NCBI GenBank assembly: GCA_021775875.1
Contig: JAJFHA010000011.1
Location: 138,178-202,177 of the forward strand
From: Hyphomicrobiales bacterium
GTDB taxonomy: Bacteria; Pseudomonadota; Alphaproteobacteria; Rhizobiales; NORP267
Length of the DNA: 64,000 bases
Direction: 5' to 3'
Below the pieces are notes generated by a model. The model searched no databases, was not told where the DNA came from, and saw only the letters and a list, made by a program, of their open reading frames with translations. Of the stretch, positions 1 through 64,000 are shown in pieces (the stretch's first letter is position 1; the number at the start of each line of letters is the position of its first letter). A program made the translations under genes and the position numbers.

Positions 1-3000
1 GGAGAAGCGGGCATCTCTTTCCGATTGCGGGACTTGGCGCTGCTTAACGATGACGGCGTGCTGCTGGCTGAGGTGCCGCGTGCGGCTGTCAGCCTTTCTC
101 CGTTGAAATTATTAACGGGCGATGTCACGCCAACCTCCATAGATCTGATCGGGCCACGTCTTGTGGTTATTCTTCGCGATGATGGCCGGTTGAAAATTGA
201 TGTTGAGCGGGAAGGCCGGGAACCTGGCTATGGCCCACTTACGCCGACCCAAAGTACCAGCTTGGCTGATGGAAACGAAGTGGAAAGGATCGCCGATGGC
301 GCGTCTCCGGGCTTGCCAACAGCTGCTGAACTAAAACAGATTTTGGGGATCGGCGAGAATGCGTCTGTGGGCAGTTTTTTCGGAAACCTGGACAGGGTCG
401 GCATTCTCGATGCTGATCTGGTTTTTGTCCATGAAAAACTAGGCCTCCGTTGGGGCATCAAGCAAGGAGACCTGGCCCTGTTCCGGGATGAGGGAGGGAT
501 TCGATACGAAGCTTCCGCAGACCTGTCCGATAGTGCCGGAGGATGGCCTTTGCAGGTCACCGGGATTGTTTCAGATCCAGGCGACGGGCTGAAAATAACT
601 GTCGGCATTACCGATTTTATCCCGCGCCAGGCTGCTACCATAGTCGAAGGGCTGGGCGGGTTGGCTATGCTTGATTTGCCCATTGCAGCAGTCGGTGAAA
701 TTCTGTTGGATGATAATGCTACCGTTCGTCATTATGATTTAACTGCGCGCCTGGACGCAGGGTTTTTACGTCTGGGCGATGATACTGACCGTGGATTTCT
801 GGTTGACGAAGGGCTGATCAACGTCAGCTATGATGTTCAGGATAATTTAATTCGGGTCACCTCGTCCTCCTTCGAATTTGGCGACGACCGCGTAACATTG
901 AATGGCTCAATCATACCGCCGGTTGCGGCCACGGAGGGTGTGCCAGAAAACCGGTTTTGGAATTTTCTTCTTGTCGCCAGCGAAGGACTGTTCACTGCCG
1001 AAGGCGTGGATACACCTTTGGAGATGGAAGAGGCGAAAATATTGGGTCGTTATGATCCTCGAAACGGTGAGATATGGATAGACCGCGCCGCGATGTCGGC
1101 AGGTGGAACTGGCATCGGACTGTCAGGTCGTATCAAGGCAGCCGCACGGTCTCCGGAAATTGAATTGTCGGCAAGGTTCCTGCCGATGGGAGTTGATGTC
1201 TTCAAGCAGATTTGGCCAACAATGTTGGCACCTGGTGCGCGGCGCTGGTTTTTTGAAAATATCCATGACGGTTTCATTACAGATTTTGCAGTTGTCGCGG
1301 ATTTCCCTGCTGGCATGATCGCTGATCTCGATGTGGGTGCTCCGATTCCTCAGGAAGCTCTCGATTTGGCCTTCGGATTTACAGACATTACGGCCCGGTA
1401 TTTTTCGGCATTGCCGGATTTGGCCGGAGCTGCTGGTCGGGGCAGGATGAAAGGCGGGCATTTCACGGTTGATGTGTTGCACGGCGCAATAACAGTGGGG
1501 TCCGGTGCCGTTGTTGAAGAAGTTACCGGCACCATAGAAATACCAAATGCCACCGAAGATCCTGCGATTGCGTATATCAGAACGACCGGGGCTGGTTCGA
1601 CCACCGCTTTGCTAGAGTTGATGAATTATGCCCCGCTTGAATATGCCGATGATATTGGATTGGATCCTGCTGAAATAGGAGGCAATTCGACCTTGGAGTT
1701 GGATTTGTCGGTGCCGTTGCTGACAAACGTTACCTACGAAGATGTAAATATTGCGGCGCGCGCAGAAATTCACGAATTTGCCGTTCCTGACCTTTTCGGT
1801 GATCAAGATGTAGAGAATGGTGAATTAATTCTCAGGGTTCTGCCAACGCGGATGGAAGCAGCTGGCGAAATGGATTTGTCCGGTGTTGCAACCCATTTGA
1901 ATTGGCGGCGACCGTTTGGCGTTCCAGGGAGTGGCAATCTCGCTTTGCGGATGAGACTCAACGAAGAAGATCGCTCACGTTTAGGTTTGGATCTGGATTT
2001 TTTACACGGTCCCGTGGAAGTTGAAATTGTTCCTGAAAATATATCTGTGCCTGGTTCGGACCTATCCATTCTTGTTGACCTCACTGAAGCAAGTCTCCGC
2101 TATTCGGAGTTAGGTTGGGAAAAATCTGTTGGTGTTGTTGGCGAGGTTCAGTTCTCGTTGGTTCGTGAGCCGGATGGCAATTTCCAGCTCAATGATTTTA
2201 AATTGGCTGCCTTGGAAACGGCTGTTTCCGGCGCCATTATCATTGATAGCGAGTCACGCATTCTGAGAGCGGATTTTCCCGAATTCTCACTGAATCAGGG
2301 TGATCAGCTTTCAGTTTCCGTGCACCGGTCTGATGACAATACCCTGAACGTGACAGCGCGCGGTCAATCATTCAACGCGGGCGGTGTTTTGCAGGGAATG
2401 TTTACAGGCAACTCTCCAGGGCGGCGGTCTAATTCCAGAGGGACCATCAATCTGGATGCGGTAATTGCCCGTGTAACTGGCGAAGGTGGTTCTGAAATTA
2501 CGGACGTGAATGCACAGGCGAAATTAACAGGCCAAGAAACCTCACGTTTATCGTTAGAAGCCCGCGCCGAAGGGGGGGTGATGACCATCGATATCAGTCC
2601 CAATGGTAATGGGAGAAATATGAGGATTAGTTCAGCCAATGCGGGGGCAACCTTGCGGTTTGCAGGCCTTTATTCGTTAGTTCAAGGCGGTACCATGGTG
2701 CTGAATGCTGTCTTGCCGAACAATTCTGCTGGCGGGATTCACGGTCAACTCGTCGCGAGCCGGTTTCGTATGGTTGACGATCGGATTTTTGTTCCATTGG
2801 CTGAAAATACCGACAACGATGTTATTCAACAGACAGGAGCTCAGCAATCATCGCAGCCGCTTGGTCCGGGCAATTATTTTGAGCGCCTCAGCATGCCATT
2901 TGTGAGGACAAACGGCGTGTTACAAATCGGCGAGTCATTTATCAACGGCCCAACTGTCGGTGCAACATTTAAAGGCCAAGTTGATTTCAACCGCGAGACC

Positions 3001-3270
3001 ATAAATCTGGCAGGCACATATGTGCCTCTATATGCCCTCAACAATCTGTTGAGTAATGTGCCGGTTTTCGGACAAATTTTGACAGGTGGGCGCAATGAAG
3101 GTGTTCTGGCTGTTACATTCGCTGTCGCCGGTCCTTTATCCGATGCACAGATGATTGTGAATCCGGTGTCAGCGATGGCGCCAGGAGTGTTCCGCAAATT
3201 ATTTGATTTCGGTAGTGGCGGCTCAGGTCAACAACCACGCCAACCGGTTGTAGTCGAAGAAACTCGTTAA
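1..3270 (+). CDS. AsmA/YhdP-like envelope protein, C-terminal 1089 residues (5' end outside window)
   Basis: The reading frame is open from the first base, and the first in-frame start-like codon (TTG at 25) lies inside continuous coding sequence, so the gene begins upstream of the window. The protein is a long beta-rich repetitive chain of the AsmA/DUF3971 superfamily. The last 250 residues show the typical AsmA-like C-terminal pattern: a segment around GTYVPLYALNN, then VNPVSAMAPGVFRKLF near the end. Family members (YhdP, TamB, AsmA) are anchored in the inner membrane and span the periplasm, where they are implicated in phospholipid transport and outer-membrane homeostasis. The membrane anchor must lie upstream of the visible part. 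The gene converges on tyrS with a 30 bp gap and no clear terminator. The family call is good; the exact subfamily is uncertain. Confidence 0.85.
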   Translation, partial: GEAGISFRLRDLALLNDDGVLLAEVPRAAVSLSPLKLLTGDVTPTSIDLIGPRLVVILRDDGRLKIDVEREGREPGYGPLTPTQSTSLADGNEVERIADGASPGLPTAAELKQILGIGENASVGSFFGNLDRVGILDADLVFVHEKLGLRWGIKQGDLALFRDEGGIRYEASADLSDSAGGWPLQVTGIVSDPGDGLKITVGITDFIPRQAATIVEGLGGLAMLDLPIAAVGEILLDDNATVRHYDLTARLDAGFLRLGDDTDRGFLVDEGLINVSYDVQDNLIRVTSSSFEFGDDRVTLNGSIIPPVAATEGVPENRFWNFLLVASEGLFTAEGVDTPLEMEEAKILGRYDPRNGEIWIDRAAMSAGGTGIGLSGRIKAAARSPEIELSARFLPMGVDVFKQIWPTMLAPGARRWFFENIHDGFITDFAVVADFPAGMIADLDVGAPIPQEALDLAFGFTDITARYFSALPDLAGAAGRGRMKGGHFTVDVLHGAITVGSGAVVEEVTGTIEIPNATEDPAIAYIRTTGAGSTTALLELMNYAPLEYADDIGLDPAEIGGNSTLELDLSVPLLTNVTYEDVNIAARAEIHEFAVPDLFGDQDVENGELILRVLPTRMEAAGEMDLSGVATHLNWRRPFGVPGSGNLALRMRLNEEDRSRLGLDLDFLHGPVEVEIVPENISVPGSDLSILVDLTEASLRYSELGWEKSVGVVGEVQFSLVREPDGNFQLNDFKLAALETAVSGAIIIDSESRILRADFPEFSLNQGDQLSVSVHRSDDNTLNVTARGQSFNAGGVLQGMFTGNSPGRRSNSRGTINLDAVIARVTGEGGSEITDVNAQAKLTGQETSRLSLEARAEGGVMTIDISPNGNGRNMRISSANAGATLRFAGLYSLVQGGTMVLNAVLPNNSAGGIHGQLVASRFRMVDDRIFVPLAENTDNDVIQQTGAQQSSQPLGPGNYFERLSMPFVRTNGVLQIGESFINGPTVGATFKGQVDFNRETINLAGTYVPLYALNNLLSNVPVFGQILTGGRNEGVLAVTFAVAGPLSDAQMIVNPVSAMAPGVFRKLFDFGSGGSGQQPRQPVVVEETR

Positions 3271-3300
3271 GTGGCTCGCTGATTGCAACCGGAACATGAC

Positions 3301-4560
3301 TTAACTGGATTTCAGAAGCACGTGGCGTTTCTTGCCAACAGACAATTTGATGACGCCATCGCCGGTCTGATGATTCTCCGTCAGCGACAATTTTTCATCT
3401 TCGACAAGGGTGTCGTTAACCCGCACAGCGCGTCCGCGAATATGTCGCCGGGCTTCACCATTTGAAGAAGCCAGGCCAGCTAAATTCAATGCGCGCACGA
3501 TGCCTAGACCCTCTGTAATATCTTTACCGGACAGGGTGACGGTCGGAAGGCCCTCGGCAAGGCCTCCTTCTTCAAAGGTTTTACGCGCGGTTTCGGCTGA
3601 ATTTTCTGCAGCCGTGTCGCCATGCACCATGCGGGTGGCGTGATGTGCTAAAATCTTTTTGGCTTCGTTTATTTCAGCGCCCTCAAGTTTTTCCAAACGG
3701 CCAATTTCATCCAGTGGTAGCTCCGTAAAGAGTCGCAGGAAACGCCCCACATCGGCGTCTTCGGTATTGCGCCAATATTGCCAATAATCATAGGCCGACA
3801 GCATATCGTCGTTGAGCCATACAGCACCGTCTGCGGTCTTGCCCATCTTGGCACCGGATGATGTGGCGAGCAGGGGTGATGTCAGGGCGAACATGTCAGC
3901 ACCTTCGATCCGGCGACCAAGGTCGATGCCCGATAGTATATTGCCCCATTGGTCTGACCCGCCCATTTGTAGTGTGCAGCCATAGCGCCGGTACAATTCA
4001 ACAAAGTCATAGGCCTGAAGGATCATGTAGTTGAATTCGAGAAACGAGAGATGTTGTTCGCGCTCCAGCCGCAAACGAATTGAATCGCGGTGGATCATTT
4101 CGTTGATCGAAACATGCCTGCCCACATCGCGCAGGAAATCCACATAGGCAATCGAGAGCAGCCAGTCCGCATTATCCGGCATCAGCGCGTCTTTGGTATT
4201 CGGACCATCGCCAAATTTCAAAAAGCGGGAAAAGACTTTTCGAATACCTTCCATGTTGGCTTTGATGTCATCAGCGGTCAGCATTTTGCGGGATTCATCT
4301 TTGCCTGACGGGTCGCCAACGCGGGTGGTGCCGCTTCCCATAAGCGCCAGTGGGCGATGGCCGGTTTGCTGGAACCAATACAGCATCATGATCTGCACCA
4401 GGCTACCGGCGTGAAGGCTGGGGGCTGTGCAATCAAACCCGATATAGGCCGTGACCTGGCCCTTCATCAACGCAGCATCAAGGCCGTCCGCATTGGAACA
4501 TTGGTGAATGAAACCTCGTTCACTCAGAATATTAAGGAAATCGGACCTATATTTGGTCAT
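3301..4560 (-). CDS. tyrS: Tyrosyl-tRNA synthetase
   Basis: This 419-residue class I aminoacyl-tRNA synthetase charges tRNA-Tyr in the cytoplasm. The HIGH-type signature appears as HAGS near residue 50, preceded by AYIGFD. The KMSKS loop appears as KMGKT around residue 235, after a segment (GGSDQWGNI) typical of TyrRS substrate recognition. The last 60 residues form an S4-type RNA-binding domain ([13 protein letters not shown]). Length matches bacterial TyrRS. The ATG at 4560 is the natural start. The gene is divergent from anmK with 95 bp between starts, which must hold promoters for both. Confidence 0.97.
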
Positions 4561-4655
4561 CGGGACTAGTTCCTGCGGTCTGTCTGTGGCGGAGCCGGAA
4601 TAACGTATTTGTCTGTTTGTAGCAGCATGAAGATATCAATGCACGAGGCTGATAC

Positions 4656-5780
4656 ATGCCCAGAACCCTGCACGCAATCGGAATGATGAGCGGAACATCG
4701 ATGGATGGTGTGGATGCCGCCATTATCGAGACCAGTGGCGAGGTCATTCAATCACTCGGGCCGACCTTTTTTCGTGAATACTCGGCGACAGAGCGTGCGG
4801 CAATCGCGGCGGCTATTGGACATGCTGCCGAGGCGGATTTATCAGATAAAAGCTGGCTGGAAAATCCAGTCATCCGGATCGCAACTAAAATTGTGACGGT
4901 GGCGCATCAGGAAACAATTGAATCAATCCTCAAAGAATCCGGGTTAAGCGATTTAGATATCGACGTAATCGGCTTTCACGGCCAGACAATTCTTCACCGT
5001 CCTGAATTATCCCTGACCATTCAATTAGGTGACGGGCAGGCATTGGCCGATCAAACCGGCATCGATGTGGTGTTTGATTTGCGCGCTGCCGATATCGCCG
5101 GCGGAGGGCAGGGCGCACCGTTAGCTCCGGTATATCACCGGGCGTTGGTGGAAATGTCCTCGCACAGAATACCGGTGGCGGTGCTGAACATTGGCGGGAT
5201 TGCCAATGTTACATGGATCGGAGAAGGCGATAATATGATCGCGTTCGATACCGGCCCCGGTAACGTTTTGCTGGATGAATGGATGCTGGCGAAAACTGGC
5301 GTGGCTATGGATGAGGGCGGTATGGCCGCCGCCAGGGGGCAGGTGGACACTGAAATACTGGCTGAGTTATTGGACAATCTGTTTTTTCAGACGGTGCCGC
5401 CAAAATCTCTGGATCGGCTGGATTTTTCTTCAAAACCAGTTGCAGGCCTGTCGCTGGAAGATGGCGCTGCGACCCTAACAGCGTTCACCGCCGCTTCAAT
5501 CGCGCAATCAACAGATCATTTTCCCGCCCCGACCAACGATTGGATCGTGACAGGTGGCGGTGCCTTAAATCCGGTTTTAATGGCCACTTTATCAAAAAAT
5601 CTACCGGGCAACGTCGCCACCGCGTCTGACTTTGGCTGGTCAGACACATTCATTGAAGCCCAGGCATTTGGCTATATGGCGGTACGCTCGATTAACGGCT
5701 TGCCTCTGACATTCCCCGGTACAACTGGCATTGACCGCCCGTTAACCGGGGGCGTACTGGCAAAATCCGTCAAGCGTTGA
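4656..5780 (+). CDS. anmK: Anhydro-N-acetylmuramic acid kinase
   Basis: AnmK (374 residues) hydrolyses and phosphorylates 1,6-anhydro-MurNAc to MurNAc-6-phosphate during recycling of cell-wall peptidoglycan. The N-terminal glycine-rich ATP motif GMMSGTSMDGVDAA (residues 9-22) and the IAFDTGPGN motif near residue 198 are diagnostic of the ASKHA-fold AnmK family, and the length is standard. The gene is divergent from tyrS. Its last 11 bases overlap the convergent alpha/beta hydrolase gene, so the two mRNAs are complementary at their 3' ends. Confidence 0.96.
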   Translation: MPRTLHAIGMMSGTSMDGVDAAIIETSGEVIQSLGPTFFREYSATERAAIAAAIGHAAEADLSDKSWLENPVIRIATKIVTVAHQETIESILKESGLSDLDIDVIGFHGQTILHRPELSLTIQLGDGQALADQTGIDVVFDLRAADIAGGGQGAPLAPVYHRALVEMSSHRIPVAVLNIGGIANVTWIGEGDNMIAFDTGPGNVLLDEWMLAKTGVAMDEGGMAAARGQVDTEILAELLDNLFFQTVPPKSLDRLDFSSKPVAGLSLEDGAATLTAFTAASIAQSTDHFPAPTNDWIVTGGGALNPVLMATLSKNLPGNVATASDFGWSDTFIEAQAFGYMAVRSINGLPLTFPGTTGIDRPLTGGVLAKSVKR

Positions 5781-6432
5781 TGTCGGCTTCGATCTCAGTG
5801 ATCCGCATATCTACATAATCGCCGCACCGATCGATCAGTTCTTCGACTTTGCCTTCAAAGAAATGGTTGGTATCCGGCATGATCTGATGATCAATGACGA
5901 TGCCCTTTTGAGTTTTGAGTTTTTCAACCAATGTCTCAACGGCGTCTGGCGGCGCGACGGCATCCTTGGCACCGTTGATGATCAGCCCGGAAGACGGGCA
6001 AGGGGCAAGGAAGCTGAAATCATAAAGATTGGCAGGTGGTGCGATTGTGATGAAGCCTTCAACTTCGGGACGGCGCATCAGCAATTGCATCGAAATCCAT
6101 GATCCGAACGAAAAACCGGCGATCCAGCAGGCGCGTGATTCCGGGTTGAAAGATTGAATCCAGTCCAGCGCAGAAGCTGAATCGGATAATTCGCCAATCC
6201 CGTGATCAAAATATCCCTGACTGCGCCCGACACCGCGAAAATTAAACCGCAAAACCGTAAACCCGCGCTTTGCGAACATGTAATAAAGCTGATGAATGAT
6301 CTGGTTATTCATCGTTCCGCCAAATGCCGGGTGCGGGTGCAGAATGATGGCAATCGGTGAGGTTTCGTTTTTACCGGGCTGGTATCGCCCTTCCAGACGT
6401 CCGGAGGGGCCATTAAAAATTACTTCTGGCAT
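5770..6432 (-). CDS. Alpha/beta hydrolase (COG2945-like)
   Basis: This 220-residue cytoplasmic alpha/beta-fold hydrolase has the oxyanion-side HPHPAFGGTMNN segment near residue 32, the nucleophile elbow GFSFGS near residue 106, an acidic residue in the GAKDAVAPP loop and the catalytic His in DTNHFF near residue 190. This matches the compact family found beside iscS/suf genes in many alphaproteobacteria; its substrate is unknown. The ATG at 6432 gives the usual MPEVIFNGP-like opening. It is divergent from the suf operon and overlaps the 3' end of anmK by 11 bp. Confidence 0.88.
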   Translation of the reverse strand: MPEVIFNGPSGRLEGRYQPGKNETSPIAIILHPHPAFGGTMNNQIIHQLYYMFAKRGFTVLRFNFRGVGRSQGYFDHGIGELSDSASALDWIQSFNPESRACWIAGFSFGSWISMQLLMRRPEVEGFITIAPPANLYDFSFLAPCPSSGLIINGAKDAVAPPDAVETLVEKLKTQKGIVIDHQIMPDTNHFFEGKVEELIDRCGDYVDMRITEIEADINA

Positions 6433-6782
6433 AAAATATCCTGTTTACGCTGTGATAGTACAAACTACCAAAATGGGTCGGCTCATGATCGAATAACCCT
6501 GTCTCAATCGCGCATTTTGAAGGCTTGCAGGCCATTAAAAACTGGCCTACCTTAGATCAATTCAAGAATTTGCAGGTACTTTTCAGTGTCTGCAAACGAA
6601 GCGCGGTTTGTGCCTGGATCATCCTTTTATGAAAGATGTGCACGTACATAGCACGTGAAATGGGTCTATGTGCAAATTCTTCGTTATATATATGATATCA
6701 TTGTGGAATTATAAGTGTGTGTCCTGTGGGCAAAATTGAAATAAGAAAATGAAGCGAAAATAAAAGGCCTGACCGGAATCAA
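6433..6782. other. 350 bp divergent intergenic region before the suf operon; no gene
   Basis: No credible coding frame is present on either strand. The right half is AT-rich, as expected for the suf promoter. Visible elements are a 6 bp inverted repeat at 6529-6548 (AGGCCA, 8-base loop, TGGCCT), a GCACGT direct repeat at 6640-6645 and 6651-6656 (11 bp period, one helical turn), and the perfect palindrome ATGATATCAT at 6692-6701. Any of these could be operators for the divergent promoters. None matches an IscR or ICE/Irr consensus that I can recognise. The rrf2/iscR gene often found here is absent. Confidence 0.5.
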
Positions 6783-7964
6783 ATGACGTCGAAACGAACA
6801 TATCTTGATTACAACGCAACGGCGCCATTGTGCGTTGAGGCGCGTGCTGCGATGGCAGCCGTCGAGCGCACGTTTGGCAACCCGTCTTCGGTCCATGCCG
6901 AGGGACGTGCCGCCAGAGCCCTGATCGAAGATGCGCGGGAACGGATCGCTGAAATTTTTCAGGTTTCTGCTGGGGATGTCATTTTCACATCAGGCGGATC
7001 GGAAGCTGCTGCAACGATTTTGTCGCCAGGAACGGGACGCCGCGAAAATCGCGATCCCGTAAGCAAGTTTCTTGTTGGCGCCACCGAGCATGATTGCGTT
7101 CTGCGCGGACACCGGTTCGCGACAGAAATGGTCGAAATTCTCAAAGTAGGCCGGGACGGCTTACTGGATATCGAACATTTGGCCCAGCGCATTGAATATC
7201 TGTGCGAAGCTCATGGTCCGGAATCCACCATGGTGGCGTTACAAGCGGCCAATAATGAAACCGGTATCTTGCAACCTTTGTCAGACGTTCGCGACGTGCT
7301 TGAAGCGTCCGGCGCTTTGCTTGTGGTTGATGCCGTTCAATGTGTGGGCCGCACCGCGCTTGACCGGGAAAGCCTTCCGGGCGATGTGCTTTTCATGTCG
7401 GCGCATAAATTTGGTGGCCCCAAAGGGTCAGGTGCGATCGTACTGCGCCGTGAAGGCATCGAGATTGACCCGATGATGCGCGGCGGCGGGCAGGAGCGTA
7501 ACCAACGTGCTGGTACTGAAAATCCGACTGCAATTGTTGGCTTTGCAGCCGCGCTTGAAGCCGCTATTCATGATCGCGAGATTGTGCAGTCGCGTATCTG
7601 TGGATTACGGAACACTCTGGAAGCAGGCATTTTGGCGATAACGCCAGATGCCGTCATTGTTGGTGGATCGGTTCCCCGCTTGCAGAATACCGCCTGTATT
7701 GCTATCTCAGGCTTACATGCCGAGACCAGTGTGATCGGTTTTGACCTTAGAGGATTTGCGGTAAGCGCCGGGTCTGCCTGTTCATCAGGCAAAGTTGGCG
7801 CGTCCCATGTCCTTGAAGCCATGGGACTGGAGGCCGATTTGGCGTCCAGCGCGATCCGGGTAAGCCTTGGCAAGGAGACGAGTGAAGACGAAGTTGAGAG
7901 GTTTTTAGAAGCGTGGCGCGAAATAACCTGTTCCCTTGAAGAACGGCGTCGCGGCGCAGCCTAG
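6783..7964 (+). CDS. Cysteine desulfurase, class I (NifS/IscS-like), first gene of the suf operon
   Basis: This 393-residue PLP enzyme removes sulfur from L-cysteine and holds it as a persulfide for Fe-S assembly. The PLP Schiff-base lysine is Lys209 in SAHKFGGPKG and the catalytic cysteine is Cys333 in the SAGSACSSGK loop, which is the long flexible loop of the NifS/IscS class, unlike SufS. It also shows AANNETG and the ERNQRAGTEN phosphate-binding segment. The ATG at 6783 fits the conserved YLDYNATAPL opening. sufB follows after about 55 bp on the same strand. A second, class II desulfurase (SufS) lies further down the operon. A nifS-like gene at the head of suf is common in alphaproteobacteria. 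Confidence 0.92.
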   Translation: MTSKRTYLDYNATAPLCVEARAAMAAVERTFGNPSSVHAEGRAARALIEDARERIAEIFQVSAGDVIFTSGGSEAAATILSPGTGRRENRDPVSKFLVGATEHDCVLRGHRFATEMVEILKVGRDGLLDIEHLAQRIEYLCEAHGPESTMVALQAANNETGILQPLSDVRDVLEASGALLVVDAVQCVGRTALDRESLPGDVLFMSAHKFGGPKGSGAIVLRREGIEIDPMMRGGGQERNQRAGTENPTAIVGFAAALEAAIHDREIVQSRICGLRNTLEAGILAITPDAVIVGGSVPRLQNTACIAISGLHAETSVIGFDLRGFAVSAGSACSSGKVGASHVLEAMGLEADLASSAIRVSLGKETSEDEVERFLEAWREITCSLEERRRGAA

Positions 7965-8019
7965 TAAATACTGAAATACCGGCCGGCGGCCCTTGAAGCC
8001 GCATGGGATGGAGAGAAAA

Positions 8020-9489
8020 ATGGTAGCGATTAAAGAGACCGTCGACCAGGTCAAAGGTCTCGACGTTGAAGAATACAAGTATGGCTTCGTCACGGATATT
8101 GAATCCGAAAAAGCCCCCAAAGGCTTAAACGAAGACATCATCCGTTTCATATCGGAGAAAAAAGGTGAGCCGGACTGGATGCTTGAATCCCGTCTGGACG
8201 CCTACCGCCGTTGGCGCACCATGACCGAGCCCACATGGGCCAAGGTCGATTATCACGACATAGATTTTGACGACCTCTATTATTTCTCGGCTCCCAAAAC
8301 CAAAGAGGGCCCGGAATCCATTGATGATGTGGATCCGGAACTCTTGCGGACATACGAGAAGCTCGGCATCCCATTGCGCGAGCAGGAAATCCTGGCCGGT
8401 GTCAAAACGTCTAAGATTGCGGTTGATGCGATCTTCGATTCCGTGTCTGTAGTCACCACCTTCAAGGAAGAGTTGGCTAAATCCGGCGTGATTTTCTGCC
8501 CGATTTCAGAAGCCTTACGGGACCACCCGGAATTGGTGCGGAAATACCTTGGCTCGGTTGTTCCGGTATCCGATAATTTTTACGCCACGCTAAATTCAGC
8601 CGTTTTCTCTGACGGGTCTTTTGTCTACATTCCCGAGGGCGTGCGATGCCCCATGGAATTGTCGACCTATTTCCGGATCAACGAGCCCAATACCGGCCAG
8701 TTTGAACGCACCCTGATCATCGCGGAGAAAGGGTCTTACGTCTCGTATTTGGAAGGATGCACCGCGCCCATGCGCGACGAAAACCAGTTGCACGCGGCAA
8801 TCGTTGAACTGATCGCCCACGAAGACGCCGAGATCAAATATTCCACCGTCCAGAACTGGTATCCGGGCGACAAGGACGGCAAGGGCGGGATTTATAATTT
8901 TGTCACCAAGCGCGGCGATTGCCGGGGCGATAATTCAAAAATTTCATGGACCCAGGTAGAAACCGGGTCGGCGGTCACCTGGAAATATCCAAGCTGTATT
9001 TTGCGCGGCGATAACAGCCAGGGCGAATTTTATTCAATCGCCATTTCCAACGGCTACCAGCAGGTGGATTCAGGCACCAAGATGATCCATCTGGGCAAGA
9101 ACACCACAAGCAGGATCATCTCAAAGGGCATTTCGGCGGGCAAATCATCCAACACCTATCGCGGCAAAGTATCGGCCCATCGCAAGGCAACCGGCACGCG
9201 GAATTTCACCCAATGCGATTCCCTGCTGATCGGCGACCAATGTTCCGCCCATACAATTCCCTATATGGATGCCAAAAACCGCTCGGTGACGTTTGAACAC
9301 GAAGCCACCACGTCGAAAATTTCCGAGGATCAATTGTTTTACTGCCAGCAACGTGGCCTCAACGAAGAAGAGGCCGTCGCCCTGATCGTCAACGGTTTTT
9401 GCCGCGAAGTGCTGCAGCAATTGCCGATGGAATTCGCGGTTGAAGCACAAAAGCTGGTCGGGATTTCCTTAGAGGGAAGTGTCGGATGA
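8020..9489 (+). CDS. sufB: Fe-S cluster assembly scaffold SufB
   Basis: SufB (489 residues) forms the SufBC2D scaffold on which Fe-S clusters are built. The sequence has the SufB-typical [19 protein letters not shown] segment, then [18 protein letters not shown] in the beta-helix core, and ends with an ELPM-type segment ([21 protein letters not shown]). The frame is open further upstream to a TTG at 7993 and an ATG at 8008. I place the start at the ATG at 8020 because GGAGAG sits at 8010-8015 and the protein then begins [11 protein letters not shown], as in relatives. sufC follows after 40 bp. Confidence 0.95.
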
Positions 9490-9529
9490 TTACTGCGATT
9501 TTTAGTTACGAGAACGGAATTTAATAGAA

Positions 9530-10279
9530 ATGCTTTCAATAAAAAATCTCCACGCGGTCGTTGATGGCCAGGAAATTCTGCGCGGGCTGAACCTCGAAGT
9601 ACCAGCCGGCGAAGTCCATGCCATTATGGGGCCGAACGGCGCTGGCAAATCTACCCTGTCATATGTATTGGCGGGCAAAGCTGGTTACGAAGTAACCAAA
9701 GGCAGCGTGACCTTGAACGGTGAAAATATCCTCGAAATGCAACCCGATGAGCGGGCGTCCGCGGGGGTATTTCTGGCGTTTCAATATCCGATGGAAATTC
9801 CAGGTGTTCCAACCCTGACATTTCTTCGCCAGGCCTTGAATTCCCAACTCCGGACCCGGGGTGAGGATGAAATGTCGACGCCGGATTTCATGCGCCTTAT
9901 TCGCGAGAAAAGCGCCGAGTTGAAGATCGAGCAGGACATGCTGAAACGCGCTGTCAATGTAGGTTTTTCGGGCGGCGAGAAAAAGCGCAACGAAGTGCTT
10001 CAGATGGCAGTGTTGCAGCCCAAATTGTGTGTGCTGGACGAAACCGATTCAGGTCTTGATATCGATGCTCTCAGGATCGTATCTGATGGCGTCAACGCCC
10101 TGCGTAGCCCGGATCGTGCTTTTGTAATCATCACCCATTACCAGCGTCTTCTGGATTATATCGTTCCGGATAAAGTGCACGTGCTCTCCAAGGGCCGCAT
10201 TGTTCGCACCGGTGACAAAGATCTGGCGCTTGAACTTGAAGACAAGGGTTACGCCGAATTTGAAGAGACCGCCGCATGA
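9530..10279 (+). CDS. sufC: Fe-S cluster assembly ATPase SufC
   Basis: SufC (249 residues) is the soluble ABC-type ATPase that drives SufBC2D. It shows Walker A GPNGAGKST near residue 35, the SufC-specific signature FSGGEKKRNE around residue 147 and Walker B LCVLDETDSGLDID around residue 168, with the His switch in ITHYQRLL. It has no transmembrane partner, which fits SufC rather than a transporter. The stop overlaps the sufD start (ATGA at 10276-10279), so the two are translationally coupled. Confidence 0.97.
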   Translation: MLSIKNLHAVVDGQEILRGLNLEVPAGEVHAIMGPNGAGKSTLSYVLAGKAGYEVTKGSVTLNGENILEMQPDERASAGVFLAFQYPMEIPGVPTLTFLRQALNSQLRTRGEDEMSTPDFMRLIREKSAELKIEQDMLKRAVNVGFSGGEKKRNEVLQMAVLQPKLCVLDETDSGLDIDALRIVSDGVNALRSPDRAFVIITHYQRLLDYIVPDKVHVLSKGRIVRTGDKDLALELEDKGYAEFEETAA

Positions 10280-11544
10280 ACGTGAATATCAAAAAGAGTG
10301 CCGCCGAACTTGCGCTCGAAGCGCAGGTTGAGGTGTTGCTTGAAAATGCCAGCGGTGGTCAGGCGCAGGCTTTGGAGAGTTTGCGCCATAACGGCATGCC
10401 GCACCGCAAGCTGGAGCCGTGGGTCTATACCGATCTGCGCAATCTGGTGCGTGACACCTATCGCCCAGCAACAGAAGCAGATCGCGGTGCTGGTGATTTC
10501 AAAATTGACCCGGCACTCGCTGCACTTGGCGTATGCAAGATTGTGCGCGTGAACGGGTTTTTGCAGGATGATTTGTCTGACCTCGACGCGCTCCCCGATG
10601 GTGTATCGCTAAAGGTTCAGGATATCACAGCCGGAGTTGAGGTCGACGAACATCATTTCATCGCGGATATGGTGACAGCATTTGCCAGCAATAGCCTTGT
10701 TCTCGAAGTAGCGCCGGGCGCGAATGTCGAGCAACCAATTCTGCTGGCAAATTTTACCAATGGCTCTGTGCCGGTGGCAGCTTATGCACATACGATCGTT
10801 AAAATGGGCGAAGGCGCGTCCGCAACCATAATTGAAAGCCTTGAAGGCGAGGGGGATTATCAGTCCAGCAATCTTCTGGATGTGTCGCTCAGTGACAAGG
10901 CGAATTTGAATTTTGTTCGCTGGCAGAATGAAGATGTTGCAGCGGTTCATTTGGCGCTAATGAGATTGACTCTTGGTGAGGCGTCTAAATGGCAGGGTTT
11001 CACACTGACCGAAGGTGCCCGGGTTTCGCGCAATGAAATGGCGATCCGGTTTACAGCGCCAGCCGCAGACGCACATATCAGCGTAGCGAAATTGTTGCGC
11101 GGCGAACAACATGGCGACACCACCATTATAGTGGACCATGCGGTGCCTGAATGCGACAGCAACGAGATCATAAAGTCTGTCCTCGAAGATAAAGCCCGCG
11201 GTATTTTCCAGGGCAAGGTGATCGTGCGCCCTGGCGCACACGGAACCGATGGTCGACAGGCCAGTGACGCGTTGTTGCTCTCGGATCAGGCCGAAATGGA
11301 TTCCAAGCCCGAGCTTGAAATCTATAACGATGATGTCCAATGCGCCCATGGCGCGACCGTTGGCGAGATCGACGAAGACTTGTTGTTTTATCTGCGGGCA
11401 CGAGGGATTCCTCTGAAAGAGGCAGAATCTCTGCTGGTCCAGGCGCATGTCGGTGGCGCCTTGGAATCTATCCAGAACGAAGATGTGAAAAATGCCATGA
11501 CGGGTTTGGCCGCGCGCTGGTTGACGAGGAGGGCGTCGTCATGA
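10276..11544 (+). CDS. sufD: Fe-S cluster assembly protein SufD
   Basis: SufD (422 residues) is the SufB paralogue that completes the SufBC2D scaffold. It opens with a helical region containing the MPHRKLEPWVYTDLRN motif, continues into the beta-helix core (for example GRQASDALLLSDQAEMDSKP) and contains the conserved QCAHGATVGEIDEDLLFYL stretch near its end. It overlaps sufC by 4 bp at the start and sufS by 4 bp at the stop (ATGA at 11541-11544), so sufC-D-S are tightly coupled. Confidence 0.95.
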   Translation: MNVNIKKSAAELALEAQVEVLLENASGGQAQALESLRHNGMPHRKLEPWVYTDLRNLVRDTYRPATEADRGAGDFKIDPALAALGVCKIVRVNGFLQDDLSDLDALPDGVSLKVQDITAGVEVDEHHFIADMVTAFASNSLVLEVAPGANVEQPILLANFTNGSVPVAAYAHTIVKMGEGASATIIESLEGEGDYQSSNLLDVSLSDKANLNFVRWQNEDVAAVHLALMRLTLGEASKWQGFTLTEGARVSRNEMAIRFTAPAADAHISVAKLLRGEQHGDTTIIVDHAVPECDSNEIIKSVLEDKARGIFQGKVIVRPGAHGTDGRQASDALLLSDQAEMDSKPELEIYNDDVQCAHGATVGEIDEDLLFYLRARGIPLKEAESLLVQAHVGGALESIQNEDVKNAMTGLAARWLTRRASS

Positions 11545-12788
11545 ATGAAGCCAGCCTCATTTCAAAAACCGGCTATGACGTAGAAAAAATCCGTGCGGAC
11601 TTCCCAATCCTCGCGCGTACCGTCTACGACAAACCGCTGGTCTATCTGGATAATGGCGCGTCGGCGCAAAAGCCGCAAGCGATGCTGGACGCAGTGCGAA
11701 ACGCCTATGAGCATGAATATGCCAATGTCCATCGGGGGCTGCATTATCTATCCAATACTGCGACCCAGAATTATGAAGATGCGCGCGAAACTGTCCGCAA
11801 ATTTGTGAATGCCGGTTCAACGGACGAAATTATTTTTACCCGTAACGCGACCGAAGCGCTCAACCTTGTGGCGCAATCATGGGGTGCGGATAATATTGTC
11901 GAGGGTGATGAAATCATCCTGTCCATCATGGAACATCACTCAAACATCGTGCCCTGGCATTTCCTGAGGGAACGTCAGGGTGCCGTGATCAAATGGGCCC
12001 CGGTGACAGACGACGGTACCTTTGATATGGAGGCGTTCGAGAAACTTTTCACGTCCCGCACCAAGATCGTCGCGATCACCGCCATGTCGAACGCGCTTGG
12101 TACTATCGTGCCGATCAAGGACGTTGTGCGCATCGCCCATGATCGCGGTGTCCCGGTTATGGTTGATGGCAGCCAGGCAGCAGTTCATATGCCAATTGAT
12201 GTGCAGGATATTGATTGCGACTTCTTTGCCTTTACCGGGCACAAAACCTATGGCCCGTCCGGAATTGGCGTTCTGTATGGCAAGCGGGATCTACTTAGCG
12301 GCATGCGACCCTTTAATGGCGGCGGCGAAATGATCCTGGATGTGACCGAAGACAAGGTCACCTACGGCGAGCCACCGCACCGGTTTGAAGCCGGAACCCC
12401 GCCCATCGTGCAGGCTATTGGATTGGCCGCTTCGCTTGACTATATGATGTCTATAGGGATGGAGCAGATTGCAGCGCACGAGGCCGGATTGCGAGATTAT
12501 GCCCATGAGCGATTGTCCAGAATCAATTCGCTGCGGATTTTCGGGACAACGCCCGAAAAAGGCGCGATTGTATCGTTCGAGCTTGAAGGCACCCACGCCC
12601 ATGATATCAGTACGGTGATTGACCGCTACGGCGTGGCCGTCAGGGCAGGAACCCATTGTGCACAACCCCTGTTGGCGCGGTTCGGCGTCACCTCCACCTG
12701 CCGCGCTTCATTTGGAATGTACAATACGCTCGAAGAAGTTGATAAGCTGGCGGAAGCATTGATCAAGGCTCAGGGCTTTTTTGCCTGA
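11541..12788 (+). CDS. sufS: Cysteine desulfurase, class II (SufS)
   Basis: SufS (415 residues) supplies persulfide sulfur to the SUF scaffold. The PLP lysine is Lys235 in FTGHKTYGPSGIG and the catalytic cysteine is Cys373 in RAGTHCAQPLL, the short conserved loop of class II desulfurases. The frame extends upstream to 11340, but that part lies inside sufD. The ATG at 11541 overlaps the sufD stop and gives a normal SufS N-terminus (KIRADFPIL...VYLDNGA). No sufE or sufU gene is visible in the window, so its sulfur acceptor must be elsewhere or be SufB directly. Confidence 0.95.
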   Translation: MNEASLISKTGYDVEKIRADFPILARTVYDKPLVYLDNGASAQKPQAMLDAVRNAYEHEYANVHRGLHYLSNTATQNYEDARETVRKFVNAGSTDEIIFTRNATEALNLVAQSWGADNIVEGDEIILSIMEHHSNIVPWHFLRERQGAVIKWAPVTDDGTFDMEAFEKLFTSRTKIVAITAMSNALGTIVPIKDVVRIAHDRGVPVMVDGSQAAVHMPIDVQDIDCDFFAFTGHKTYGPSGIGVLYGKRDLLSGMRPFNGGGEMILDVTEDKVTYGEPPHRFEAGTPPIVQAIGLAASLDYMMSIGMEQIAAHEAGLRDYAHERLSRINSLRIFGTTPEKGAIVSFELEGTHAHDISTVIDRYGVAVRAGTHCAQPLLARFGVTSTCRASFGMYNTLEEVDKLAEALIKAQGFFA

Positions 12789-12814
12789 CGGGAAATCTGG
12801 TAAGGAACAGAAAT

Positions 12815-13270
12815 ATGACTGAAGACATTAATCTAGAAAAAGCCCCTGACACGGATGTCGCGGCAGAAAATGGTACGGAAACAGGTTCTGAACAGCCGGC
12901 AGCCTGTGTTGAAACCATCGAGAGCATTCGCGAAAGCTCATCATCGGCCTTGTCCGATGAACGTCTTGAGCAGATGACGGCTGACATTGTGGCGGCCATC
13001 AAAACCGTTCACGACCCGGAAATTCCGGTAGATATTTACGAGCTTGGTTTGATTTACCGCGTTGATATTGACGATGGCAGCAATGTCACCGTTGACATGA
13101 CCCTGACAGCGCCAGGTTGCCCTGTCGCAGGCGAAATGCCGATCTGGGTGGAGAATGCTGTCTCAGGCGTCGAAGGCGTTCAGAGCGTGATGGTGAACAT
13201 GGTATTCGATCCGCCATGGGACATGAGCCGTCTGTCCGAATTAGCGCGCATTGAATTAAATATGTTTTAG
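12815..13270 (+). CDS. sufT: SUF system DUF59/MIP18-family protein (SufT-like)
   Basis: This 151-residue protein has about 55 acidic, low-complexity N-terminal residues followed by a complete MIP18/DUF59 domain: VHDPEIPVDIYELGLIYRV, then the MTLTAPGCPVAGEMP segment with the conserved Cys, and the C-terminal FDPPWDMSRLSE. Proteins of this family encoded in suf operons help in Fe-S maturation or delivery. It starts 26 bp after sufS on the same strand. The acidic N-terminal extension is poorly conserved in the family and may be a flexible arm. Confidence 0.9.
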   Translation: MTEDINLEKAPDTDVAAENGTETGSEQPAACVETIESIRESSSSALSDERLEQMTADIVAAIKTVHDPEIPVDIYELGLIYRVDIDDGSNVTVDMTLTAPGCPVAGEMPIWVENAVSGVEGVQSVMVNMVFDPPWDMSRLSELARIELNMF

Positions 13271-13339
13271 AATGGCCTATTTGCTTAAGAGACGCGTGAT
13301 ACCATATCTGTTCCAACAGCGTTTGATCAGGAGTTGAGA

Positions 13340-13744
13340 ATGTCTACAACTGCAAACACCACTTCAAGGCCGCGTCCCAAGGTCATGACTTTGACCGACG
13401 TTGCGGCAGAACGTGTTCGGGCAATTTTGGAAAAACAACATCCTGGCGGATCTCTGCGAGTCGGCGTCAAGAATGGCGGTTGTGCTGGCATGGCCTACAC
13501 AATGGATTATACCGACGAGCAGACGCCCCTTGACGAAATCGTCGAAGACAAGGGCGTCAAAGTTCTGATCGACCCAAAAGCGGTGCTGTTCCTACTTGGA
13601 ACCGAAATGGATTATGCGGAAGAGAAATTCACCTCCGGATTTGTCTTCAATAACCCAAACCAGACTGGAGCCTGTGGCTGCGGAGAATCCGTAATTCTGA
13701 CGCCCGTCCAGGATCTGGATCCGACGATGTTGAACAAGGTTTGA
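13340..13744 (+). CDS. sufA: A-type Fe-S carrier protein (SufA/IscA family)
   Basis: This 134-residue HesB/IscA-type protein carries nascent Fe-S clusters from the scaffold to apo-targets. The three metal-ligand cysteines are visible as NGGCAGM near residue 48 and GACGCGES near residue 110. An in-frame TTG at 13334 precedes it, but AGGAG at 13329-13333 sits 6 bases before the ATG at 13340, which sets the start. About 15 extra N-terminal residues (Ser/Thr/Arg-rich) precede the usual start of the domain. Confidence 0.93.
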   Translation: MSTTANTTSRPRPKVMTLTDVAAERVRAILEKQHPGGSLRVGVKNGGCAGMAYTMDYTDEQTPLDEIVEDKGVKVLIDPKAVLFLLGTEMDYAEEKFTSGFVFNNPNQTGACGCGESVILTPVQDLDPTMLNKV

Positions 13745-13747
13745 TCC

Positions 13748-14089
13748 TTGCCGCTTAGTCGGGAAATTAGCACTTTCGTTGAAGATATTTTGGGGTCATT
13801 TGGCTCCGTCTCCATCAAACCCATGTTTGGCGGCGGCGGAGTTTATCATGACGGTGTGATGTTCGGGTTGATCGCTGACGATGTACTCTATCTGAAGGCC
13901 GATGACAAAACCTCACCTGATTTTGAGCAGGAAGGTTCTACGCCCTTCATATCTGCCTCAAAAAACGGCAAGCAGGCCAATATGCCATATTGGCAAGTGC
14001 CGGAGCGGCTCTATGAAGACGTGGATGAATTGGCGAAATGGGCGACCAAAGCGTATTCGGTGGCGAAAGCCACCAAAAAGAGAAAATGA
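13748..14089 (+). CDS. TfoX N-terminal domain protein, TTG start, last gene of the suf operon
   Basis: This 113-residue protein consists of one TfoX_N domain: KPMFGGGGVYHDGVMFGLIADD around residues 24-45, then YLKADDK and a PYWQVPERLYED segment. TfoX/Sxy proteins regulate competence in gammaproteobacteria; the single-domain alphaproteobacterial members have no established role. The only usable start before the conserved region is a TTG at 13748, 3 bp after the sufA stop, which suggests translational coupling. The C-terminus is a basic KATKKRK tail. It is convergent with the diguanylate cyclase gene. Confidence 0.8.
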   Translation: MPLSREISTFVEDILGSFGSVSIKPMFGGGGVYHDGVMFGLIADDVLYLKADDKTSPDFEQEGSTPFISASKNGKQANMPYWQVPERLYEDVDELAKWATKAYSVAKATKKRK

Positions 14090-14124
14090 ATTGAATCTTG
14101 GGTTGTAAATTAAGCCCAGAATGC

Positions 14125-15213
14125 TCAGGCGACGTTTTCAACCACATCGGAAATTTCCGATCCTGAGTCCAAGACACTTTCATCAACGTCATTTTCTGAA
14201 AACGCCCGATTGCGGCCAGCTGCTTTGGCTGAATATAGAGCAGCATCCGCACGCGCGATCAGGTTTTCAGCTGTTTCACCAGGCCGAAAAAGCGATACAC
14301 CAAAGGACATTGTAATTGTTCCCAGGCTTTCACCAGAAGATTTTTTTACTAATTCCTTGGCCATAATGGCTTTGCGCATTTGATCGGTTACAATCATTGC
14401 AGCATCCAGCTTTGTCTGGGGCAGGATCACTGCAAATTCCTCACCACCATATCGAGTCGCCAAATCGCGACCCTTTACAGTTTCGCGAATGGAGAAGGCG
14501 ACGAGACGCAGAACCTGATCACCAGTCTGATGACCGTAGGTATCATTGAATATTTTGAAGTGATCAATATCGCCAAATACGAGCGCTAGAGGTTCACCAG
14601 TTTCTTGCGCATTGGTAATTTCCTTTTCGATGGTCTGATCAAACTGCTTGCGATTGGAAATTCCCGTAAGGGCATCGGTCATGGACTCGGTACGAACCGC
14701 CTCCAGGGTTTCGTGGAGCGTATCGATTTGTTGGCGCGATGCCGCGAGGCTGTTTTCAAGCGAAGTGGTTTTGCTCTCCATATCCTTTGTAGCAGAAACC
14801 AGCTTTTGAACAACGAGCTTGATTTGCTCGCTACCCGTAGCGGTCGTCAACTCTTCGTTGGCGCTGGAGAGAGAATTCCCAAAATCGGATGTAGAATCAG
14901 ACGCGCTTTCCAACGCGCCCATCAGAACTTTAAATTCCTTGACGAATTTGGAATTTACTTCTTCAACCCGATCACCCATTCGATTGGGTGACAAAAAATC
15001 TTCGTAAATCTGATCCATGACTTCAGGCGAAATCGTACCATGATCATGGATAAGTGCGTTAAGCGCCTGATTTAGTTGGCGGTTATACCCGGCAACATAG
15101 GTGTACCAAAGTTCATAATTCTTGGGATAAGCGGACGCTTTATGGACGCGAAGATGCTTTATCGCTTTTTCACCAAATTGAATTGTACGCTCAAAATCGC
15201 TGTGGCCTGTCAA
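14125..15213 (-). CDS. Diguanylate cyclase (GGDEF domain)
   Basis: This 362-residue cytoplasmic protein has a helical N-terminal region (about residues 1-90, with the YPKNYELWYTYVAGYNRQL segment), a predicted coiled coil (about 110-175) and a complete GGDEF domain with the active-site motif RYGGEEF near residue 255, so it should make cyclic di-GMP from GTP. The inhibitory I-site, normally RxxD five residues before the motif, reads KGRD here, so product inhibition may be weakened. There is no signal peptide or membrane segment. The helical N-terminal module recurs in alphaproteobacterial GGDEF proteins; its signal is unknown. Confidence 0.9.
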   Translation of the reverse strand: MTGHSDFERTIQFGEKAIKHLRVHKASAYPKNYELWYTYVAGYNRQLNQALNALIHDHGTISPEVMDQIYEDFLSPNRMGDRVEEVNSKFVKEFKVLMGALESASDSTSDFGNSLSSANEELTTATGSEQIKLVVQKLVSATKDMESKTTSLENSLAASRQQIDTLHETLEAVRTESMTDALTGISNRKQFDQTIEKEITNAQETGEPLALVFGDIDHFKIFNDTYGHQTGDQVLRLVAFSIRETVKGRDLATRYGGEEFAVILPQTKLDAAMIVTDQMRKAIMAKELVKKSSGESLGTITMSFGVSLFRPGETAENLIARADAALYSAKAAGRNRAFSENDVDESVLDSGSEISDVVENVA

Positions 15214-15364
15214 GCTCTTTGTCCCTCTTTGGTCTTAATCCGGCTAATGGCCCTGCACCCATAAACAAACAAGTGGCATTACAATCACCTGTTGCAATAG
15301 ACAGGATACTGAATAGGCACTTAATCATGGGTTAAGAGATATGCCGTTAGGGAAACTTTTTTGA

Positions 15365-16789
15365 CTATTTTGAGTCAGGTCTGACTGGACGAGTGAGAAA
15401 AGCAGGCATGTGATCGCCCAAACCAACAACCTTTTGTTTTTGCTTCTGGTTTGAGGTGTTTTCGCTGACTTTTGGCGTATCTTCAGATTTGGGGGCAGGA
15501 GCTTTAGTGCTGCTTGGTCGTACAGCATCTGAAGGAGCAGTCTGACCAGACGACGCTTTGGACGCAGCTCTAGAGGTTCCGCCGCCACGTCTTTTCCTGT
15601 TATTTGAGTGCTCTTTATGAGAATTCCCGGATTCAGTTTCTGAGTGACTTTTGCCTTTATCCTCAGATGCGGACTGAAGCTGCGGGATATTGAACCCGGT
15701 CATCGCCTCAATGGCGTCCACATATTTTTTGTCTGCTCTACCAGCGAGCATTATTGCAGTACCGCTGCGCCCGGCGCGTCCTGTGCGTCCAATCCGATGG
15801 ATATAATCTTCAGCGTGGATCGGCACATCGAAATTCAGGACGTGGCTCACATTCGGGATATCGAGACCACGTGCAGCAACATCGCTGGCGACCAATAGTG
15901 TAATTTCGCCATTTTTGAAATTGTCCAACGTCGCCATACGCGAACGCTGGTCCATATCGCCATGCAGACATCCGGCATTGAAACCGTGTTTGCGGAGCGA
16001 ACGATTGACAATATCTACATCGCGCTTGCGGTTGCAGAACACGATTGCATTTGTAAGAGTTTTTTCGTTTCTGATCACTTCGCGCAATACAGCGCGTTTT
16101 TCAGAGGATTCGCGCGGCGCGGATACAAGTTTTTGCTCAACGGTTGAAGCCGCAGTCGCCGGCGGCGCAACTTCAACGCTTACAGGGTTGTGGAGAAATG
16201 TATCAACCAGTTTCTGGATTTCAGACGGCATGGTTGCCGAGAAAAACAGGGTCTGGCGGGTGAATGGAATCAATTTGCAGATCCGCTCAACATCGGGGAT
16301 AAAACCCATGTCGAGCATACGGTCGGCTTCATCAACAACCAGAATTTCAACGCCGGTTAGCAGGAGCTTGCCGCGTTCAAAATGATCAAGCAGTCGACCT
16401 GGCGTCGCGATCAGAACATCGGCACCACGGTCAAGAATTTTGTTTTGATCCGCAAACGAAACGCCACCAATCAACAGCGCCACATTCAATTTGTGGTTGG
16501 CACCAAGAACCTCAAATGATTCTTCGACCTGTGCCGCCAGTTCACGGGTCGGTTCCAAAATAAGCGTGCGTGGCATACGGGCACGGGCGCGGCCTTTTTC
16601 CAGCCGATTTAGCATCGGCAATGTAAAAGCTGCCGTTTTGCCTGTACCGGTTTGCGCAATCCCAAGGATATCTCGTCCCTTGAGGGCATGCGGTATGGCC
16701 TGCTCCTGAATAGGGGTGGGTTTGTCGAACCCGGCTGCGGAAATCGCAGACAGGATTTTGTCACTCAGTCCAAGTGTATCAAAGCTCAT
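15365..16789 (-). CDS. DEAD-box ATP-dependent RNA helicase (RhlE-like)
   Basis: This 474-residue RNA helicase carries the Q motif region (GFDKPTPIQEQAIP), motif I AQTGTGKT near residue 45, motif II DEADRMLDMGF near residue 155, motif III SAT and motif VI HRIGRTGRAGRSG near residue 335. The order and the RMLDMGF variant fit the RhlE subfamily, which acts in ribosome assembly and RNA decay. The last 110 residues are a low-complexity Lys/Arg/Ser/Pro tail, typical of an RNA-binding extension. A 216 bp gap separates it from the upstream gene on the same strand, enough for its own promoter and leader. Confidence 0.94.
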   Translation of the reverse strand: MSFDTLGLSDKILSAISAAGFDKPTPIQEQAIPHALKGRDILGIAQTGTGKTAAFTLPMLNRLEKGRARARMPRTLILEPTRELAAQVEESFEVLGANHKLNVALLIGGVSFADQNKILDRGADVLIATPGRLLDHFERGKLLLTGVEILVVDEADRMLDMGFIPDVERICKLIPFTRQTLFFSATMPSEIQKLVDTFLHNPVSVEVAPPATAASTVEQKLVSAPRESSEKRAVLREVIRNEKTLTNAIVFCNRKRDVDIVNRSLRKHGFNAGCLHGDMDQRSRMATLDNFKNGEITLLVASDVAARGLDIPNVSHVLNFDVPIHAEDYIHRIGRTGRAGRSGTAIMLAGRADKKYVDAIEAMTGFNIPQLQSASEDKGKSHSETESGNSHKEHSNNRKRRGGGTSRAASKASSGQTAPSDAVRPSSTKAPAPKSEDTPKVSENTSNQKQKQKVVGLGDHMPAFLTRPVRPDSK

Positions 16790-17005
16790 ATAAGCGTAAT
16801 TTGCCTGTATTGAATTCCCGTGCGTCCAATAAATTTTGCAGCAATGGGGAAAAATCGGGAATCGAAACTTTAGCTGCTTACCCGCGATATAAACCGCGCA
16901 TCAATAAAGTCAATGGAACAGGTCAGTTAATCATTAAAGACTTGCCGTATTTTCAGAACATACATTGGCCTGTTCAGGCCGGAAAAACCTGTCTTGCTTC
17001 GTTCA

Positions 17006-17581
17006 TTACTTGGCAAGTTGGCGTTCCATGAAACGAAGTGCTGCGCTGATACCACGCAGTGATATCGCAACATCTTTGCGCTCGTCCGGGGTTCGCTGGT
17101 AATTGATCGTGAGCCAGCGCCCGGCTTTCATTTCAGATACAATCCGCTCCACGTTGCGTTGGCCATTGATCTGGATCGTCTCCAATATTTGGGTCTGGCC
17201 ATTCGCCATATAGGCGCTGTAATCGGTGCGCGGCGAAAGTGATGCAGCCTGATGGCCATCTACGTCCATGAACATCAGAGCCATGGGTTCCGGAGACCCC
17301 TGGTCATAAAATTCAAATTCGATCGGGCCACCGGCGCTTGTCTGATGTAAACGAAGAACAGATTCGCCGAAGAATGTCGCACCATCATCGCCAAGTACAT
17401 AATAGACCGCCCGGCAGGGACCATCGCCCCAATCATCGCAGACCACCAGCCAATCGCTAAAATAAGCGCGAAGTTCGCCAAATTCGTGCATGAATGGCTG
17501 CCGGTCATGGGCCGCAACGCTTGTTGAAAAGCAAAGCAAAATCCCAAACAGCATCCGGTACAGAAATTTTATCGATGACAT
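17006..17581 (-). CDS. Secreted protein resembling invasion-associated locus B (IalB)/DUF1176 families
   Basis: This 191-residue protein has a clear Sec signal peptide (about residues 1-24, ending SVAA). The mature part begins near a FSDWLVVCDDWGDGPCRAV segment: two cysteines around a short acidic turn, as at the start of IalB-like and DUF1176 domains. It closes with SLRGISAALRFM, similar to the IalB C-terminus. The role is probably periplasmic or outer-envelope; no reaction can be inferred. It is on the minus strand 33 bp behind the HAD gene, so parE, HAD and this gene may be co-transcribed. The family assignment is tentative. Confidence 0.55.
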   Translation of the reverse strand: MSSIKFLYRMLFGILLCFSTSVAAHDRQPFMHEFGELRAYFSDWLVVCDDWGDGPCRAVYYVLGDDGATFFGESVLRLHQTSAGGPIEFEFYDQGSPEPMALMFMDVDGHQAASLSPRTDYSAYMANGQTQILETIQINGQRNVERIVSEMKAGRWLTINYQRTPDERKDVAISLRGISAALRFMERQLAK

Positions 17582-17614
17582 GGGGCGCCTCCGTTAATCA
17601 GTGGACGGCCTATC

Positions 17615-18325
17615 TTACCCGTTGCACAGTTTGTCAGCAAGTTCCGTAAAGTCTTTGGCGACCACTTCAAACTCGTCCGGTGACGCTTCGGTGAAGCCAG
17701 GGAAATCCGGTTCTGCAAGTTTCGGCATCACATAGGCTGTGCCGAGGCCAGCGTCCTTGGCAGCGCGCAGATCAGCGCCGTGCGCTGCGACCATCATCAC
17801 GTCACCCGGGTCAATGCCAAGCAGCCGTCCGGCATCGTGATAAACGCCTTGATCCGGTTTGTAGTGGCCCAGGAATTCACAGCTCAGAATGCCGTGCCAG
17901 TGAGTATTGGAGAGGCGTGAGCAATCAACCACAATTGACCAGCTAAGGACCGTTAAAACGATGCAGGTATATTTTTCCCGGAGCCGTTCGATCGCATCTG
18001 GAAAGTCTGGCCAAACCGGCAGGCGATGCCAGACCCGGTTTAATTCGTCCAGATCATCGCTGGTGAATTTCAAATCTGGATAGCTTGGGTTCATTTCTTC
18101 CAAAGCAAGCCGGTGAATGCCATCCACATTCATCCACGGAATATCGCCGTTGCGCATCTTGGCCAGCAGCACAAACATTCGTGTTCGCCAGTCAAACGCA
18201 AACGCGCGGGTATCCATGGTGACGCCAAGGCTGTCGGCGCGGGTTTGAATGGCCGCGCGGATCGGGGTTTGCCAATCAAAAACCGTGCCGCCAACATCAA
18301 AGGCGAGGGCTTTATAGTTTTTCAT
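17615..18325 (-). CDS. Haloacid dehalogenase type II-like HAD hydrolase
   Basis: This 236-residue HAD-superfamily protein has the nucleophile Asp10 in FDVGGTVFDW, a cap domain, the motif III lysine in GHYKPDQGVYHDA, and a motif IV-like region (MMVAAHGADLRAAKDAG). This layout is that of the 2-haloacid dehalogenase subgroup, which hydrolyses the C-halogen bond of small haloacids, although many members act on other substrates. The motif II region reads LTVLSWS rather than the common LSNG, a possible sign of altered specificity. It lies 25 bp behind parE on the same strand. Confidence 0.8.
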   Translation of the reverse strand: MKNYKALAFDVGGTVFDWQTPIRAAIQTRADSLGVTMDTRAFAFDWRTRMFVLLAKMRNGDIPWMNVDGIHRLALEEMNPSYPDLKFTSDDLDELNRVWHRLPVWPDFPDAIERLREKYTCIVLTVLSWSIVVDCSRLSNTHWHGILSCEFLGHYKPDQGVYHDAGRLLGIDPGDVMMVAAHGADLRAAKDAGLGTAYVMPKLAEPDFPGFTEASPDEFEVVAKDFTELADKLCNG

Positions 18326-18350
18326 GCTGTAGGTCTCCTAGACAAAAAAT

Positions 18351-20372
18351 TCAAATATCAAGATCTGTGTCATCTGCAAATTCAGCACGTTCCTGGATGA
18401 ATTTGAAGCGGAGTTCCGGTTTAGTCCCCATTAAATGATCGACCGATTTCGCAACCGCATCATCCCCGTCATCAAGCTCAACCCGTAAAAGCGTCCGCTT
18501 GGCCGGGTCCATGGTGGTATCGCGCAGTTGCTTGGGAAGCATTTCGCCGAGGCCTTTGAAGCGTCCGATATCGATTTTGCCGCGCCCTGAAAATTCCGTC
18601 CCCATCAGGACGTCTTTATGGGCGTCATCGCGGGCATAAAGTGTCTTGCCCCCCTGGGAAATCCGATAGAGCGGCGGGACCGCCAGATATAGATGCCCGT
18701 CGCGCACCAGTTGCTGCATTTCCAGATAGAAAAACGTTATCAGCAGGGAAGCAATGTGGGCGCCGTCCACATCAGCATCGGTCATGATGATGATCTTTTC
18801 GTAGCGAAGATCATTTGTTTTATAGCGTTCCCGTGTTCCGCATCCCAACGCCTGAACCAGATCGGCGATCTGCTGGTTCTGGCGCTGCTTTTCGGCACCC
18901 GCGCTGGCCACATTGAGGATTTTGCCGCGCAAGGGGAGAATTGCCTGGTTGGACCTGTTTCGGGCTTGCTTAGCGGAACCGCCGGCGGAATCGCCTTCGA
19001 CGATGAAAATCTCAGTACCTTCGGATGATTTTTTGGTGCAATCAGCCAGTTTTCCGGGAAGGCGCAATTTGCGGGTCGCGGCCTTGCGGCTAACTTCTTT
19101 TTCTTGTCGGCGGCGCAACCGGTCGTCGGCGCGCTGGATAACCCATTCGAGAAGCTTGGTGGCCTGTTGCGGGTTTTGCGCCAGCCAGTGATCAAACGGA
19201 TCGCGGATCGCTTGTTCGACAATTTTTGTCGCGGCGTTGGAAGCCAGTTTTTCTTTTGTCTGGCCCTGAAATTCCGGCTCGCGTATAAAGACCGAGAGCA
19301 TGATCCCTGCTTCGCCCATCACATCATCAGAGGTGATCTGGGCGGCTTTCTTGTTCCCGGCCAATTCGCCGTAGGCTTTCAAGCCACGTAATATTGCAGA
19401 CCGCATCCCGGCTTCGTGGGTGCCGCCATCAACGGTCGGGACCGTGTTGCAATAGGAATGACAAAAGCCGTCATCGTTGAACCATGCGAGCGCCCATTCA
19501 ACAGAGCCATGGCCGCCCGGTTTTTTTGAGATGCCATAGAACATGTCCGGGGTGACACGGGTTTTGCCGGCAATCTCGGTTTCCAGATAATCTTTCAGCC
19601 CACCTGGGAAATGAAAGACTGCTTTCTCAGGGACTTTGCCATCTTCAGGCAGCAGGCCTGGATCGGCGCTCCAGCGAATTTCAACGCCGCCAAAAAGGTA
19701 GGCTTTGGCTTTCGCCATGCGAAACAGGGTGGCGGGATTAAACTTGGCCGATTTGCCGAAAACTTCTGTATCCGGAAGAAACCGGACTTTGGTGCCGCGC
19801 CTGTTGTTGATGGCACCTAATTGCTCCAACCCGCCAACCGGTATTCCGCGCTTGAATGATTGGCGATAAAGCTGGCGGTCGCGGGCAACTTCAACTTCGA
19901 GAATTTCAGAGAGGGCGTTGACAACTGAAACACCAACCCCGTGCAGTCCGCCAGACGTTTCATAAACCTTTGAATCGAATTTACCGCCTGCGTGAAGCGT
20001 CGTCATGATCACTTCAAGCGCTGTCTTGTCCTTGTATTTGGGATGTGGGTCAACCGGAATTCCGCGGCCATTGTCGGCAACCGAAAGCCACCCGTCCGGC
20101 TCCAGCGAAACTTCAATCCATGTGGCATGACCTGCAACGGCTTCATCCATTGAATTGTCGATCACCTCGGCGAAGAGGTGATGCATGGCCTTTTCGTCGG
20201 TGCCGCCAATATACATACCGGGCCGACGGCGCACAGGCTCCAAACCTTCCAGCACCTCGATATCGGCCGCGGTATAGCCACCCCCCTTGGCATCAAGGCC
20301 CTTGGTATTAGGACGCTTCGCGTTAGAGGCTCTGTCTCCTAGGGTATCAAAAAGATCTTGAGTTTTGGCCAT
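18351..20372 (-). CDS. parE: DNA topoisomerase IV subunit B
   Basis: ParE (673 residues) is the ATPase and Toprim subunit of topoisomerase IV, which decatenates daughter chromosomes. The N-terminal GHKL ATPase region shows EVIDNSMDEA, DNGRGIP and the GGLHGVG motif. The transducer region follows, and then the Toprim domain with IVEGDSAGGSAKQ and DADVDGAHI. Length near 670 favours ParE over GyrB (about 800). The frame extends to a TTG at 20426, but the ATG at 20372 gives MAKTQDLFD, the usual alphaproteobacterial ParE start. A 6 bp inverted repeat (GTGCGA/TCGCAC, 20432-20449) lies in the upstream region. Confidence 0.94.
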   Translation of the reverse strand: MAKTQDLFDTLGDRASNAKRPNTKGLDAKGGGYTAADIEVLEGLEPVRRRPGMYIGGTDEKAMHHLFAEVIDNSMDEAVAGHATWIEVSLEPDGWLSVADNGRGIPVDPHPKYKDKTALEVIMTTLHAGGKFDSKVYETSGGLHGVGVSVVNALSEILEVEVARDRQLYRQSFKRGIPVGGLEQLGAINNRRGTKVRFLPDTEVFGKSAKFNPATLFRMAKAKAYLFGGVEIRWSADPGLLPEDGKVPEKAVFHFPGGLKDYLETEIAGKTRVTPDMFYGISKKPGGHGSVEWALAWFNDDGFCHSYCNTVPTVDGGTHEAGMRSAILRGLKAYGELAGNKKAAQITSDDVMGEAGIMLSVFIREPEFQGQTKEKLASNAATKIVEQAIRDPFDHWLAQNPQQATKLLEWVIQRADDRLRRRQEKEVSRKAATRKLRLPGKLADCTKKSSEGTEIFIVEGDSAGGSAKQARNRSNQAILPLRGKILNVASAGAEKQRQNQQIADLVQALGCGTRERYKTNDLRYEKIIIMTDADVDGAHIASLLITFFYLEMQQLVRDGHLYLAVPPLYRISQGGKTLYARDDAHKDVLMGTEFSGRGKIDIGRFKGLGEMLPKQLRDTTMDPAKRTLLRVELDDGDDAVAKSVDHLMGTKPELRFKFIQERAEFADDTDLDI

Positions 20373-20734
20373 TGCGATAAGTGGTACCGGATTTATTGCT
20401 AGAATAATGAAGTTTCGAATCATCAAAACAGGTGCGATTTTTGTCGCACAGACCTGCGCCCCGCGTCGAGTGGAACCGCGTTGCCCACTCTGATTTGGTT
20501 CAACAGGCTGGGATCGGAAATCTCAATTTATTTTAGAACCAAAATCTGACTTTGTTTCAATGTGAAACAGGATTTTACGAAATAGTAGAAATTCAGGCAA
20601 ATTTTTGTAGCAAAAATGCTTGCCTGAAAGGCTCTGTTTACCTTCTTATTACGGATCGTTTACCCCAAGCCGTTAGTGTCGTTGAAGTTGAGTACAAGTT
20701 GCATTTTGTTGTGTTGAGTATTTTCGGGGGCGCC
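20373..20734. other. 362 bp divergent intergenic region (parE / small membrane protein)
   Basis: No convincing gene is present; the open frame running through the right half has no family resemblance before 20735. It holds two inverted repeats near parE (GTGCGA/TCGCAC at 20432-20449; GTTTCA/TGAAAC at 20554-20568) and a long hairpin at 20592-20628 described separately. Confidence 0.5.
20592..20628. repeat. Long near-perfect inverted repeat (16 bp stem, 3-base loop)
   Basis: TTCAGGCAA (20592-20600) pairs with TTGCCTGAA (20620-20628), and inside it ATTTTTG (20601-20607) pairs with CAAAAAT (20611-20617) around the loop TAG. A GC bulge lies on the right side only. Neither side has a strong T tract, so it is not a standard intrinsic terminator. 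It lies between divergent genes, about 105 bp before the start of the 99-residue membrane protein. Confidence 0.75.
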
Positions 20735-21034
20735 ATGCAGACCGTCCGGCGGTATGTGTTTTTAACGGCAATCGGTCTGGTGGCCGCCCTCGTATTTTTG
20801 CCTTCCGCAAGTTTTTTGCCAGGTAATCTTTCTTCCTATGTCGGGGAAGGCGAGGGCCAGATCAGCAAATCTGTATTGCTGCACCTGTTTGCCGCGCTGG
20901 TAATTTTTACCCTCGTGAAGCAGGCAGCCAGTGGAATTCCGAATATTTTCAGAGCCCGGCTACAGCGTCTGCGCCGTAACATCACCTTGTTATTGGTTAT
21001 TAGCCTGCTTGGATCCGTATTTTTGATCGCCTAA
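20735..21034 (+). CDS. Small membrane protein of unknown function
   Basis: The predicted 99-residue protein has three hydrophobic segments (about residues 7-25, 44-62 and 82-98) joined by a Gly/Glu-rich loop (SYVGEGEGQ) and a strongly basic loop (RARLQRLRRN), which suggests an inner-membrane protein. The frame is open further upstream to 20552, but the ATG at 20735 is preceded by a G-rich stretch (GGGGG) at suitable spacing and starts just before the first hydrophobic helix. I recognise no family. It converges on the acyltransferase gene 24 bp away. Confidence 0.6.
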   Translation: MQTVRRYVFLTAIGLVAALVFLPSASFLPGNLSSYVGEGEGQISKSVLLHLFAALVIFTLVKQAASGIPNIFRARLQRLRRNITLLLVISLLGSVFLIA

Positions 21035-21058
21035 AGATCTGCGCTCAGAATTGTGTGG

Positions 21059-22138
21059 CTACATTTCCTGCGCGGGGCGTTGCGGAAATCCTGGCGAAAG
21101 CCGTGCAAAAAGCCGGTTCAGTCCGTTTCTCATTCCAAGCGCCAGCGGGCGTTCCAGAAAGCGCCATACCAGATAGGCCAGCATCACAACCATCGTGATC
21201 ACAATGCCCAGAACCAGATAGCGGTCCATACTGCCTTCCAACTGGTTGATCAGCATGAAGCCAATATTCTGGTGTAGCAGGTAAAGTGGATAGGTGATCG
21301 CGCCAATCACCATATAAGTGCGGGATGCCAGACGCGGTGCCGGCACATATTTCAACAGCAGGAAAAACGTCGTAAAAGCGGTGATCCAGGCTCCAATAAC
21401 GAGCGGCGACAGGAATGTCTGGTAATAGAGGCCATTTTCCGCGCTGCCTTTCAGGGCTGTCGCAAGGCAAAAGACAAATGCGGCAGCGATCATCATATAG
21501 TCGGAGCGGGTGGCCCGGCCGCGATACACCAGGTAGCTGAAAATACCGAGAATGAAATGACCGGCATATTCGGTCACAAACAGAAATCCGAGCACGTTCG
21601 AATGCAGGGAGAACTGGTTCAGCATGGCAATGGCGAGCCAGCCCATCATAATCTCGCGAACGCGCGGCATCTGGTTGAGCAGGATAAGCACGAACATCCA
21701 GCCATAAAAAATCAGTTCGAACATGATCGACCAATATGCGCTGTCGACAAAGGGCTGCCCGAGCATGGGTGCCGCGATCAACAGGTTCGCAAGATATTGA
21801 TTCAGGGAAACCGCATATTGCGCGGTTCCGATAAAATACGCAGCCAAGGCCGTAATTGAGGCGCACAATACAAATGCCGGATAAATCCTGCTGGCACGCG
21901 CCGACAGGAACCGCGTCGCCGATCGGTTTTCCGCCGAAAAGGCAATCACGAAGCCCGATATGATGAAAAACAAATCCACGCCGAGATAGCCATATTTGAA
22001 CCAGTCCCCAAGGATGGGGAAGGCCAGACCGGACATATCGTCAGCGGCATATCCCCTGAATGTAAAATGGAACATGAGGACGGCAGCAGCCGCGGCAAAC
22101 CGCAGCAAATCCAGAATTTCAACACGAACTTTCGGCAT
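21059..22138 (-). CDS. Acyltransferase family 3 membrane protein
   Basis: This 359-residue integral membrane protein has about ten hydrophobic segments and the acyltransferase-3 signature: an N-terminal ILDLLRFAAAAAVLMFHF (catalytic-type His in the first helix), then GYLGVDLFFIISGFVIAFS and RFLSARASRIYPAF. Members O-acylate exopolysaccharide, lipopolysaccharide or peptidoglycan sugars using cytoplasmic acyl-CoA. Two starts are possible, GTG at 22153 and ATG at 22138; I use the ATG because MPKVRVEILDLLR is a typical opening. No glycosyltransferase genes surround it, so the acceptor cannot be inferred. Confidence 0.85.
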   Translation of the reverse strand: MPKVRVEILDLLRFAAAAAVLMFHFTFRGYAADDMSGLAFPILGDWFKYGYLGVDLFFIISGFVIAFSAENRSATRFLSARASRIYPAFVLCASITALAAYFIGTAQYAVSLNQYLANLLIAAPMLGQPFVDSAYWSIMFELIFYGWMFVLILLNQMPRVREIMMGWLAIAMLNQFSLHSNVLGFLFVTEYAGHFILGIFSYLVYRGRATRSDYMMIAAAFVFCLATALKGSAENGLYYQTFLSPLVIGAWITAFTTFFLLLKYVPAPRLASRTYMVIGAITYPLYLLHQNIGFMLINQLEGSMDRYLVLGIVITMVVMLAYLVWRFLERPLALGMRNGLNRLFARLSPGFPQRPAQEM

Positions 22139-22588
22139 ATTGTTAACGCGCACCTCAAATTAGTGGTGGCTTACAATATCCAGACCGGCCAGAAATAGCA
22201 GCAAAACCGCCAATCCTGCTTAATTGGCAAACTGTTAATGTTAACGCGCAATATCAAGGATGACCTACCGGTGATATTTGATCATGAACGTTTGAAGCCG
22301 ATGGGCTTCCTGCCGCTCTTCAAGCCTCAGCCGTATTTCCGCTAAGTGCCAACAGCAGACATTCAATGAATTGTCCCAATTTCCATAATGAGCCTTTTTA
22401 CGTAATTGGTTTCATATCGCAGATGGGATGGTAGTCGCCAAGTACCACATGCATTTTTGACTCAAAGTAGTCCTTTTAGTCGTGAGGCAGTCCTCAGGAG
22501 TTCCTGGGTTGAACCTTGCCCGGTGATTGCTTCTCTGCCATTCTCGGAATTCTAAGTTAACGCATCAGTGTCTGAAGGACTTCCGAAA
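22139..22588. other. 450 bp intergenic region with a 12 bp direct repeat
   Basis: No conserved gene is visible. TGTTAACGCGCA occurs twice exactly, at 22141-22152 (overlapping the alternative acyltransferase start) and 22239-22250. A 35-codon frame (22238-22345, ATG to TAA) starts at the second copy but has no clear ribosome binding site or family match. The rest is featureless and probably carries the promoters for the divergent acyltransferase and thioesterase genes. Confidence 0.45.
22141..22250. repeat. Exact 12 bp direct repeat before the acyltransferase gene
   Basis: TGTTAACGCGCA stands at 22141-22152 and 22239-22250, 98 bp apart, both upstream of the minus-strand acyltransferase ATG (the first overlaps its alternative GTG start). 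The core GTTAAC is palindromic. It could be a pair of operator sites. Confidence 0.5.
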
Positions 22589-23029
22589 ATGGGTAAGTTT
22601 TTATCATTCCGGTCCGTAGTTGATCCATCAGATTGCGATTTTCTCGGCCACATGAACGTCTCAAGGTATTTTGCAGCATGCTCAGATGGAGTGTTAGCAA
22701 TCCAATCCGAAATGGGGCTTACCGCAAAGGATATGCGTGAAGGTAGACGGCTTTCGTTCGCGGTTGTTCATGCTGAATCTGATTTCAAGGCGGAATTAAC
22801 TGCGGGCGATTCTATCTACTTGGAAACCGACATCCTCGCTATCGGTTCTAAATCAATGACTTTTCGGCATCAACTTTTTCGGGCCGAACATCGGCAGTTG
22901 GCTTTTGAAACGATATTCAAATGTGTACTTCTGAGCCTCGCGGACCGACGCGCTACTGAAATCTCGGATGATGTTCGGGAGAACGCTGCAAAATGGCTGA
23001 CGCAGAAAAACGAACAGGATGAATTGTGA
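22589..23029 (+). CDS. Hotdog-fold acyl-CoA thioesterase family protein
   Basis: This 146-residue protein is of the 4-hydroxybenzoyl-CoA thioesterase type: DCDFLGHMNVSRYFAACSDG near residues 13-33 is the helix-entry motif with the catalytic-type Asp/His/Asn pattern, followed by the central strand segment FAVVHAESDFKAEL. It should hydrolyse an acyl-CoA thioester in the cytoplasm; the substrate is unknown. A GTG at 22568 is also in frame, but GAAGGA at 22574-22579 is spaced 9 bases from the ATG at 22589. It is followed 34 bp later by a methyltransferase on the same strand, probably one transcript. Confidence 0.8.
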   Translation: MGKFLSFRSVVDPSDCDFLGHMNVSRYFAACSDGVLAIQSEMGLTAKDMREGRRLSFAVVHAESDFKAELTAGDSIYLETDILAIGSKSMTFRHQLFRAEHRQLAFETIFKCVLLSLADRRATEISDDVRENAAKWLTQKNEQDEL

Positions 23030-23063
23030 TTGATTACACTGATGCTTTTTGAAAGGAATAATC

Positions 23064-23888
23064 ATGAACGATTTTTCCAAGTTTGGAGAAGCCGAACTTA
23101 AAGGTTGGTCAGAACCAGAGACGGCCGCAGCCTATGCAGATGGATTTGCTTCGGCCGCCGTGCAGTGTGTTCCAGACATTGTACAAGCATCGGGCGCTGG
23201 TAACGAATCTAAAACCCTCGATGTATGCTGTGGCCAAGGGATTGTGGCCCAAGGTCTGTCTGCTACTGGCGCCAGTGTTATCGGACTTGATTTTTCCCCG
23301 GCGATGCTGGAGCTCGCCCGTGCCCGGGTTCCTGGCGTCGAGTTCGTTGAAGGTGATGCAACGTCTCTGCCTTTCGAAGATCGGAGTTTTAATGCAGTGA
23401 CGATGGGTTTTGGTATTCTGCATATCCCCAATTCCGAGGCAGCGATTAGGGAAGCATACCGAGTATTGAAGCCCAGCGGAAAGTTTGTCTATTCAGTCTG
23501 GCATTCGCCGGAGTTATCGGCAGCTTTTCGAATCGTGTTTGGTGCAATTGGGTCGCTGGGAAGCAAAGACATCTCTTTGCCGCCTGGACCTGAAATCCAT
23601 GCATACGCGAACCCGGATATTACATATCCGGCATTAGAGGCAGCAGGTTTTTCAGATGCAAGAATTGATACATCAGACAGTTACTGGGAAATTGATGATC
23701 CGGCCAAGCCGTACGACTACTTTTTCGAAGGTACCGTGAGAGGAGCGCTGCTGCTGAGATCTCAACCGAAGGATAATGCTGAGGCAATTCGGTCTGCGGT
23801 CGGTGAAGCGGTAAAGGAGGAATTCGGGTCGCAGGGGCCTTGGAAAATTCCCATTCCGGCAGCAATCGTTTCTGCTGTTCGCCTATAA
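23064..23888 (+). CDS. Class I SAM-dependent methyltransferase
   Basis: The predicted 274-residue protein has a standard Rossmann methyltransferase core: motif I LDVCCGQGIVAQGL near residue 54, an acidic motif II position in VIGLDFSPAMLELAR, GDATSLPF, and the post-motif AYRVLKPSGKFVYSVW. This is the UbiE/methyltransferase-11 type, so the acceptor is a small molecule that cannot be specified. An in-frame TTG at 23049 is ignored because AAAGGA at 23053-23058 points to the ATG at 23064. It probably forms an operon with the thioesterase just upstream. Confidence 0.85.
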   Translation: MNDFSKFGEAELKGWSEPETAAAYADGFASAAVQCVPDIVQASGAGNESKTLDVCCGQGIVAQGLSATGASVIGLDFSPAMLELARARVPGVEFVEGDATSLPFEDRSFNAVTMGFGILHIPNSEAAIREAYRVLKPSGKFVYSVWHSPELSAAFRIVFGAIGSLGSKDISLPPGPEIHAYANPDITYPALEAAGFSDARIDTSDSYWEIDDPAKPYDYFFEGTVRGALLLRSQPKDNAEAIRSAVGEAVKEEFGSQGPWKIPIPAAIVSAVRL

Positions 23889-24019
23889 CAAACTTATTCC
23901 GTCAAATCGAATTGATAATGACTGTTTCGGCTCAAAAGCAGCTCGCCTAACGAATGTTTATCAGAGTCCGTTGCAAGAAGCCTTGTCGCCATAAACACTG
24001 ATTCATAACTTTAGAAATC

Positions 24020-24058
24020 AAAAAACGAAAAAGGCGGAACCATCTCTGGCTCCGCCTT
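24020..24058 (-). terminator. Intrinsic terminator of glnA
   Basis: In the minus-strand direction an 11 bp stem (AAGGCGGAGCC pairing with GGTTCCGCCTT, one G-T pair, 6-base loop) is followed by a T-rich run at 24030-24020 (TTTTTCGTTTTTT). It stands 33 bp after the glnA stop. The opposite direction lacks a T tract. Confidence 0.9.
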
Positions 24059-24090
24059 CTGAAACTGTCTAGATCAACTGAAAAGTAAAA

Positions 24091-25500
24091 TCAGACGCTG
24101 TAATACATATCGAATTCGACCGGATGAGGGGTCATTTCGTAGCGTATATTTTCCTCTTCCTTCAGTTCCACATAGGCTTCGATTTGATCAATATCCATGA
24201 CGCCACCGGCGGTCAGGAATTCATGATCATCTTTCAGCGATGCAAGAGCTTCACGAAGAGATCCGCAAACTGTTGGGATATTTTTCAATTCCGCTGGTGG
24301 CAGATCGTAAAGATCCTTGTCCATGGCATCGCCCGGATGGATCTTGTTCTTGATCCCGTCAAGGCCTGCCATCAACAATGCCGTGAAGCAGAGGTAAGGG
24401 TTAGCTGATGGGTCGGGGAAGCGAATTTCAACACGCTTGCCGTTTGGCGACGGGGAATAAGGAATACGACAGGATGCAGACCGGTTGCGGGCGGAATAAG
24501 CCAGCAATACGGGCGCTTCATAACCCGGCACCAGACGCTTGTAGGAATTGGTGGATGGGTTGGTGAACGCGTTCAGCGCCTTGGCATGTTTCAGGATGCC
24601 GCCAATATAATGCAGGCACATTTCAGAAAGGTCGGCATATTGGTTGCCGGCAAACAGCGGCTTGCCGTCTCTCCAGATCGACTGATGGACATGCATGCCC
24701 GTGCCATTATCGCCAAATACAGGCTTCGGCATAAAGGTTGCGGTCTTACCATAGGCTTGCGCCACATTGTGGACCACATATTTGTAAATCTGCTGATGGT
24801 CAGCAATCTGGGTCAGGGTCTGGAAGCGAATGCCCAATTCATGCTGGGCGGCTCCCACTTCATGGTGCTGCTTTTCAACGCTGACACCCATTTCACCCAT
24901 GACTGAGAGCATTTCCGAGCGAATATCCTGGGCTGAATCAACCGGCGGCACCGGGAAATAGCCACCTTTGACGCGCGGGCGATGGCCAAGGTTGCCGGTT
25001 TCATATTCGGTCGGACTGTTGATCGGCAGCTCGGTGCAATCAAGTGCAAATCCGGTCTGATAGGGTTCAGCGGAAAAGCGCACATCGTCAAACATGAAAA
25101 ATTCAGCTTCCGGGCCGCAATAAACCGTGTCGCCAACGCCGGATGATTTAACATAGGCTTCAGCCTTTTTCGCAGTCATGCGCGGGTCGCGGTTATAGGC
25201 TTCGCCGGTTGTTGGGTCGAGAATATCGCAAAATACCGCCATGGTGGATTGCGCAAAAAACGGGTCCATATGGACCGAAGTCGGGTCCATCATCAGGGTC
25301 ATGTCGGATTCGTTGATGGCCTTCCAGCCAGCAATCGAAGAACCGTCAAACATGATGCCATCAGCGAAGGCGTCTTCGTCGATCTGGCTGATATCCATGG
25401 TCAGATGCTGCATCTTGCCGCGTGGGTCGGTGAAACGGAGATCGACAAATTTTACGTCGTCATCCTTGATTGTCTTGAGAACTGATTGTGCGTCGCTCAT
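24091..25500 (-). CDS. glnA: Glutamine synthetase, type I
   Basis: GlnA (469 residues) makes glutamine from glutamate, ammonia and ATP and forms a dodecamer. Visible landmarks are the latch-side DPRGKMQH, the metal-ligand region FMFDDVRFS, the ATP-site [29 protein letters not shown], and near the end the adenylylation loop [14 protein letters not shown] with its Tyr around residue 398. It is therefore the type regulated by GlnE adenylylation. glnB lies 82 bp upstream on the same strand, and a sigma-54 promoter lies before glnB. Confidence 0.97.
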
Positions 25501-25539
25501 TACTGTTTTTCCCTGGCTTGTTTAACTGTGAACTTTGAG

Positions 25540-25565
25540 AGGTGAGGACAATCCCGTCTTCACCT
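25540..25565 (-). promoter_or_regulatory. Hairpin in the glnB-glnA intergenic RNA
   Basis: A 10 bp inverted repeat with one mismatch (AGGTGAGGAC and GTCTTCACCT, 6-base loop) fills much of the 82 bp between the glnB stop and the glnA start. There is no T run beyond it in the direction of transcription, so it is more likely an RNA processing or stability element, or a weak attenuator, than a full terminator. Confidence 0.5.
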
Positions 25566-25582
25566 GATTTTTCAGAACGTGA

Positions 25583-25924
<342 letters not shown>

Positions 25925-25994
25925 TTATACCTGTTTTCTACGCAGTTCACCGTGTCCGGCCTGTATTTAATATCTCATCGCGCACATGTGAGTT

Positions 25995-26010
25995 AGCACA
26001 TCTCGTGCCA
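25995..26010 (-). promoter_or_regulatory. Sigma-54 (RpoN) promoter of glnBA
   Basis: Read on the minus strand the site is TGGCACGAGATGTGCT, matching the RpoN consensus (TGGCACG, 4 bases, TTGCW) at every specified position except the first T of the -12 element, with exact GG-GC spacing. Transcription should start near 25984, about 60 bases before the glnB ATG. Control of glnBA by RpoN and NtrC is well established in related bacteria. Confidence 0.85.
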
Positions 26011-26114
26011 AGTCTGCTACGATGGATAAAATGAATATAAATCAAGGTATTAGAGGTATATTTAGTTGCGCAGAAATCTGCTGCACCTTTCTTACGCCTA
26101 AATTATAGGCAGAT

Positions 26115-26131
26115 TGCATGTTTATTGTGCA
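26115..26131. promoter_or_regulatory. Probable NtrC-binding site upstream of glnBA
   Basis: TGCATGTTTATTGTGCA matches the NtrC dyad (TGCAC, 7 bases, GTGCA) at nine of the ten core positions. It is centred about 140 bp upstream of the predicted sigma-54 start, a normal enhancer distance. It also lies about 80 bp before the divergent NAD(P)HX repair gene. Confidence 0.55.
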
Positions 26132-26211
26132 GCCTTCGCCTCAATTTTGTTTTCACAATGTCGGCATTCAATTGCACAAATTCCTGATTTTGGTGCTAAA
26201 TATCGCTTGAT

Positions 26212-27729
26212 ATGACAAGCCTTCTGACTATCGCTCAAATGTACCGCGCCGATGGCCTGGCGGTCGCGTCCGGCATATCAGGCGAAACGCTGATGGAGGC
26301 GGCGGGAACTGCTGTCGCGGATGAAATTTCCACACGTTGGAATTCTGAAAAGCGCGTTCTCGTTCTTTGCGGTCCCGGTAACAATGGCGGCGACGGATAT
26401 GTCGCCGCGCGTCTGCTGGACGCGACGGGCTGTCAGGTCCGCGTCGCAAGTCTGGTTAAAACAGACCAGTTAACAGGCGACGCGGCGACAATGGCAATGC
26501 GTTGGCTAGGCGAAGTCGTCGATATCTCGTCAGGACTGCACGCAGGCTTGATACCTGAATTTGACCTGATCGTTGATTGCATGTTTGGCGCTGGTCTCAC
26601 GCGCGGCCTTGAAGGCGTCGCTGCAGAGATTGTCGAGCAAATCAATAAATCAGGTTTGCCGGTTGTGGCGGTTGATCTCCCGTCAGGTATCAACGGCGAT
26701 ACAGGAGCGATTGCCGGGGTTGCATTCAAGGCAAACCTAACGGTTACGTTTTTCCGGAAAAAACCGGGTCATTTGTTATTGCCGGGCCGGGATCATTGTG
26801 GCGAGGTCAAAGTAGTCGATATCGGAATACCATCCACCGTCCTAAATGAAATCCAGCCCAATATTCGTGAGAACGCGATGGAAAACTGGTGGCCACGCCT
26901 GAAAGCGCCAGATGCTGGTGACCACAAATATACCCGTGGACACGCAGTTGTCGTGAGTGGTGGCATGATGTCGACCGGTGCCGCACGGCTGGGTGCACGG
27001 GCTGCATTGAGGATCGGGGCAGGGGTGGTCACTATTGCCAGCCCACCGTCTGCGCTTGCGGTCCACGCTGCGCACCTGACAGCCATCATGCTGCGCCGGA
27101 TGGATGAAGAGGCAACTTTAGCGGATATACTCGCCGATCAGCGTATCAATGCGGTGCTGATCGGTCCGGGTAACGGAATTGGTCCTGCGACCCGCGCAAA
27201 CGTGTTGCGGGCCTTAAAGTCAAACGCAGCAATTATACTCGACGCCGACGCCCTGACAGTTTTTGAAGATGATCCCGAAACATTGTTCGAAGCCATTGCC
27301 ACTCATAAATTTGGTCCAGTCATCATGACACCTCATGAAGGTGAATTTCGACGCTTGTTCAAAGGTATAGACACGGTTATTGAATCATCTGCTGAAGCCA
27401 TGGGTGGCAAAGTAGGCGCTGCTCTAGCAGCGGCCAGTGCAAGTGGCGCGACACTTATTTACAAGGGTGCGGATACTGTTGTTGCGACACCGGGCGGGCA
27501 GGTGGCGATAAATGCAAACGCGCCACCTTGGCTGGCCACCGCCGGGTCTGGAGATGTACTAGCCGGCTTTGTTGCGGGAATGCTGGCGCAAGGCATGTCA
27601 GCCTTCGACGCGGCCTGTGGCGCTTGCTGGATACACGGCGAAGCCGGGACCCGTATCGGGCGCGGGCTGATCGCAGAAGACCTGAGCGAAATCGTTCCCC
27701 ATATATTCAGGGATATTGATCAGGATTAG
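26212..27729 (+). CDS. nnr: Bifunctional NAD(P)HX epimerase / ADP-dependent NAD(P)HX dehydratase
   Basis: This 505-residue repair enzyme restores hydrated, damaged NAD(P)H. The N-terminal half (about 1-210, YjeF_N) epimerises NAD(P)HX: GPGNNGGDGYVAARLL, VDCMFGAGLTRGL, DLPSGINGDTGA. The C-terminal half (about 230-500, carbohydrate-kinase-like) is the ADP-dependent dehydratase: LIGPGNGIG, MTPHEGEFRRLF and the catalytic ATAGSGDVLAGFVAGMLAQG. The fused order is the usual bacterial one. The ATG at 26212 opens directly with the conserved first helix. It is divergent from glnB. Confidence 0.95.
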   Translation: MTSLLTIAQMYRADGLAVASGISGETLMEAAGTAVADEISTRWNSEKRVLVLCGPGNNGGDGYVAARLLDATGCQVRVASLVKTDQLTGDAATMAMRWLGEVVDISSGLHAGLIPEFDLIVDCMFGAGLTRGLEGVAAEIVEQINKSGLPVVAVDLPSGINGDTGAIAGVAFKANLTVTFFRKKPGHLLLPGRDHCGEVKVVDIGIPSTVLNEIQPNIRENAMENWWPRLKAPDAGDHKYTRGHAVVVSGGMMSTGAARLGARAALRIGAGVVTIASPPSALAVHAAHLTAIMLRRMDEEATLADILADQRINAVLIGPGNGIGPATRANVLRALKSNAAIILDADALTVFEDDPETLFEAIATHKFGPVIMTPHEGEFRRLFKGIDTVIESSAEAMGGKVGAALAAASASGATLIYKGADTVVATPGGQVAINANAPPWLATAGSGDVLAGFVAGMLAQGMSAFDAACGACWIHGEAGTRIGRGLIAEDLSEIVPHIFRDIDQD

Positions 27730-27871
27730 CCGATTTGGGCACCCGAAAAGTAACCCCAATCGGGCACTTGTAAAAAAGGTAAAATTAAGCGCGGATTCGG
27801 CTGGTAAAATTCAAACCCTGCATGCTATAGAAACGCGCCCGGACCGATCATCATCGGTTGGCATACTGTCG

Positions 27872-27956
27872 GCGGGCGTGGTGGAATTGGTAGACACGCA
27901 AGATTTAGGTTCTTGTGGCGCAAGTCGTGGGGGTTCAAGTCCCTCCGCCCGCACCA
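27872..27956 (+). tRNA. tRNA-Leu (anticodon UAG)
   Basis: This 85-base class II tRNA has acceptor stem GCGGGCG/CGCCCGC, a D-arm with TGGTAGAC, anticodon stem CAAGA/TCTTG around loop TTTAGGT (anticodon TAG), a long variable arm, the T-arm GGGGGTTCAAGTCCCTC and an encoded CCA end. It reads CUA-type leucine codons. A TATAGA -10-like box lies about 40 bp upstream (27826-27831). Confidence 0.97.
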
Positions 27957-28027
27957 GACAGAAAGTTTCAGGAAGCGCTGGCCGACCCAAGGATCAGTAG
28001 CAAAGATATTGTAGAAGGCAGTTTGAC

Positions 28028-29497
28028 ATGGAAGTCACTGAGACCCTTTCCGAGGGATTGAAGCGAGAATTCAAAGTCGTGATACCTGCAACCGATCTGG
28101 AATCGCGGCTGATGGCCCGTCTGGTGGAGTTGAAAGATCAGGTCCGGATCAACGGATTTCGCCCGGGCAAAGTGCCGCTGGACCATTTGCGGAAAACCTA
28201 TGGCCGTTCGGTCATGGCCGAAATCGTCCAGCAGGTTGTTTCAGAGACCAGCCAGACGGCGTTGACCGAGCGTGAAATTCGCCCGGCCTTCCAACCCGAC
28301 ATCAGCTTTGCCGAAAGCGAGCAAGAGCTTGAAGAGGTGATGCAGGGTAAATCAGATCTCACCTATACGGTGGCCCTGGAGGTGATGCCCGACATCGAGC
28401 TTGCGGATCTATCCAAAATAAAATTGACCCGTGAAGTTACTGAAATTCCGGACGAAGATGTGGTTGAGGCGGTGAAACGTCTTGCTGAGCAAAACCGCTC
28501 TTACACGTCCCGCAAGGAAGGCGACAAAGCCCAAGAGGGTGACCGGGTGACTATCGATTATGATGGCTCAGTCGACGGCACGCCGTTTGAAGGTGGCAAA
28601 GATGAAAACGTTTATCTGGTGCTCGGGTCAAACCAGTTCATTCCCGGATTTGAAGAGCAGCTGAAAGGTGCCAAAGCCAGAAGCGACCAAACAGTCAATG
28701 TGACGTTCCCGGATGATTACCCGGCCGAAGCACTTGCCGGCAAGAAAGCTGAGTTCAAGGTCACTGTCCATGACGTTGCCGAACCGGCGGAAGGCGAACT
28801 TGATGATGCGTTTGCCCAGACCCTGGGACTTGAATCGCTTGATAGCCTGAAAGACGCTGTGCGTGCGCAAATCGAGAATGAGCATGCTTCGCTATCGCGG
28901 CGCAAGATCAAGCGCATTCTGCTTGATGAACTCGACAAGCAGCATGAGCTGGAATTGCCGCCGACCCTGATCGAACAGGAATTCGATTCTATCTGGAGTC
29001 AGCTGACCAACGATATGGAAAGCTCAGAAAAGTCATTCGAAGATGAAGGAACCAGTGAGGACGAGGCCCGCGCTGAATATCGCACCATCGCAGAACGTCG
29101 TGTTCGTCTTGGTCTGGTACTTGCTGAATTTGGCGAGAAGAGCGAGGTCCAGGTGAGCGAAGAAGAAGTGACCCGCGCACTTCAGGAGCAGGTTCGCCAG
29201 TTCCCAGGACAGGAACAGCAGATTTACGAATATTACAAAGAAAACCCGCAGGCGATTGCCAGCCTGCGTGCACCGATCTTTGAAGAAAAAGTCGTCGATC
29301 ATATCCTCGAACAAGTTGACGTAACCGAGAAAGTTGTGTCTCGCGAAGAATTGTTGCTTGATCCTGAAGACGAGAAAACGGCCAAGGAAAAGCCTGCCAA
29401 GAAAACAACCAAAAAGGCAGCGCCAAAAAAGACGGCGGAAAAGAAGACACCCGCCAAGAAAAAGCCTGCGGCTAAAAAGACCGCTGACAAGTCCTGA
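28028..29497 (+). CDS. tig: Trigger factor (ribosome-associated chaperone, peptidyl-prolyl isomerase)
   Basis: Trigger factor (489 residues) binds nascent chains at the ribosome exit. The N-terminal ribosome-binding domain carries the signature region NGFRPGKVPLDHLRKTYG near residue 40. The FKBP-type PPIase domain follows at about 155-240 (GDRVTIDYDGSVDGTPFEGG, QFIPGFEEQL), then the helical C-terminal arms. After about residue 450 there is a tail of roughly 40 residues made of Lys, Ala, Thr and Pro, resembling histone H1-like tails; it is absent from enteric Tig and is probably disordered. In many alphaproteobacteria tig precedes clpP-clpX-lon; here about 4 kb of other genes intervene. Confidence 0.96.
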   Translation: MEVTETLSEGLKREFKVVIPATDLESRLMARLVELKDQVRINGFRPGKVPLDHLRKTYGRSVMAEIVQQVVSETSQTALTEREIRPAFQPDISFAESEQELEEVMQGKSDLTYTVALEVMPDIELADLSKIKLTREVTEIPDEDVVEAVKRLAEQNRSYTSRKEGDKAQEGDRVTIDYDGSVDGTPFEGGKDENVYLVLGSNQFIPGFEEQLKGAKARSDQTVNVTFPDDYPAEALAGKKAEFKVTVHDVAEPAEGELDDAFAQTLGLESLDSLKDAVRAQIENEHASLSRRKIKRILLDELDKQHELELPPTLIEQEFDSIWSQLTNDMESSEKSFEDEGTSEDEARAEYRTIAERRVRLGLVLAEFGEKSEVQVSEEEVTRALQEQVRQFPGQEQQIYEYYKENPQAIASLRAPIFEEKVVDHILEQVDVTEKVVSREELLLDPEDEKTAKEKPAKKTTKKAAPKKTAEKKTPAKKKPAAKKTADKS

Positions 29498-29512
29498 GAT
29501 TATCGAAATGAA

Positions 29513-29555
29513 AAATGCCGCGCGATCAAATTAAAGATCGCGCGGCATTTGAATT
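29513..29555. terminator. Bidirectional intrinsic terminator between tig and the DUF1127 gene
   Basis: A perfect 15 bp stem (29513-29527 with 29536-29550, 8-base loop AAATTAAA) lies between convergent genes. Reading minus it is followed by TTTTT; reading plus, by a shorter run (TTTGAATTTT). It should stop both transcripts. Confidence 0.92.
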
Positions 29556-29591
29556 TTCAGACCTGAATTTCAGGTCATGTTCGCGGTGGGA

Positions 29592-29960
29592 CTAGCGAAT
29601 GATCCCGGCAATCGCGAAATATTTGTGGGGCTGACCTGCAGGGCCGGATCCGATGCCGTTCCAATAGGTGTCGTTGCCAAGGCGTTCGCCCACAGCAATT
29701 TCTTTTGCAGCGGTAAGGCCATTGACGCTCAGAGGCAATTCCACAGCACGCTCAATCGCTGTGCGGGTCAGGCCCATATCGTGGAGCATGCGTTCGTCAT
29801 AGCGAAGCAGCGATGTGAGCTTGCGCCGCCGACGGATGTTGTGAAACAGGTTTTTGACGGAATTGATCCCGGATTCGATTTTTTCGATCGCGTGATATGT
29901 CCCGCTCTGGACCCAAAGGGTGTAACCAAAGTTGCGCCCGGAAAGGGTTGCATTGTTCAT
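29592..29960 (-). CDS. DUF1127 domain protein
   Basis: This 122-residue protein carries a DUF1127 motif at about residues 42-77: a basic start (IRRRRKLTSLLRYDERMLHDMG) followed by LTRTAIERAVELPLS. Small DUF1127 proteins in alphaproteobacteria are linked to RNA binding and to phosphate, nitrogen or stress adaptation; this one has extra N- and C-terminal segments. I place the start at the ATG at 29960 because AGGAG lies 7 bases before it; the frame continues upstream without support. It is divergent from the LysR gene 235 bp away. Confidence 0.75.
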   Translation of the reverse strand: MNNATLSGRNFGYTLWVQSGTYHAIEKIESGINSVKNLFHNIRRRRKLTSLLRYDERMLHDMGLTRTAIERAVELPLSVNGLTAAKEIAVGERLGNDTYWNGIGSGPAGQPHKYFAIAGIIR

Positions 29961-30195
29961 GGCAATTCTCCTTCTCGGCCAGGCATCTGCCTGGTCATGT
30001 GTGTTTGAAATTGGCTTGCGCCGCTTGGCATGCGTCAAGGAGCCTAATGATTCCAGAACGTCGTTGCTGCAATGCAATATGGGGATTTTTATTGATAAGC
30101 CAAACGAAAAGTATTAATATATTAAGACAAAATAATTGATCATTCATTTTAACCTGGATTTCCGGGTTTTCTTGTTCCATTTGAGGTTAACGGCC

Positions 30196-31077
30196 ATGCA
30201 AATTCTTCTTGAGACAGACGTGTTGCGCACCTTTTTGTCCATTGCCGAGACCGGAAGTTTCTCATCAGCTGCCTTGTCTGTTGGTCGGACACCGTCCGCT
30301 GTCAGTATGCAAATGAAGAAACTGGAGCAGCAACTTCAGCGCGATCTGTTCATCCGTCAGGGCAGGGGTGTTGTGCTCTCTCCCGACGGCGAAGAGATGG
30401 TGTCTTATGCGCGGCGTATTCTGCATATCAACGAAGAGGCAGTGGCTCATTTCACCCAGCCTCATCTGGAAGGCGCGGTTCGGATCGGAACACCTGATGA
30501 TTTTGCAACGCGGTTTTTACCGGTGGCATTGGGTAAATTTGCCCGCGCCTATCCCAAGGTCCAGGTGGAAGTTGTCTGCGATCTCAGCGTCAACCTGATT
30601 CCCCAGGTTGAACGCGGCACCATGGACATGACCCTTGTGTCGCAAACCAATACGCTAACCCATGTAACCCGTGGCATCCCGATCTGGCGGGAATCATTGG
30701 TCTGGGCTGTTCATGAAGATGGTCAGGCCGCCACCCGTCGGCCACTTCCACTTGCATTGAGCCCAAGAAAATGCGCCTGGCGTGCCAGTGCTTTGAGGGT
30801 GTTGGACGAAACCGACATCGAATATCATATCGCCTATACGAGCACGCATTATGCTGGCCAACAGGCTGCCATCGTTGCTGACCTAGCCTTGGCACCGATG
30901 CCGCAGAGCCTTGTTGAATCCCCGCTAAGGATTGTTGAGGATGGTGAAGGCTTGCCCGCGTTGGAAGACTATGAGGTGAGGCTATTGCGTGCCCCTGGTA
31001 AAAAAGACTCTGTGCTGGATACCTTGGCAGCGCACATAGTCGATAGTTTTTCAGAGCACGCGGTGGCTTTGAATTGA
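30196..31077 (+). CDS. LysR-family transcriptional regulator
   Basis: This 293-residue LTTR has an N-terminal winged helix-turn-helix at residues 5-62 (LRTFLSIAETGSFSSAALSVGRTPSAVSMQMKKLE, given here only as landmarks) and a substrate-binding domain with a DLSVNLIPQVERGTMDMTL segment typical of LysR effector domains. The sensed ligand is unknown. The frame continues 20 codons upstream, but the ATG at 30196 has GAGG at 30183-30186 and begins at the conserved first helix. It is divergent from the DUF1127 gene and convergent with an MFS transporter, so its target may be either gene or itself. Confidence 0.9.
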   Translation: MQILLETDVLRTFLSIAETGSFSSAALSVGRTPSAVSMQMKKLEQQLQRDLFIRQGRGVVLSPDGEEMVSYARRILHINEEAVAHFTQPHLEGAVRIGTPDDFATRFLPVALGKFARAYPKVQVEVVCDLSVNLIPQVERGTMDMTLVSQTNTLTHVTRGIPIWRESLVWAVHEDGQAATRRPLPLALSPRKCAWRASALRVLDETDIEYHIAYTSTHYAGQQAAIVADLALAPMPQSLVESPLRIVEDGEGLPALEDYEVRLLRAPGKKDSVLDTLAAHIVDSFSEHAVALN

Positions 31078-31108
31078 CCTGGGGTCCTGACCCTGGACAA
31101 GCCGACCT

Positions 31109-32278
31109 TCATGCCATTGAACGCAGCCTGGCCATGGCAACGATCCCGAATGCGGGACCGATCGCTAATCCGGCAATGATTGTTGGCCAGCCGAAAACCG
31201 ACGCCAGATACGGGGTTGCCTGAACGGTAACAAATGTCAGGGCAAAACCCAGGGCAGTTTGCAAAGTCATCAGACTGCCAACCTGATCTGCGGGCGAGGC
31301 ATCTGCAACGATGGCCGAGAATTGCGCTGAATCCGGGATAATTGCGATTCCCCAAATCACCACGATGACAAATGTAAGCCAGACCGGCCCGCCAAATGTC
31401 ATCGCGGTGGCGATAGCGGCAGTTCCGCTCAAAGCCATGGCTATGATTGTTACGTCAGCTTTGCCAATCCGGTCGGCGGCTTTGCCTGCGAAAATGCAGG
31501 CGATACCTCCCGCACCAATGGCAACAAAAGCCGTGATTTTCGAGAGCCATTCAGCTTCCGGCAACGGTAACGAAGAGGAATAGGATACAGCGGTTGCTGC
31601 TGCAATCCATGCCCACATCGCATATAGCTCCCACATGTGACCAAGATATCCGGCATAAGCAAGGCGTATGCGCTTGTTGGTCCAGGCGCTAATAATCACT
31701 TTTGGACTAAATCTGGGTGCAATGCTGTGAAGTGGTCCAAGTGAAATAAACAGGCAACTTATTCCGGCCAGAATTGCGGCTACAGATGCGACGGTTACGG
31801 TGAAACGCCAGTCGGAGCCGCCCGCAAGTGCAATCAAATGTGGTGAGGCCGAGCCAAGGGTGAGGGCTCCAACAAGTATGCCGACAAGAAAGCCGCGATC
31901 TTTATCACCCCATCCAACGACGATTTTCATTCCAACAGGATAAACCCCTGCCAACAGAGCTCCGGTCGCAACACGGGCGCTGAGGGCCAGGAAGCCGCCT
32001 GGGCTGGCAAACAGGAGAATAATATTGATCAAGCCCGCGCCGATTGCTGAAACGGCAAATACACGGCGCGGGTCAAACCGATCTGCCAGACCGAGCATGG
32101 CTGAGGTGAGCGCACCAATGACAAACCCGATCTGAACGCTACTGGACAGAGCCGCTTGCCGGAAAGGAGAAATTTCTGTTTCACGCAACATATCCGGCAG
32201 GATCGCAGCCGACACAAACCACAGACTCATTGCCGCAACCTCGGCTAACAGAAGTAGTGATATAGATCGGAATTTCAT
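31109..32278 (-). CDS. Major facilitator superfamily transporter
   Basis: This 389-residue protein has about twelve hydrophobic helices. The cytoplasmic loop between helices 2 and 3 reads GLADRFDPRRVF, a form of the MFS motif A (GxLaDrxGrr), and the equivalent loop in the second half reads AGKAADRIGKADV. It is an inner-membrane secondary transporter of unknown substrate. The start is placed at the ATG at 32278, which begins MKFRSISLLLL just before the first helix; 16 upstream in-frame codons look non-coding. The class II aldolase gene ends 62 bp upstream on the same strand, so the two may be one transcript. Confidence 0.85.
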   Translation of the reverse strand: MKFRSISLLLLAEVAAMSLWFVSAAILPDMLRETEISPFRQAALSSSVQIGFVIGALTSAMLGLADRFDPRRVFAVSAIGAGLINIILLFASPGGFLALSARVATGALLAGVYPVGMKIVVGWGDKDRGFLVGILVGALTLGSASPHLIALAGGSDWRFTVTVASVAAILAGISCLFISLGPLHSIAPRFSPKVIISAWTNKRIRLAYAGYLGHMWELYAMWAWIAAATAVSYSSSLPLPEAEWLSKITAFVAIGAGGIACIFAGKAADRIGKADVTIIAMALSGTAAIATAMTFGGPVWLTFVIVVIWGIAIIPDSAQFSAIVADASPADQVGSLMTLQTALGFALTFVTVQATPYLASVFGWPTIIAGLAIGPAFGIVAMARLRSMA

Positions 32279-32340
32279 TTGTGTTCTACGTTTTTCTGGA
32301 AGTCGCTGATAGCTTGGCCGCGGCACAGATTTTGGGAGCT

Positions 32341-33078
32341 TTATTCTGTGGTGTCCGGCTCTTCCGCCAGAAGTATCTCTTTTAAAACCTGGTAATGGGT
32401 TTCCTTGTCGTCATCAATTTCTGCAATCTGCTCAGCAGTGCGTGCTGCAACTTCATGGGGAACCATTGCCAGTTCGGCTCCGGATTGCTGGGCCAGGATT
32501 TGAACCTTCGCCGCCCGTTCAAGGAAATACAAATCATTGAAGGCAATGCCGATGCTCGGCCCGCTCACCATCACGCCGTGATTTTTCAGCATTACAATTA
32601 TATTGTCGCCTGCGGCGCCGGCCAGACGCTCGCCCTCGGCGCGGTCGTTGGCCAGGCCTTCATACAAATCCTCATAGGCAATTTTGCCGTAATAACGCAG
32701 AGCATTCTGGCTGATCGGTTCAAGGCGGCCTGGGTTGGTGCAGGCGATCGCGGTCGCATAGGGCATATGGGTATGGTAGACAGCAGTCGCGTTCGGGCAA
32801 AGCCGGTGGAAGGCTTCGTGGATCATGAATGAAGTTGTTTCAATTTCGCCTTTTCCTGTCACAATATCGCCATTGCCATCGACGCGCAGAATGTCGCTGC
32901 GTTTCATCTTCGACCAATGCACACCCCAGCGGTTGAGCAGAAATGTGCCATCGCCGCATGCATATGAAAAATGATTGTCGATCCCTTCATGAAGATCGAA
33001 CCGGGCTGTCAGGCGAAGCACCACTGCCATGTCGCAACGGGCGGCTTCGATTTTTTCATCCGGGATGACATTATGCAT
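32341..33078 (-). CDS. Class II aldolase/adducin family protein
   Basis: This 245-residue protein of the AraD/FucA fold has a Zn-binding HTHMPY motif near residue 102, a second His in LKNHGVMVSG near residue 165 and an upstream acidic segment (KGEIETTSFMIHEAFHR). Such enzymes cleave or epimerise sugar phosphates, but many stand-alone alphaproteobacterial members have no known substrate. Two adjacent ATGs exist at 33081 and 33078; GGAG is better spaced (6 bases) from the second. A broken TfoX-like gene lies directly upstream and the MFS transporter downstream. Confidence 0.82.
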   Translation of the reverse strand: MHNVIPDEKIEAARCDMAVVLRLTARFDLHEGIDNHFSYACGDGTFLLNRWGVHWSKMKRSDILRVDGNGDIVTGKGEIETTSFMIHEAFHRLCPNATAVYHTHMPYATAIACTNPGRLEPISQNALRYYGKIAYEDLYEGLANDRAEGERLAGAAGDNIIVMLKNHGVMVSGPSIGIAFNDLYFLERAAKVQILAQQSGAELAMVPHEVAARTAEQIAEIDDDKETHYQVLKEILLAEEPDTTE

Positions 33079-33108
33079 CATGGTCTCCAGCGTAATTTAT
33101 GTTTCTGA

Positions 33109-33291
33109 CTATTTTGGCGGTAATGTAGATACAAAGCTGAGAGCCAGAGCAACACAGTTCTTCAAAGCGGTTTCATCGCAGGCTTTTCCTTCAACGAATA
33201 TCATCCCGCCCATCATGCGCTTTTCGGAAATGCCACATGGCCTTCAAGCACATCACGAAACCGGTTTCTCAGCTCTTCATCATAAGCCCAT
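33109..33291 (-). pseudogene. Frameshifted remnant of a TfoX N-terminal domain gene
   Basis: On the minus strand three reading frames together recreate the start of a TfoX_N protein. After an ATG at 33291, one extra G shifts into AYDEELRNRFRDVLEGHV. One missing base then shifts into GISEKRMMGGMIFVEGKACDE, which matches the family pattern (SEKRMfGG, then a hydrophobic strand). The rest loses similarity and ends at a TAG at 33109. Two frameshifts plus a lost C-terminal half indicate decay rather than a sequencing slip. The remaining 199 bases to clpP (33292-33490) show no gene. The intact TfoX_N gene at 13748 could be a paralogue. Confidence 0.65.
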
Positions 33292-33490
33292 TTTGTATTG
33301 CCCTTTCTTAAGATTCCTTATTGTATTATACATTCCGGTCCCGATATGAAGGGCGCGCAATATGGAACGAAACTGAACCAAACGAGCCGGGTCCGCATCC
33401 TCTCGCTTGCGCAGGACCGCAAAGCCAGCTTATGCAGGAGTTGCCGCTTATTCTGGCGATTCGAACAGCCAATCTTTATCAGGAATAATT

Positions 33491-34123
33491 ATGCAAGATC
33501 CAATTGACCAATATACAAATGTCCTCGTCCCCATGGTGGTGGAGCAATCCAGCCGCGGCGAACGCGCTTACGACATTTATTCCCGTTTGCTGAAAGAGCG
33601 GATCATTTTCATCACTGGTCCGATTGAAGATAATATGGCGGCAATCATTGCGGCCCAGCTATTGTTTCTTGAAGCGGAAAACCCGAAGCGCGATATCGCC
33701 ATGTATATCAATTCACCGGGCGGTGTCGTGACATCCGGTCTGGCGATTTACGATACGATGCAATTCATCAAGCCGGAAATTTCCACCCTTTGTATTGGTC
33801 AGGCAGCGTCCATGGGCTCGCTGCTGCTATGCGCCGGGCAAAAGGGAAAGCGTTTTGCCTTGCCCAACGCCCGCATCATGGTTCACCAACCTTCAGGCGG
33901 GTTCCAGGGCCAAGCCTCCGATATCCAGCGCCATGCGGAAGATATAGTCAAAATGAAACGTCGTCTCAACGAGATGTATGTTGAGCATACCGGACAAAAA
34001 TATGAAGTGATCGAGAATACGCTCGACCGGGATCATTTTATGACCGCAGACGAATCAAAAGAGTTCGGTCTGATCGACGAGGTAATTTCCAAGCGGGATG
34101 ATTCAGAGGAAGAAACTGAATAA
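33491..34123 (+). CDS. clpP: ATP-dependent Clp protease proteolytic subunit
   Basis: ClpP (210 residues) forms the tetradecameric protease chamber fed by ClpX or ClpA. The catalytic triad is Ser107 in GQAASMGS, His132 in [10 protein letters not shown] and Asp181 in DRDHFM, with the same spacing as Ser97/His122/Asp171 of E. coli ClpP. The frame is open upstream to 33407, but the ATG at 33491 has AGGA at 33481-33484 and gives the usual [19 protein letters not shown] opening with its short propeptide. clpX follows after 271 bp, probably with its own promoter. Confidence 0.97.
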
Positions 34124-34394
34124 GTGGCGTTCCTTGTCGCAGACGCACATCAATTGTCATTAATCAAATCTTGAACAATCAATCCCTAGCATGGTCAAAT
34201 GTCATGTTTGTGGTTCACACGCGTTGAAGAATGGTCCAGATTGAAGTCACATTTATTTCAGGGGTTGAGGAAAGAGCTTTAACACTTATCTAGTATGCTC
34301 TTTGTTGAATGATCCTGGAATTGCCCAGTGGGCGGATCTGGAATTTTTTTTGAGAATATATTGAAAGGGCCGCCAGGTCGGGTTTTGGTAAAGT

Positions 34395-35660
34395 ATGAGC
34401 AAATCCAGCGGAAGCGAATCTAAAAACACTCTCTATTGTTCTTTTTGTGGAAAGAGCCAGCACGAGGTGCGCAAACTTATTGCGGGCCCAACAGTATTCA
34501 TCTGTGATGAATGCGTTGAATTGTGCATGGATATCATCCGTGAGGAAAACAAGAACGCCAACGTGAAATCCCAGGATGGCGTTCCGACCCCAACTGATAT
34601 CTGCGATGTTTTGAACGACTATGTCATTGGTCAGGCAACCGCAAAGCGCGTTTTGGCCGTTGCCGTTCACAACCATTACAAGCGCCTCAATCACGCCGCC
34701 AAGAATGACGATGTGGAACTTGCAAAGTCCAATATTCTTCTGATCGGCCCTACCGGCTGTGGCAAGACCTTGTTGGCCCAAACCCTCGCGCGCATTCTCG
34801 ATGTGCCTTTCACCATGGCTGATGCCACCACGCTCACCGAAGCTGGTTACGTGGGTGAAGACGTTGAAAATATTATTTTGAAGCTGTTGCAGTCCGCCGA
34901 CTATAATGTGGAGCGGGCCCAGCGCGGCATTGTTTATATCGATGAAGTCGACAAGATCAGTCGCAAGTCTGACAACCCGTCAATTACCCGCGATGTTTCG
35001 GGCGAGGGCGTTCAGCAGGCTTTGCTCAAGATCATGGAAGGCACTGTCGCAAGTGTGCCGCCACAAGGGGGTCGCAAGCATCCCCAGCAGGAATTCCTGC
35101 AGGTGGATACAACCAACATCCTGTTTATCTGTGGTGGTGCGTTTGCCGGCCTCGAAAAAATTATCGCCCAGCGCCATAAAGGGACCTCCATCGGGTTTGG
35201 TGCCAAGGTGCAATCAACCGATGATCGCCGTACCGGCGAAATTTTCAAGGAAGTGGAGCCTGAAGATTTGCTCCGTTTCGGTCTGATCCCTGAATTTGTC
35301 GGACGGGTACCTGTCCTTGCAACCCTGGAAGACCTGGACGAAGAAGCATTGATCCGCATTCTGACTGAGCCGAAAAATGCGCTTGTGAAGCAGTATCAGC
35401 GTTTGTTCGAGATGGAAGATGTTCATCTTACATTTGCAGAAGAAGCGTTGCGGGCAATTTCCCTCAAAGCGATTGACCGGAAAACTGGTGCCCGTGGCCT
35501 GCGCTCGATCATGGAAGGTATCTTGCTGGATACCATGTTCGACCTCCCGAATATGGAAGGGGTCGAGGAAATCGTGATTTCCAACGAGGTTGTTGATGGT
35601 GGTGCGCGTCCGTTGCAGATTTATGCTGATCGGACCGACGAGATCGAAACCAGCGCCTGA
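34395..35660 (+). CDS. clpX: ATP-dependent Clp protease ATP-binding subunit ClpX
   Basis: ClpX (421 residues) is the AAA+ unfoldase that feeds ClpP. The N-terminal zinc-binding domain has four cysteines (YCSFCGKS and [10 protein letters not shown], residues 13-44). Walker A is GPTGCGKT near residue 119 and Walker B is VYIDEVDKI near residue 180. The ClpP-contacting loop appears as [10 protein letters not shown], a variant in which the IGF tripeptide region starts FGLIPEF. Length and order are standard. Confidence 0.97.
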
Positions 35661-36002
35661 CACAGGTTTTCTTGAACCTGATAATCCTGATCAAGGTCAG
35701 GGGCTTTGTATTGCAATAGCGTTAAGCGTACGGTGTCGTTGAACAGTCGCCCAGAAGGGTTGAAATTGTCTCCTGTTCATACCAGATATGTATCTGAAAC
35801 AATGACCCCGCCCGTCCGGTACTGGATTTCTATGCCGGAAACCCCCTTAACCGACGTTTAGAGCCTTAATTTAATTGTAGTTTGGGTGTAGTCGGGGATA
35901 AGTGTTCAGGAATGACTGGCAGATAATTCTGGAATCACGCAAAACTGCCAGACCAATTGTTGCGAAACTGCCAATTGTTGCAAAACTGGAAGAAAGAAAA
36001 AT
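35661..36002 (+). other. 342 bp clpX-lon intergenic region with weak hairpins and a tandem repeat
   Basis: No gene is visible. Just after clpX there are two short inverted repeats (CAGGTT/AACCTG near 35665-35682 and CCTGA/TCAGG near 35687-35702) that could act as a weak terminator. CAGATA/TATCTG forms a small dyad near 35783-35800. The last 50 bases before lon contain a tandem 18 bp duplication. A lon promoter must lie here, but I cannot assign a heat-shock consensus with confidence. Confidence 0.45.
35953..35988 (+). repeat. Tandem 18 bp duplication in the lon leader
   Basis: CCAATTGTTGCGAAACTG (35953-35970) is followed directly by a copy with one change (35971-35988), and the 9 bases GCAAAACTG before them look like the tail of a third copy. 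It ends 14 bases before the lon ATG, so it lies in the untranslated leader next to the ribosome binding site. Confidence 0.85.
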
Positions 36003-38429
36003 ATGAGCGAGAACAAACCAGACCTGGTTGAAATTCCCGGCGGACGTGGAGTATTTCCGGTATTGCCGTTAAGGGATATCGTCGTATTTCCGCATATGAT
36101 TGTACCTTTGTTTGTGGGCCGGGAAAAATCGATCCTGGCGCTCGAAGAGGTGATGCGAAACGATAAGCAGATTGTTCTGGCCACCCAGAAAAACGCCAGC
36201 GATGATGATCCTGAAATCGATCAGATTTATGAAGTCGGCGCACTTGCAACGGTGTTACAATTGTTGAAACTACCCGACGGCACCGTGAAAGTGCTGGTGG
36301 AAGGCCAGAGCCGCGCCCGTATCCTGTCCTACACGGATCGCGCGGATTATTTCGAAGCCAGCGCCGAGACCATCGATGACGATGATCTGGACGAAATTGA
36401 AGTTGAGGCCATGTCCCGCTCGGTGATTGCCGAATTTGAGGGATATGTGAAACTCAACAAAAAGGTGTCGCCGGAAGTATTGGGTTCCGTAACCCAGATC
36501 GAAGATTATTCAAAACTCGCAGATACCATTGCATCACATCTGGCGATCAAGATTTCCGAGAAACAGGAAATCCTTGAATATACCAGCGTGACCAAACGCC
36601 TTGAGCGCATCCTCGTATTGATGGAAAGCGAAGTCAGTGTTTTGCAGGTCGAAAAGCGCATCCGCTCTCGGGTCAAGCGCCAGATGGAAAAGACCCAGCG
36701 CGAATATTATTTGAACGAACAAATGAAGGCGATCCAGAAGGAGCTCGGCGACACCGAAGAGGGTGGCGACGAAATGAGCGAACTTGTGGAGAAAATCGCC
36801 AAAACGAAACTTTCCAAAGAAGCCCGCGAAAAGGCCGAAGCCGAGTTGAAGAAACTGCGCCAGATGAGCCCGATGTCCGCTGAGGCAACGGTTGTGCGCA
36901 ATTATCTCGACTGGATGCTGTCTATTCCGTGGGGCAAGAAGGGCCGGGTGCGTAAAGATCTGGTTGCCGCTGAACAGATACTTGATGCCGATCATTATGG
37001 GCTGGAGAAGGTCAAGGAACGTATCCTTGAATATCTTGCTGTGCAGGCCCGCACAAACAAGTTGAAAGGCCCAATTCTGTGCCTCGTTGGCCCTCCGGGC
37101 GTCGGTAAGACCTCGCTTGGCAAGTCCATTGCCAATGCGACAGGGCGCGATTTTGTCCGTATGTCCCTTGGTGGCGTGCGTGACGAAGCCGAGATTCGCG
37201 GCCATCGCCGCACCTATATCGGCTCAATGCCGGGCAAAATTATCCAATCCATGAAGAAGACCAAATCGGTCAATCCTCTGTTCCTGCTTGACGAAATTGA
37301 CAAGATGGGTGCTGATTTCAGAGGCGATCCGTCTTCGGCTTTGCTTGAAGTGCTTGACCCGGAACAGAATTCCAATTTCAACGATCATTATCTCGAAGTT
37401 GATTACGACCTGTCCAACGTCATGTTCGTGACAACAGCCAATACCCTGAACATTCCTGCACCCCTTATGGATCGTATGGAAATCATCAGGTTGTCCGGCT
37501 ATACCGAACTTGAAAAAGTACAGATTGCACGCCGTCATCTGATCCCTAAAACGATCAAGGAGCACGGTCTCAAATCCAAAGAGCTTACGATCCCTGATGA
37601 TGCTCTGTTGACAGTCATCCGGCGCTATACCCGGGAAGCTGGGGTGCGGAGTCTTGAGCGGGAATTGGCGCGCCTGTGCCGCAAGTCGGTCAAGGAATTG
37701 CTGACCTCCAAGAAAGAAGAAATTATTCTGGATCAGGAAATCCTCGAAAATTTTCTCGGAGTTCCGAAATTCCGTCATGGCGAGATGGAAAAGGAAAACC
37801 AGGTCGGCGTTGTGACCGGTTTGGCCTGGACAGAATTTGGTGGCGAGTTGCTGACAATCGAAGGCGTGATGATGCCCGGCAAGGGCAAAATGACGGTTAC
37901 TGGCAATTTGCGGGACGTGATGAAAGAATCAATATCTGCGGCAAATGCCTATGTTCGCTCCAGAGCCGTTGATTTTGGCATCGAACCACCGCTTTTTGAG
38001 CGCACGGATTTCCATGTCCATGTACCTGAAGGCGCGACCCCGAAAGATGGTCCATCGGCCGGTGTAGCCATGGTCACCGCGATTGTATCGGTGATGGCCG
38101 GAATTGCGGTTCGTCGCGACGTGGCGATGACCGGAGAGGTCACGTTGCGCGGCCGGGTGCTGCCAATTGGTGGCCTTAAAGAAAAGCTCCTGGCGGCTTT
38201 ACGTGGCGGGATCAAAAAGGTTTTGATCCCGGAGGAAAACGTGAAGGATTTGGCGGAAATACCTGAAGAGATTAAGAATTCTCTGGAAATCGTGCCAATC
38301 GCTATGGTCGGTGAAGTGTTCGAACATGCGTTGGAAAGCGTACCGGTTGCGATTGAGTGGAACCCGGAAGCACAGAAAGACGCAGCTATTTCCAAGGATG
38401 GCGACAAATCTGCCGTAACGGCGCACTAG
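36003..38429 (+). CDS. lon: ATP-dependent protease La (Lon)
   Basis: Lon (808 residues) degrades misfolded and regulatory proteins. It has an N-terminal substrate-binding LON domain ([19 protein letters not shown] near residue 19), a coiled region (about 190-310), an AAA+ module with Walker A GPPGVGKT near residue 363 and Walker [10 protein letters not shown], and a C-terminal Ser-Lys protease domain with Ser685 in DGPSAGVAM and the GGLKEK lysine (726/728). This is the LonA type. hupB follows, the same order as in E. coli and many proteobacteria. Confidence 0.97.
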
Positions 38430-38453
38430 AAACCTGAAATTACGGACTTGCGA

Positions 38454-38484
38454 AGGGCAGCTCAAGTGGGCTGCCTTTTGTCTT
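38454..38484 (+). terminator. Intrinsic terminator after lon
   Basis: GGCAGC (38456-38461) pairs with GCTGCC (38470-38475), extended by two further pairs, with an 8-base loop and then TTTTGTCTTT. It lies 25 bp after the lon stop and separates lon from hupB. Confidence 0.75.
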
Positions 38485-38621
38485 TGTGGACAAGCTGTTG
38501 ATAAATTCTGGAAAAGCTTTGGAAAAAAGTGTTGCTTTTCCGCCGTTTTTTTAGTGAGCATGTGATTTAGATGTACCGCGTACGAATCATTTCACAACAA
38601 ACCAGACAAGGGGTGAACCTC

Positions 38622-38897
38622 GTGAACAAGAATGACCTGATTGCCAGTGTTGCCGAAAAGGCAGATATTTCGAAGTCAGCCGCGCAAGACGCTGTCGAGG
38701 CGACCTTTAGCGTAATTCAAGACACGCTCAGCGGCGGCGATGATGTGCGCATCATCGGCTTCGGCAATTTCGCCGTAACTAACCGTGCAGCCTCTACAGG
38801 CCGTAACCCGCGCACCGGTGAGCCACTCCAGATCCCAGCTTCAAAGATCCCAAAATTCAAAGCCGGCAAAGCCCTCAAGGAAGCTGTTAACAGTTAA
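38622..38897 (+). CDS. hupB: DNA-binding protein HU
   Basis: HU (91 residues) is a dimeric nucleoid protein. The DNA-binding arm shows the IIGFGNFAVTNRAASTGRNP region with the RNPRTGEPLQIPASKIPKF signature, and the helical N-terminus reads NKNDLIASVAEKADISKSAAQ. The frame is open to 38571, but a GTG at 38622 with AAGGGG 8 bases upstream gives the standard M-N-K-N-D-L start and the exact family length of 91. The upstream codons look untranslated. Confidence 0.95.
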   Translation: MNKNDLIASVAEKADISKSAAQDAVEATFSVIQDTLSGGDDVRIIGFGNFAVTNRAASTGRNPRTGEPLQIPASKIPKFKAGKALKEAVNS

Positions 38898-38936
38898 CCT
38901 GAAAACTCAAATTTGGCTGCTTCGGCGACCGGGACC

Positions 38937-38967
38937 AGGGCCTCGCATTGCGGGGCCCTTTTCTTTT
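38937..38967 (+). terminator. Intrinsic terminator of hupB
   Basis: AGGGCCTCGC (38937-38946) pairs with GCGGGGCCCT (38950-38959) with one G-T pair and a 3-base loop, followed by TTTCTTTT. It lies 40 bp past the hupB stop. Confidence 0.9.
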
Positions 38968-39102
38968 GGTCGTTTGCCGTCCGCCTGCTTCAAATTTTGA
39001 GCGTCTGGCGCTTCGAATGACTTGCATTCGGCGTCGAGAAAACGTACATCCACCGGGGCCTGACAAATATTCCGAACCGGGAAGACGTTTTGGTTCGGGG
39101 CA

Positions 39103-39178
39103 GGGCGGTTAGCTCAGTTGGTAGAGCGCCACGTTTACACCGTGGATGTCGGGAGTTCGAGCCTCTCACCGCCCACCA
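39103..39178 (+). tRNA. tRNA-Val (anticodon UAC)
   Basis: This 76-base tRNA has acceptor stem GGGCGGT/ACCGCCC, a D-arm AGCTCAGTTGGTAGAGC, anticodon stem CCACG/CGTGG around TTTACAC (anticodon TAC), a T-arm with GTTCGAG and an encoded CCA. A 7 bp inverted repeat (CCGAACC/GGTTCGG, 39072-39098) stands just before it. Confidence 0.97.
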
Positions 39179-39292
39179 TTCCTCCCACGAACTTCAGAAC
39201 ATTTTCCATCTATATCGACTTCTACCAGCGCCGAAGGCGTGTATGATTGTTGCTGGTAATTTTATGCAGCGCTTATTCATGGCGACAAAAAT

Positions 39293-40210
39293 ATGTCTGA
39301 GCAGTCAAGTGATGTATCTAAAACCTTGATCCGGCCATCTGCCTTGCGCCGGTCCTGGCTTTTCCTGCCCGGTGCTGAACGCGAAGTCTTGTTGGGTGCG
39401 GCGACGAGCGCAGCTGACGTGTTGATCCAGGAACTGGAAGATTTCACACCGCCCCAATTACGCCCCCGGGCCCACGCCATTGCGGGTGAGATTCATGGCG
39501 TCTGGAATGCAGCGGGCAAGATAGCTGCTGTTCGGGTCAATCCCCTCGATGATGGCGGGTTGGTTGATCTGGAACAGGTTATGCCGTCGCGCCCGGATAT
39601 TGTGGCGCTGCCAAAGGTAAGCGAAGCACAACATATCCGCGATCTCGATAAAGAGATAACGCGACTGGAGAGTGTGCTTGGGATTATTCCCGGCTCCACC
39701 GAAATCCTGCCAAACATCGAATATGCCCGTGGGCTGGTGAACACAATCGATATCGCGGAATCATCTCCCCGGGTAAAAGCCTGCCTTCTGGCCGCTGAAG
39801 ATTTGGCCATCGATCTTGGCGCTGAGCGCGGGCAGGACGGCACGGAACTTCAATATTGTCGGCAGCGCTTCATTGTGGAATGCCGCGCCGCCAACGTGGT
39901 CCCGGTAGATTGCCCCTATACGTGGCAGAGCGGCGAACAATTTCTGATTGATGAAACCAGATACGCCCGGCGGCTTGGCTATACGGCGAAGAGTTGCGTC
40001 CATATTCCCCATGCCGCGCTCATCAATGAGATTTTGTCGCCGGGCCCGGAACAGATCGAAGCAGCACAGCAGATTGTAGAAGCGTTCGACTCCGCCCGCG
40101 AACAGGGCAGGGACCGGATCGAGGTTCAGGGGTCGTTGGTTGAGATGCCTACCTATCTGGGTGCGAAGCGGCTGCTGATCCGCGCAGAACAATTGGCCAG
40201 GTATGACTGA
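39293..40210 (+). CDS. CitE-like CoA ester lyase (HpcH/HpaI aldolase family)
   Basis: This 305-residue TIM-barrel protein of the citrate lyase beta-like family cleaves or forms C-C bonds on CoA esters such as malyl- or citramalyl-CoA. Features are RSWLFLPGAERE near residue 20, the metal-binding-type acidic segment QELEDFTPPQLRPRAH near residue 46 (the usual DLEDAV is altered), ALPKVSEAQHI and the catalytic-side PNIEYARGL near residue 140, with the CoA-site KSCVHIPH near residue 235. It overlaps the next dehydrogenase gene by 8 bp, so the two enzymes probably act on one substrate route. Confidence 0.85.
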   Translation: MSEQSSDVSKTLIRPSALRRSWLFLPGAEREVLLGAATSAADVLIQELEDFTPPQLRPRAHAIAGEIHGVWNAAGKIAAVRVNPLDDGGLVDLEQVMPSRPDIVALPKVSEAQHIRDLDKEITRLESVLGIIPGSTEILPNIEYARGLVNTIDIAESSPRVKACLLAAEDLAIDLGAERGQDGTELQYCRQRFIVECRAANVVPVDCPYTWQSGEQFLIDETRYARRLGYTAKSCVHIPHAALINEILSPGPEQIEAAQQIVEAFDSAREQGRDRIEVQGSLVEMPTYLGAKRLLIRAEQLARYD

Positions 40211-41066
40211 TTTTTTGAAACGCCCGATTGAGGATTGCACAATCGGTGTCGCCGGATGCGGCGCCATGGGGCTTCCTATGCTCAAACAGCTCCTCCAGGC
40301 GGGATTCAACGGGCGTGGATACGATATCCGCCCTGCAAACGACTATGTTGGTTTTGAGCAACATATGGAACCTGACGCCAAGGCGTTTGGCGAGCAGATT
40401 GATATTCTGGTTTCTGTGGTTCGTGACCGGGCACAAACCGAAGATTTATTTTTCAAAGAGCAGAAAATTTTTACCCACAAAACATATCCCCGCATCGTGA
40501 TCATAAGCTCCACCCTGTCGCCGGATCAGTTTTCTGATCTCGCTGCGAACCTTCCTCCAGATGTCATTGTGCTGGACGCCCCTATGTCCGGTGCGCCGAT
40601 TGGGGCGATCAACGGCGATCTCACTTTTATGGTTGGTTGTGCGCCAGAGCCGTTCGAGTATCTGCTGCCGTTATTCCAGGCCATGGGCAAACAAATCACC
40701 CATACAGGTCCCGCAGCCAGCGGCATGGCGATCAAGGTGCTGAACAATTACGTGGCTGCCTGTAGCGCGGTGGCTGTGCGCAAGGTGCTTGGCGCAGCCC
40801 TGACGCACGGATTGGACCAGACGATGATGCTGGACGTCATGAAGGCAAGTTCGGGCGCGACCTGGTTTGGAGATAATTTTGAGGCTATCGATTGGGCGCG
40901 TCAGGGCTATGAGGATGGGAATACAATCGCCATTCTCGAAAAAGATGTGAACTGCGCTCTGGAAACTCTGGAGGAGCAGGGTGCGCCGAAGGATGCTTTC
41001 AATATCGCTTTGCTTGAAGCGCTACAAAAGCTGCCTCCCATTGAAAGGAAATCCGACAAGACGTGA
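40203..41066 (+). CDS. NAD(P)-dependent beta-hydroxyacid dehydrogenase (3-hydroxyisobutyrate dehydrogenase family)
   Basis: The predicted 287-residue protein has an N-terminal dinucleotide-binding motif (GVAGCGAMGLP near residue 15), the substrate-binding DAPMSGAPIGAINGDLTFM segment near residue 122 and the catalytic Lys in MAIKVLNNYVA near residue 178. The family oxidises 3-hydroxyisobutyrate, tartronate semialdehyde or related acids. The expected GLGxMG is replaced by GCGAMG, which keeps the glycines. It starts inside the CitE-like gene (8 bp overlap), indicating a two-gene operon. The substrate is not determinable from sequence. Confidence 0.85.
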   Translation: MTDFLKRPIEDCTIGVAGCGAMGLPMLKQLLQAGFNGRGYDIRPANDYVGFEQHMEPDAKAFGEQIDILVSVVRDRAQTEDLFFKEQKIFTHKTYPRIVIISSTLSPDQFSDLAANLPPDVIVLDAPMSGAPIGAINGDLTFMVGCAPEPFEYLLPLFQAMGKQITHTGPAASGMAIKVLNNYVAACSAVAVRKVLGAALTHGLDQTMMLDVMKASSGATWFGDNFEAIDWARQGYEDGNTIAILEKDVNCALETLEEQGAPKDAFNIALLEALQKLPPIERKSDKT

Positions 41067-41194
41067 GGTGGGCAACATAATTTTGTCCCGACAAAATGTC
41101 GTTTCCATGCGCTGCATTTTGGCCCCGAAAGGCCTTTGAAATTCAATCGGTCAGAAATAAATCCGGGAAATCGAGACCGGACGCCGATGCAAAC

Positions 41195-41223
41195 TTGACT
41201 TGGCAGGTTTGCTGCCCTAAGTG
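41195..41223 (+). promoter_or_regulatory. Candidate promoter of tRNA-Asp
   Basis: TTGACT (41195-41200), a 17 bp spacer and TAAGTG (41218-41223) lie about 30 bp before the tRNA. The -35 box is good and the -10 weak. Further upstream, ATTTTGTC/GACAAAAT (41080-41097) is a perfect dyad that may help end the preceding operon. Confidence 0.35.
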
Positions 41224-41252
41224 ATCGCGACCTTCCGCGTTTCGACGCATTC

Positions 41253-41329
41253 GGGGGTGTAGCTCAGTTGGTTAGAGCGCTGGCCTGTCACGCCAGAGGC
41301 CGCGGGTTCGAGTCCCGTCACTCCCGCCA
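41253..41329 (+). tRNA. tRNA-Asp (anticodon GUC)
   Basis: This 77-base tRNA has acceptor stem GGGGGTG/CACTCCC (one G-T pair), a D-arm AGCTCAGTTGGTTAGAGC, anticodon stem CTGGC/GCCAG around CTGTCAC (anticodon GTC), a T-arm GGGTTCGAGTCCC, discriminator G and an encoded CCA, all typical of tRNA-Asp. Confidence 0.97.
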
Positions 41330-41439
41330 TTATTTCCTGACAAAATTAGCCGGATGTTATTGCGGCCCACTGTGCGCGATCATATGCGGTTCAGCAATTT
41401 TTGATCCGGGCGTGATTATAAATCTGATATTCTGTTTTC

Positions 41440-41871
41440 ATGACCGATCAAACACAAAAAGTAAGCGTGTATCAGCGGGTTCTGGAAGAGCGGGAATCTC
41501 GCGCCGTACATCTTTATTTCCAGGCCCGTGAATTTTTTGATTTCTGCGGCTTCGTAATCCTGTTCGCCGCCTTCACAGCGGTCTTCTTCCATTATGCCCG
41601 TCAACCCTATCCGTCGGTCTCTTATGTGATCTGCCTGGCGGCGTCAGGCACAGTCAGCGTTCTCTCGTTTTTCCGCCTCTCCTGGTATGTGTTTCACCGG
41701 CTGCGCGGATGGCTCTCGCGTTGGTCTGTAAAATACGGATTTAATTTGTTTCTCAAGCATGACTGGTTGCTGTCCAGCCTGACAATCGTCGTTGGTGGCG
41801 CCTCACTCTACGGAATGTTGCACGCGACCGACAACGCGTTGTCGACAATGGTACTTCCAATGTTGAATTGA
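41440..41871 (+). CDS. Membrane protein of unknown function
   Basis: The predicted 143-residue protein has a polar N-terminus (about 30 residues) and three or four hydrophobic helices (about 34-50, 60-78, 110-124, with a weaker one near the end), separated by a basic loop (HRLRGWLSRWSVKYG). I recognise no family. It stands alone between tRNA-Asp and the nuo operon on the same strand, with about 200 bp to nuoA. The ATG at 41440 is the first in the frame. Confidence 0.6.
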   Translation: MTDQTQKVSVYQRVLEERESRAVHLYFQAREFFDFCGFVILFAAFTAVFFHYARQPYPSVSYVICLAASGTVSVLSFFRLSWYVFHRLRGWLSRWSVKYGFNLFLKHDWLLSSLTIVVGGASLYGMLHATDNALSTMVLPMLN

Positions 41872-41951
41872 TTTGGGTCTGGTTTCGCTCATTATTGCGA
41901 CCCGTTTGCAAGTGGAGTGAATCTTCCACTGTTTCCAAGTTCAAGTATCAA

Positions 41952-41981
41952 TTATCAGCCTTGTTTCGTCTTGCCTAGAAT
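41952..41981 (+). promoter_or_regulatory. Candidate promoter of the nuo operon
   Basis: TTATCA (41952-41957), an 18 bp spacer and TAGAAT (41976-41981) are the best sigma-70-like pair before nuoA. The implied leader of about 80 bases contains a small hairpin, CCGGT/ACCGG (42038-42054), followed by TTTT right before the nuoA ribosome binding site. Confidence 0.3.
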
Positions 41982-42071
41982 CATCGCTTGGTCTAAGCCG
42001 GAGAGGGCTGCCTTTCTGGTTTAAGCTTGGACGCATGCCGGTATTAGAGACCGGTTTTAGGGGCACGGAAC

Positions 42072-42437
42072 ATGCAGGAACTATTGATGCAATATCTGCC
42101 AATCTCGATTTTCATCGGGGTAGCTGCGGTTATTGCTCTCGCTCTGATGTTTTCTTCGTTTCTGATTGCTCATAAAAACCCCGATCCCGAAAAGCTTTCG
42201 GCTTACGAATGCGGTTTTAATCCGTTCGACGATGCGCGCATGAAATTCGATGTGCGGTTTTATCTGGTAGCGATCCTGTTCATTATCTTTGACTTGGAAG
42301 TTGCATTCCTTTTCCCGTGGGCGGTTTCGTTCCGGGAGGTTGGCTGGTTCGGTTTCTGGTCGATGATGGTGTTTCTGGGCATCCTGACAATCGGGTTCGC
42401 TTATGAATGGCGCAAAGGGGCACTGGAATGGGATTAA
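42072..42437 (+). CDS. nuoA: NADH-quinone oxidoreductase subunit A
   Basis: NuoA (121 residues) is a small membrane subunit of complex I with three helices. The conserved loop [34 protein letters not shown] (landmarks YECGF and FDLE around residues 44-77) includes the quinone-site cysteine and the conserved acidic helix residues. It is the first gene of the fourteen-subunit operon. Its last 10 bases overlap nuoB. Confidence 0.96.
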
Positions 42438-43003
42438 ACGATGGCCCAGTCGTAGCGCCTGCACCAACGGGGATCATTGATCCGCGCACCGGTCGCCCTG
42501 CTGGCGAGGACAGTGCGTTTTTCACCGATGTGAACGCAGAACTCGCTGACAAGGGATTTCTGGTTACCGCCAGCGACGATCTGATCAACTGGGCCAGAAC
42601 CGGGTCGCTGATGTGGATGACCTTCGGGCTCGCCTGTTGTGCCGTTGAAATGATGCAGGCTTCGATGCCGCGTTATGATGTTGAACGGTTCGGCTTCGCC
42701 CCGCGCGGCAGCCCGCGCCAGTCTGACGTGATGATCGTTGCTGGTACGTTGACCAACAAAATGGCACCGGCTTTGCGCAAGGTTTATGACCAGATGCCGG
42801 AGCCGCGTTACGTTATCTCCATGGGCAGTTGTGCCAATGGCGGTGGCTATTATCATTATTCATATTCTGTAGTGCGCGGCTGCGACCGGATCGTGCCCGT
42901 AGATATTTATGTACCCGGATGCCCGCCCACGGCGGAAGCGTTGGTGTATGGAATATTGTTGCTGCAGAAAAAAATTCGCCGCACCGGCACCATCGAGCGA
43001 TAG
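42428..43003 (+). CDS. nuoB: NADH-quinone oxidoreductase subunit B
   Basis: NuoB (191 residues) carries the terminal cluster N2 that passes electrons to quinone. Cluster ligands are visible in [11 protein letters not shown] near residue 62, [12 protein letters not shown] and [11 protein letters not shown]. About 45 extra N-terminal residues rich in Pro and Gly precede the domain. The frame runs back to 42407, but the ATG at 42428 overlaps the nuoA end and is the coupled start. Confidence 0.96.
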
Positions 43004-43023
43004 GCATCACGGACCGCAAAGTC

Positions 43024-43626
43024 ATGGATGAAATGTTGCAGGAATTAAAAGACTATCTGGACGGCGCGCTCGCGAGCGAAATGCTGTCCAGTGAGATTGC
43101 CGATGGCGAGTTGAACCTGGAAATCCAGATCGACCATATTTTGCGCGTGCTCAAATTTTTGCGCGATGACAGCCAATGCCGATTTGTCTGTATCATCGAT
43201 ATTTGCGGCGTTGATTATCCAGGCCGCGAGAAACGCTTTGACGTGGTCTATCATTTGCTGTCGCCGCGCCAGAACCATCGCATCAGGGTCCATGTTTCAA
43301 CTGATGAGACAACGCCAGTGCCCAGCGCGATTTCTGTTTTCCCAGCCGCCGAATGGTTCGAGCGCGAAGCCTACGATATGTACGGCATCCTGTTTTCAAA
43401 CCACCCCGATTTGCGCCGCATCCTCACCGATTACGGTTTTGACGGTCACCCATTGCGCAAAGACTTCCCGGTCACAGGCTTTGTTGAGGTGCGCTACGAT
43501 GACGGCGAAAAACGGGTGGTCTATGAGCCCGTACGTCTGAACCAGGAAATGCGCAGCTTTGATTTTGCCAGCCCGTGGGAAGGCACTGATTACATTATTC
43601 CCGGCGACGAAAAGGCGAGCGAATGA
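43024..43626 (+). CDS. nuoC: NADH-quinone oxidoreductase subunit C
   Basis: NuoC (200 residues) is a peripheral-arm subunit without cofactors. The 30 kDa subunit signature is complete: [19 protein letters not shown] (around residues 105-124) followed by [23 protein letters not shown]. The frame extends upstream inside nuoB; the ATG at 43024, 20 bp after the nuoB stop, is the sensible start. Its last 4 bases overlap the start of an inserted thioesterase gene rather than nuoD. NuoC and NuoD are separate here, as in most alphaproteobacteria. Confidence 0.95.
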
Positions 43627-44057
43627 AGGCCACGCTGAAAATCGGCGAGACTTGTTCCTTCGCGTACCCGATTGGTCGGGAGCGGACGGTTCCGGCATTC
43701 TATCCGGACGCTCCGGAATTCCAGGAAATGCCGGAAGTATTCGCGACCGGGTATCTGGTCGGGCTGATGGAATGGACCTGCGTCAAATTGCTGACCCCGC
43801 ATATGGATGAAGGTGAGGGCAGCCTCGGCATTCACGTCGATTTTTCACATCTGGCGGCAACCCCGCCGGGTCTGACGGTAAATGTCGAAGCCGAATGTGC
43901 CAGTATTGATGGCAACCGCATCGGGTTCAAACTGAAAGCGTACGATGACCGTGACCTGATCAGCGAAGGCAAGCATGAACGCTTTGTCGTCGAATGGGAC
44001 CGGTTTAATGCAAAAACAGCTGAAAAAGCGGCGGCAGTTGCTGCCATGCAGGGATGA
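43623..44057 (+). CDS. FlK-type (fluoroacetyl-CoA thioesterase-like) hotdog thioesterase inside the nuo operon
   Basis: This 144-residue hotdog protein matches the FlK family. By direct counting Thr42 ([11 protein letters not shown]), Glu50 and His76 ([13 protein letters not shown]) fall at the same residue numbers as the catalytic Thr42/Glu50/His76 of FlK, and the TPPG loop is also conserved. It should hydrolyse a short acyl-CoA; a housekeeping clean-up role is more likely than fluoroacetate resistance. The ATG overlaps the nuoC stop (4 bp) and the stop abuts the nuoD start, so it is translated as part of the complex I operon. Confidence 0.82.
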
Positions 44058-45257
44058 TTGAATAAAGTGGCTGAAACGGACATTCGCAATTTCTCGATCA
44101 ATTTCGGGCCCCAGCATCCCGCCGCCCATGGGGTGCTGCGCCTGTTGCTCGAACTCGATGGCGAGGTGGTCGAGCGTGTCGACCCGCATATCGGGTTGTT
44201 GCATCGCGGCACCGAAAAACTGATCGAACAAAAAACCTATCTCCAGGCTGTGCCGTATTTCGACCGGCTCGACTATGTCGCGCCGATGAACCAGGAACAT
44301 GCCTACGCGCTGGCCGTTGAAAAACTGCTCGACATAAAAGTGCCCATGCGTGGTCAATTGATCCGCGTGCTTTATTCCGAAATTGGCCGCATCCTGTCGC
44401 ATCTGTTGAATGTCACGACGCAAGCCATGGATGTGGGCGCATTGACGCCACCACTCTGGGGCTTTGAAGAGCGCGAAAAGCTGATGGTCTTTTACGAACG
44501 TGCATCGGGTTCGCGGATGCATTCGGCATATGTGCGGCCCGGAGGTGTCCATCAGGACCTGCCGCAAGACCTGCTCGATGACATCGGTGAATTCTGCGAT
44601 CCGTTCCTGAAAGTTTGCGACGACCTTGAAGGTCTGCTAACCGACAACCGGATTTTCAAGCAGCGCAATGTGGATATCGCCATCCTTGATCTGGACGATG
44701 CCTGGGCGTGGGGCTTTTCCGGCGTCATGGTGCGCGGCTCGGGAGCTGCATGGGACCTGCGCCGCAGCCAGCCGTATGAATGTTACAGCGATCTGGAATT
44801 CGATATCCCGGTCGGCAAAAACGGCGATTGCTATGATCGGTACATCATCCGCATGGAAGAAATGCGCCAATCGGTCCGGATCATGCGCCAATGCCTGGAA
44901 AAACTGAACGGGGCAGAGGGCAAAACCGCAATTTCCAATACCGACGGCAAAATCGTTCCGCCCAAACGCGGTGAAATGAAACAATCGATGGAAGCCCTGA
45001 TCCATCACTTCAAACTGTATACCGAAGGCTATTCAGTGCCGGCTGGTGAAGTCTATGCCGCGGTTGAGGCCCCCAAGGGCGAGTTCGGTGTCTATCTGGT
45101 CTCGGATGGCAGCAACAAACCCTATCGATGCCGCATCCGCGCGCCGGGATTTGCCCATCTTCAGGCGATGGATTTCCTTTGCAAGGGCCACATGCTGGCG
45201 GACGTATCCGCCATCCTCGGCTCCCTAGATATCGTATTTGGCGAGGTGGACCGATGA
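44058..45257 (+). CDS. nuoD: NADH-quinone oxidoreductase subunit D
   Basis: NuoD (396-399 residues) forms the quinone pocket with NuoB. It opens with [21 protein letters not shown]-type sequence (landmark GPQHPAAHG), then [12 protein letters not shown], the conserved RILSHLL, and ends [10 protein letters not shown] as expected for the 49 kDa subunit. The start is either TTG at 44058, touching the thioesterase stop, or GTG at 44067, which gives the common MAETDIRNF opening; no ATG is available. It overlaps nuoE by 4 bp. Confidence 0.95.
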
Positions 45258-46222
45258 GTGTTCGGCGTCTTGATCCTGTTCAACCAGAGAGCTTTGCGTT
45301 TTCCCGCGCGAACCTTTCATGGGCGAAGGGCCAACTGAAAAAATATCCCAAAGGCAAGCAGGCCAGCGCCATCATTCCGCTGCTGTGGCGGGCGCAGGAG
45401 CAGCATGACGGCTGGTTGCCGGAACCGGCCATCCGCCATGTCGCCGATATGCTCGGGATGCCCTATATCCGAGCGCTTGAAGTTGCGACCTTTTATACGA
45501 TGTTCAATCTGTCACCGGTGGGCGAGCATTTCGTCCAGCTTTGCGGCACGACGCCCTGCATGTTGTGCGGGTCAGGCGATCTGATCGACGTTTGCAAAAA
45601 GGTCATCGGGCCTGAAAACACAGTCACCGCCGACGGCAAATTGTCGTGGATGGAAGTTGAATGCCTGGGGGCTTGCGTCAACGCGCCCATGGCGCAGGTC
45701 AATAAAGATTATTATGAAGACCTGACGGCGGAGAATTTTGAACAAATCCTCGCCGATCTTCGCGCCGGGAAAAAGGTAAAACCGGGCCCGCAAAATAGCC
45801 GTCATGCGTCGGAGCCGATGGGCGGTGCGACAACCTTGCTGGACCCTTCGCTCTATAATGGCAAGGGACGCAGCAAGAGCGCTACGTCGCGGACCCGCAA
45901 AGCACCGACCGCCAAAACCAAATCCCCCAAGGCGAGCGCAACCGCTGCACCTAAATTAATGAAAACACCACGCAAAGCCGGTGCTGATGATTTAAAAATG
46001 ATCGCCGGTGTCGGTCCCAAAATCGAAGGCATTCTGAACGGCCTCGGTGTTTTCCATTTTGATCAGGTGTCCAAGTGGAAACGCGCCGAAGTGGCCTGGG
46101 TCGACGAGCAACTGAAATTCAAGGGGCGGATTGATCGCGAAGACTGGATCAAACAGGCAAAGGCACTCGCCAAGGGAGGCGAAGCGGAATATGTCAAAGT
46201 CTTCGGTAAGAAGCCCCGATGA
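45254..46222 (+). CDS. nuoE: NADH-quinone oxidoreductase subunit E with C-terminal helix-hairpin-helix extension
   Basis: The thioredoxin-like [2Fe-2S] NuoE domain fills residues 1-180: [22 protein letters not shown], and the second cysteine pair in [13 protein letters not shown] Lys/Ala/Pro/Thr-rich linker follows (about 200-245), and then a 70-residue domain beginning [20 protein letters not shown], a helix-hairpin-helix type fold. Total length is 322, about twice that of E. coli NuoE. Such extensions occur in other alphaproteobacteria; the function is unknown. The start overlaps nuoD (ATGA). Confidence 0.94.
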
Positions 46223-46241
46223 ACAGGTTGGGTAAAATAAT

Positions 46242-46472
46242 ATGCTGAACCGGATCAAAAACATGACCCTTTGCGGCCAGATGAGCGCGATCACAATCGT
46301 ACTGGCGCTATGCGCCGCGCTTGGTGTTGCGGCTTGGACCGGAGAAAGTGCTGGGTTGAAACTGGCGGCTGCGGTCGCCCTTGTAGGCGGAATGGGTTTG
46401 TTGTTTGAGTTTTTAGGGCCAAAGCCCAACCACCCGGATAATGCGGATACGGAGCGGAAACATGCTGGCTGA
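46242..46472 (+). CDS. Small membrane protein between nuoE and nuoF
   Basis: The predicted 76-residue protein has two hydrophobic segments (about residues 15-32 and 38-58) and a short polar, charged C-terminus ([17 protein letters not shown]). The start is the ATG at 46242, 19 bp after nuoE. Its last 11 bases overlap the nuoF start at 46462, so it is translated with the operon. No family is recognised; it may be an accessory or assembly factor of complex I, or simply a passenger. Confidence 0.6.
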
Positions 46473-47769
46473 TAAAGACCGCATTTTCACAAACCTTTAC
46501 GGGTTGCAGGATGTCGGCTTGAAAGCCGCTATGATGCGCGGCACCTGGGACGGCACCAAAAAGTTTATCGACCAGGGCCACGACTGGATCGTTGACCAGG
46601 TCAAGGAATCCGGTTTGCGTGGGCGCGGCGGAGCAGGGTTCCCGACCGGTCTCAAATGGTCGTTCATGCCAAAAGAATCCGACGGTCGGCCAAACTATCT
46701 GGTGGTCAATGCTGACGAATCTGAACCCGGCACCTGCAAGGACCGGGATATCATGCGTCACGACCCCCATGTGCTGGTCGAAGGCTGCCTGATCGCGTCT
46801 TTCGCGATGCGTGCTCATACCTGTTACATCTATATACGCGGTGAATTCATCCGCGAGCGCGAAGCCCTGCAACGCGCCATCGATGAAGCCTACGACGCCA
46901 ACCTGATCGGCAAGAACAACAAGCATGGCTGGGATTTCGACCTCTATCTCTGCCACGGCGCTGGCGCATATATTTGCGGCGAAGAAACCGCTTTGCTCGA
47001 AAGCCTCGAAGGCAAAAAGGGTATGCCGCGCCTGAAACCGCCGTTTCCCGCTAACGTCGGCCTCTATGGTGCGCCGACCACGGTCAACAACGTGGAATCT
47101 ATCGCCGTCACACCGACAATTTTGCGCCGTGGCCCAAGCTGGTTCTCCGGCCTTGGCCGCCCCAACAATGTGGGGACCAAGTTGTTCTGCATCTCCGGCC
47201 ACGTCAACAACCGCTGTAATGTGGAAGAAGAAATGGGCATCACGCTGCGCGAATTGCTTGAAAAACACGCCGGTGGCGTGCGCGGCGGCTGGGACAATAT
47301 GCTGGCAGTTATCCCCGGCGGGTCTTCGGTGCGCTGTTTGCCGGGGGATACCTGCAACGACCTGCACATGGATTTTGATTCCCTGTCGGCGTTGAAATCC
47401 GGCCTCGGAACGGCGGCTGTGATTGTCATGGACAAATCCACCGACATCGTTCGAGCAATCGCGCGGCTGGCGCGTTTCTACAAGCACGAAAGCTGCGGAC
47501 AATGCACCCCGTGCCGCGAAGGCACCGGTTGGATGTGGCGGGTGCTGACCCGGATGGCCGAAGGACGCGCTGAAAAGCGCGAAATCGATATGCTGCTGGA
47601 GGTTAGCAAACAGGTGGAAGGCCACACGATCTGTGCGCTTGGCGACGCCGCCGCATGGCCGGTTCAGGGCCTGATTACCCATTTTCGCCACGAGATTGAA
47701 GCCCGTATCGACGCCTATGCCGCCAACCCGGACCACGACGGCGCGGTCACTATGCAGGCGGCGGAATAG
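46462..47769 (+). CDS. nuoF: NADH-quinone oxidoreductase subunit F
   Basis: NuoF (435 residues) binds NADH, FMN and the [4Fe-4S] cluster N3. The NADH-site motif [16 protein letters not shown] is near residue 50, the FMN-site [13 protein letters not shown] near residue 83, [19 protein letters not shown] near residue 170, and the cluster ligands in [12 protein letters not shown] near residue 343. The frame runs upstream to 46441; GGAG at 46451-46454 selects the ATG at 46462, which lies inside the preceding small gene. Confidence 0.97.
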
Positions 47770-47811
47770 GCGATGTATAAGTTGCGACCAGACAATAGAG
47801 GTGAGGGCTAG

Positions 47812-49929
47812 ATGCCGACACTGAAAATTAACGGCTCGGAAATCGAGGTCCCGGACGGCATCACGCTGCTACAGGCGTGCGAGATGGCCGGTGCCGAGGT
47901 GCCGCGTTTCTGCTATCACGAACGCTTGTCGATTGCTGGCAATTGCCGCATGTGCCTGGTTGAATGGGTGGGTGCGCCAAAGCCGCAAGCATCCTGTGCG
48001 CTATCGGTCAATGATCTGCGCCCGAACCGCGATGGCTCTCCGGCTGAAATCCGTACCGATTCCGAAGTCGTGAAAAAAGCCCGCGAAGGCGTGATGGAAT
48101 TTCTGCTTATCAATCACCCGCTTGATTGCCCGATTTGCGATCAGGGTGGGGAATGCGATTTGCAGGACCAGGCCATGTCTTACGGCGTAGATGCGTCGCG
48201 GTATGCTGAGAATAAACGCGCGGTCGAAGAAAAAGATATCGGCGCTCTGGTGAAAACCACCATGACCCGCTGCATCCATTGTACCCGCTGCATCCGGTTC
48301 GTGACCGAAATTGCCGGTGTTCCGGAACTCGGTGCCACCGGGCGCGGCGAAGATATGGAAATCACCACCTATCTTGAAAAAGCCATGTCGTCTGAATTGC
48401 AGGGCAACGTGATTGACCTTTGCCCGGTTGGTGCGCTGACGTCGAAACCATACGCTTTCAGCGCCCGTCCATGGGAATTGCACAAGACCGAAACCATCGA
48501 CGTAATGGACGCGGTCGGCAGTAATATCCGCATTGATACAAGGGGCCGCGAAGTCATGCGGGTCATGCCGCGCCTTCACGAAGACATCAACGAGGAATGG
48601 ATTTCCGACAAGAGCCGCTTCATCTGGGACGGCTTGCGCAGCCAGCGCCTCGACCAGCCGTATGTCCGCAAGGGCGGGAAACTGGAACCGGCTTCATGGC
48701 AAGAAGCGTTCGCAGCAATCGCAAAAGCGGTATCAGGCACCAAGCCCGAAAAAATGGCAGCGATTGCCGGAGATTTATCAGCAGCCGAAGATATGTTCGC
48801 CCTCAAGGGCCTGATGGACAATCTGGGCGTGGCAAATATCGATTGCCGTCAGGATGGCGCCAGGCTGGACCCGGCACTGGGTCGCAGCAGCTACATTTTC
48901 AATTCAACAATCGCTGGCATCGAAGACGCCGATTGCCTGTTGCTGGTTGGCTGCAACCCGCGCTTTGAAGCGGCTATGCTCAACGCGCGGATCAGAAAAC
49001 GCTGGTTGCGAGGCGATTTCCCGGTCGGCGTGATTGGCGGCCTGAGTGATGGCGCCAATACCGATTTAACCTATGATTTCGAATATTTAGGTGCGGGACC
49101 GGAATCATTGTCTGAGGTTCGCTCGGGCAAACATTCTTTCTTCAAGAAACTCAAATCTGCCAAGAAACCCATGATCGTTATCGGTCAGGGCGCGTTGGCA
49201 CGAAAAGACGGCGCGACGGTGCTGAGCGCCGTTGCCACGTTGGCTGTGGCCTGCGGCGCGGTTGGCCCGAATTGGAACGGTTTCAACATCTTGCATAATG
49301 CCGCCGGGCGCGTTGCCGGGCTCGATCTGGGATTCGTACCGGGCGAGAATGGCCGTGACATGGAAGCTATTGTGACAGGAGCGATGGCTGGCGAAATTGA
49401 TTTCATTTATCTGCTGGGCGCAGATGAAATTCCAGGCGACCGGTTCGGCAAGGCATTTGTTGTCTATCAGGGCACCCATGGCGATCAGGGAGCCCATCGC
49501 GCTGACGTAATTTTGCCGGGCGCTGCCTACACCGAAAAAAGCGGCACCTACGTGAATACAGAGGGCCGCGCCCAAATGGCTAACCGAGGCGCATTCCCGC
49601 CGGGCGATGCTCGCGAGGATTGGGCCATATTGCGAGCGCTCTCGGACGTTCTGGACGCAACATTGCCTTATGACAGCCTCAGCCAATTGCGCACGGCGAT
49701 GTTCGAAGCCGTGCCGCATTTTGCAAGGATCGAGCAGATCGAACCTGGACAACCGGAAGATATCGGCCGCATTGCCAAAATCGGTGGCAGGCTTGGCAAA
49801 AGCCTGTTTGAAAGTGCGGTCAGGGATTTCTACATGACCAACCCGATTTGTCGGGCCAGCCGGATCATGGCCGGCCAAAGCGCGGCAAAGGCTGCTGAAC
49901 GCGGGGAGGCGACCGGAACCGATGGCTGA
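47812..49929 (+). CDS. nuoG: NADH-quinone oxidoreductase subunit G
   Basis: NuoG (705 residues) carries the chain of Fe-S clusters. A plant-type [2Fe-2S] domain comes first ([20 protein letters not shown]), then the His/Cys ligands of N5 ([15 protein letters not shown]), a [4Fe-4S] ferredoxin motif ([10 protein letters not shown]) and a molybdopterin-oxidoreductase-like C-terminal half that has lost its metal site. The length is that of the short, mitochondrial-like NuoG of alphaproteobacteria. The start is the ATG at 47812, 42 bp after nuoF. It overlaps nuoH by 8 bp. Confidence 0.96.
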
Positions 49930-50986
49930 ATTCTTCGCGATTTACGTCTGGCCGGCCTTGATCATTGCGGGTCAAAGCGTCCTGCTTATGGCGGTGTTGC
50001 TGGTGATAATTGCGTTCCTGCTGTACGCAGATCGCAAGATCTGGGCTGCGGTGCAAATGCGCCGGGGGCCGAACGTGGTCGGCCCCTTCGGCTTGCTGCA
50101 ATCCTTCGCTGATTTGCTGAAATTTGTTTTCAAAGAACCAATCATTCCATCAAGCGCCAACAAGGGCGTTTTCCTGCTTGCCCCGATTATAACTACCATT
50201 TTGGCGCTTTCGGCCTGGGCCGTAATGCCAGTTGGTGAATGGATCGACGGCACCACATTGGTTGTCGCTGATATCAATGTGGGCATCCTTTATATTTTTG
50301 CGATCTCCTCCCTTGGTGTCTACGGCGTCATCATGGGTGGGTGGGCCTCCAATTCCAAATACGCGTTCCTCGGCGCACTGCGCTCGGCGGCGCAAATGAT
50401 TTCCTACGAAGTCTCAATCGGCTTTGTCATTATCACCGTGCTGCTCTGTGTTGGGTCCCTGAATATGACAGACATTGTCGCGGCGCAGGAAAGCGGCCTT
50501 GCCGACTGGCTCGGGATCCCCTGGGCAAGTTTCCTGAACTGGTTCTGGCTGCCGTTATTCCCGATGTTCGTGGTTTTCTTCATCTCGGCGCTGGCGGAGA
50601 CCAACCGTCCGCCATTTGATCTGCCTGAAGCAGAATCTGAATTGGTCGCAGGCTTCATGGTCGAATATTCTTCGACCCCGTATTTGCTGTTCATGCTTGC
50701 GGAATATGTTGCGATCATCCTCATGTGTGCGCTCATGACAACGCTCTTCATGGGCGGGTGGATGCCGCCGCTGGATGTGGTGCCGTTCACCTGGATACCG
50801 GGCCTGATCTGGTTTGTGATCAAGGTTTGCATGGTCTTCTTCATGATCTCGATGGTGAAGGCGATGGTGCCACGCTATCGCTATGATCAATTGATGCGGC
50901 TCGGGTGGAAAGTCTTCCTGCCGCTCTCGCTGTTCATGGTCGCGGCCGTTGGCTTCGTGCTTCAGATCACGGGGTGGGCGCCATGA
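49922..50986 (+). CDS. nuoH: NADH-quinone oxidoreductase subunit H
   Basis: NuoH (354 residues, about eight helices) links the quinone chamber to the proton channels. Diagnostic sequences are [19 protein letters not shown] near residue 45, the acidic loop [26 protein letters not shown] (landmark [11 protein letters not shown] near 230) and the C-terminal [17 protein letters not shown]. Its stop overlaps the start of an inserted small gene (ATGATG at 50983-50988) rather than nuoI. Confidence 0.97.
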
Positions 50987-51252
50987 TGCAACAATTATTT
51001 GGCAGCTATGCCTTCGCTGGTGGAACGCTTTTCCTGATCCTCGGATTGGTAGATTACGCTGTTGTGGTGCATTACATGTTTCCCAAAATCGAGGCCGCCC
51101 GGAACAAAAAAATTGCAGAAGGCGATACTGAATTGGCAGGGATGAATTCGATTGAGAAAATCAGAACGATTCTGATGGTGATGTGTTTCATTGTATTCCC
51201 GGCAGTGGGCTATTGGATCGGCCCGCAATTGCTGCCGGCGCTGGGTTTATAG
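50983..51252 (+). CDS. Small two-helix membrane protein inserted between nuoH and nuoI
   Basis: The predicted 89-residue protein has a hydrophobic segment at about 10-29 ([20 protein letters not shown]), a charged middle ([19 protein letters not shown]) and a second helix at about 62-80 ([19 protein letters not shown]). The ATG at 50983 overlaps the nuoH stop, and nuoI starts 9 bp after its stop, so it is firmly embedded in the operon. I recognise no complex I subunit or other family in it. Membrane topology and position suggest an accessory factor of complex I, which is inference only. Confidence 0.65.
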
Positions 51253-51261
51253 GAGGCGATG

Positions 51262-51750
51262 ATGAGAATTGGACAAACAATCAATGCGTTGTTTCTCAAG
51301 GAGTTCGTTTCCGCATTTTTTCTTGCCATGCGCTATTTTTTCGCGCCGAAAGCAACGCTGAATTACCCCTTTGAGAAGGGGCCGTTGAGCCCTCGTTTTC
51401 GTGGCGAACATGCCCTGCGCCGTTACCCGAACGGGGAAGAGCGCTGCATCGCTTGCAAATTGTGCGAAGCTATTTGCCCGGCGCAAGCGATTACGATTGA
51501 AGCAGCACCTCGCGGCAACGACAATACGAGGCGCACCACGCGCTACGATATCGACATGGTCAAATGCATCTATTGCGGCTTTTGCCAGGAGGCATGTCCG
51601 GTTGATGCGATTGTCGAAGGACCAAATTTCGAGTTTGCCGTGGAGACCCGCGAAGAGCTCTATTATGACAAAGTCCGCCTGTTGGAAAATGGCGACAGGT
51701 GGGAACGTGAAATCGCACAAAATATCGCACTAGATGCGCCGTATCGCTAA
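51262..51750 (+). CDS. nuoI: NADH-quinone oxidoreductase subunit I
   Basis: NuoI (162 residues) carries clusters N6a and N6b. The two [4Fe-4S] motifs are [15 protein letters not shown] near residue 59 and [15 protein letters not shown] near residue 98, and the N-terminal amphipathic region ([20 protein letters not shown]) is typical. Two ATGs stand side by side (51259 and 51262); AGGAGG at 51251-51256 is better spaced from the second. Confidence 0.97.
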
Positions 51751-51812
51751 AGATCGCTCAGGATATAAACAATGTCAGATATGAAACAGCAAGGAACGGA
51801 AGGGATGATCCA

Positions 51813-52421
51813 ATGACGGTCGCCGCATTGTTCTTCTATATGTTTTCGGCTGGCATAATCGGGTCCGCCTTTATGGTAATTTCAGCCCGTAACCCGGTCC
51901 ATGCCGTATTGTTCCTGATCCTTGCATTCTTCAACGGCGCAGGAATTTTCCTGCTATTGGGGGCTGAATTCCTGGCCATGATCCTGGTCATTGTCTATGT
52001 GGGCGCGGTCGCGGTTCTGTTCCTGTTTGTCGTCATGATGCTGGATGTGGATTTCGCCGAGCTTAAACAGGGCGTGCTGCAATATCTGCCCATCGGCGCT
52101 CTGATCGGCCTGTTGCTTTTCATAGAACTGGTGATGGTGCTTGGCGGCTGGGTAATTTCACCGGAAGTGGTGCGGGTTGTTGAAACGCCAATGGTTGAGG
52201 GTATGGAAAATACCGAGGCCATCGGACGACTGCTCTACACCAAATACGTTTATCTGTTCCAGACCGCAGGCATGATTTTGCTGGTGGCGATGATTGGCGC
52301 GATTGTTCTGACGCTGCATCATAAGCCCGGTGTTCGGCGTCAGAATATCGCCGATCAGGTGGCGCGCGATCCGAAGACAGCTGTGGAGCTGCGCGATGTC
52401 AAACCAGGGCAGGGGGTCTGA
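51813..52421 (+). CDS. nuoJ: NADH-quinone oxidoreductase subunit J
   Basis: NuoJ (202 residues) is a five-helix membrane subunit next to the quinone site. The conserved third-helix region [26 protein letters not shown] (landmarks GAEFLAM and [11 protein letters not shown], about 47-72) is clear. The C-terminal 35 residues are polar and basic. nuoK begins 2 bp after the stop. Confidence 0.95.
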
Positions 52422-52423
52422 TC

Positions 52424-52732
52424 ATGGAAATCGGTCTCGGACATTTCCTCACTGTTGCAGCGATCCTGTTCACGCTGGGAATTTTTGGCATCTTCCTCAA
52501 TCGCCGGAACGTCATCGTCATCCTGATGTCGATTGAATTGATGCTATTGGCGGTGAATATCAATCTGGTCGCTTTTTCAAGCTTCCTTGGGGATCTTACC
52601 GGTCAGGTTTTTGCGCTCTTCGTGCTCACGGTCGCTGCTGGCGAAGCAGCCATCGGCCTTGCCATCCTTGTTGTTTATTTCCGAAACCGCGGGTCGATCG
52701 CGGTTGAAGATATTTCGTCGATGAAAGGGTAG
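52424..52732 (+). CDS. nuoK: NADH-quinone oxidoreductase subunit K
   Basis: NuoK (102 residues, three helices) has the two conserved membrane glutamates: one in [14 protein letters not shown] near residue 36 and one in [15 protein letters not shown] near residue 72. Length is standard. It is spaced 2 bp from nuoJ and abuts the nuoL start region. Confidence 0.96.
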
Positions 52733-52738
52733 GTGGCC

Positions 52739-54673
52739 ATGTATAACGCAATCGTATTCCTGCCCCTTATCGGAGCCCTGATCGCCGGGTTTTTTGGCCG
52801 CGCCATTGGCGCCAAAGCGTCTGAATATGTAACCTGCGGACTATTGACGATTTCTGCTATCCTGTCATGGGTTGCATTTTTCCAGGTATCCCAGGGCGAT
52901 GCGCCCGGCATCGTGCATGTGATGACTTGGTTTAATTCAGGCAATCTGCAAGTCGATTGGGCTTTCAAGATCGATACCCTCACAGTGGTGATGCTGGTTG
53001 TCGTCAACACCGTATCCGCCCTGGTTCACTGGTATTCGATTGGCTATATGAGCCACGACCCGCACCGGTCCCGCTTCTTTGCCTATTTGTCGCTGTTCAC
53101 CTTCTCCATGTTGATGCTGGTGACGGCCAGCAACCTGCTGCAGATGTTCTTTGGCTGGGAAGGCGTTGGCCTGGCATCCTATCTGCTGATCGGCTTCTGG
53201 TACACGCGCCCCGCCGCCAACGCCGCAGCGATCAAAGCGTTTGTTGTAAACCGGGTTGGTGACTTTGGCTTTGCGATTGGTATTTTCGCGGTCTTCTTGA
53301 TTTTCGGCTCCATCGATCTGGAAACCATTTTCGCCAATGCCGAAGAATTATCCGGCCAGACCTTTACCTTCCTCTCCTGGGAGGTGGATATCCTGACCAC
53401 TATCTGCCTGTTGTTGTTTATGGGTGCGATGGGCAAATCGGCGCAATTCATGCTGCACACCTGGTTGCCGGACGCCATGGAAGGCCCGACCCCGGTTTCC
53501 GCGCTGATCCACGCCGCTACAATGGTAACGGCGGGTGTCTTTATGGTGGCGCGGCTGTCTCCGATTTTCGAACAAGCCCCCGATGCGATGGCGTTCGTGA
53601 CCGTGGTTGGCGCAACAACCGCGTTCTTTGCAGCCAGCGTCGGCTTGGTCCAGAACGATATCAAACGGGTGATCGCCTATTCAACTTGTTCTCAGCTCGG
53701 CTACATGTTTGTAGCGCTCGGCGTCGGGGCATTTGGCGCTGGTATGTTCCATCTCTTTACGCATGCCTTTTTCAAGGCGCTTTTGTTCCTCGGTTCAGGC
53801 TCGGTGATCCATGCCATGTCGGATGAACAGGATATGCGGCGCATGGGCGGGTTACGAAAGCTGATCCCGGTGACCTATCTGATGATGGTAATCGGTACTC
53901 TGGCGCTGACCGGGTTCCCGTTCACGGCTGGGTATTTCTCGAAAGACGCGATTATTGAATCTGCATTTGCAGCCCATTCTGGCGTCGGTACTTACGCTTT
54001 CTACATGACCATAATTGCAGCACTCTTCACCGCATTCTATTCGTGGCGGCTGATCTTCATGACCTTCCATGGCCGCTCCCGTGCGGATGCTGAAGTGCTT
54101 GATCATGTGCATGAATCGCCTTTTTCCATGTTGGTGCCGTTATTCATTCTGGCAGGCGGCGCGCTGGCGGCGGGAATTTTGTTCCACGATCAGTTTATCG
54201 GCCATGGGATCGAACTTTTCTGGCGTGATTCTCTGGCTGATTTCGGTGGTGCTCATATCATTGAAGCGATGCATCATGTACCCGCCTGGGTTCCCTGGAG
54301 CCCGACTGTGATGATGGTAATTGGCGTGTTTTTCGCATGGCTGTTCTATATCCGAAATCCATCTATTCCAGCCGGTCTGGCGAAGCAGCATCAGCCGCTT
54401 TATCAGTTCCTGCTCAATAAATGGTATTTCGACGAATTGTACGAATTCCTGTTTGTCCGCCCGGCGAAGCGGTTGGGTCATTTCTTGTGGAAACGCGGCG
54501 ATGGCTGGCTGATCGACGGTTTCGGTCCGGACGGAATTTCCGCCCGTGTGCTTGATGTCACCCGCAATATGGTGCGTTTGCAAACCGGATTTCTTTATCA
54601 TTATGCCTTTGCGATGATGATCGGCGTTGCCGCTCTGATCACCTGGTACATGTTCTGGGGGAGCGCCCGATAA
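52739..54673 (+). CDS. nuoL: NADH-quinone oxidoreductase subunit L
   Basis: NuoL (644 residues) is the distal antiporter-like subunit of complex I with about sixteen helices. Landmarks are [18 protein letters not shown] near residue 140 with the essential Glu, [32 protein letters not shown] (landmark [13 protein letters not shown]) and [19 protein letters not shown] at 52733 is also in frame directly after the nuoK stop; I use the ATG at 52739, which gives [13 protein letters not shown]. The stop overlaps the nuoM start by 1 bp. Confidence 0.96.
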
Positions 54674-56181
54674 TGAGCGGAATGCCCATTCTTTCCATCG
54701 TCACCTGGCTGCCTGTATTGGGGGCTTTGTTTGTGCTCTCGATCCGGGGAGACAGCGAATTTGCGGCGCAAAATGCCCGCCGCGTGGCTCTATGGACCAC
54801 CACAATCACCTTTGGTATGTCGCTCCTTTTATGGACCGAGTTTGATACCGGCACGGCAGGGTTCCAGTTCGAAGAGCAATATTCATGGCTCGGTGATTCC
54901 ATCACCTATCATATGGGTGTGGACGGCATTTCGATGCTGTTCATCATCCTGACCACGTTCCTGATGCCGGCTTGTATTCTGGCGAGCTGGACCACAATCC
55001 AGGACCGGGTGAAGGAATATATGATCGCGTTTCTGATCCTGGAAACCTTGATGATCGGCGTATTCTCAGCGCTTGATCTGGTGCTGTTCTACCTGTTTTT
55101 CGAAGGTGGCCTTATCCCGATGTTCCTGATTATCGGTATCTGGGGCGGTGCGCGCCGGGTCTATGCCAGCTTTAAGTTCTTCCTCTATACCCTGATTGGC
55201 TCGGTGCTGATGCTGCTCGCTATCATGGCGATTTATTGGCAGACCGGTACGATGGATATTGTCACGCTGCTCGACAAAGCAGACATCCCCGCCGATATGC
55301 AATTCTGGTTATGGCTGGCTTTCTTCGCCTCTTTCGCCGTCAAAATGCCAATGTGGCCGTTCCACACCTGGCTCCCGGACGCCCATGTGGAAGCGCCAAC
55401 GGCGGGCTCGGTCATTCTGGCAGGTATCCTGCTGAAAATGGGTGGGTACGGGTTCCTGCGGTTCTCACTCCCGATGTTCCCACTGGCGTCTGAATTGTTC
55501 GCGCCGATGGTGTTCTGGATTTCTGTGATCGCGATCATTTACGCGTCCCTCGTGGCCTTGATGCAGGAAGACGTGAAAAAGCTGATCGCCTATTCGTCCG
55601 TCGCCCATATGGGGTTTGTGACGATGGGTATTTTCACAGTCACCATGCAGGGTGTTCAAGGCGGTATCTTCCAGATGTTGTCACACGGTATTGTCTCGGC
55701 CGCACTCTTCCTCTGTGTCGGCGTGGTTTATGACCGTATGCATACCCGCGAAATAGCGGCCTATGGTGGGCTGGTTCACCGCATGCCTGTATATGCATTC
55801 ACCTTCATGATTTTCACCATGGCTAATGTGGGCTTGCCCGGCACCAGCGGGTTTGTCGGCGAATTCCTGACCCTTGTCGGCGCCTTCCAGGTCAATGGCT
55901 GGGTCGCGTTATTCGCGACCTTCGGGGTCATCCTGTCGGCAGGCTATGCGCTCTGGCTGTACCGCAAGATGATCTTCGGGGCGCTTGAAAAAGAAAGCCT
56001 GAAGACAATCACGGATATGAATTGGCGCGAAATTTCTTATTTCGTACCGCTCATCGTGTTGACCATCCTGTTCGGTGTCTATCCGGGGCCGGTACTCGAT
56101 GTTACTGCCATGTCGGTTGAAAATCTGATCGAAAATTACCACGCGGCAATCGATGCCGCTCATGCCGTCGTGGCGCATTAG
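54673..56181 (+). CDS. nuoM: NADH-quinone oxidoreductase subunit M
   Basis: NuoM (502 residues) is an antiporter-like membrane subunit. It shows [19 protein letters not shown] near residue 80, [22 protein letters not shown] with the conserved Glu near residue 143, [21 protein letters not shown] near residue 225 and [18 protein letters not shown]. Length is standard. The start overlaps nuoL by one base (TAATG). Confidence 0.97.
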
Positions 56182-56191
56182 GGGAGGCGAG

Positions 56192-57631
56192 ATGATGACT
56201 GAAACATTGCCCAATCTCGTTCCAGCTATACCGGAAATCATTCTTGGTTGCGGTGCCATGCTGCTCCTGATGCTAGGTGCTTTCAGGACCAAAGATATCA
56301 GCGAAGGCATTTACAGCCTTTGCGTGTTGTTGCTCCTGGTTGCCGGTGCGGTCGTGTTGTTCATTCCGGGCGGCACGCAAGTGACATTTGACGGCGGGTT
56401 TGTTTTCGATGAATTTGCCCGCTTCATGAAAATCCTGACCATGGGCGCGTCTGCGCTCGCAATCATCATGTCGCGTAGCTATTTCCGTGCCGAGAAATTC
56501 TCGCGGTTTGAATATCCGATCCTGATCGTACTGGCGACGGCAGGCATGATGCTGATGATTTCGGCTGGCAACATGATGTCGCTATATATGGGGCTGGAGT
56601 TACAAAGTCTGGCACTTTATGTGGTTGCCGCGATCCAGCGCGATTCAACCCGCGCGACAGAAGCCGGATTGAAATATTTTGTCCTCGGCGCATTGGCATC
56701 CGGCATGCTGCTTTACGGCATTTCCCTGATTTATGGTTTCACCGGATCCATGGAATTCACCGAAATCGCCCATGCAGCCACCAACGATCACGGCAATATC
56801 GGGCTGGTATTCGGCCTTGTATTCCTGCTCGCTGGTTTGGCCTTCAAGGTGTCTGCGGTGCCGTTCCATATGTGGACGCCGGATGTTTATGAAGGTGCGC
56901 CGACACCGGTCACGGCATTCTTTGCTGCGGCACCAAAAATTGCCGCGATGGCAATTTTTATCCGCACCATGATCACAGCCTTTCCAACGATCGCCAATGA
57001 CTGGCAGCAGATTATTGTATTCATCTCGATCGCTTCAATGGTTCTTGGGGCGTTTGCAGCCATCGGACAACGCAATATCAAGCGACTTATGGCCTATTCG
57101 TCCATCGGTCATATGGGCTTTGCGCTGGTTGGCCTGGCGGCTGGAAGTCAGGCGGGTGTTCGCGGTGTCATCATCTATCTGGCGATTTACGTGGCCATGA
57201 CGGTCGGCACCTTTGTCTGCATCCTGGCGATGCGGCGCAGCGACGGCATGGTTGAAGATATCGACGATCTGGCGGGCCTCGGGAAAAACAACCCGATGAT
57301 GGGATTTCTTTTGGCGATGTTGTTATTCTCGCTGGCGGGCATTCCGCCGCTGGCCGGGTTTTTTGGCAAGTTTTATGTCTTCCTCGCAGCCATCGAAGCG
57401 GAGCTTTATACGCTCGCAATCATTGGCGTGTTGGCCAGCGTGGTCGGGGCATTTTACTATCTCAGGATCATCAAGATCATTTATTTTGACGAACCCGCAG
57501 AGCGGTTTGTGCCGATGGCAAGTGAATTACGGGTGATCCTCGGGGTGGCGGCACTCTTCATCATCTTATTTATCGTCTATCCGTCACCGCTGATCTCAGC
57601 CGCTGGAAACGCGGCGTCATCTCTATTCTAA
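56192..57631 (+). CDS. nuoN: NADH-quinone oxidoreductase subunit N
   Basis: NuoN (479 residues) is the third antiporter-like subunit. It has [17 protein letters not shown] near residue 132 with the conserved Glu, [26 protein letters not shown] near residue 220 and [18 protein letters not shown] near residue 300. The frame begins upstream inside nuoM; GGAGG at 56183-56187 supports the double ATG at 56192/56195. birA follows 2 bp after the stop, so the operon runs on. Confidence 0.96.
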
Positions 57632-57633
57632 CG

Positions 57634-58416
57634 ATGGCGTCGTCTTTCCAGGCACCTGCCGGATATTCGCTCCAACATTTCGCGGAAATCGATTCGACCA
57701 ATTCCGAAGCTCTGCGAATGGCGGGTGCCGGGCATTTTGATCAGAGCTGGATTGTTGCAGATCGCCAAAGCGAGGGGCGCGGCAGACGGGGCAGGGCCTG
57801 GGTTTCCAAACCCGGAAACCTGTATACGAGCTTGCTGTTAAAACCGAAAAAATCATTGGCAGAAGCTGCAACGCTTTCGTTCGTAGCCGGAATTGCCGCA
57901 CACCGTGCAATTCTTGATTTGGTGCCGCAGGCAACCGGTCTCATTAAACTCAAATGGCCCAATGATCTTTTACTGGGTGGCAAGAAGATTTCCGGAATTC
58001 TCGTCGAAAGCAGTACCAGTGGTCGAGACGATAACCCCGCCATCGTGGTCGGATGGGGCATAAATTGCACGGATTTTCCTGATATTGCAAAATTCCCGGC
58101 GACCAGCCTCGCTCATTCCGGCTTAAATATTTCGGCAATGGACCTCTTCAATCAACTAGCGATCCGGTTCGATGAATATTACTGGATCTGGTCGAAAGCC
58201 GGTGGCTTTGCTGAAATTCGCGAGATTTGGCTGGCAGATGCAGCGGGAATTGGAGATCAGATTGTCGTCAGGTTCGCAGATCATGAAAAGAGCGGCATTT
58301 TCGAAGCCCTTGACGCGCGGGGCCAATTGATTTTACGTGAATCAAATAACCAGAAAACGATTGTAACCGCCGGAGATATCTTCTTTTCCGGGGCTGGCGG
58401 CCAATCCCACACCTAG
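57634..58416 (+). CDS. birA: Biotin--[acetyl-CoA carboxylase] ligase
   Basis: BirA (260 residues) attaches biotin to acyl-CoA carboxylase carrier proteins. It has the N-terminal IDSTNSEALRM, the biotinyl-AMP motif GRGRRGRAWVSKPGNLYTSLLLKP (landmark GRGRRGRAW) near residue 48, and KWPNDLLLGGKKISGILVE near residue 107. It lacks the N-terminal DNA-binding domain of E. coli BirA, so it is an enzyme only. It follows nuoN by 2 bp, the order usual in alphaproteobacteria. The next gene is rnj, without the coaX that often lies between. Confidence 0.93.
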   Translation: MASSFQAPAGYSLQHFAEIDSTNSEALRMAGAGHFDQSWIVADRQSEGRGRRGRAWVSKPGNLYTSLLLKPKKSLAEAATLSFVAGIAAHRAILDLVPQATGLIKLKWPNDLLLGGKKISGILVESSTSGRDDNPAIVVGWGINCTDFPDIAKFPATSLAHSGLNISAMDLFNQLAIRFDEYYWIWSKAGGFAEIREIWLADAAGIGDQIVVRFADHEKSGIFEALDARGQLILRESNNQKTIVTAGDIFFSGAGGQSHT

Positions 58417-58434
58417 AAAGATACGGGTTAAAAC

Positions 58435-60108
58435 ATGGCTACCAGAAAAAACGAACTGGTCTTTTGCCCCCTTGGTGGTGCTGGCGAAATTGGGATGAAT
58501 TTGGGTCTTTACGGCTTTGGGCCAAAAGGATCGCGGAAATGGATCATTGTTGATCTGGGCGTCGCATTTGCCGACGCGACCATCCCCGGAATTGATGTCA
58601 TCCTGCCGGATATCCGCTTCATCGAAGAAGAACGCGACAATCTTTTGGGCATCTTCCTCACACATGCTCACGAAGACCATTATGGGGCGATTGTAGATTT
58701 ATGGCCGCGTTTGCAGGCTCCGGTCTATGCAACGCCGTTTTCTGCGGCTCTGCTACGGGCGAAGTTGGTCGATGAACCAGGCGCACCGGAAGTCCCGATC
58801 AAAGACGTTCCGCTTGGAGGGACAGTGGAATTGGGACCGTTCACAATCGATTTTGTGTCCCTGACCCATTCGATTCCTGAGCCAAACGGCCTGATCATAA
58901 ACACCTCCGAAGGGTCGGTATTCCATACCGGCGACTGGAAAATCGATAGCGATCCTCTGATCGGCGAAGGATTCAACCAGAAAATGCTTGAGGCGCTCGG
59001 CAAGCGTGGGTGCCGGGCAATTATTTGCGATTCTACCAATGTGTTCAGAGAAGGGGTCTCACCCACCGAAGGCGAGGTCGCCACTGTTCTTGAGCGCTTG
59101 ATCGGTGACGCCACAAAGCGCGTCGGGGTCACGTCGTTTGCGTCCAACGTGGCCAGGCTCCGCGCCGCAATTCTGGCCGCCGACAAGGCCGGGCGGAAAA
59201 CAATCCTCGCTGGACGTTCCATGTTCCGGATGATCGGTGTCGGCGTTGAAACCGGATACCTTGCCGATATCCCGCCGCTAACCCCCGTGGACCAGTTTGC
59301 CAGCCTGCCGCGCGACAAGGTGATGATATTGATGACCGGCAGTCAGGGCGAATCCCGGGCGGCTTTGGCGCGTATCGCCAGAGACAATCATCCCGATATT
59401 CGTTTCGCGCCGGGCGATCAGATCATTTTTTCGTCGCGAACAATCCCCGGCAACGAGAAAGCCGTGTCCGGCCTGCAAAACGCCCTTGTCCGCAATGGCA
59501 TCAATATTCTTACCGACGCTGACGATCTGGTGCATGTATCTGGTCATCCCCGCCGCGGCGAATTGAGCCAGATGTATGGTTGGGTGAAGCCTGAATTGGC
59601 GATCCCTGTACATGGTGAAAGTCGGCATCTGCATGAGCATGCCCGGTTTGCTAAGTCCCTCGGCGTGCCGGAAACCCAAATCGTTCACAACGGTGATATG
59701 GTGCGTCTGGCACCGGGCCCGGCAACTTTGGTTGATGAGGTGCCTGCGGGACGAATTTACCGCGATGGCCGCATCCATATCAACGAAGGTGATGATGCGC
59801 TTGGTGAGCGGCGAAAACTCTCCTATGCGGGTATGATCGCAATCTCCCTCGTGATATCCGCCAAAGGTGAAATGAAAACGGACCCTGACGCAGTGATTTA
59901 TGGTATCCCCGACGAATTGGGGGATGGTATTTATATCGAAGATATTGTTTTCGATGCGATAGATACAACGTGGCGCACATTGCCGCGTCCGAGGCGCAAG
60001 GATCCCGACACGTTAGCCAAAGCAATACGGGGCGGTGTCCGCTCGGCGGTATCAAACGCATGGGGCAAGAAGACCATCTGCGAAGTGATGGTCAGCATTG
60101 TTTCCTGA
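58435..60108 (+). CDS. rnj: Ribonuclease J
   Basis: RNase J (557 residues) is an endo/5'-3' exoribonuclease for mRNA decay and rRNA maturation. The metallo-beta-lactamase motif THAHEDHYGA (His77, His79, Asp81, His82) is near the N-terminus, followed by VFHTGDWKID and the beta-CASP region (CDSTNVFREG, TSFASNVARLR, MTGSQGE). The C-terminal HVSGHPRRGELSQM contains the motif C histidine. Length matches alphaproteobacterial RNase J. It lies 18 bp after birA. Confidence 0.95.
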   Translation: MATRKNELVFCPLGGAGEIGMNLGLYGFGPKGSRKWIIVDLGVAFADATIPGIDVILPDIRFIEEERDNLLGIFLTHAHEDHYGAIVDLWPRLQAPVYATPFSAALLRAKLVDEPGAPEVPIKDVPLGGTVELGPFTIDFVSLTHSIPEPNGLIINTSEGSVFHTGDWKIDSDPLIGEGFNQKMLEALGKRGCRAIICDSTNVFREGVSPTEGEVATVLERLIGDATKRVGVTSFASNVARLRAAILAADKAGRKTILAGRSMFRMIGVGVETGYLADIPPLTPVDQFASLPRDKVMILMTGSQGESRAALARIARDNHPDIRFAPGDQIIFSSRTIPGNEKAVSGLQNALVRNGINILTDADDLVHVSGHPRRGELSQMYGWVKPELAIPVHGESRHLHEHARFAKSLGVPETQIVHNGDMVRLAPGPATLVDEVPAGRIYRDGRIHINEGDDALGERRKLSYAGMIAISLVISAKGEMKTDPDAVIYGIPDELGDGIYIEDIVFDAIDTTWRTLPRPRRKDPDTLAKAIRGGVRSAVSNAWGKKTICEVMVSIVS

Positions 60109-60129
60109 ATAACAGCTCTGGAGAATAAA

Positions 60130-60534
60130 ATGATTGGTCGATTGAACCATGTGGCAATTGCGGTATCTGATATAGCAGCTGCTGCTAAAATCTATTCGGG
60201 TACCCTTGGCGCAAAAGTAACAGCCCCTGTGCCGCAGCCAGATCACGGGGTTACAACTGTATTTGTGGAACTCCCCAATACAAAGATCGAGTTGCTGGAG
60301 CCGCTTGGTGAAAATTCACCAATTGCGGCATTTCTGGAGCGCAATACCAGCGGCGGCGTCCATCATCTTTGTTATGAAGTGGAAGATATTCTGGTGGCAC
60401 GTGACAAACTGGTTGCCGAAGGCGCCCGGGTTCTGGGTGATGGCAATCCTAAAATGGGTGCCCACAACAAGCTCATATTGTTTTTGCACCCAAAAGACTT
60501 TTGCGGCACCCTTGTTGAACTCGAACAGGTTTGA
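60130..60534 (+). CDS. mce: Methylmalonyl-CoA epimerase
   Basis: This 134-residue vicinal-oxygen-chelate enzyme interconverts (R)- and (S)-methylmalonyl-CoA in propionyl-CoA breakdown. It starts IGRLNHVAIAVSDIAAAAKIY with the metal-ligand His, then has TTVFVELPNTKIELLEP, SGGVHHLCYEVEDI with the second His ligand, and the C-terminal LVELEQ with the Glu ligand. It lies 21 bp after rnj and 9 bp before the DUF1467 gene. Confidence 0.94.
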   Translation: MIGRLNHVAIAVSDIAAAAKIYSGTLGAKVTAPVPQPDHGVTTVFVELPNTKIELLEPLGENSPIAAFLERNTSGGVHHLCYEVEDILVARDKLVAEGARVLGDGNPKMGAHNKLILFLHPKDFCGTLVELEQV

Positions 60535-60543
60535 GGTAGCGTC

Positions 60544-60813
60544 ATGTCCCTGACCAGCTCTCTGGCTATATTTTTCATTATCTGGTGGGTGGTTCTGTTT
60601 GCCGTTCTCCCTTGGGGCGTTCGTACCCAGGCAGAAGACGGTGAGGTGGTTCCAGGCTCAGCACCAAGCGCCCCGTCGCGCCCTCAAATGAAGCGCAAAA
60701 TTTTCACCACCACAATCATAGCGGCAATTATTTTCACGATATTCTATACAGCCCGGGTCAATGGATGGGTTTCGCTGGATTCGTTTCCGTTCATGCCTAC
60801 TCGGAATTTTTAG
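60544..60813 (+). CDS. DUF1467 family membrane protein
   Basis: The predicted 89-residue protein has two membrane helices (about 5-24 and 53-70). The first helix ends in the family motif WWVVLFAVLPWGVRTQ and is followed by an acidic, Pro-rich loop (EDGEVVPGSAPSAPSRP). DUF1467 genes sit between mce and proS in many alphaproteobacteria; the function is unknown. It is co-transcribed with mce. No plus-strand terminator is obvious after it. Confidence 0.85.
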   Translation: MSLTSSLAIFFIIWWVVLFAVLPWGVRTQAEDGEVVPGSAPSAPSRPQMKRKIFTTTIIAAIIFTIFYTARVNGWVSLDSFPFMPTRNF

Positions 60814-60815
60814 GT

Positions 60816-60842
60816 AAAAAAAGCGAGACCCGAAAGCCTCGC
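60816..60842 (-). terminator. Orphan minus-strand intrinsic terminator
   Basis: The stem is 60823-60829 with 60836-60842 (7 bp including one G-U, 6-base loop), followed by seven U. It starts 3 bp beyond the DUF1467 stop on the opposite strand. In the plus direction the stem has an A-C mismatch and no T tract, so it serves only minus-strand transcription. Confidence 0.75.
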
Positions 60843-60951
60843 CAAATCCAGTTTTCAGGATATTACCTGAAAATTCCGGCCCTCCCTAAACCTGAGCCGT
60901 AGCATATTGATTATGCTTTTAAGCTGACATTCAAGAACGTCAGCCCTCGAT
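60816..60951 (-). ncRNA. Candidate small RNA (structured, with its own intrinsic terminator)
   Basis: The 349 bp gap 60814-61162 contains no gene on either strand. Reading minus, a 7 bp stem (GCGAGGC with GTCTCGC, loop TTTCGG) is followed directly by seven T, a canonical terminator, yet no minus-strand gene lies upstream. Before it are a TTTTCAGG/CCTGAAAA hairpin (60852-60873), hairpins AGCATA/TATGCT and GCTGAC/GTCAGC (near 60901-60945), and a TTCCGGC/GCCGGAA pairing that encloses the last two. ATGACA (60986-60981), a 17 bp spacer and TAGGTT (60963-60958) form a fair promoter. Predicted RNA length is about 135 bases. The RNA family is unknown; 6S RNA should be tested. Confidence 0.5.
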
Positions 60952-61162
60952 TGCCGGAACCTAGAGCATCGCCACCAATTTGTCATCATTTTCCTGAACA
61001 TGGTATTGTTTTGTTACCCGATTGTAACGCGTTCTGGTATGGCACTACAGGAAACCCATGTGATATGGATCATTCTGGCCGCTTCGTGCCGCCGATTCAT
61101 GCTACCGATTTTTGAATGAAGCCTTGAGCGGAAAGCAAACCTGACCTGATGAGCCAGACCTT

Positions 61163-62488
61163 ATGAGATTGACTGATTATTTTTTGCCAACCCTGAGGGA
61201 AAATCCCAAGGAGGCGGAGATCGTATCGCACACGCTAATGTTGCGGGCGGGAATGGTGCGCCAGGAAACGGCGGGTATTTATTCGTGGCTGCCGCTTGGC
61301 TTTAATGTCATGAAAAAAATCGAGCAGATTGTCCGCGAAGAACAGAACCGGGCAGGCTTTGTTGAAATATTGATGCCGACCATCCAGCCTGCTGATCTCT
61401 GGAAATCCAGCGGCCGTTATGAAGATTACGGCAAGGAGATGCTGCGGATCCGGGATCGCCACGACCGCGAAATGTTGTACGGGCCAACCAACGAAGAGAT
61501 GATCACCGAGATATCCAAGATGGGCGTGCGCTCGTACCGCGACCTGCCGACACGGCTTTATCATATCCAGTGGAAATTCCGCGACGAAGTGCGCCCCCGG
61601 TTCGGGGTCATGCGGGGTCGGGAATTCCTGATGAAGGATGCCTATTCCATAGATATCGATAAAGAGGCAGCACGCCGCTCCTATTATCGCCAATTCATTG
61701 CCTATCTTCGCACATTCGAGCGGATGGGCCTCAAGGCGATTCCGATGGCTGCCGATAGCGGACCGATTGGCGGCGATATGAGCCACGAATTTGTCATCCT
61801 GGCCGATACCGGTGAGAGCGCGGTTTTTTGTGACCGCGACCTGGTGGACATGCCGGTGCCTGCTGACGATATTGGTTATGACGATGATCTGGAAGCGGTT
61901 GCCGCTGCTTGGACATCGAAATACGCCGCAACCGATGAAAAGCACGATGAGGCAAAGTTCGTGGCGGACGTTCCTGAAGAGCGCCGCGTCAGCGCACGCG
62001 GCATCGAGGTCGGCCATATTTTCTATTTCGGGACAAAATATTCTGACGCCATGGGCGCGTCTGTCCAAAATGCAGACGGCAAGGCGACGCCGTTTGAAAT
62101 GGGCTCATACGGTATCGGTGTATCCCGCCTGGTGGCTGGTATTATCGAGGCCAATCACGATGAAGCCGGAATCATCTGGCCAGAATCCGTCGCGCCATTC
62201 CATGTGGGTCTCATCAACTTGAAGGTCGGTGATAGCGAGACCGATGAAGCCTGCAACGCATTTTACCAGAATCTTGAAAATGCCGGTGTCGATGTTCTTT
62301 ATGACGACACCGATGAGCGCGCCGGCGGCAAGTTCAAAAACATGGATTTGATCGGGTTGCCGTGGCAATTGATTGTCGGGCCACGCGGTATTAAATCCGG
62401 CGAAGTTGAAGTGAAAAACCGCGCCAGTGGCGAACGCTTTAACCTAAGTCCGGATGCCGCCCTCAACATGCTCACATCCCGGAAATGA
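61163..62488 (+). CDS. proS: Prolyl-tRNA synthetase (short alphaproteobacterial type)
   Basis: This 441-residue class II synthetase charges tRNA-Pro. Motif 1 region is [18 protein letters not shown] near residue 31, motif 2 is [25 protein letters not shown] near residue 138, and motif 3 is [14 protein letters not shown] near residue 312, followed by the anticodon-binding domain. E. coli ProRS is about 570 residues with an editing insertion between motifs 2 and 3; that insertion is missing, as in other alphaproteobacterial and mitochondrial-type ProRS, so Ala-tRNA-Pro clearance must depend on a free-standing editing protein. lolC starts 4 bp after the stop. Confidence 0.95.
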
Positions 62489-62492
62489 TCTT

Positions 62493-63758
62493 ATGAAGAA
62501 TGCTGGTACAACACCCTTTGCGGGATTTGAATGGATGCTTGCGCTGCGCTATTTGCGGGCGCGCCGTCGCGAAGGGTTTATTTCGGTCATTGCCGGGTTT
62601 TCGTTTCTGGGCATCGTGCTCGGGGTCGCGACCCTGATTATCGTTATGGCCGTCATGAATGGTTTTAGAATAGAGTTGCTGGACAAAATTCTTGGCCTCA
62701 ATGGCCATATGGTGGTGCAGGTTTCGGATTCTTCGTTTGAAGATTTTGAAGAACTTTCCGCCCGCCTTGAATCCATAACGGGCGTAAATGCAGCTATTCC
62801 TCTGGTCGAAGGACAAGTGTTGGCGTCAACCAATTTTGGATCAACAGGTGCATTGGTTCGGGGCTTGCGCGAAGTTGACCTTGCCCGTTTAACCAGCATT
62901 TCAAGCAATGTGAAAGCTGGCTCACTGGAAGGGTTCGATACCAATGGCGGGGTTATATTGGGTTCAAGACTGGCCCAGTCGCTCGGCCTGATCACAGGTG
63001 AAGAAGTCAGCTTGATCTCACCGCGCGGTGCCATCACACCTTTTGGTGTGACGCCGCGCGTAAAGCGGTACCGGGTTGACGCTATATTCGAAGTTGGCAT
63101 GTCAGAATATGACGCCACTTTTGTTTTTATGCCGCTCGCAGAAGCCCAACTGTTTTTCAATAAAGGGGCGGGGGTCAGCGCTCTCGAAGTTATGGTCGAT
63201 GAACCCGATCGCATGGATCATTATAGGCTGGAGGTGGAGGAAGCGGCAGCGCGACCGATTTTCATTATCGATTGGCGACAGCGCAATCAGACATTTTTTA
63301 CAGCCCTCGAAGTGGAACGAAACGTCATGTTCCTGATCTTGACGCTGATCGTGCTTGTTGCTGCTCTGAACATCATTTCCGGCCTCATTATGCTGGTTAA
63401 GGACAAGGGGCAGGATATTGCGATCCTACGAACGATGGGCGCCACACGCGGGGCGATCATGAGAGTATTTTTTATCACCGGAGCCAGTATTGGCGTGGTC
63501 GGGACATTTTCCGGATTGCTTCTGGGAATGGTAGTGTGTTGGAACATCGACCATATTCAACAAGCTATTTCGTTCATCACCAATACAAATGTTTTCTCGC
63601 CAGAACTCTATTATCTGAGCAAATTACCAGCCGTGATTGATACGGAAGAAGTGACGATGGTGGTGTTCCTGTCGCTTGTTTTGGCGTTGATCGCGACCCT
63701 TTATCCGGCCTGGCGGGCCGCTAAACTGGATCCTGTGGAAGCGCTTCGTTATGAATAG
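62493..63758 (+). CDS. lolC: Lipoprotein-releasing ABC transporter permease (LolC/LolE family)
   Basis: This 421-residue permease extracts outer-membrane lipoproteins from the inner membrane with LolD. It has an N-terminal helix (GFISVIAGFSFLGIVLGVATLIIVMAVMNGF region, residues 30-58), a large periplasmic domain (about 60-270) and three C-terminal helices, with the conserved ILRTMGATRGAIMRVFF coupling segment near residue 320 and the closing PAWRAAKLDPVEALRYE. The frame runs upstream; the ATG at 62493 is 4 bp after proS. It overlaps lolD by 8 bp. Many alphaproteobacteria have a single LolC/E-type (LolF) permease, which this may be. Confidence 0.93.
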   Translation: MKNAGTTPFAGFEWMLALRYLRARRREGFISVIAGFSFLGIVLGVATLIIVMAVMNGFRIELLDKILGLNGHMVVQVSDSSFEDFEELSARLESITGVNAAIPLVEGQVLASTNFGSTGALVRGLREVDLARLTSISSNVKAGSLEGFDTNGGVILGSRLAQSLGLITGEEVSLISPRGAITPFGVTPRVKRYRVDAIFEVGMSEYDATFVFMPLAEAQLFFNKGAGVSALEVMVDEPDRMDHYRLEVEEAAARPIFIIDWRQRNQTFFTALEVERNVMFLILTLIVLVAALNIISGLIMLVKDKGQDIAILRTMGATRGAIMRVFFITGASIGVVGTFSGLLLGMVVCWNIDHIQQAISFITNTNVFSPELYYLSKLPAVIDTEEVTMVVFLSLVLALIATLYPAWRAAKLDPVEALRYE

Positions 63759-64000
63759 CCCTGCGCTAAAAGTGGCGCTCAAACTGGATAATGTAAGGCG
63801 TTCTTTTACCCAGGGCCCCCGTACCATTGAAGTGCTGCGCGGACTTATACTTGATTTGCATGCGGGTGAAACAATAGCGCTGGTTGGTCCATCAGGCGCT
63901 GGCAAATCAACTTTGTTGCAAATTGCAGGGCTATTGGAACCGCCATCCTCGGGCAAGGTGTTCGTTGACGGCGAAGATTGCAGTTTCATGTCCGATGCTG
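63751..64000 (+). CDS. lolD: Lipoprotein-releasing ABC transporter ATPase LolD (3' end outside window)
   Basis: The first 83 codons are visible. The protein begins MNSPALKVALKLDNVRRSF, and Walker A GPSGAGKSTLL lies near residue 46, followed by GLLEPPSSGKVFVDGED, the standard LolD/MacB-type pattern. The ATG at 63751 lies inside the lolC end (8 bp overlap), so permease and ATPase are coupled. The signature and Walker B motifs lie beyond the window. Confidence 0.92.
   Translation, partial: MNSPALKVALKLDNVRRSFTQGPRTIEVLRGLILDLHAGETIALVGPSGAGKSTLLQIAGLLEPPSSGKVFVDGEDCSFMSDA

Follow-up and report, generated by a model that had tools for sequence, protein, structure and literature searches.

A probable ar9-like small RNA gene upstream of proS in a Hyphomicrobiales bacterium, most likely an RNA sponge of MmgR

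An sRNA encoded directly upstream of proS was observed experimentally in S. meliloti, in the arrangement SMc01933 < sRNA < proS >, and it is known under the names Smr9C/SmrC9, sra32 and SmelC289 (PMC2573895, PMC2245857, PMC2780559, PMC3927594). Its length was given as 149 nt (PMC2780559) and its promoter as gaTGAC-n17-CTA.AT, and Northern blots of A. tumefaciens and R. etli revealed sra32 there too (PMC2245857); in S. meliloti, SmrC9 co-purifies with Hfq (PMC2848018). The RNA has been in print as ar9/Smr9C since 2007, and the published passages available on it offer predicted targets only, with no established function and no link to MmgR.

The second system of relevance is CrfA of Caulobacter crescentus (CCNA_R0093, TSS 3,781,500), a G/A-rich loop of which binds the seed of the alphaR8 sRNAs SisA-D and inactivates them with Hfq (PMC12559287). 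As for MmgR, a direct base-pairing interaction "has not been identified" according to a passage of the same source (PMC12559287).

This article describes an element located in the gap before proS of a Hyphomicrobiales bacterium, taking as window the whole stretch of 64,000 nucleotides that was analysed (contig JAJFHA010000011.1). The gap very probably encodes an independently transcribed sRNA, and we estimate a probability of roughly three in four that it is a stand-alone ar9-like sRNA gene whose product acts, most likely, as an RNA sponge of the MmgR/alphaR8 RNA of the same genome.

Anatomy of the gap between DUF1467 and proS

The initial annotation had described an orphan minus-strand terminator with seven U, preceded by hairpins and a promoter-like pair. 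The terminator is present (GCGAGGC-TTTCGG-GTCTCGC inside 60843-60822, then seven U at 60822-60816), its end (60816) lies 3 nt from the DUF1467 stop codon, and no credible minus-strand gene feeding it was seen upstream, the only ORFs being antisense to annotated-type genes (Table 1). Its stem had first been read as 7 bp with a 6-nt loop; the scan calls the same terminator with 9 pairs and a 4-nt loop. The -35/-10-like pair also stands, GATGAC-17-CTAGGT having the layout reported for S. meliloti sra32 (PMC2245857), and the 5' end of the sRNA, at about 60951, was placed from the promoter spacing (+/-3 nt). Two structural details had to be revised: four hairpins, not three, precede the terminator in the predicted fold, and the long-range pairing TTCCGGC/GCCGGAA is not supported, its first arm overlapping the -10 box and the leader and differing in both congeners.

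Table 1. Features of the DUF1467-proS gap and its neighbours (positions in the window)
Feature	Position	Strand	Basis or remark
DUF1467 gene	60544..60813	+	convergent neighbour; PF07330
Rho-independent terminator and U-run	60816..60843	-	sequence; two-sided pair-keeping changes in 50 relatives
Predicted sRNA transcript, ~134-137 nt	60816..60951	-	fold z-score (60814-60950) and held-out covariance-model match 60816-60913
Predicted hairpin 4	60852..60873	-	minimum-energy fold
Predicted hairpin 3	60877..60899	-	minimum-energy fold; 11-nt loop = middle of core
Core CGGCTCAGGTTTAGGGAGGG, predicted MmgR/alphaR8 binding site	60880..60899	-	kept in homologous gaps; 20-nt pairing with own MmgR
Predicted hairpin 2	60901..60917	-	minimum-energy fold
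Predicted hairpin 1	60922..60945	-	minimum-energy fold
-10-like hexamer CTAGGT	60959..60964	-	sequence; spacer to -35 = 17 bp
-35-like hexamer GATGAC	60982..60987	-	sequence; TGAC-type box in most homologous gaps and in sra32 (PMC2245857)
proS	61163..62488	+	divergent neighbour; PF00587 and PF03129

The RNA folds at -51.9 kcal/mol against -33.1 kcal/mol in dinucleotide shuffles (sd 3.3; z -5.8), and none of 200 shuffles folded as well. Simple pattern scans by themselves would not single out the element, whereas the RNA as a whole is beyond chance: the bare scan for terminator-like sites gave 2 against 1.3 expected, and a promoter scan with an E. coli-type consensus left the minus-strand promoter unflagged. 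Chance hairpins or an untranscribed relic would agree with these near-chance counts, and are nevertheless hardly credible in view of the z-score, the intact promoter, core and terminator, a compensated change at position -6 of the duplex described below, and the 93% identity of the gap in one congener (G002; query 2-347 of 349), a second congener being patchily alike. In the terminator, 7 of 8 pairs show two-sided pair-keeping changes in 50 relatives' sequences. RNAalifold on six own-family sequences returned no structure beyond the terminator and a core stem of 3 bp, and hairpins 1, 2 and 4 rest on single-sequence folds.

The earlier suggestion of a 6S-like regulator was based on size and intergenic setting only. 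No RF00013 match was obtained at E 10 in 60500-61200, and the 6S gene of the genome lies elsewhere (G000:C16:2038-2193, minus strand, 50.7 bits), which makes 6S RNA or a 6S-like function extremely improbable here. The Rfam search of the gap, proposed at the same time, returned neither 6S nor ar9 at E 10; the weak matches to ncS025, sbrA and SorX, all below their own thresholds and over the terminator region, were discarded. A small protein was likewise considered and is not supported: an ATG-initiated ORF of at least 10 codons follows the core in 5 of 63 elements (13 of 63 with any start), and the window RNA holds one closed ORF of 16 codons, which no SD-like sequence precedes, as well as an open TTG frame that runs into the terminator.

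Conservation of the element and its relation to ar9

The DUF1467 gene is present in 139 of the 150 genomes of the order. The downstream sides of its loci were fetched and proS was found in 92 of 140, yielding 89 usable gaps; in the 48 loci set aside, the fetched stretch contained no proS, and three gaps of 7 nt stand outside the 89. The core pattern GT[CT]NNGGGAGG occurs on the minus strand of 64 of these gaps and on the plus strand of 4, against a mean of 0.45 and at most 3 in 100 rounds of shuffling, and by this pattern it is absent from 25/89. Most core-bearing loci have a TGAC-type -35 box about 70-130 nt upstream of the core and a terminator about 50-145 nt downstream; by the rules used, the box was not found in nine of them and the terminator in two. 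With the terminator set aside, no part of the aligned RNA is conserved as well as the core, and the intervening segments vary in length and sequence. In family f4, with genomes of 1.3-1.4 Mb, the core is absent and the gap measures 7 nt (G058, G094, G127) or 101 nt (G008). The independent intergenic sRNA of about 135 nt that had been proposed for this site is supported by the fold z-score, the promoter and terminator, the core in 64/89 gaps and the S. meliloti counterpart.

The Rfam family ar9 (RF02343) we take to be the proS-side S. meliloti sRNA, an identity borne out by position beside DUF1467: the best ar9 match per genome (E<=0.0062) was compared with DUF1467 in 50 cases, 38 of which are situated at most 3 kb downstream of a DUF1467 gene on the opposite strand; the other 12 are not. 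The ar9 model has no match at E<=10 in 60500-61200 (cut-off 45 bits) and none at E<=1 in the genome under stricter filters. The core pattern is found in all 30 ar9 matches with loci, the window element carrying a variant, CAGGTTTAGGGAGGG instead of AAGTCTTGGGAGGA, and we infer from the published passages that the core is the fully conserved hairpin of PMC3927594.

A covariance model (R1) was built from 50 elements of other families with the own family held out, 14 of the 64 elements with core and terminator being left out, 6 as own family and 8 by linker length. Its base pairs are those of the terminator only, and its specificity lies mostly in the core sequence plus terminator. R1 finds the window element with 23 bits and an E of 2.5e-5 in 78.7 kb (7.6 bits for the next match in the window), and the element is the best match in the genome (E 0.001); the second best, at 20.7 bits, is the antisense strand of the genome's MmgR gene. 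Under stricter filters, a class-wide scan with R1 left the window element unreported. Since the Rfam ar9 model misses the element and R1 finds it, we call it a diverged ar9-like homologue, as judged by position, architecture and core, and not a member of ar9 by Rfam score; the original statement that no family matched is superseded to that extent.

The element resembles ar9 in its place upstream of proS on the opposite strand, in its layout of a sigma-70 promoter, in the 5' stem-loop, core and Rho-independent terminator, and in its similar length. It differs in a sequence too diverged for the Rfam model, in a length of ~134-137 nt against 149 nt in S. meliloti (PMC2780559), in a shorter core-terminator linker (49-51 nt, as compared to 71-72 nt for the ar9 relatives that score strongest), and in the neighbour on the other side, which in S. 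meliloti is SMc01933, on the same strand as the sRNA.

Beyond the order, 78 of the 240 class genomes give an R1 match at E 0.01, many such matches being partial and confined to the terminator; among 20 loci with longer matches, judged by reading, the core is present in 18, a DUF1467 match in 16 and proS in 7. A 19-base core pattern of the window's own genus has 10 matches in contigs of 84,980 species (own genome possibly left out), namely in two congeners, both of them metagenome assemblies, five Magnetospirillum/Caenispirillum records and three other alphaproteobacterial assemblies, and in each case proS is found no more than ~2.2 kb away, on the strand opposite the core.

Complementarity and co-variation with MmgR

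The seed of the MmgR/alphaR8/suhB RNA (RF00519), which is encoded at another locus and is distinct from the window RNA, is the reverse complement of the core; the commonest MmgR seed in the order, GGGCGUUUCCUCCCUAGACUUGGGCCG, is the reverse complement of CGGCCCAAGUCUAGGGAGGAAACGCCC (core plus flanks). RF00519 matches occur at E 1 in 147 of the 150 genomes (115 over the cut-off); the three without a match (G008, G058, G127, all of family f4) lack the element as well, though these are small genomes, and G094 has a weak match. The MmgR gene of the window genome (G000:C18:106333-106417) scores 40.2 bits, just below the Rfam cut-off of 41, and lies between FGase and an inositol-monophosphatase gene, FGase being the neighbour described for most alphaR8 genes (PMC12559287). 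Pairing of the core with this MmgR is predicted over 20 nt with one mismatch (U-U) and three G-U pairs, and the core ranks first among 21,322 window stretches as own-MmgR site, at -44.7 kcal/mol, the next-best site elsewhere in the window being close in energy (-40.6). The transcript, described at first as antisense to nothing, is so in cis; in trans, its core is antisense to the MmgR/alphaR8 seed.

A second alphaR8-like RNA with an interrupted seed (CCTCCCTGTTAACT...CTTGGGCCG) was detected at G000:C16:16914-16992 (minus strand, locus L354, 34.4 bits). It is alike in G001, G002, G007 and G014, and a related form occurs in family f43.

Co-variation was assessed in 55 genomes of 27 families with both RNAs. 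In the other nine of the 64 core genomes the own alphaR8 seed was not found by rule (G002, G007, G014, G047, G081, G087, G120, G149, G150); a single change affects the seed of the alphaR8 RNA in G087 and G150, and the seed is interrupted in G002, G007, G014, G047 and G149. Cognate duplexes average -43.3 kcal/mol, against -21.8 for mononucleotide-shuffled cores. When partners were swapped between the 27 families, the true mean of -43.55 kcal/mol, against -40.98 (sd 0.47), was reached in none of 10,000 permutations, and with the SD-like part left out the true mean (-21.98 against -19.66) was likewise never reached. In the order controls the counts were 25/5,000 with reversed seeds, 79/5,000 with reversed cores and 4,252/5,000 with reverse-complemented seeds, as compared to 0/5,000 in the true orientation. 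Part of the permutation signal is explained by shared base composition, because the reversed-seed and reversed-core controls also rank high.

The same comparison in 16 genomes of 13 families from other orders, picked by R1 score and not by MmgR, gave -54.3 kcal/mol for true pairs against -47.1 (sd 1.1), reached in 0/10,000 permutations with or without the SD-like part; the reversed-seed control was not significant in these 13 families (1,456/10,000) and gave 18/5,000 with both sets pooled. G265 was left out, its sole match over the Rfam cut-off being the antisense of its own element. Along a tree of ProS with 54 of these 55 genomes of the order (one was lost), nine same-branch double changes were counted against 2.9 by the simple product of change counts, seven of them from Watson-Crick to Watson-Crick. 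Pair-table examples are U:A to A:U at -2 (family f6), C:G to U:A at -3 (G029) and, in the window's genus, the lineage-specific compensated change of A:U to G:C at -6; uncompensated cases are G opposite A at -2 in 4/55 genomes (G003, G005, G056, G125) and two adjacent mismatches in G023. As read from the two sets of sequences, the core with its flanks and the MmgR seed change in step.

Position -1, next to GGG (window 60887), is a recurrent mismatch within an otherwise near-constant duplex: MmgR has U in 55/55 genomes, facing U in 30/55.

The behaviour of the flanks bears on two other explanations. The first is a conventional trans-acting sRNA whose direct targets are mRNAs and whose fit to MmgR is secondary, which would be in keeping with the prediction of fliM and SMc01800 as sra32 targets (PMC2245857); we judge it unlikely, as mRNA targets would not explain why the core's flanks, outside the SD-like GGGAGGA, co-vary with MmgR. 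The second is an RNA that mimics Shine-Dalgarno sequences in general and titrates the ribosome or any anti-SD sRNA (AbcR1/2, NfeR1), which would find support in the complementarity of GGGAGGA to the AbcR aSD1 CUCCUCCC (PMC8844928). It appears very unlikely, as AbcR (ar15) is over the Rfam cut-off in 5 and at E 0.01 in 21 of the 150 genomes, in contrast to the distribution of MmgR given above. AbcR as main partner was dropped for this patchiness and for flanks that do not follow the core, the flank match having been measured for MmgR and judged by eye for AbcR.

The proposed sponge and its significance

Gene anatomy, conservation, complementarity and co-variation are established at the level of sequence, and from them we infer the following course of events in vivo. 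The sRNA would be transcribed here from its own sigma-70-type promoter, and the hairpin-3 region with its 20-nt core would anneal, probably on Hfq, to the seed of MmgR, the presumed controlled partner. The duplex would mask the anti-Shine-Dalgarno seed, decay of MmgR may follow, and the mRNAs repressed by MmgR, presumably for transport and carbon metabolism, would be freed. MmgR is reported to limit PHB. On the simplest reading the window RNA would sequester MmgR and thereby release the mRNAs that MmgR represses, and a sponge of MmgR, as known for CrfA, appears the best-supported mechanism. The type of loop and the partner family are common to both systems: CrfA pairs through a G/A-rich stem-loop with the alphaR8 seed UUUCCUCCCU (PMC12559287), and the window RNA has a loop complementary to the alphaR8 seed of its own genome over a run of 20 nt. 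The two RNAs are likened by loop and partner family, the Hfq dependence being that of CrfA in Caulobacter.

Base pairing is symmetric and would also fit the opposite direction of control, i.e. MmgR as the regulator that removes the window RNA, the real work of the latter being done through another part of it; in Caulobacter, overexpression of SisA also lowers CrfA (PMC12559287). We regard this direction as rather unlikely, since no second effector site as conserved as the core is seen in the aligned RNA, the terminator aside.

The origin of the proposed sponge of MmgR may be sought in alphaR8 itself. Of 16 other-order loci, 7 give a match of RF00519, the Rfam model for MmgR, on the strand antisense to the core, with up to 45.8 bits. 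In some genomes the match extends over the full length, a hint that an inverted copy of an alphaR8 gene may have been the start of the sponge. It is tentatively proposed, as a possibility of clearly lower standing than the sponge function, that both RNAs form an ancient class-wide sponge-target couple kept complementary by co-evolution since before the split of the alphaproteobacterial orders, with CrfA as a relocated or reinvented version. In two loci of other alphaproteobacterial orders (L241 and L249), it is the antisense strand of the proS-side RNA that scores above the RF00519 cut-off; such matches are a likely source of false MmgR annotations.

A link between MmgR and SmelC289, SMc06412, smrC9 or sra32 was not found in titles and abstract openings among the open-literature matches listed; in the literature covered, PMC7143759 was the one paper to name both MmgR and any of these, SmelC289 occurring there once, in a table. 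If the pairing is real, ar9/Smr9C and MmgR would both gain a partner in one step, and regulation through an RNA-RNA toggle would be a widespread alphaproteobacterial trait and not a peculiarity of Caulobacter. The sponge reading is directly testable in cultivated strains.
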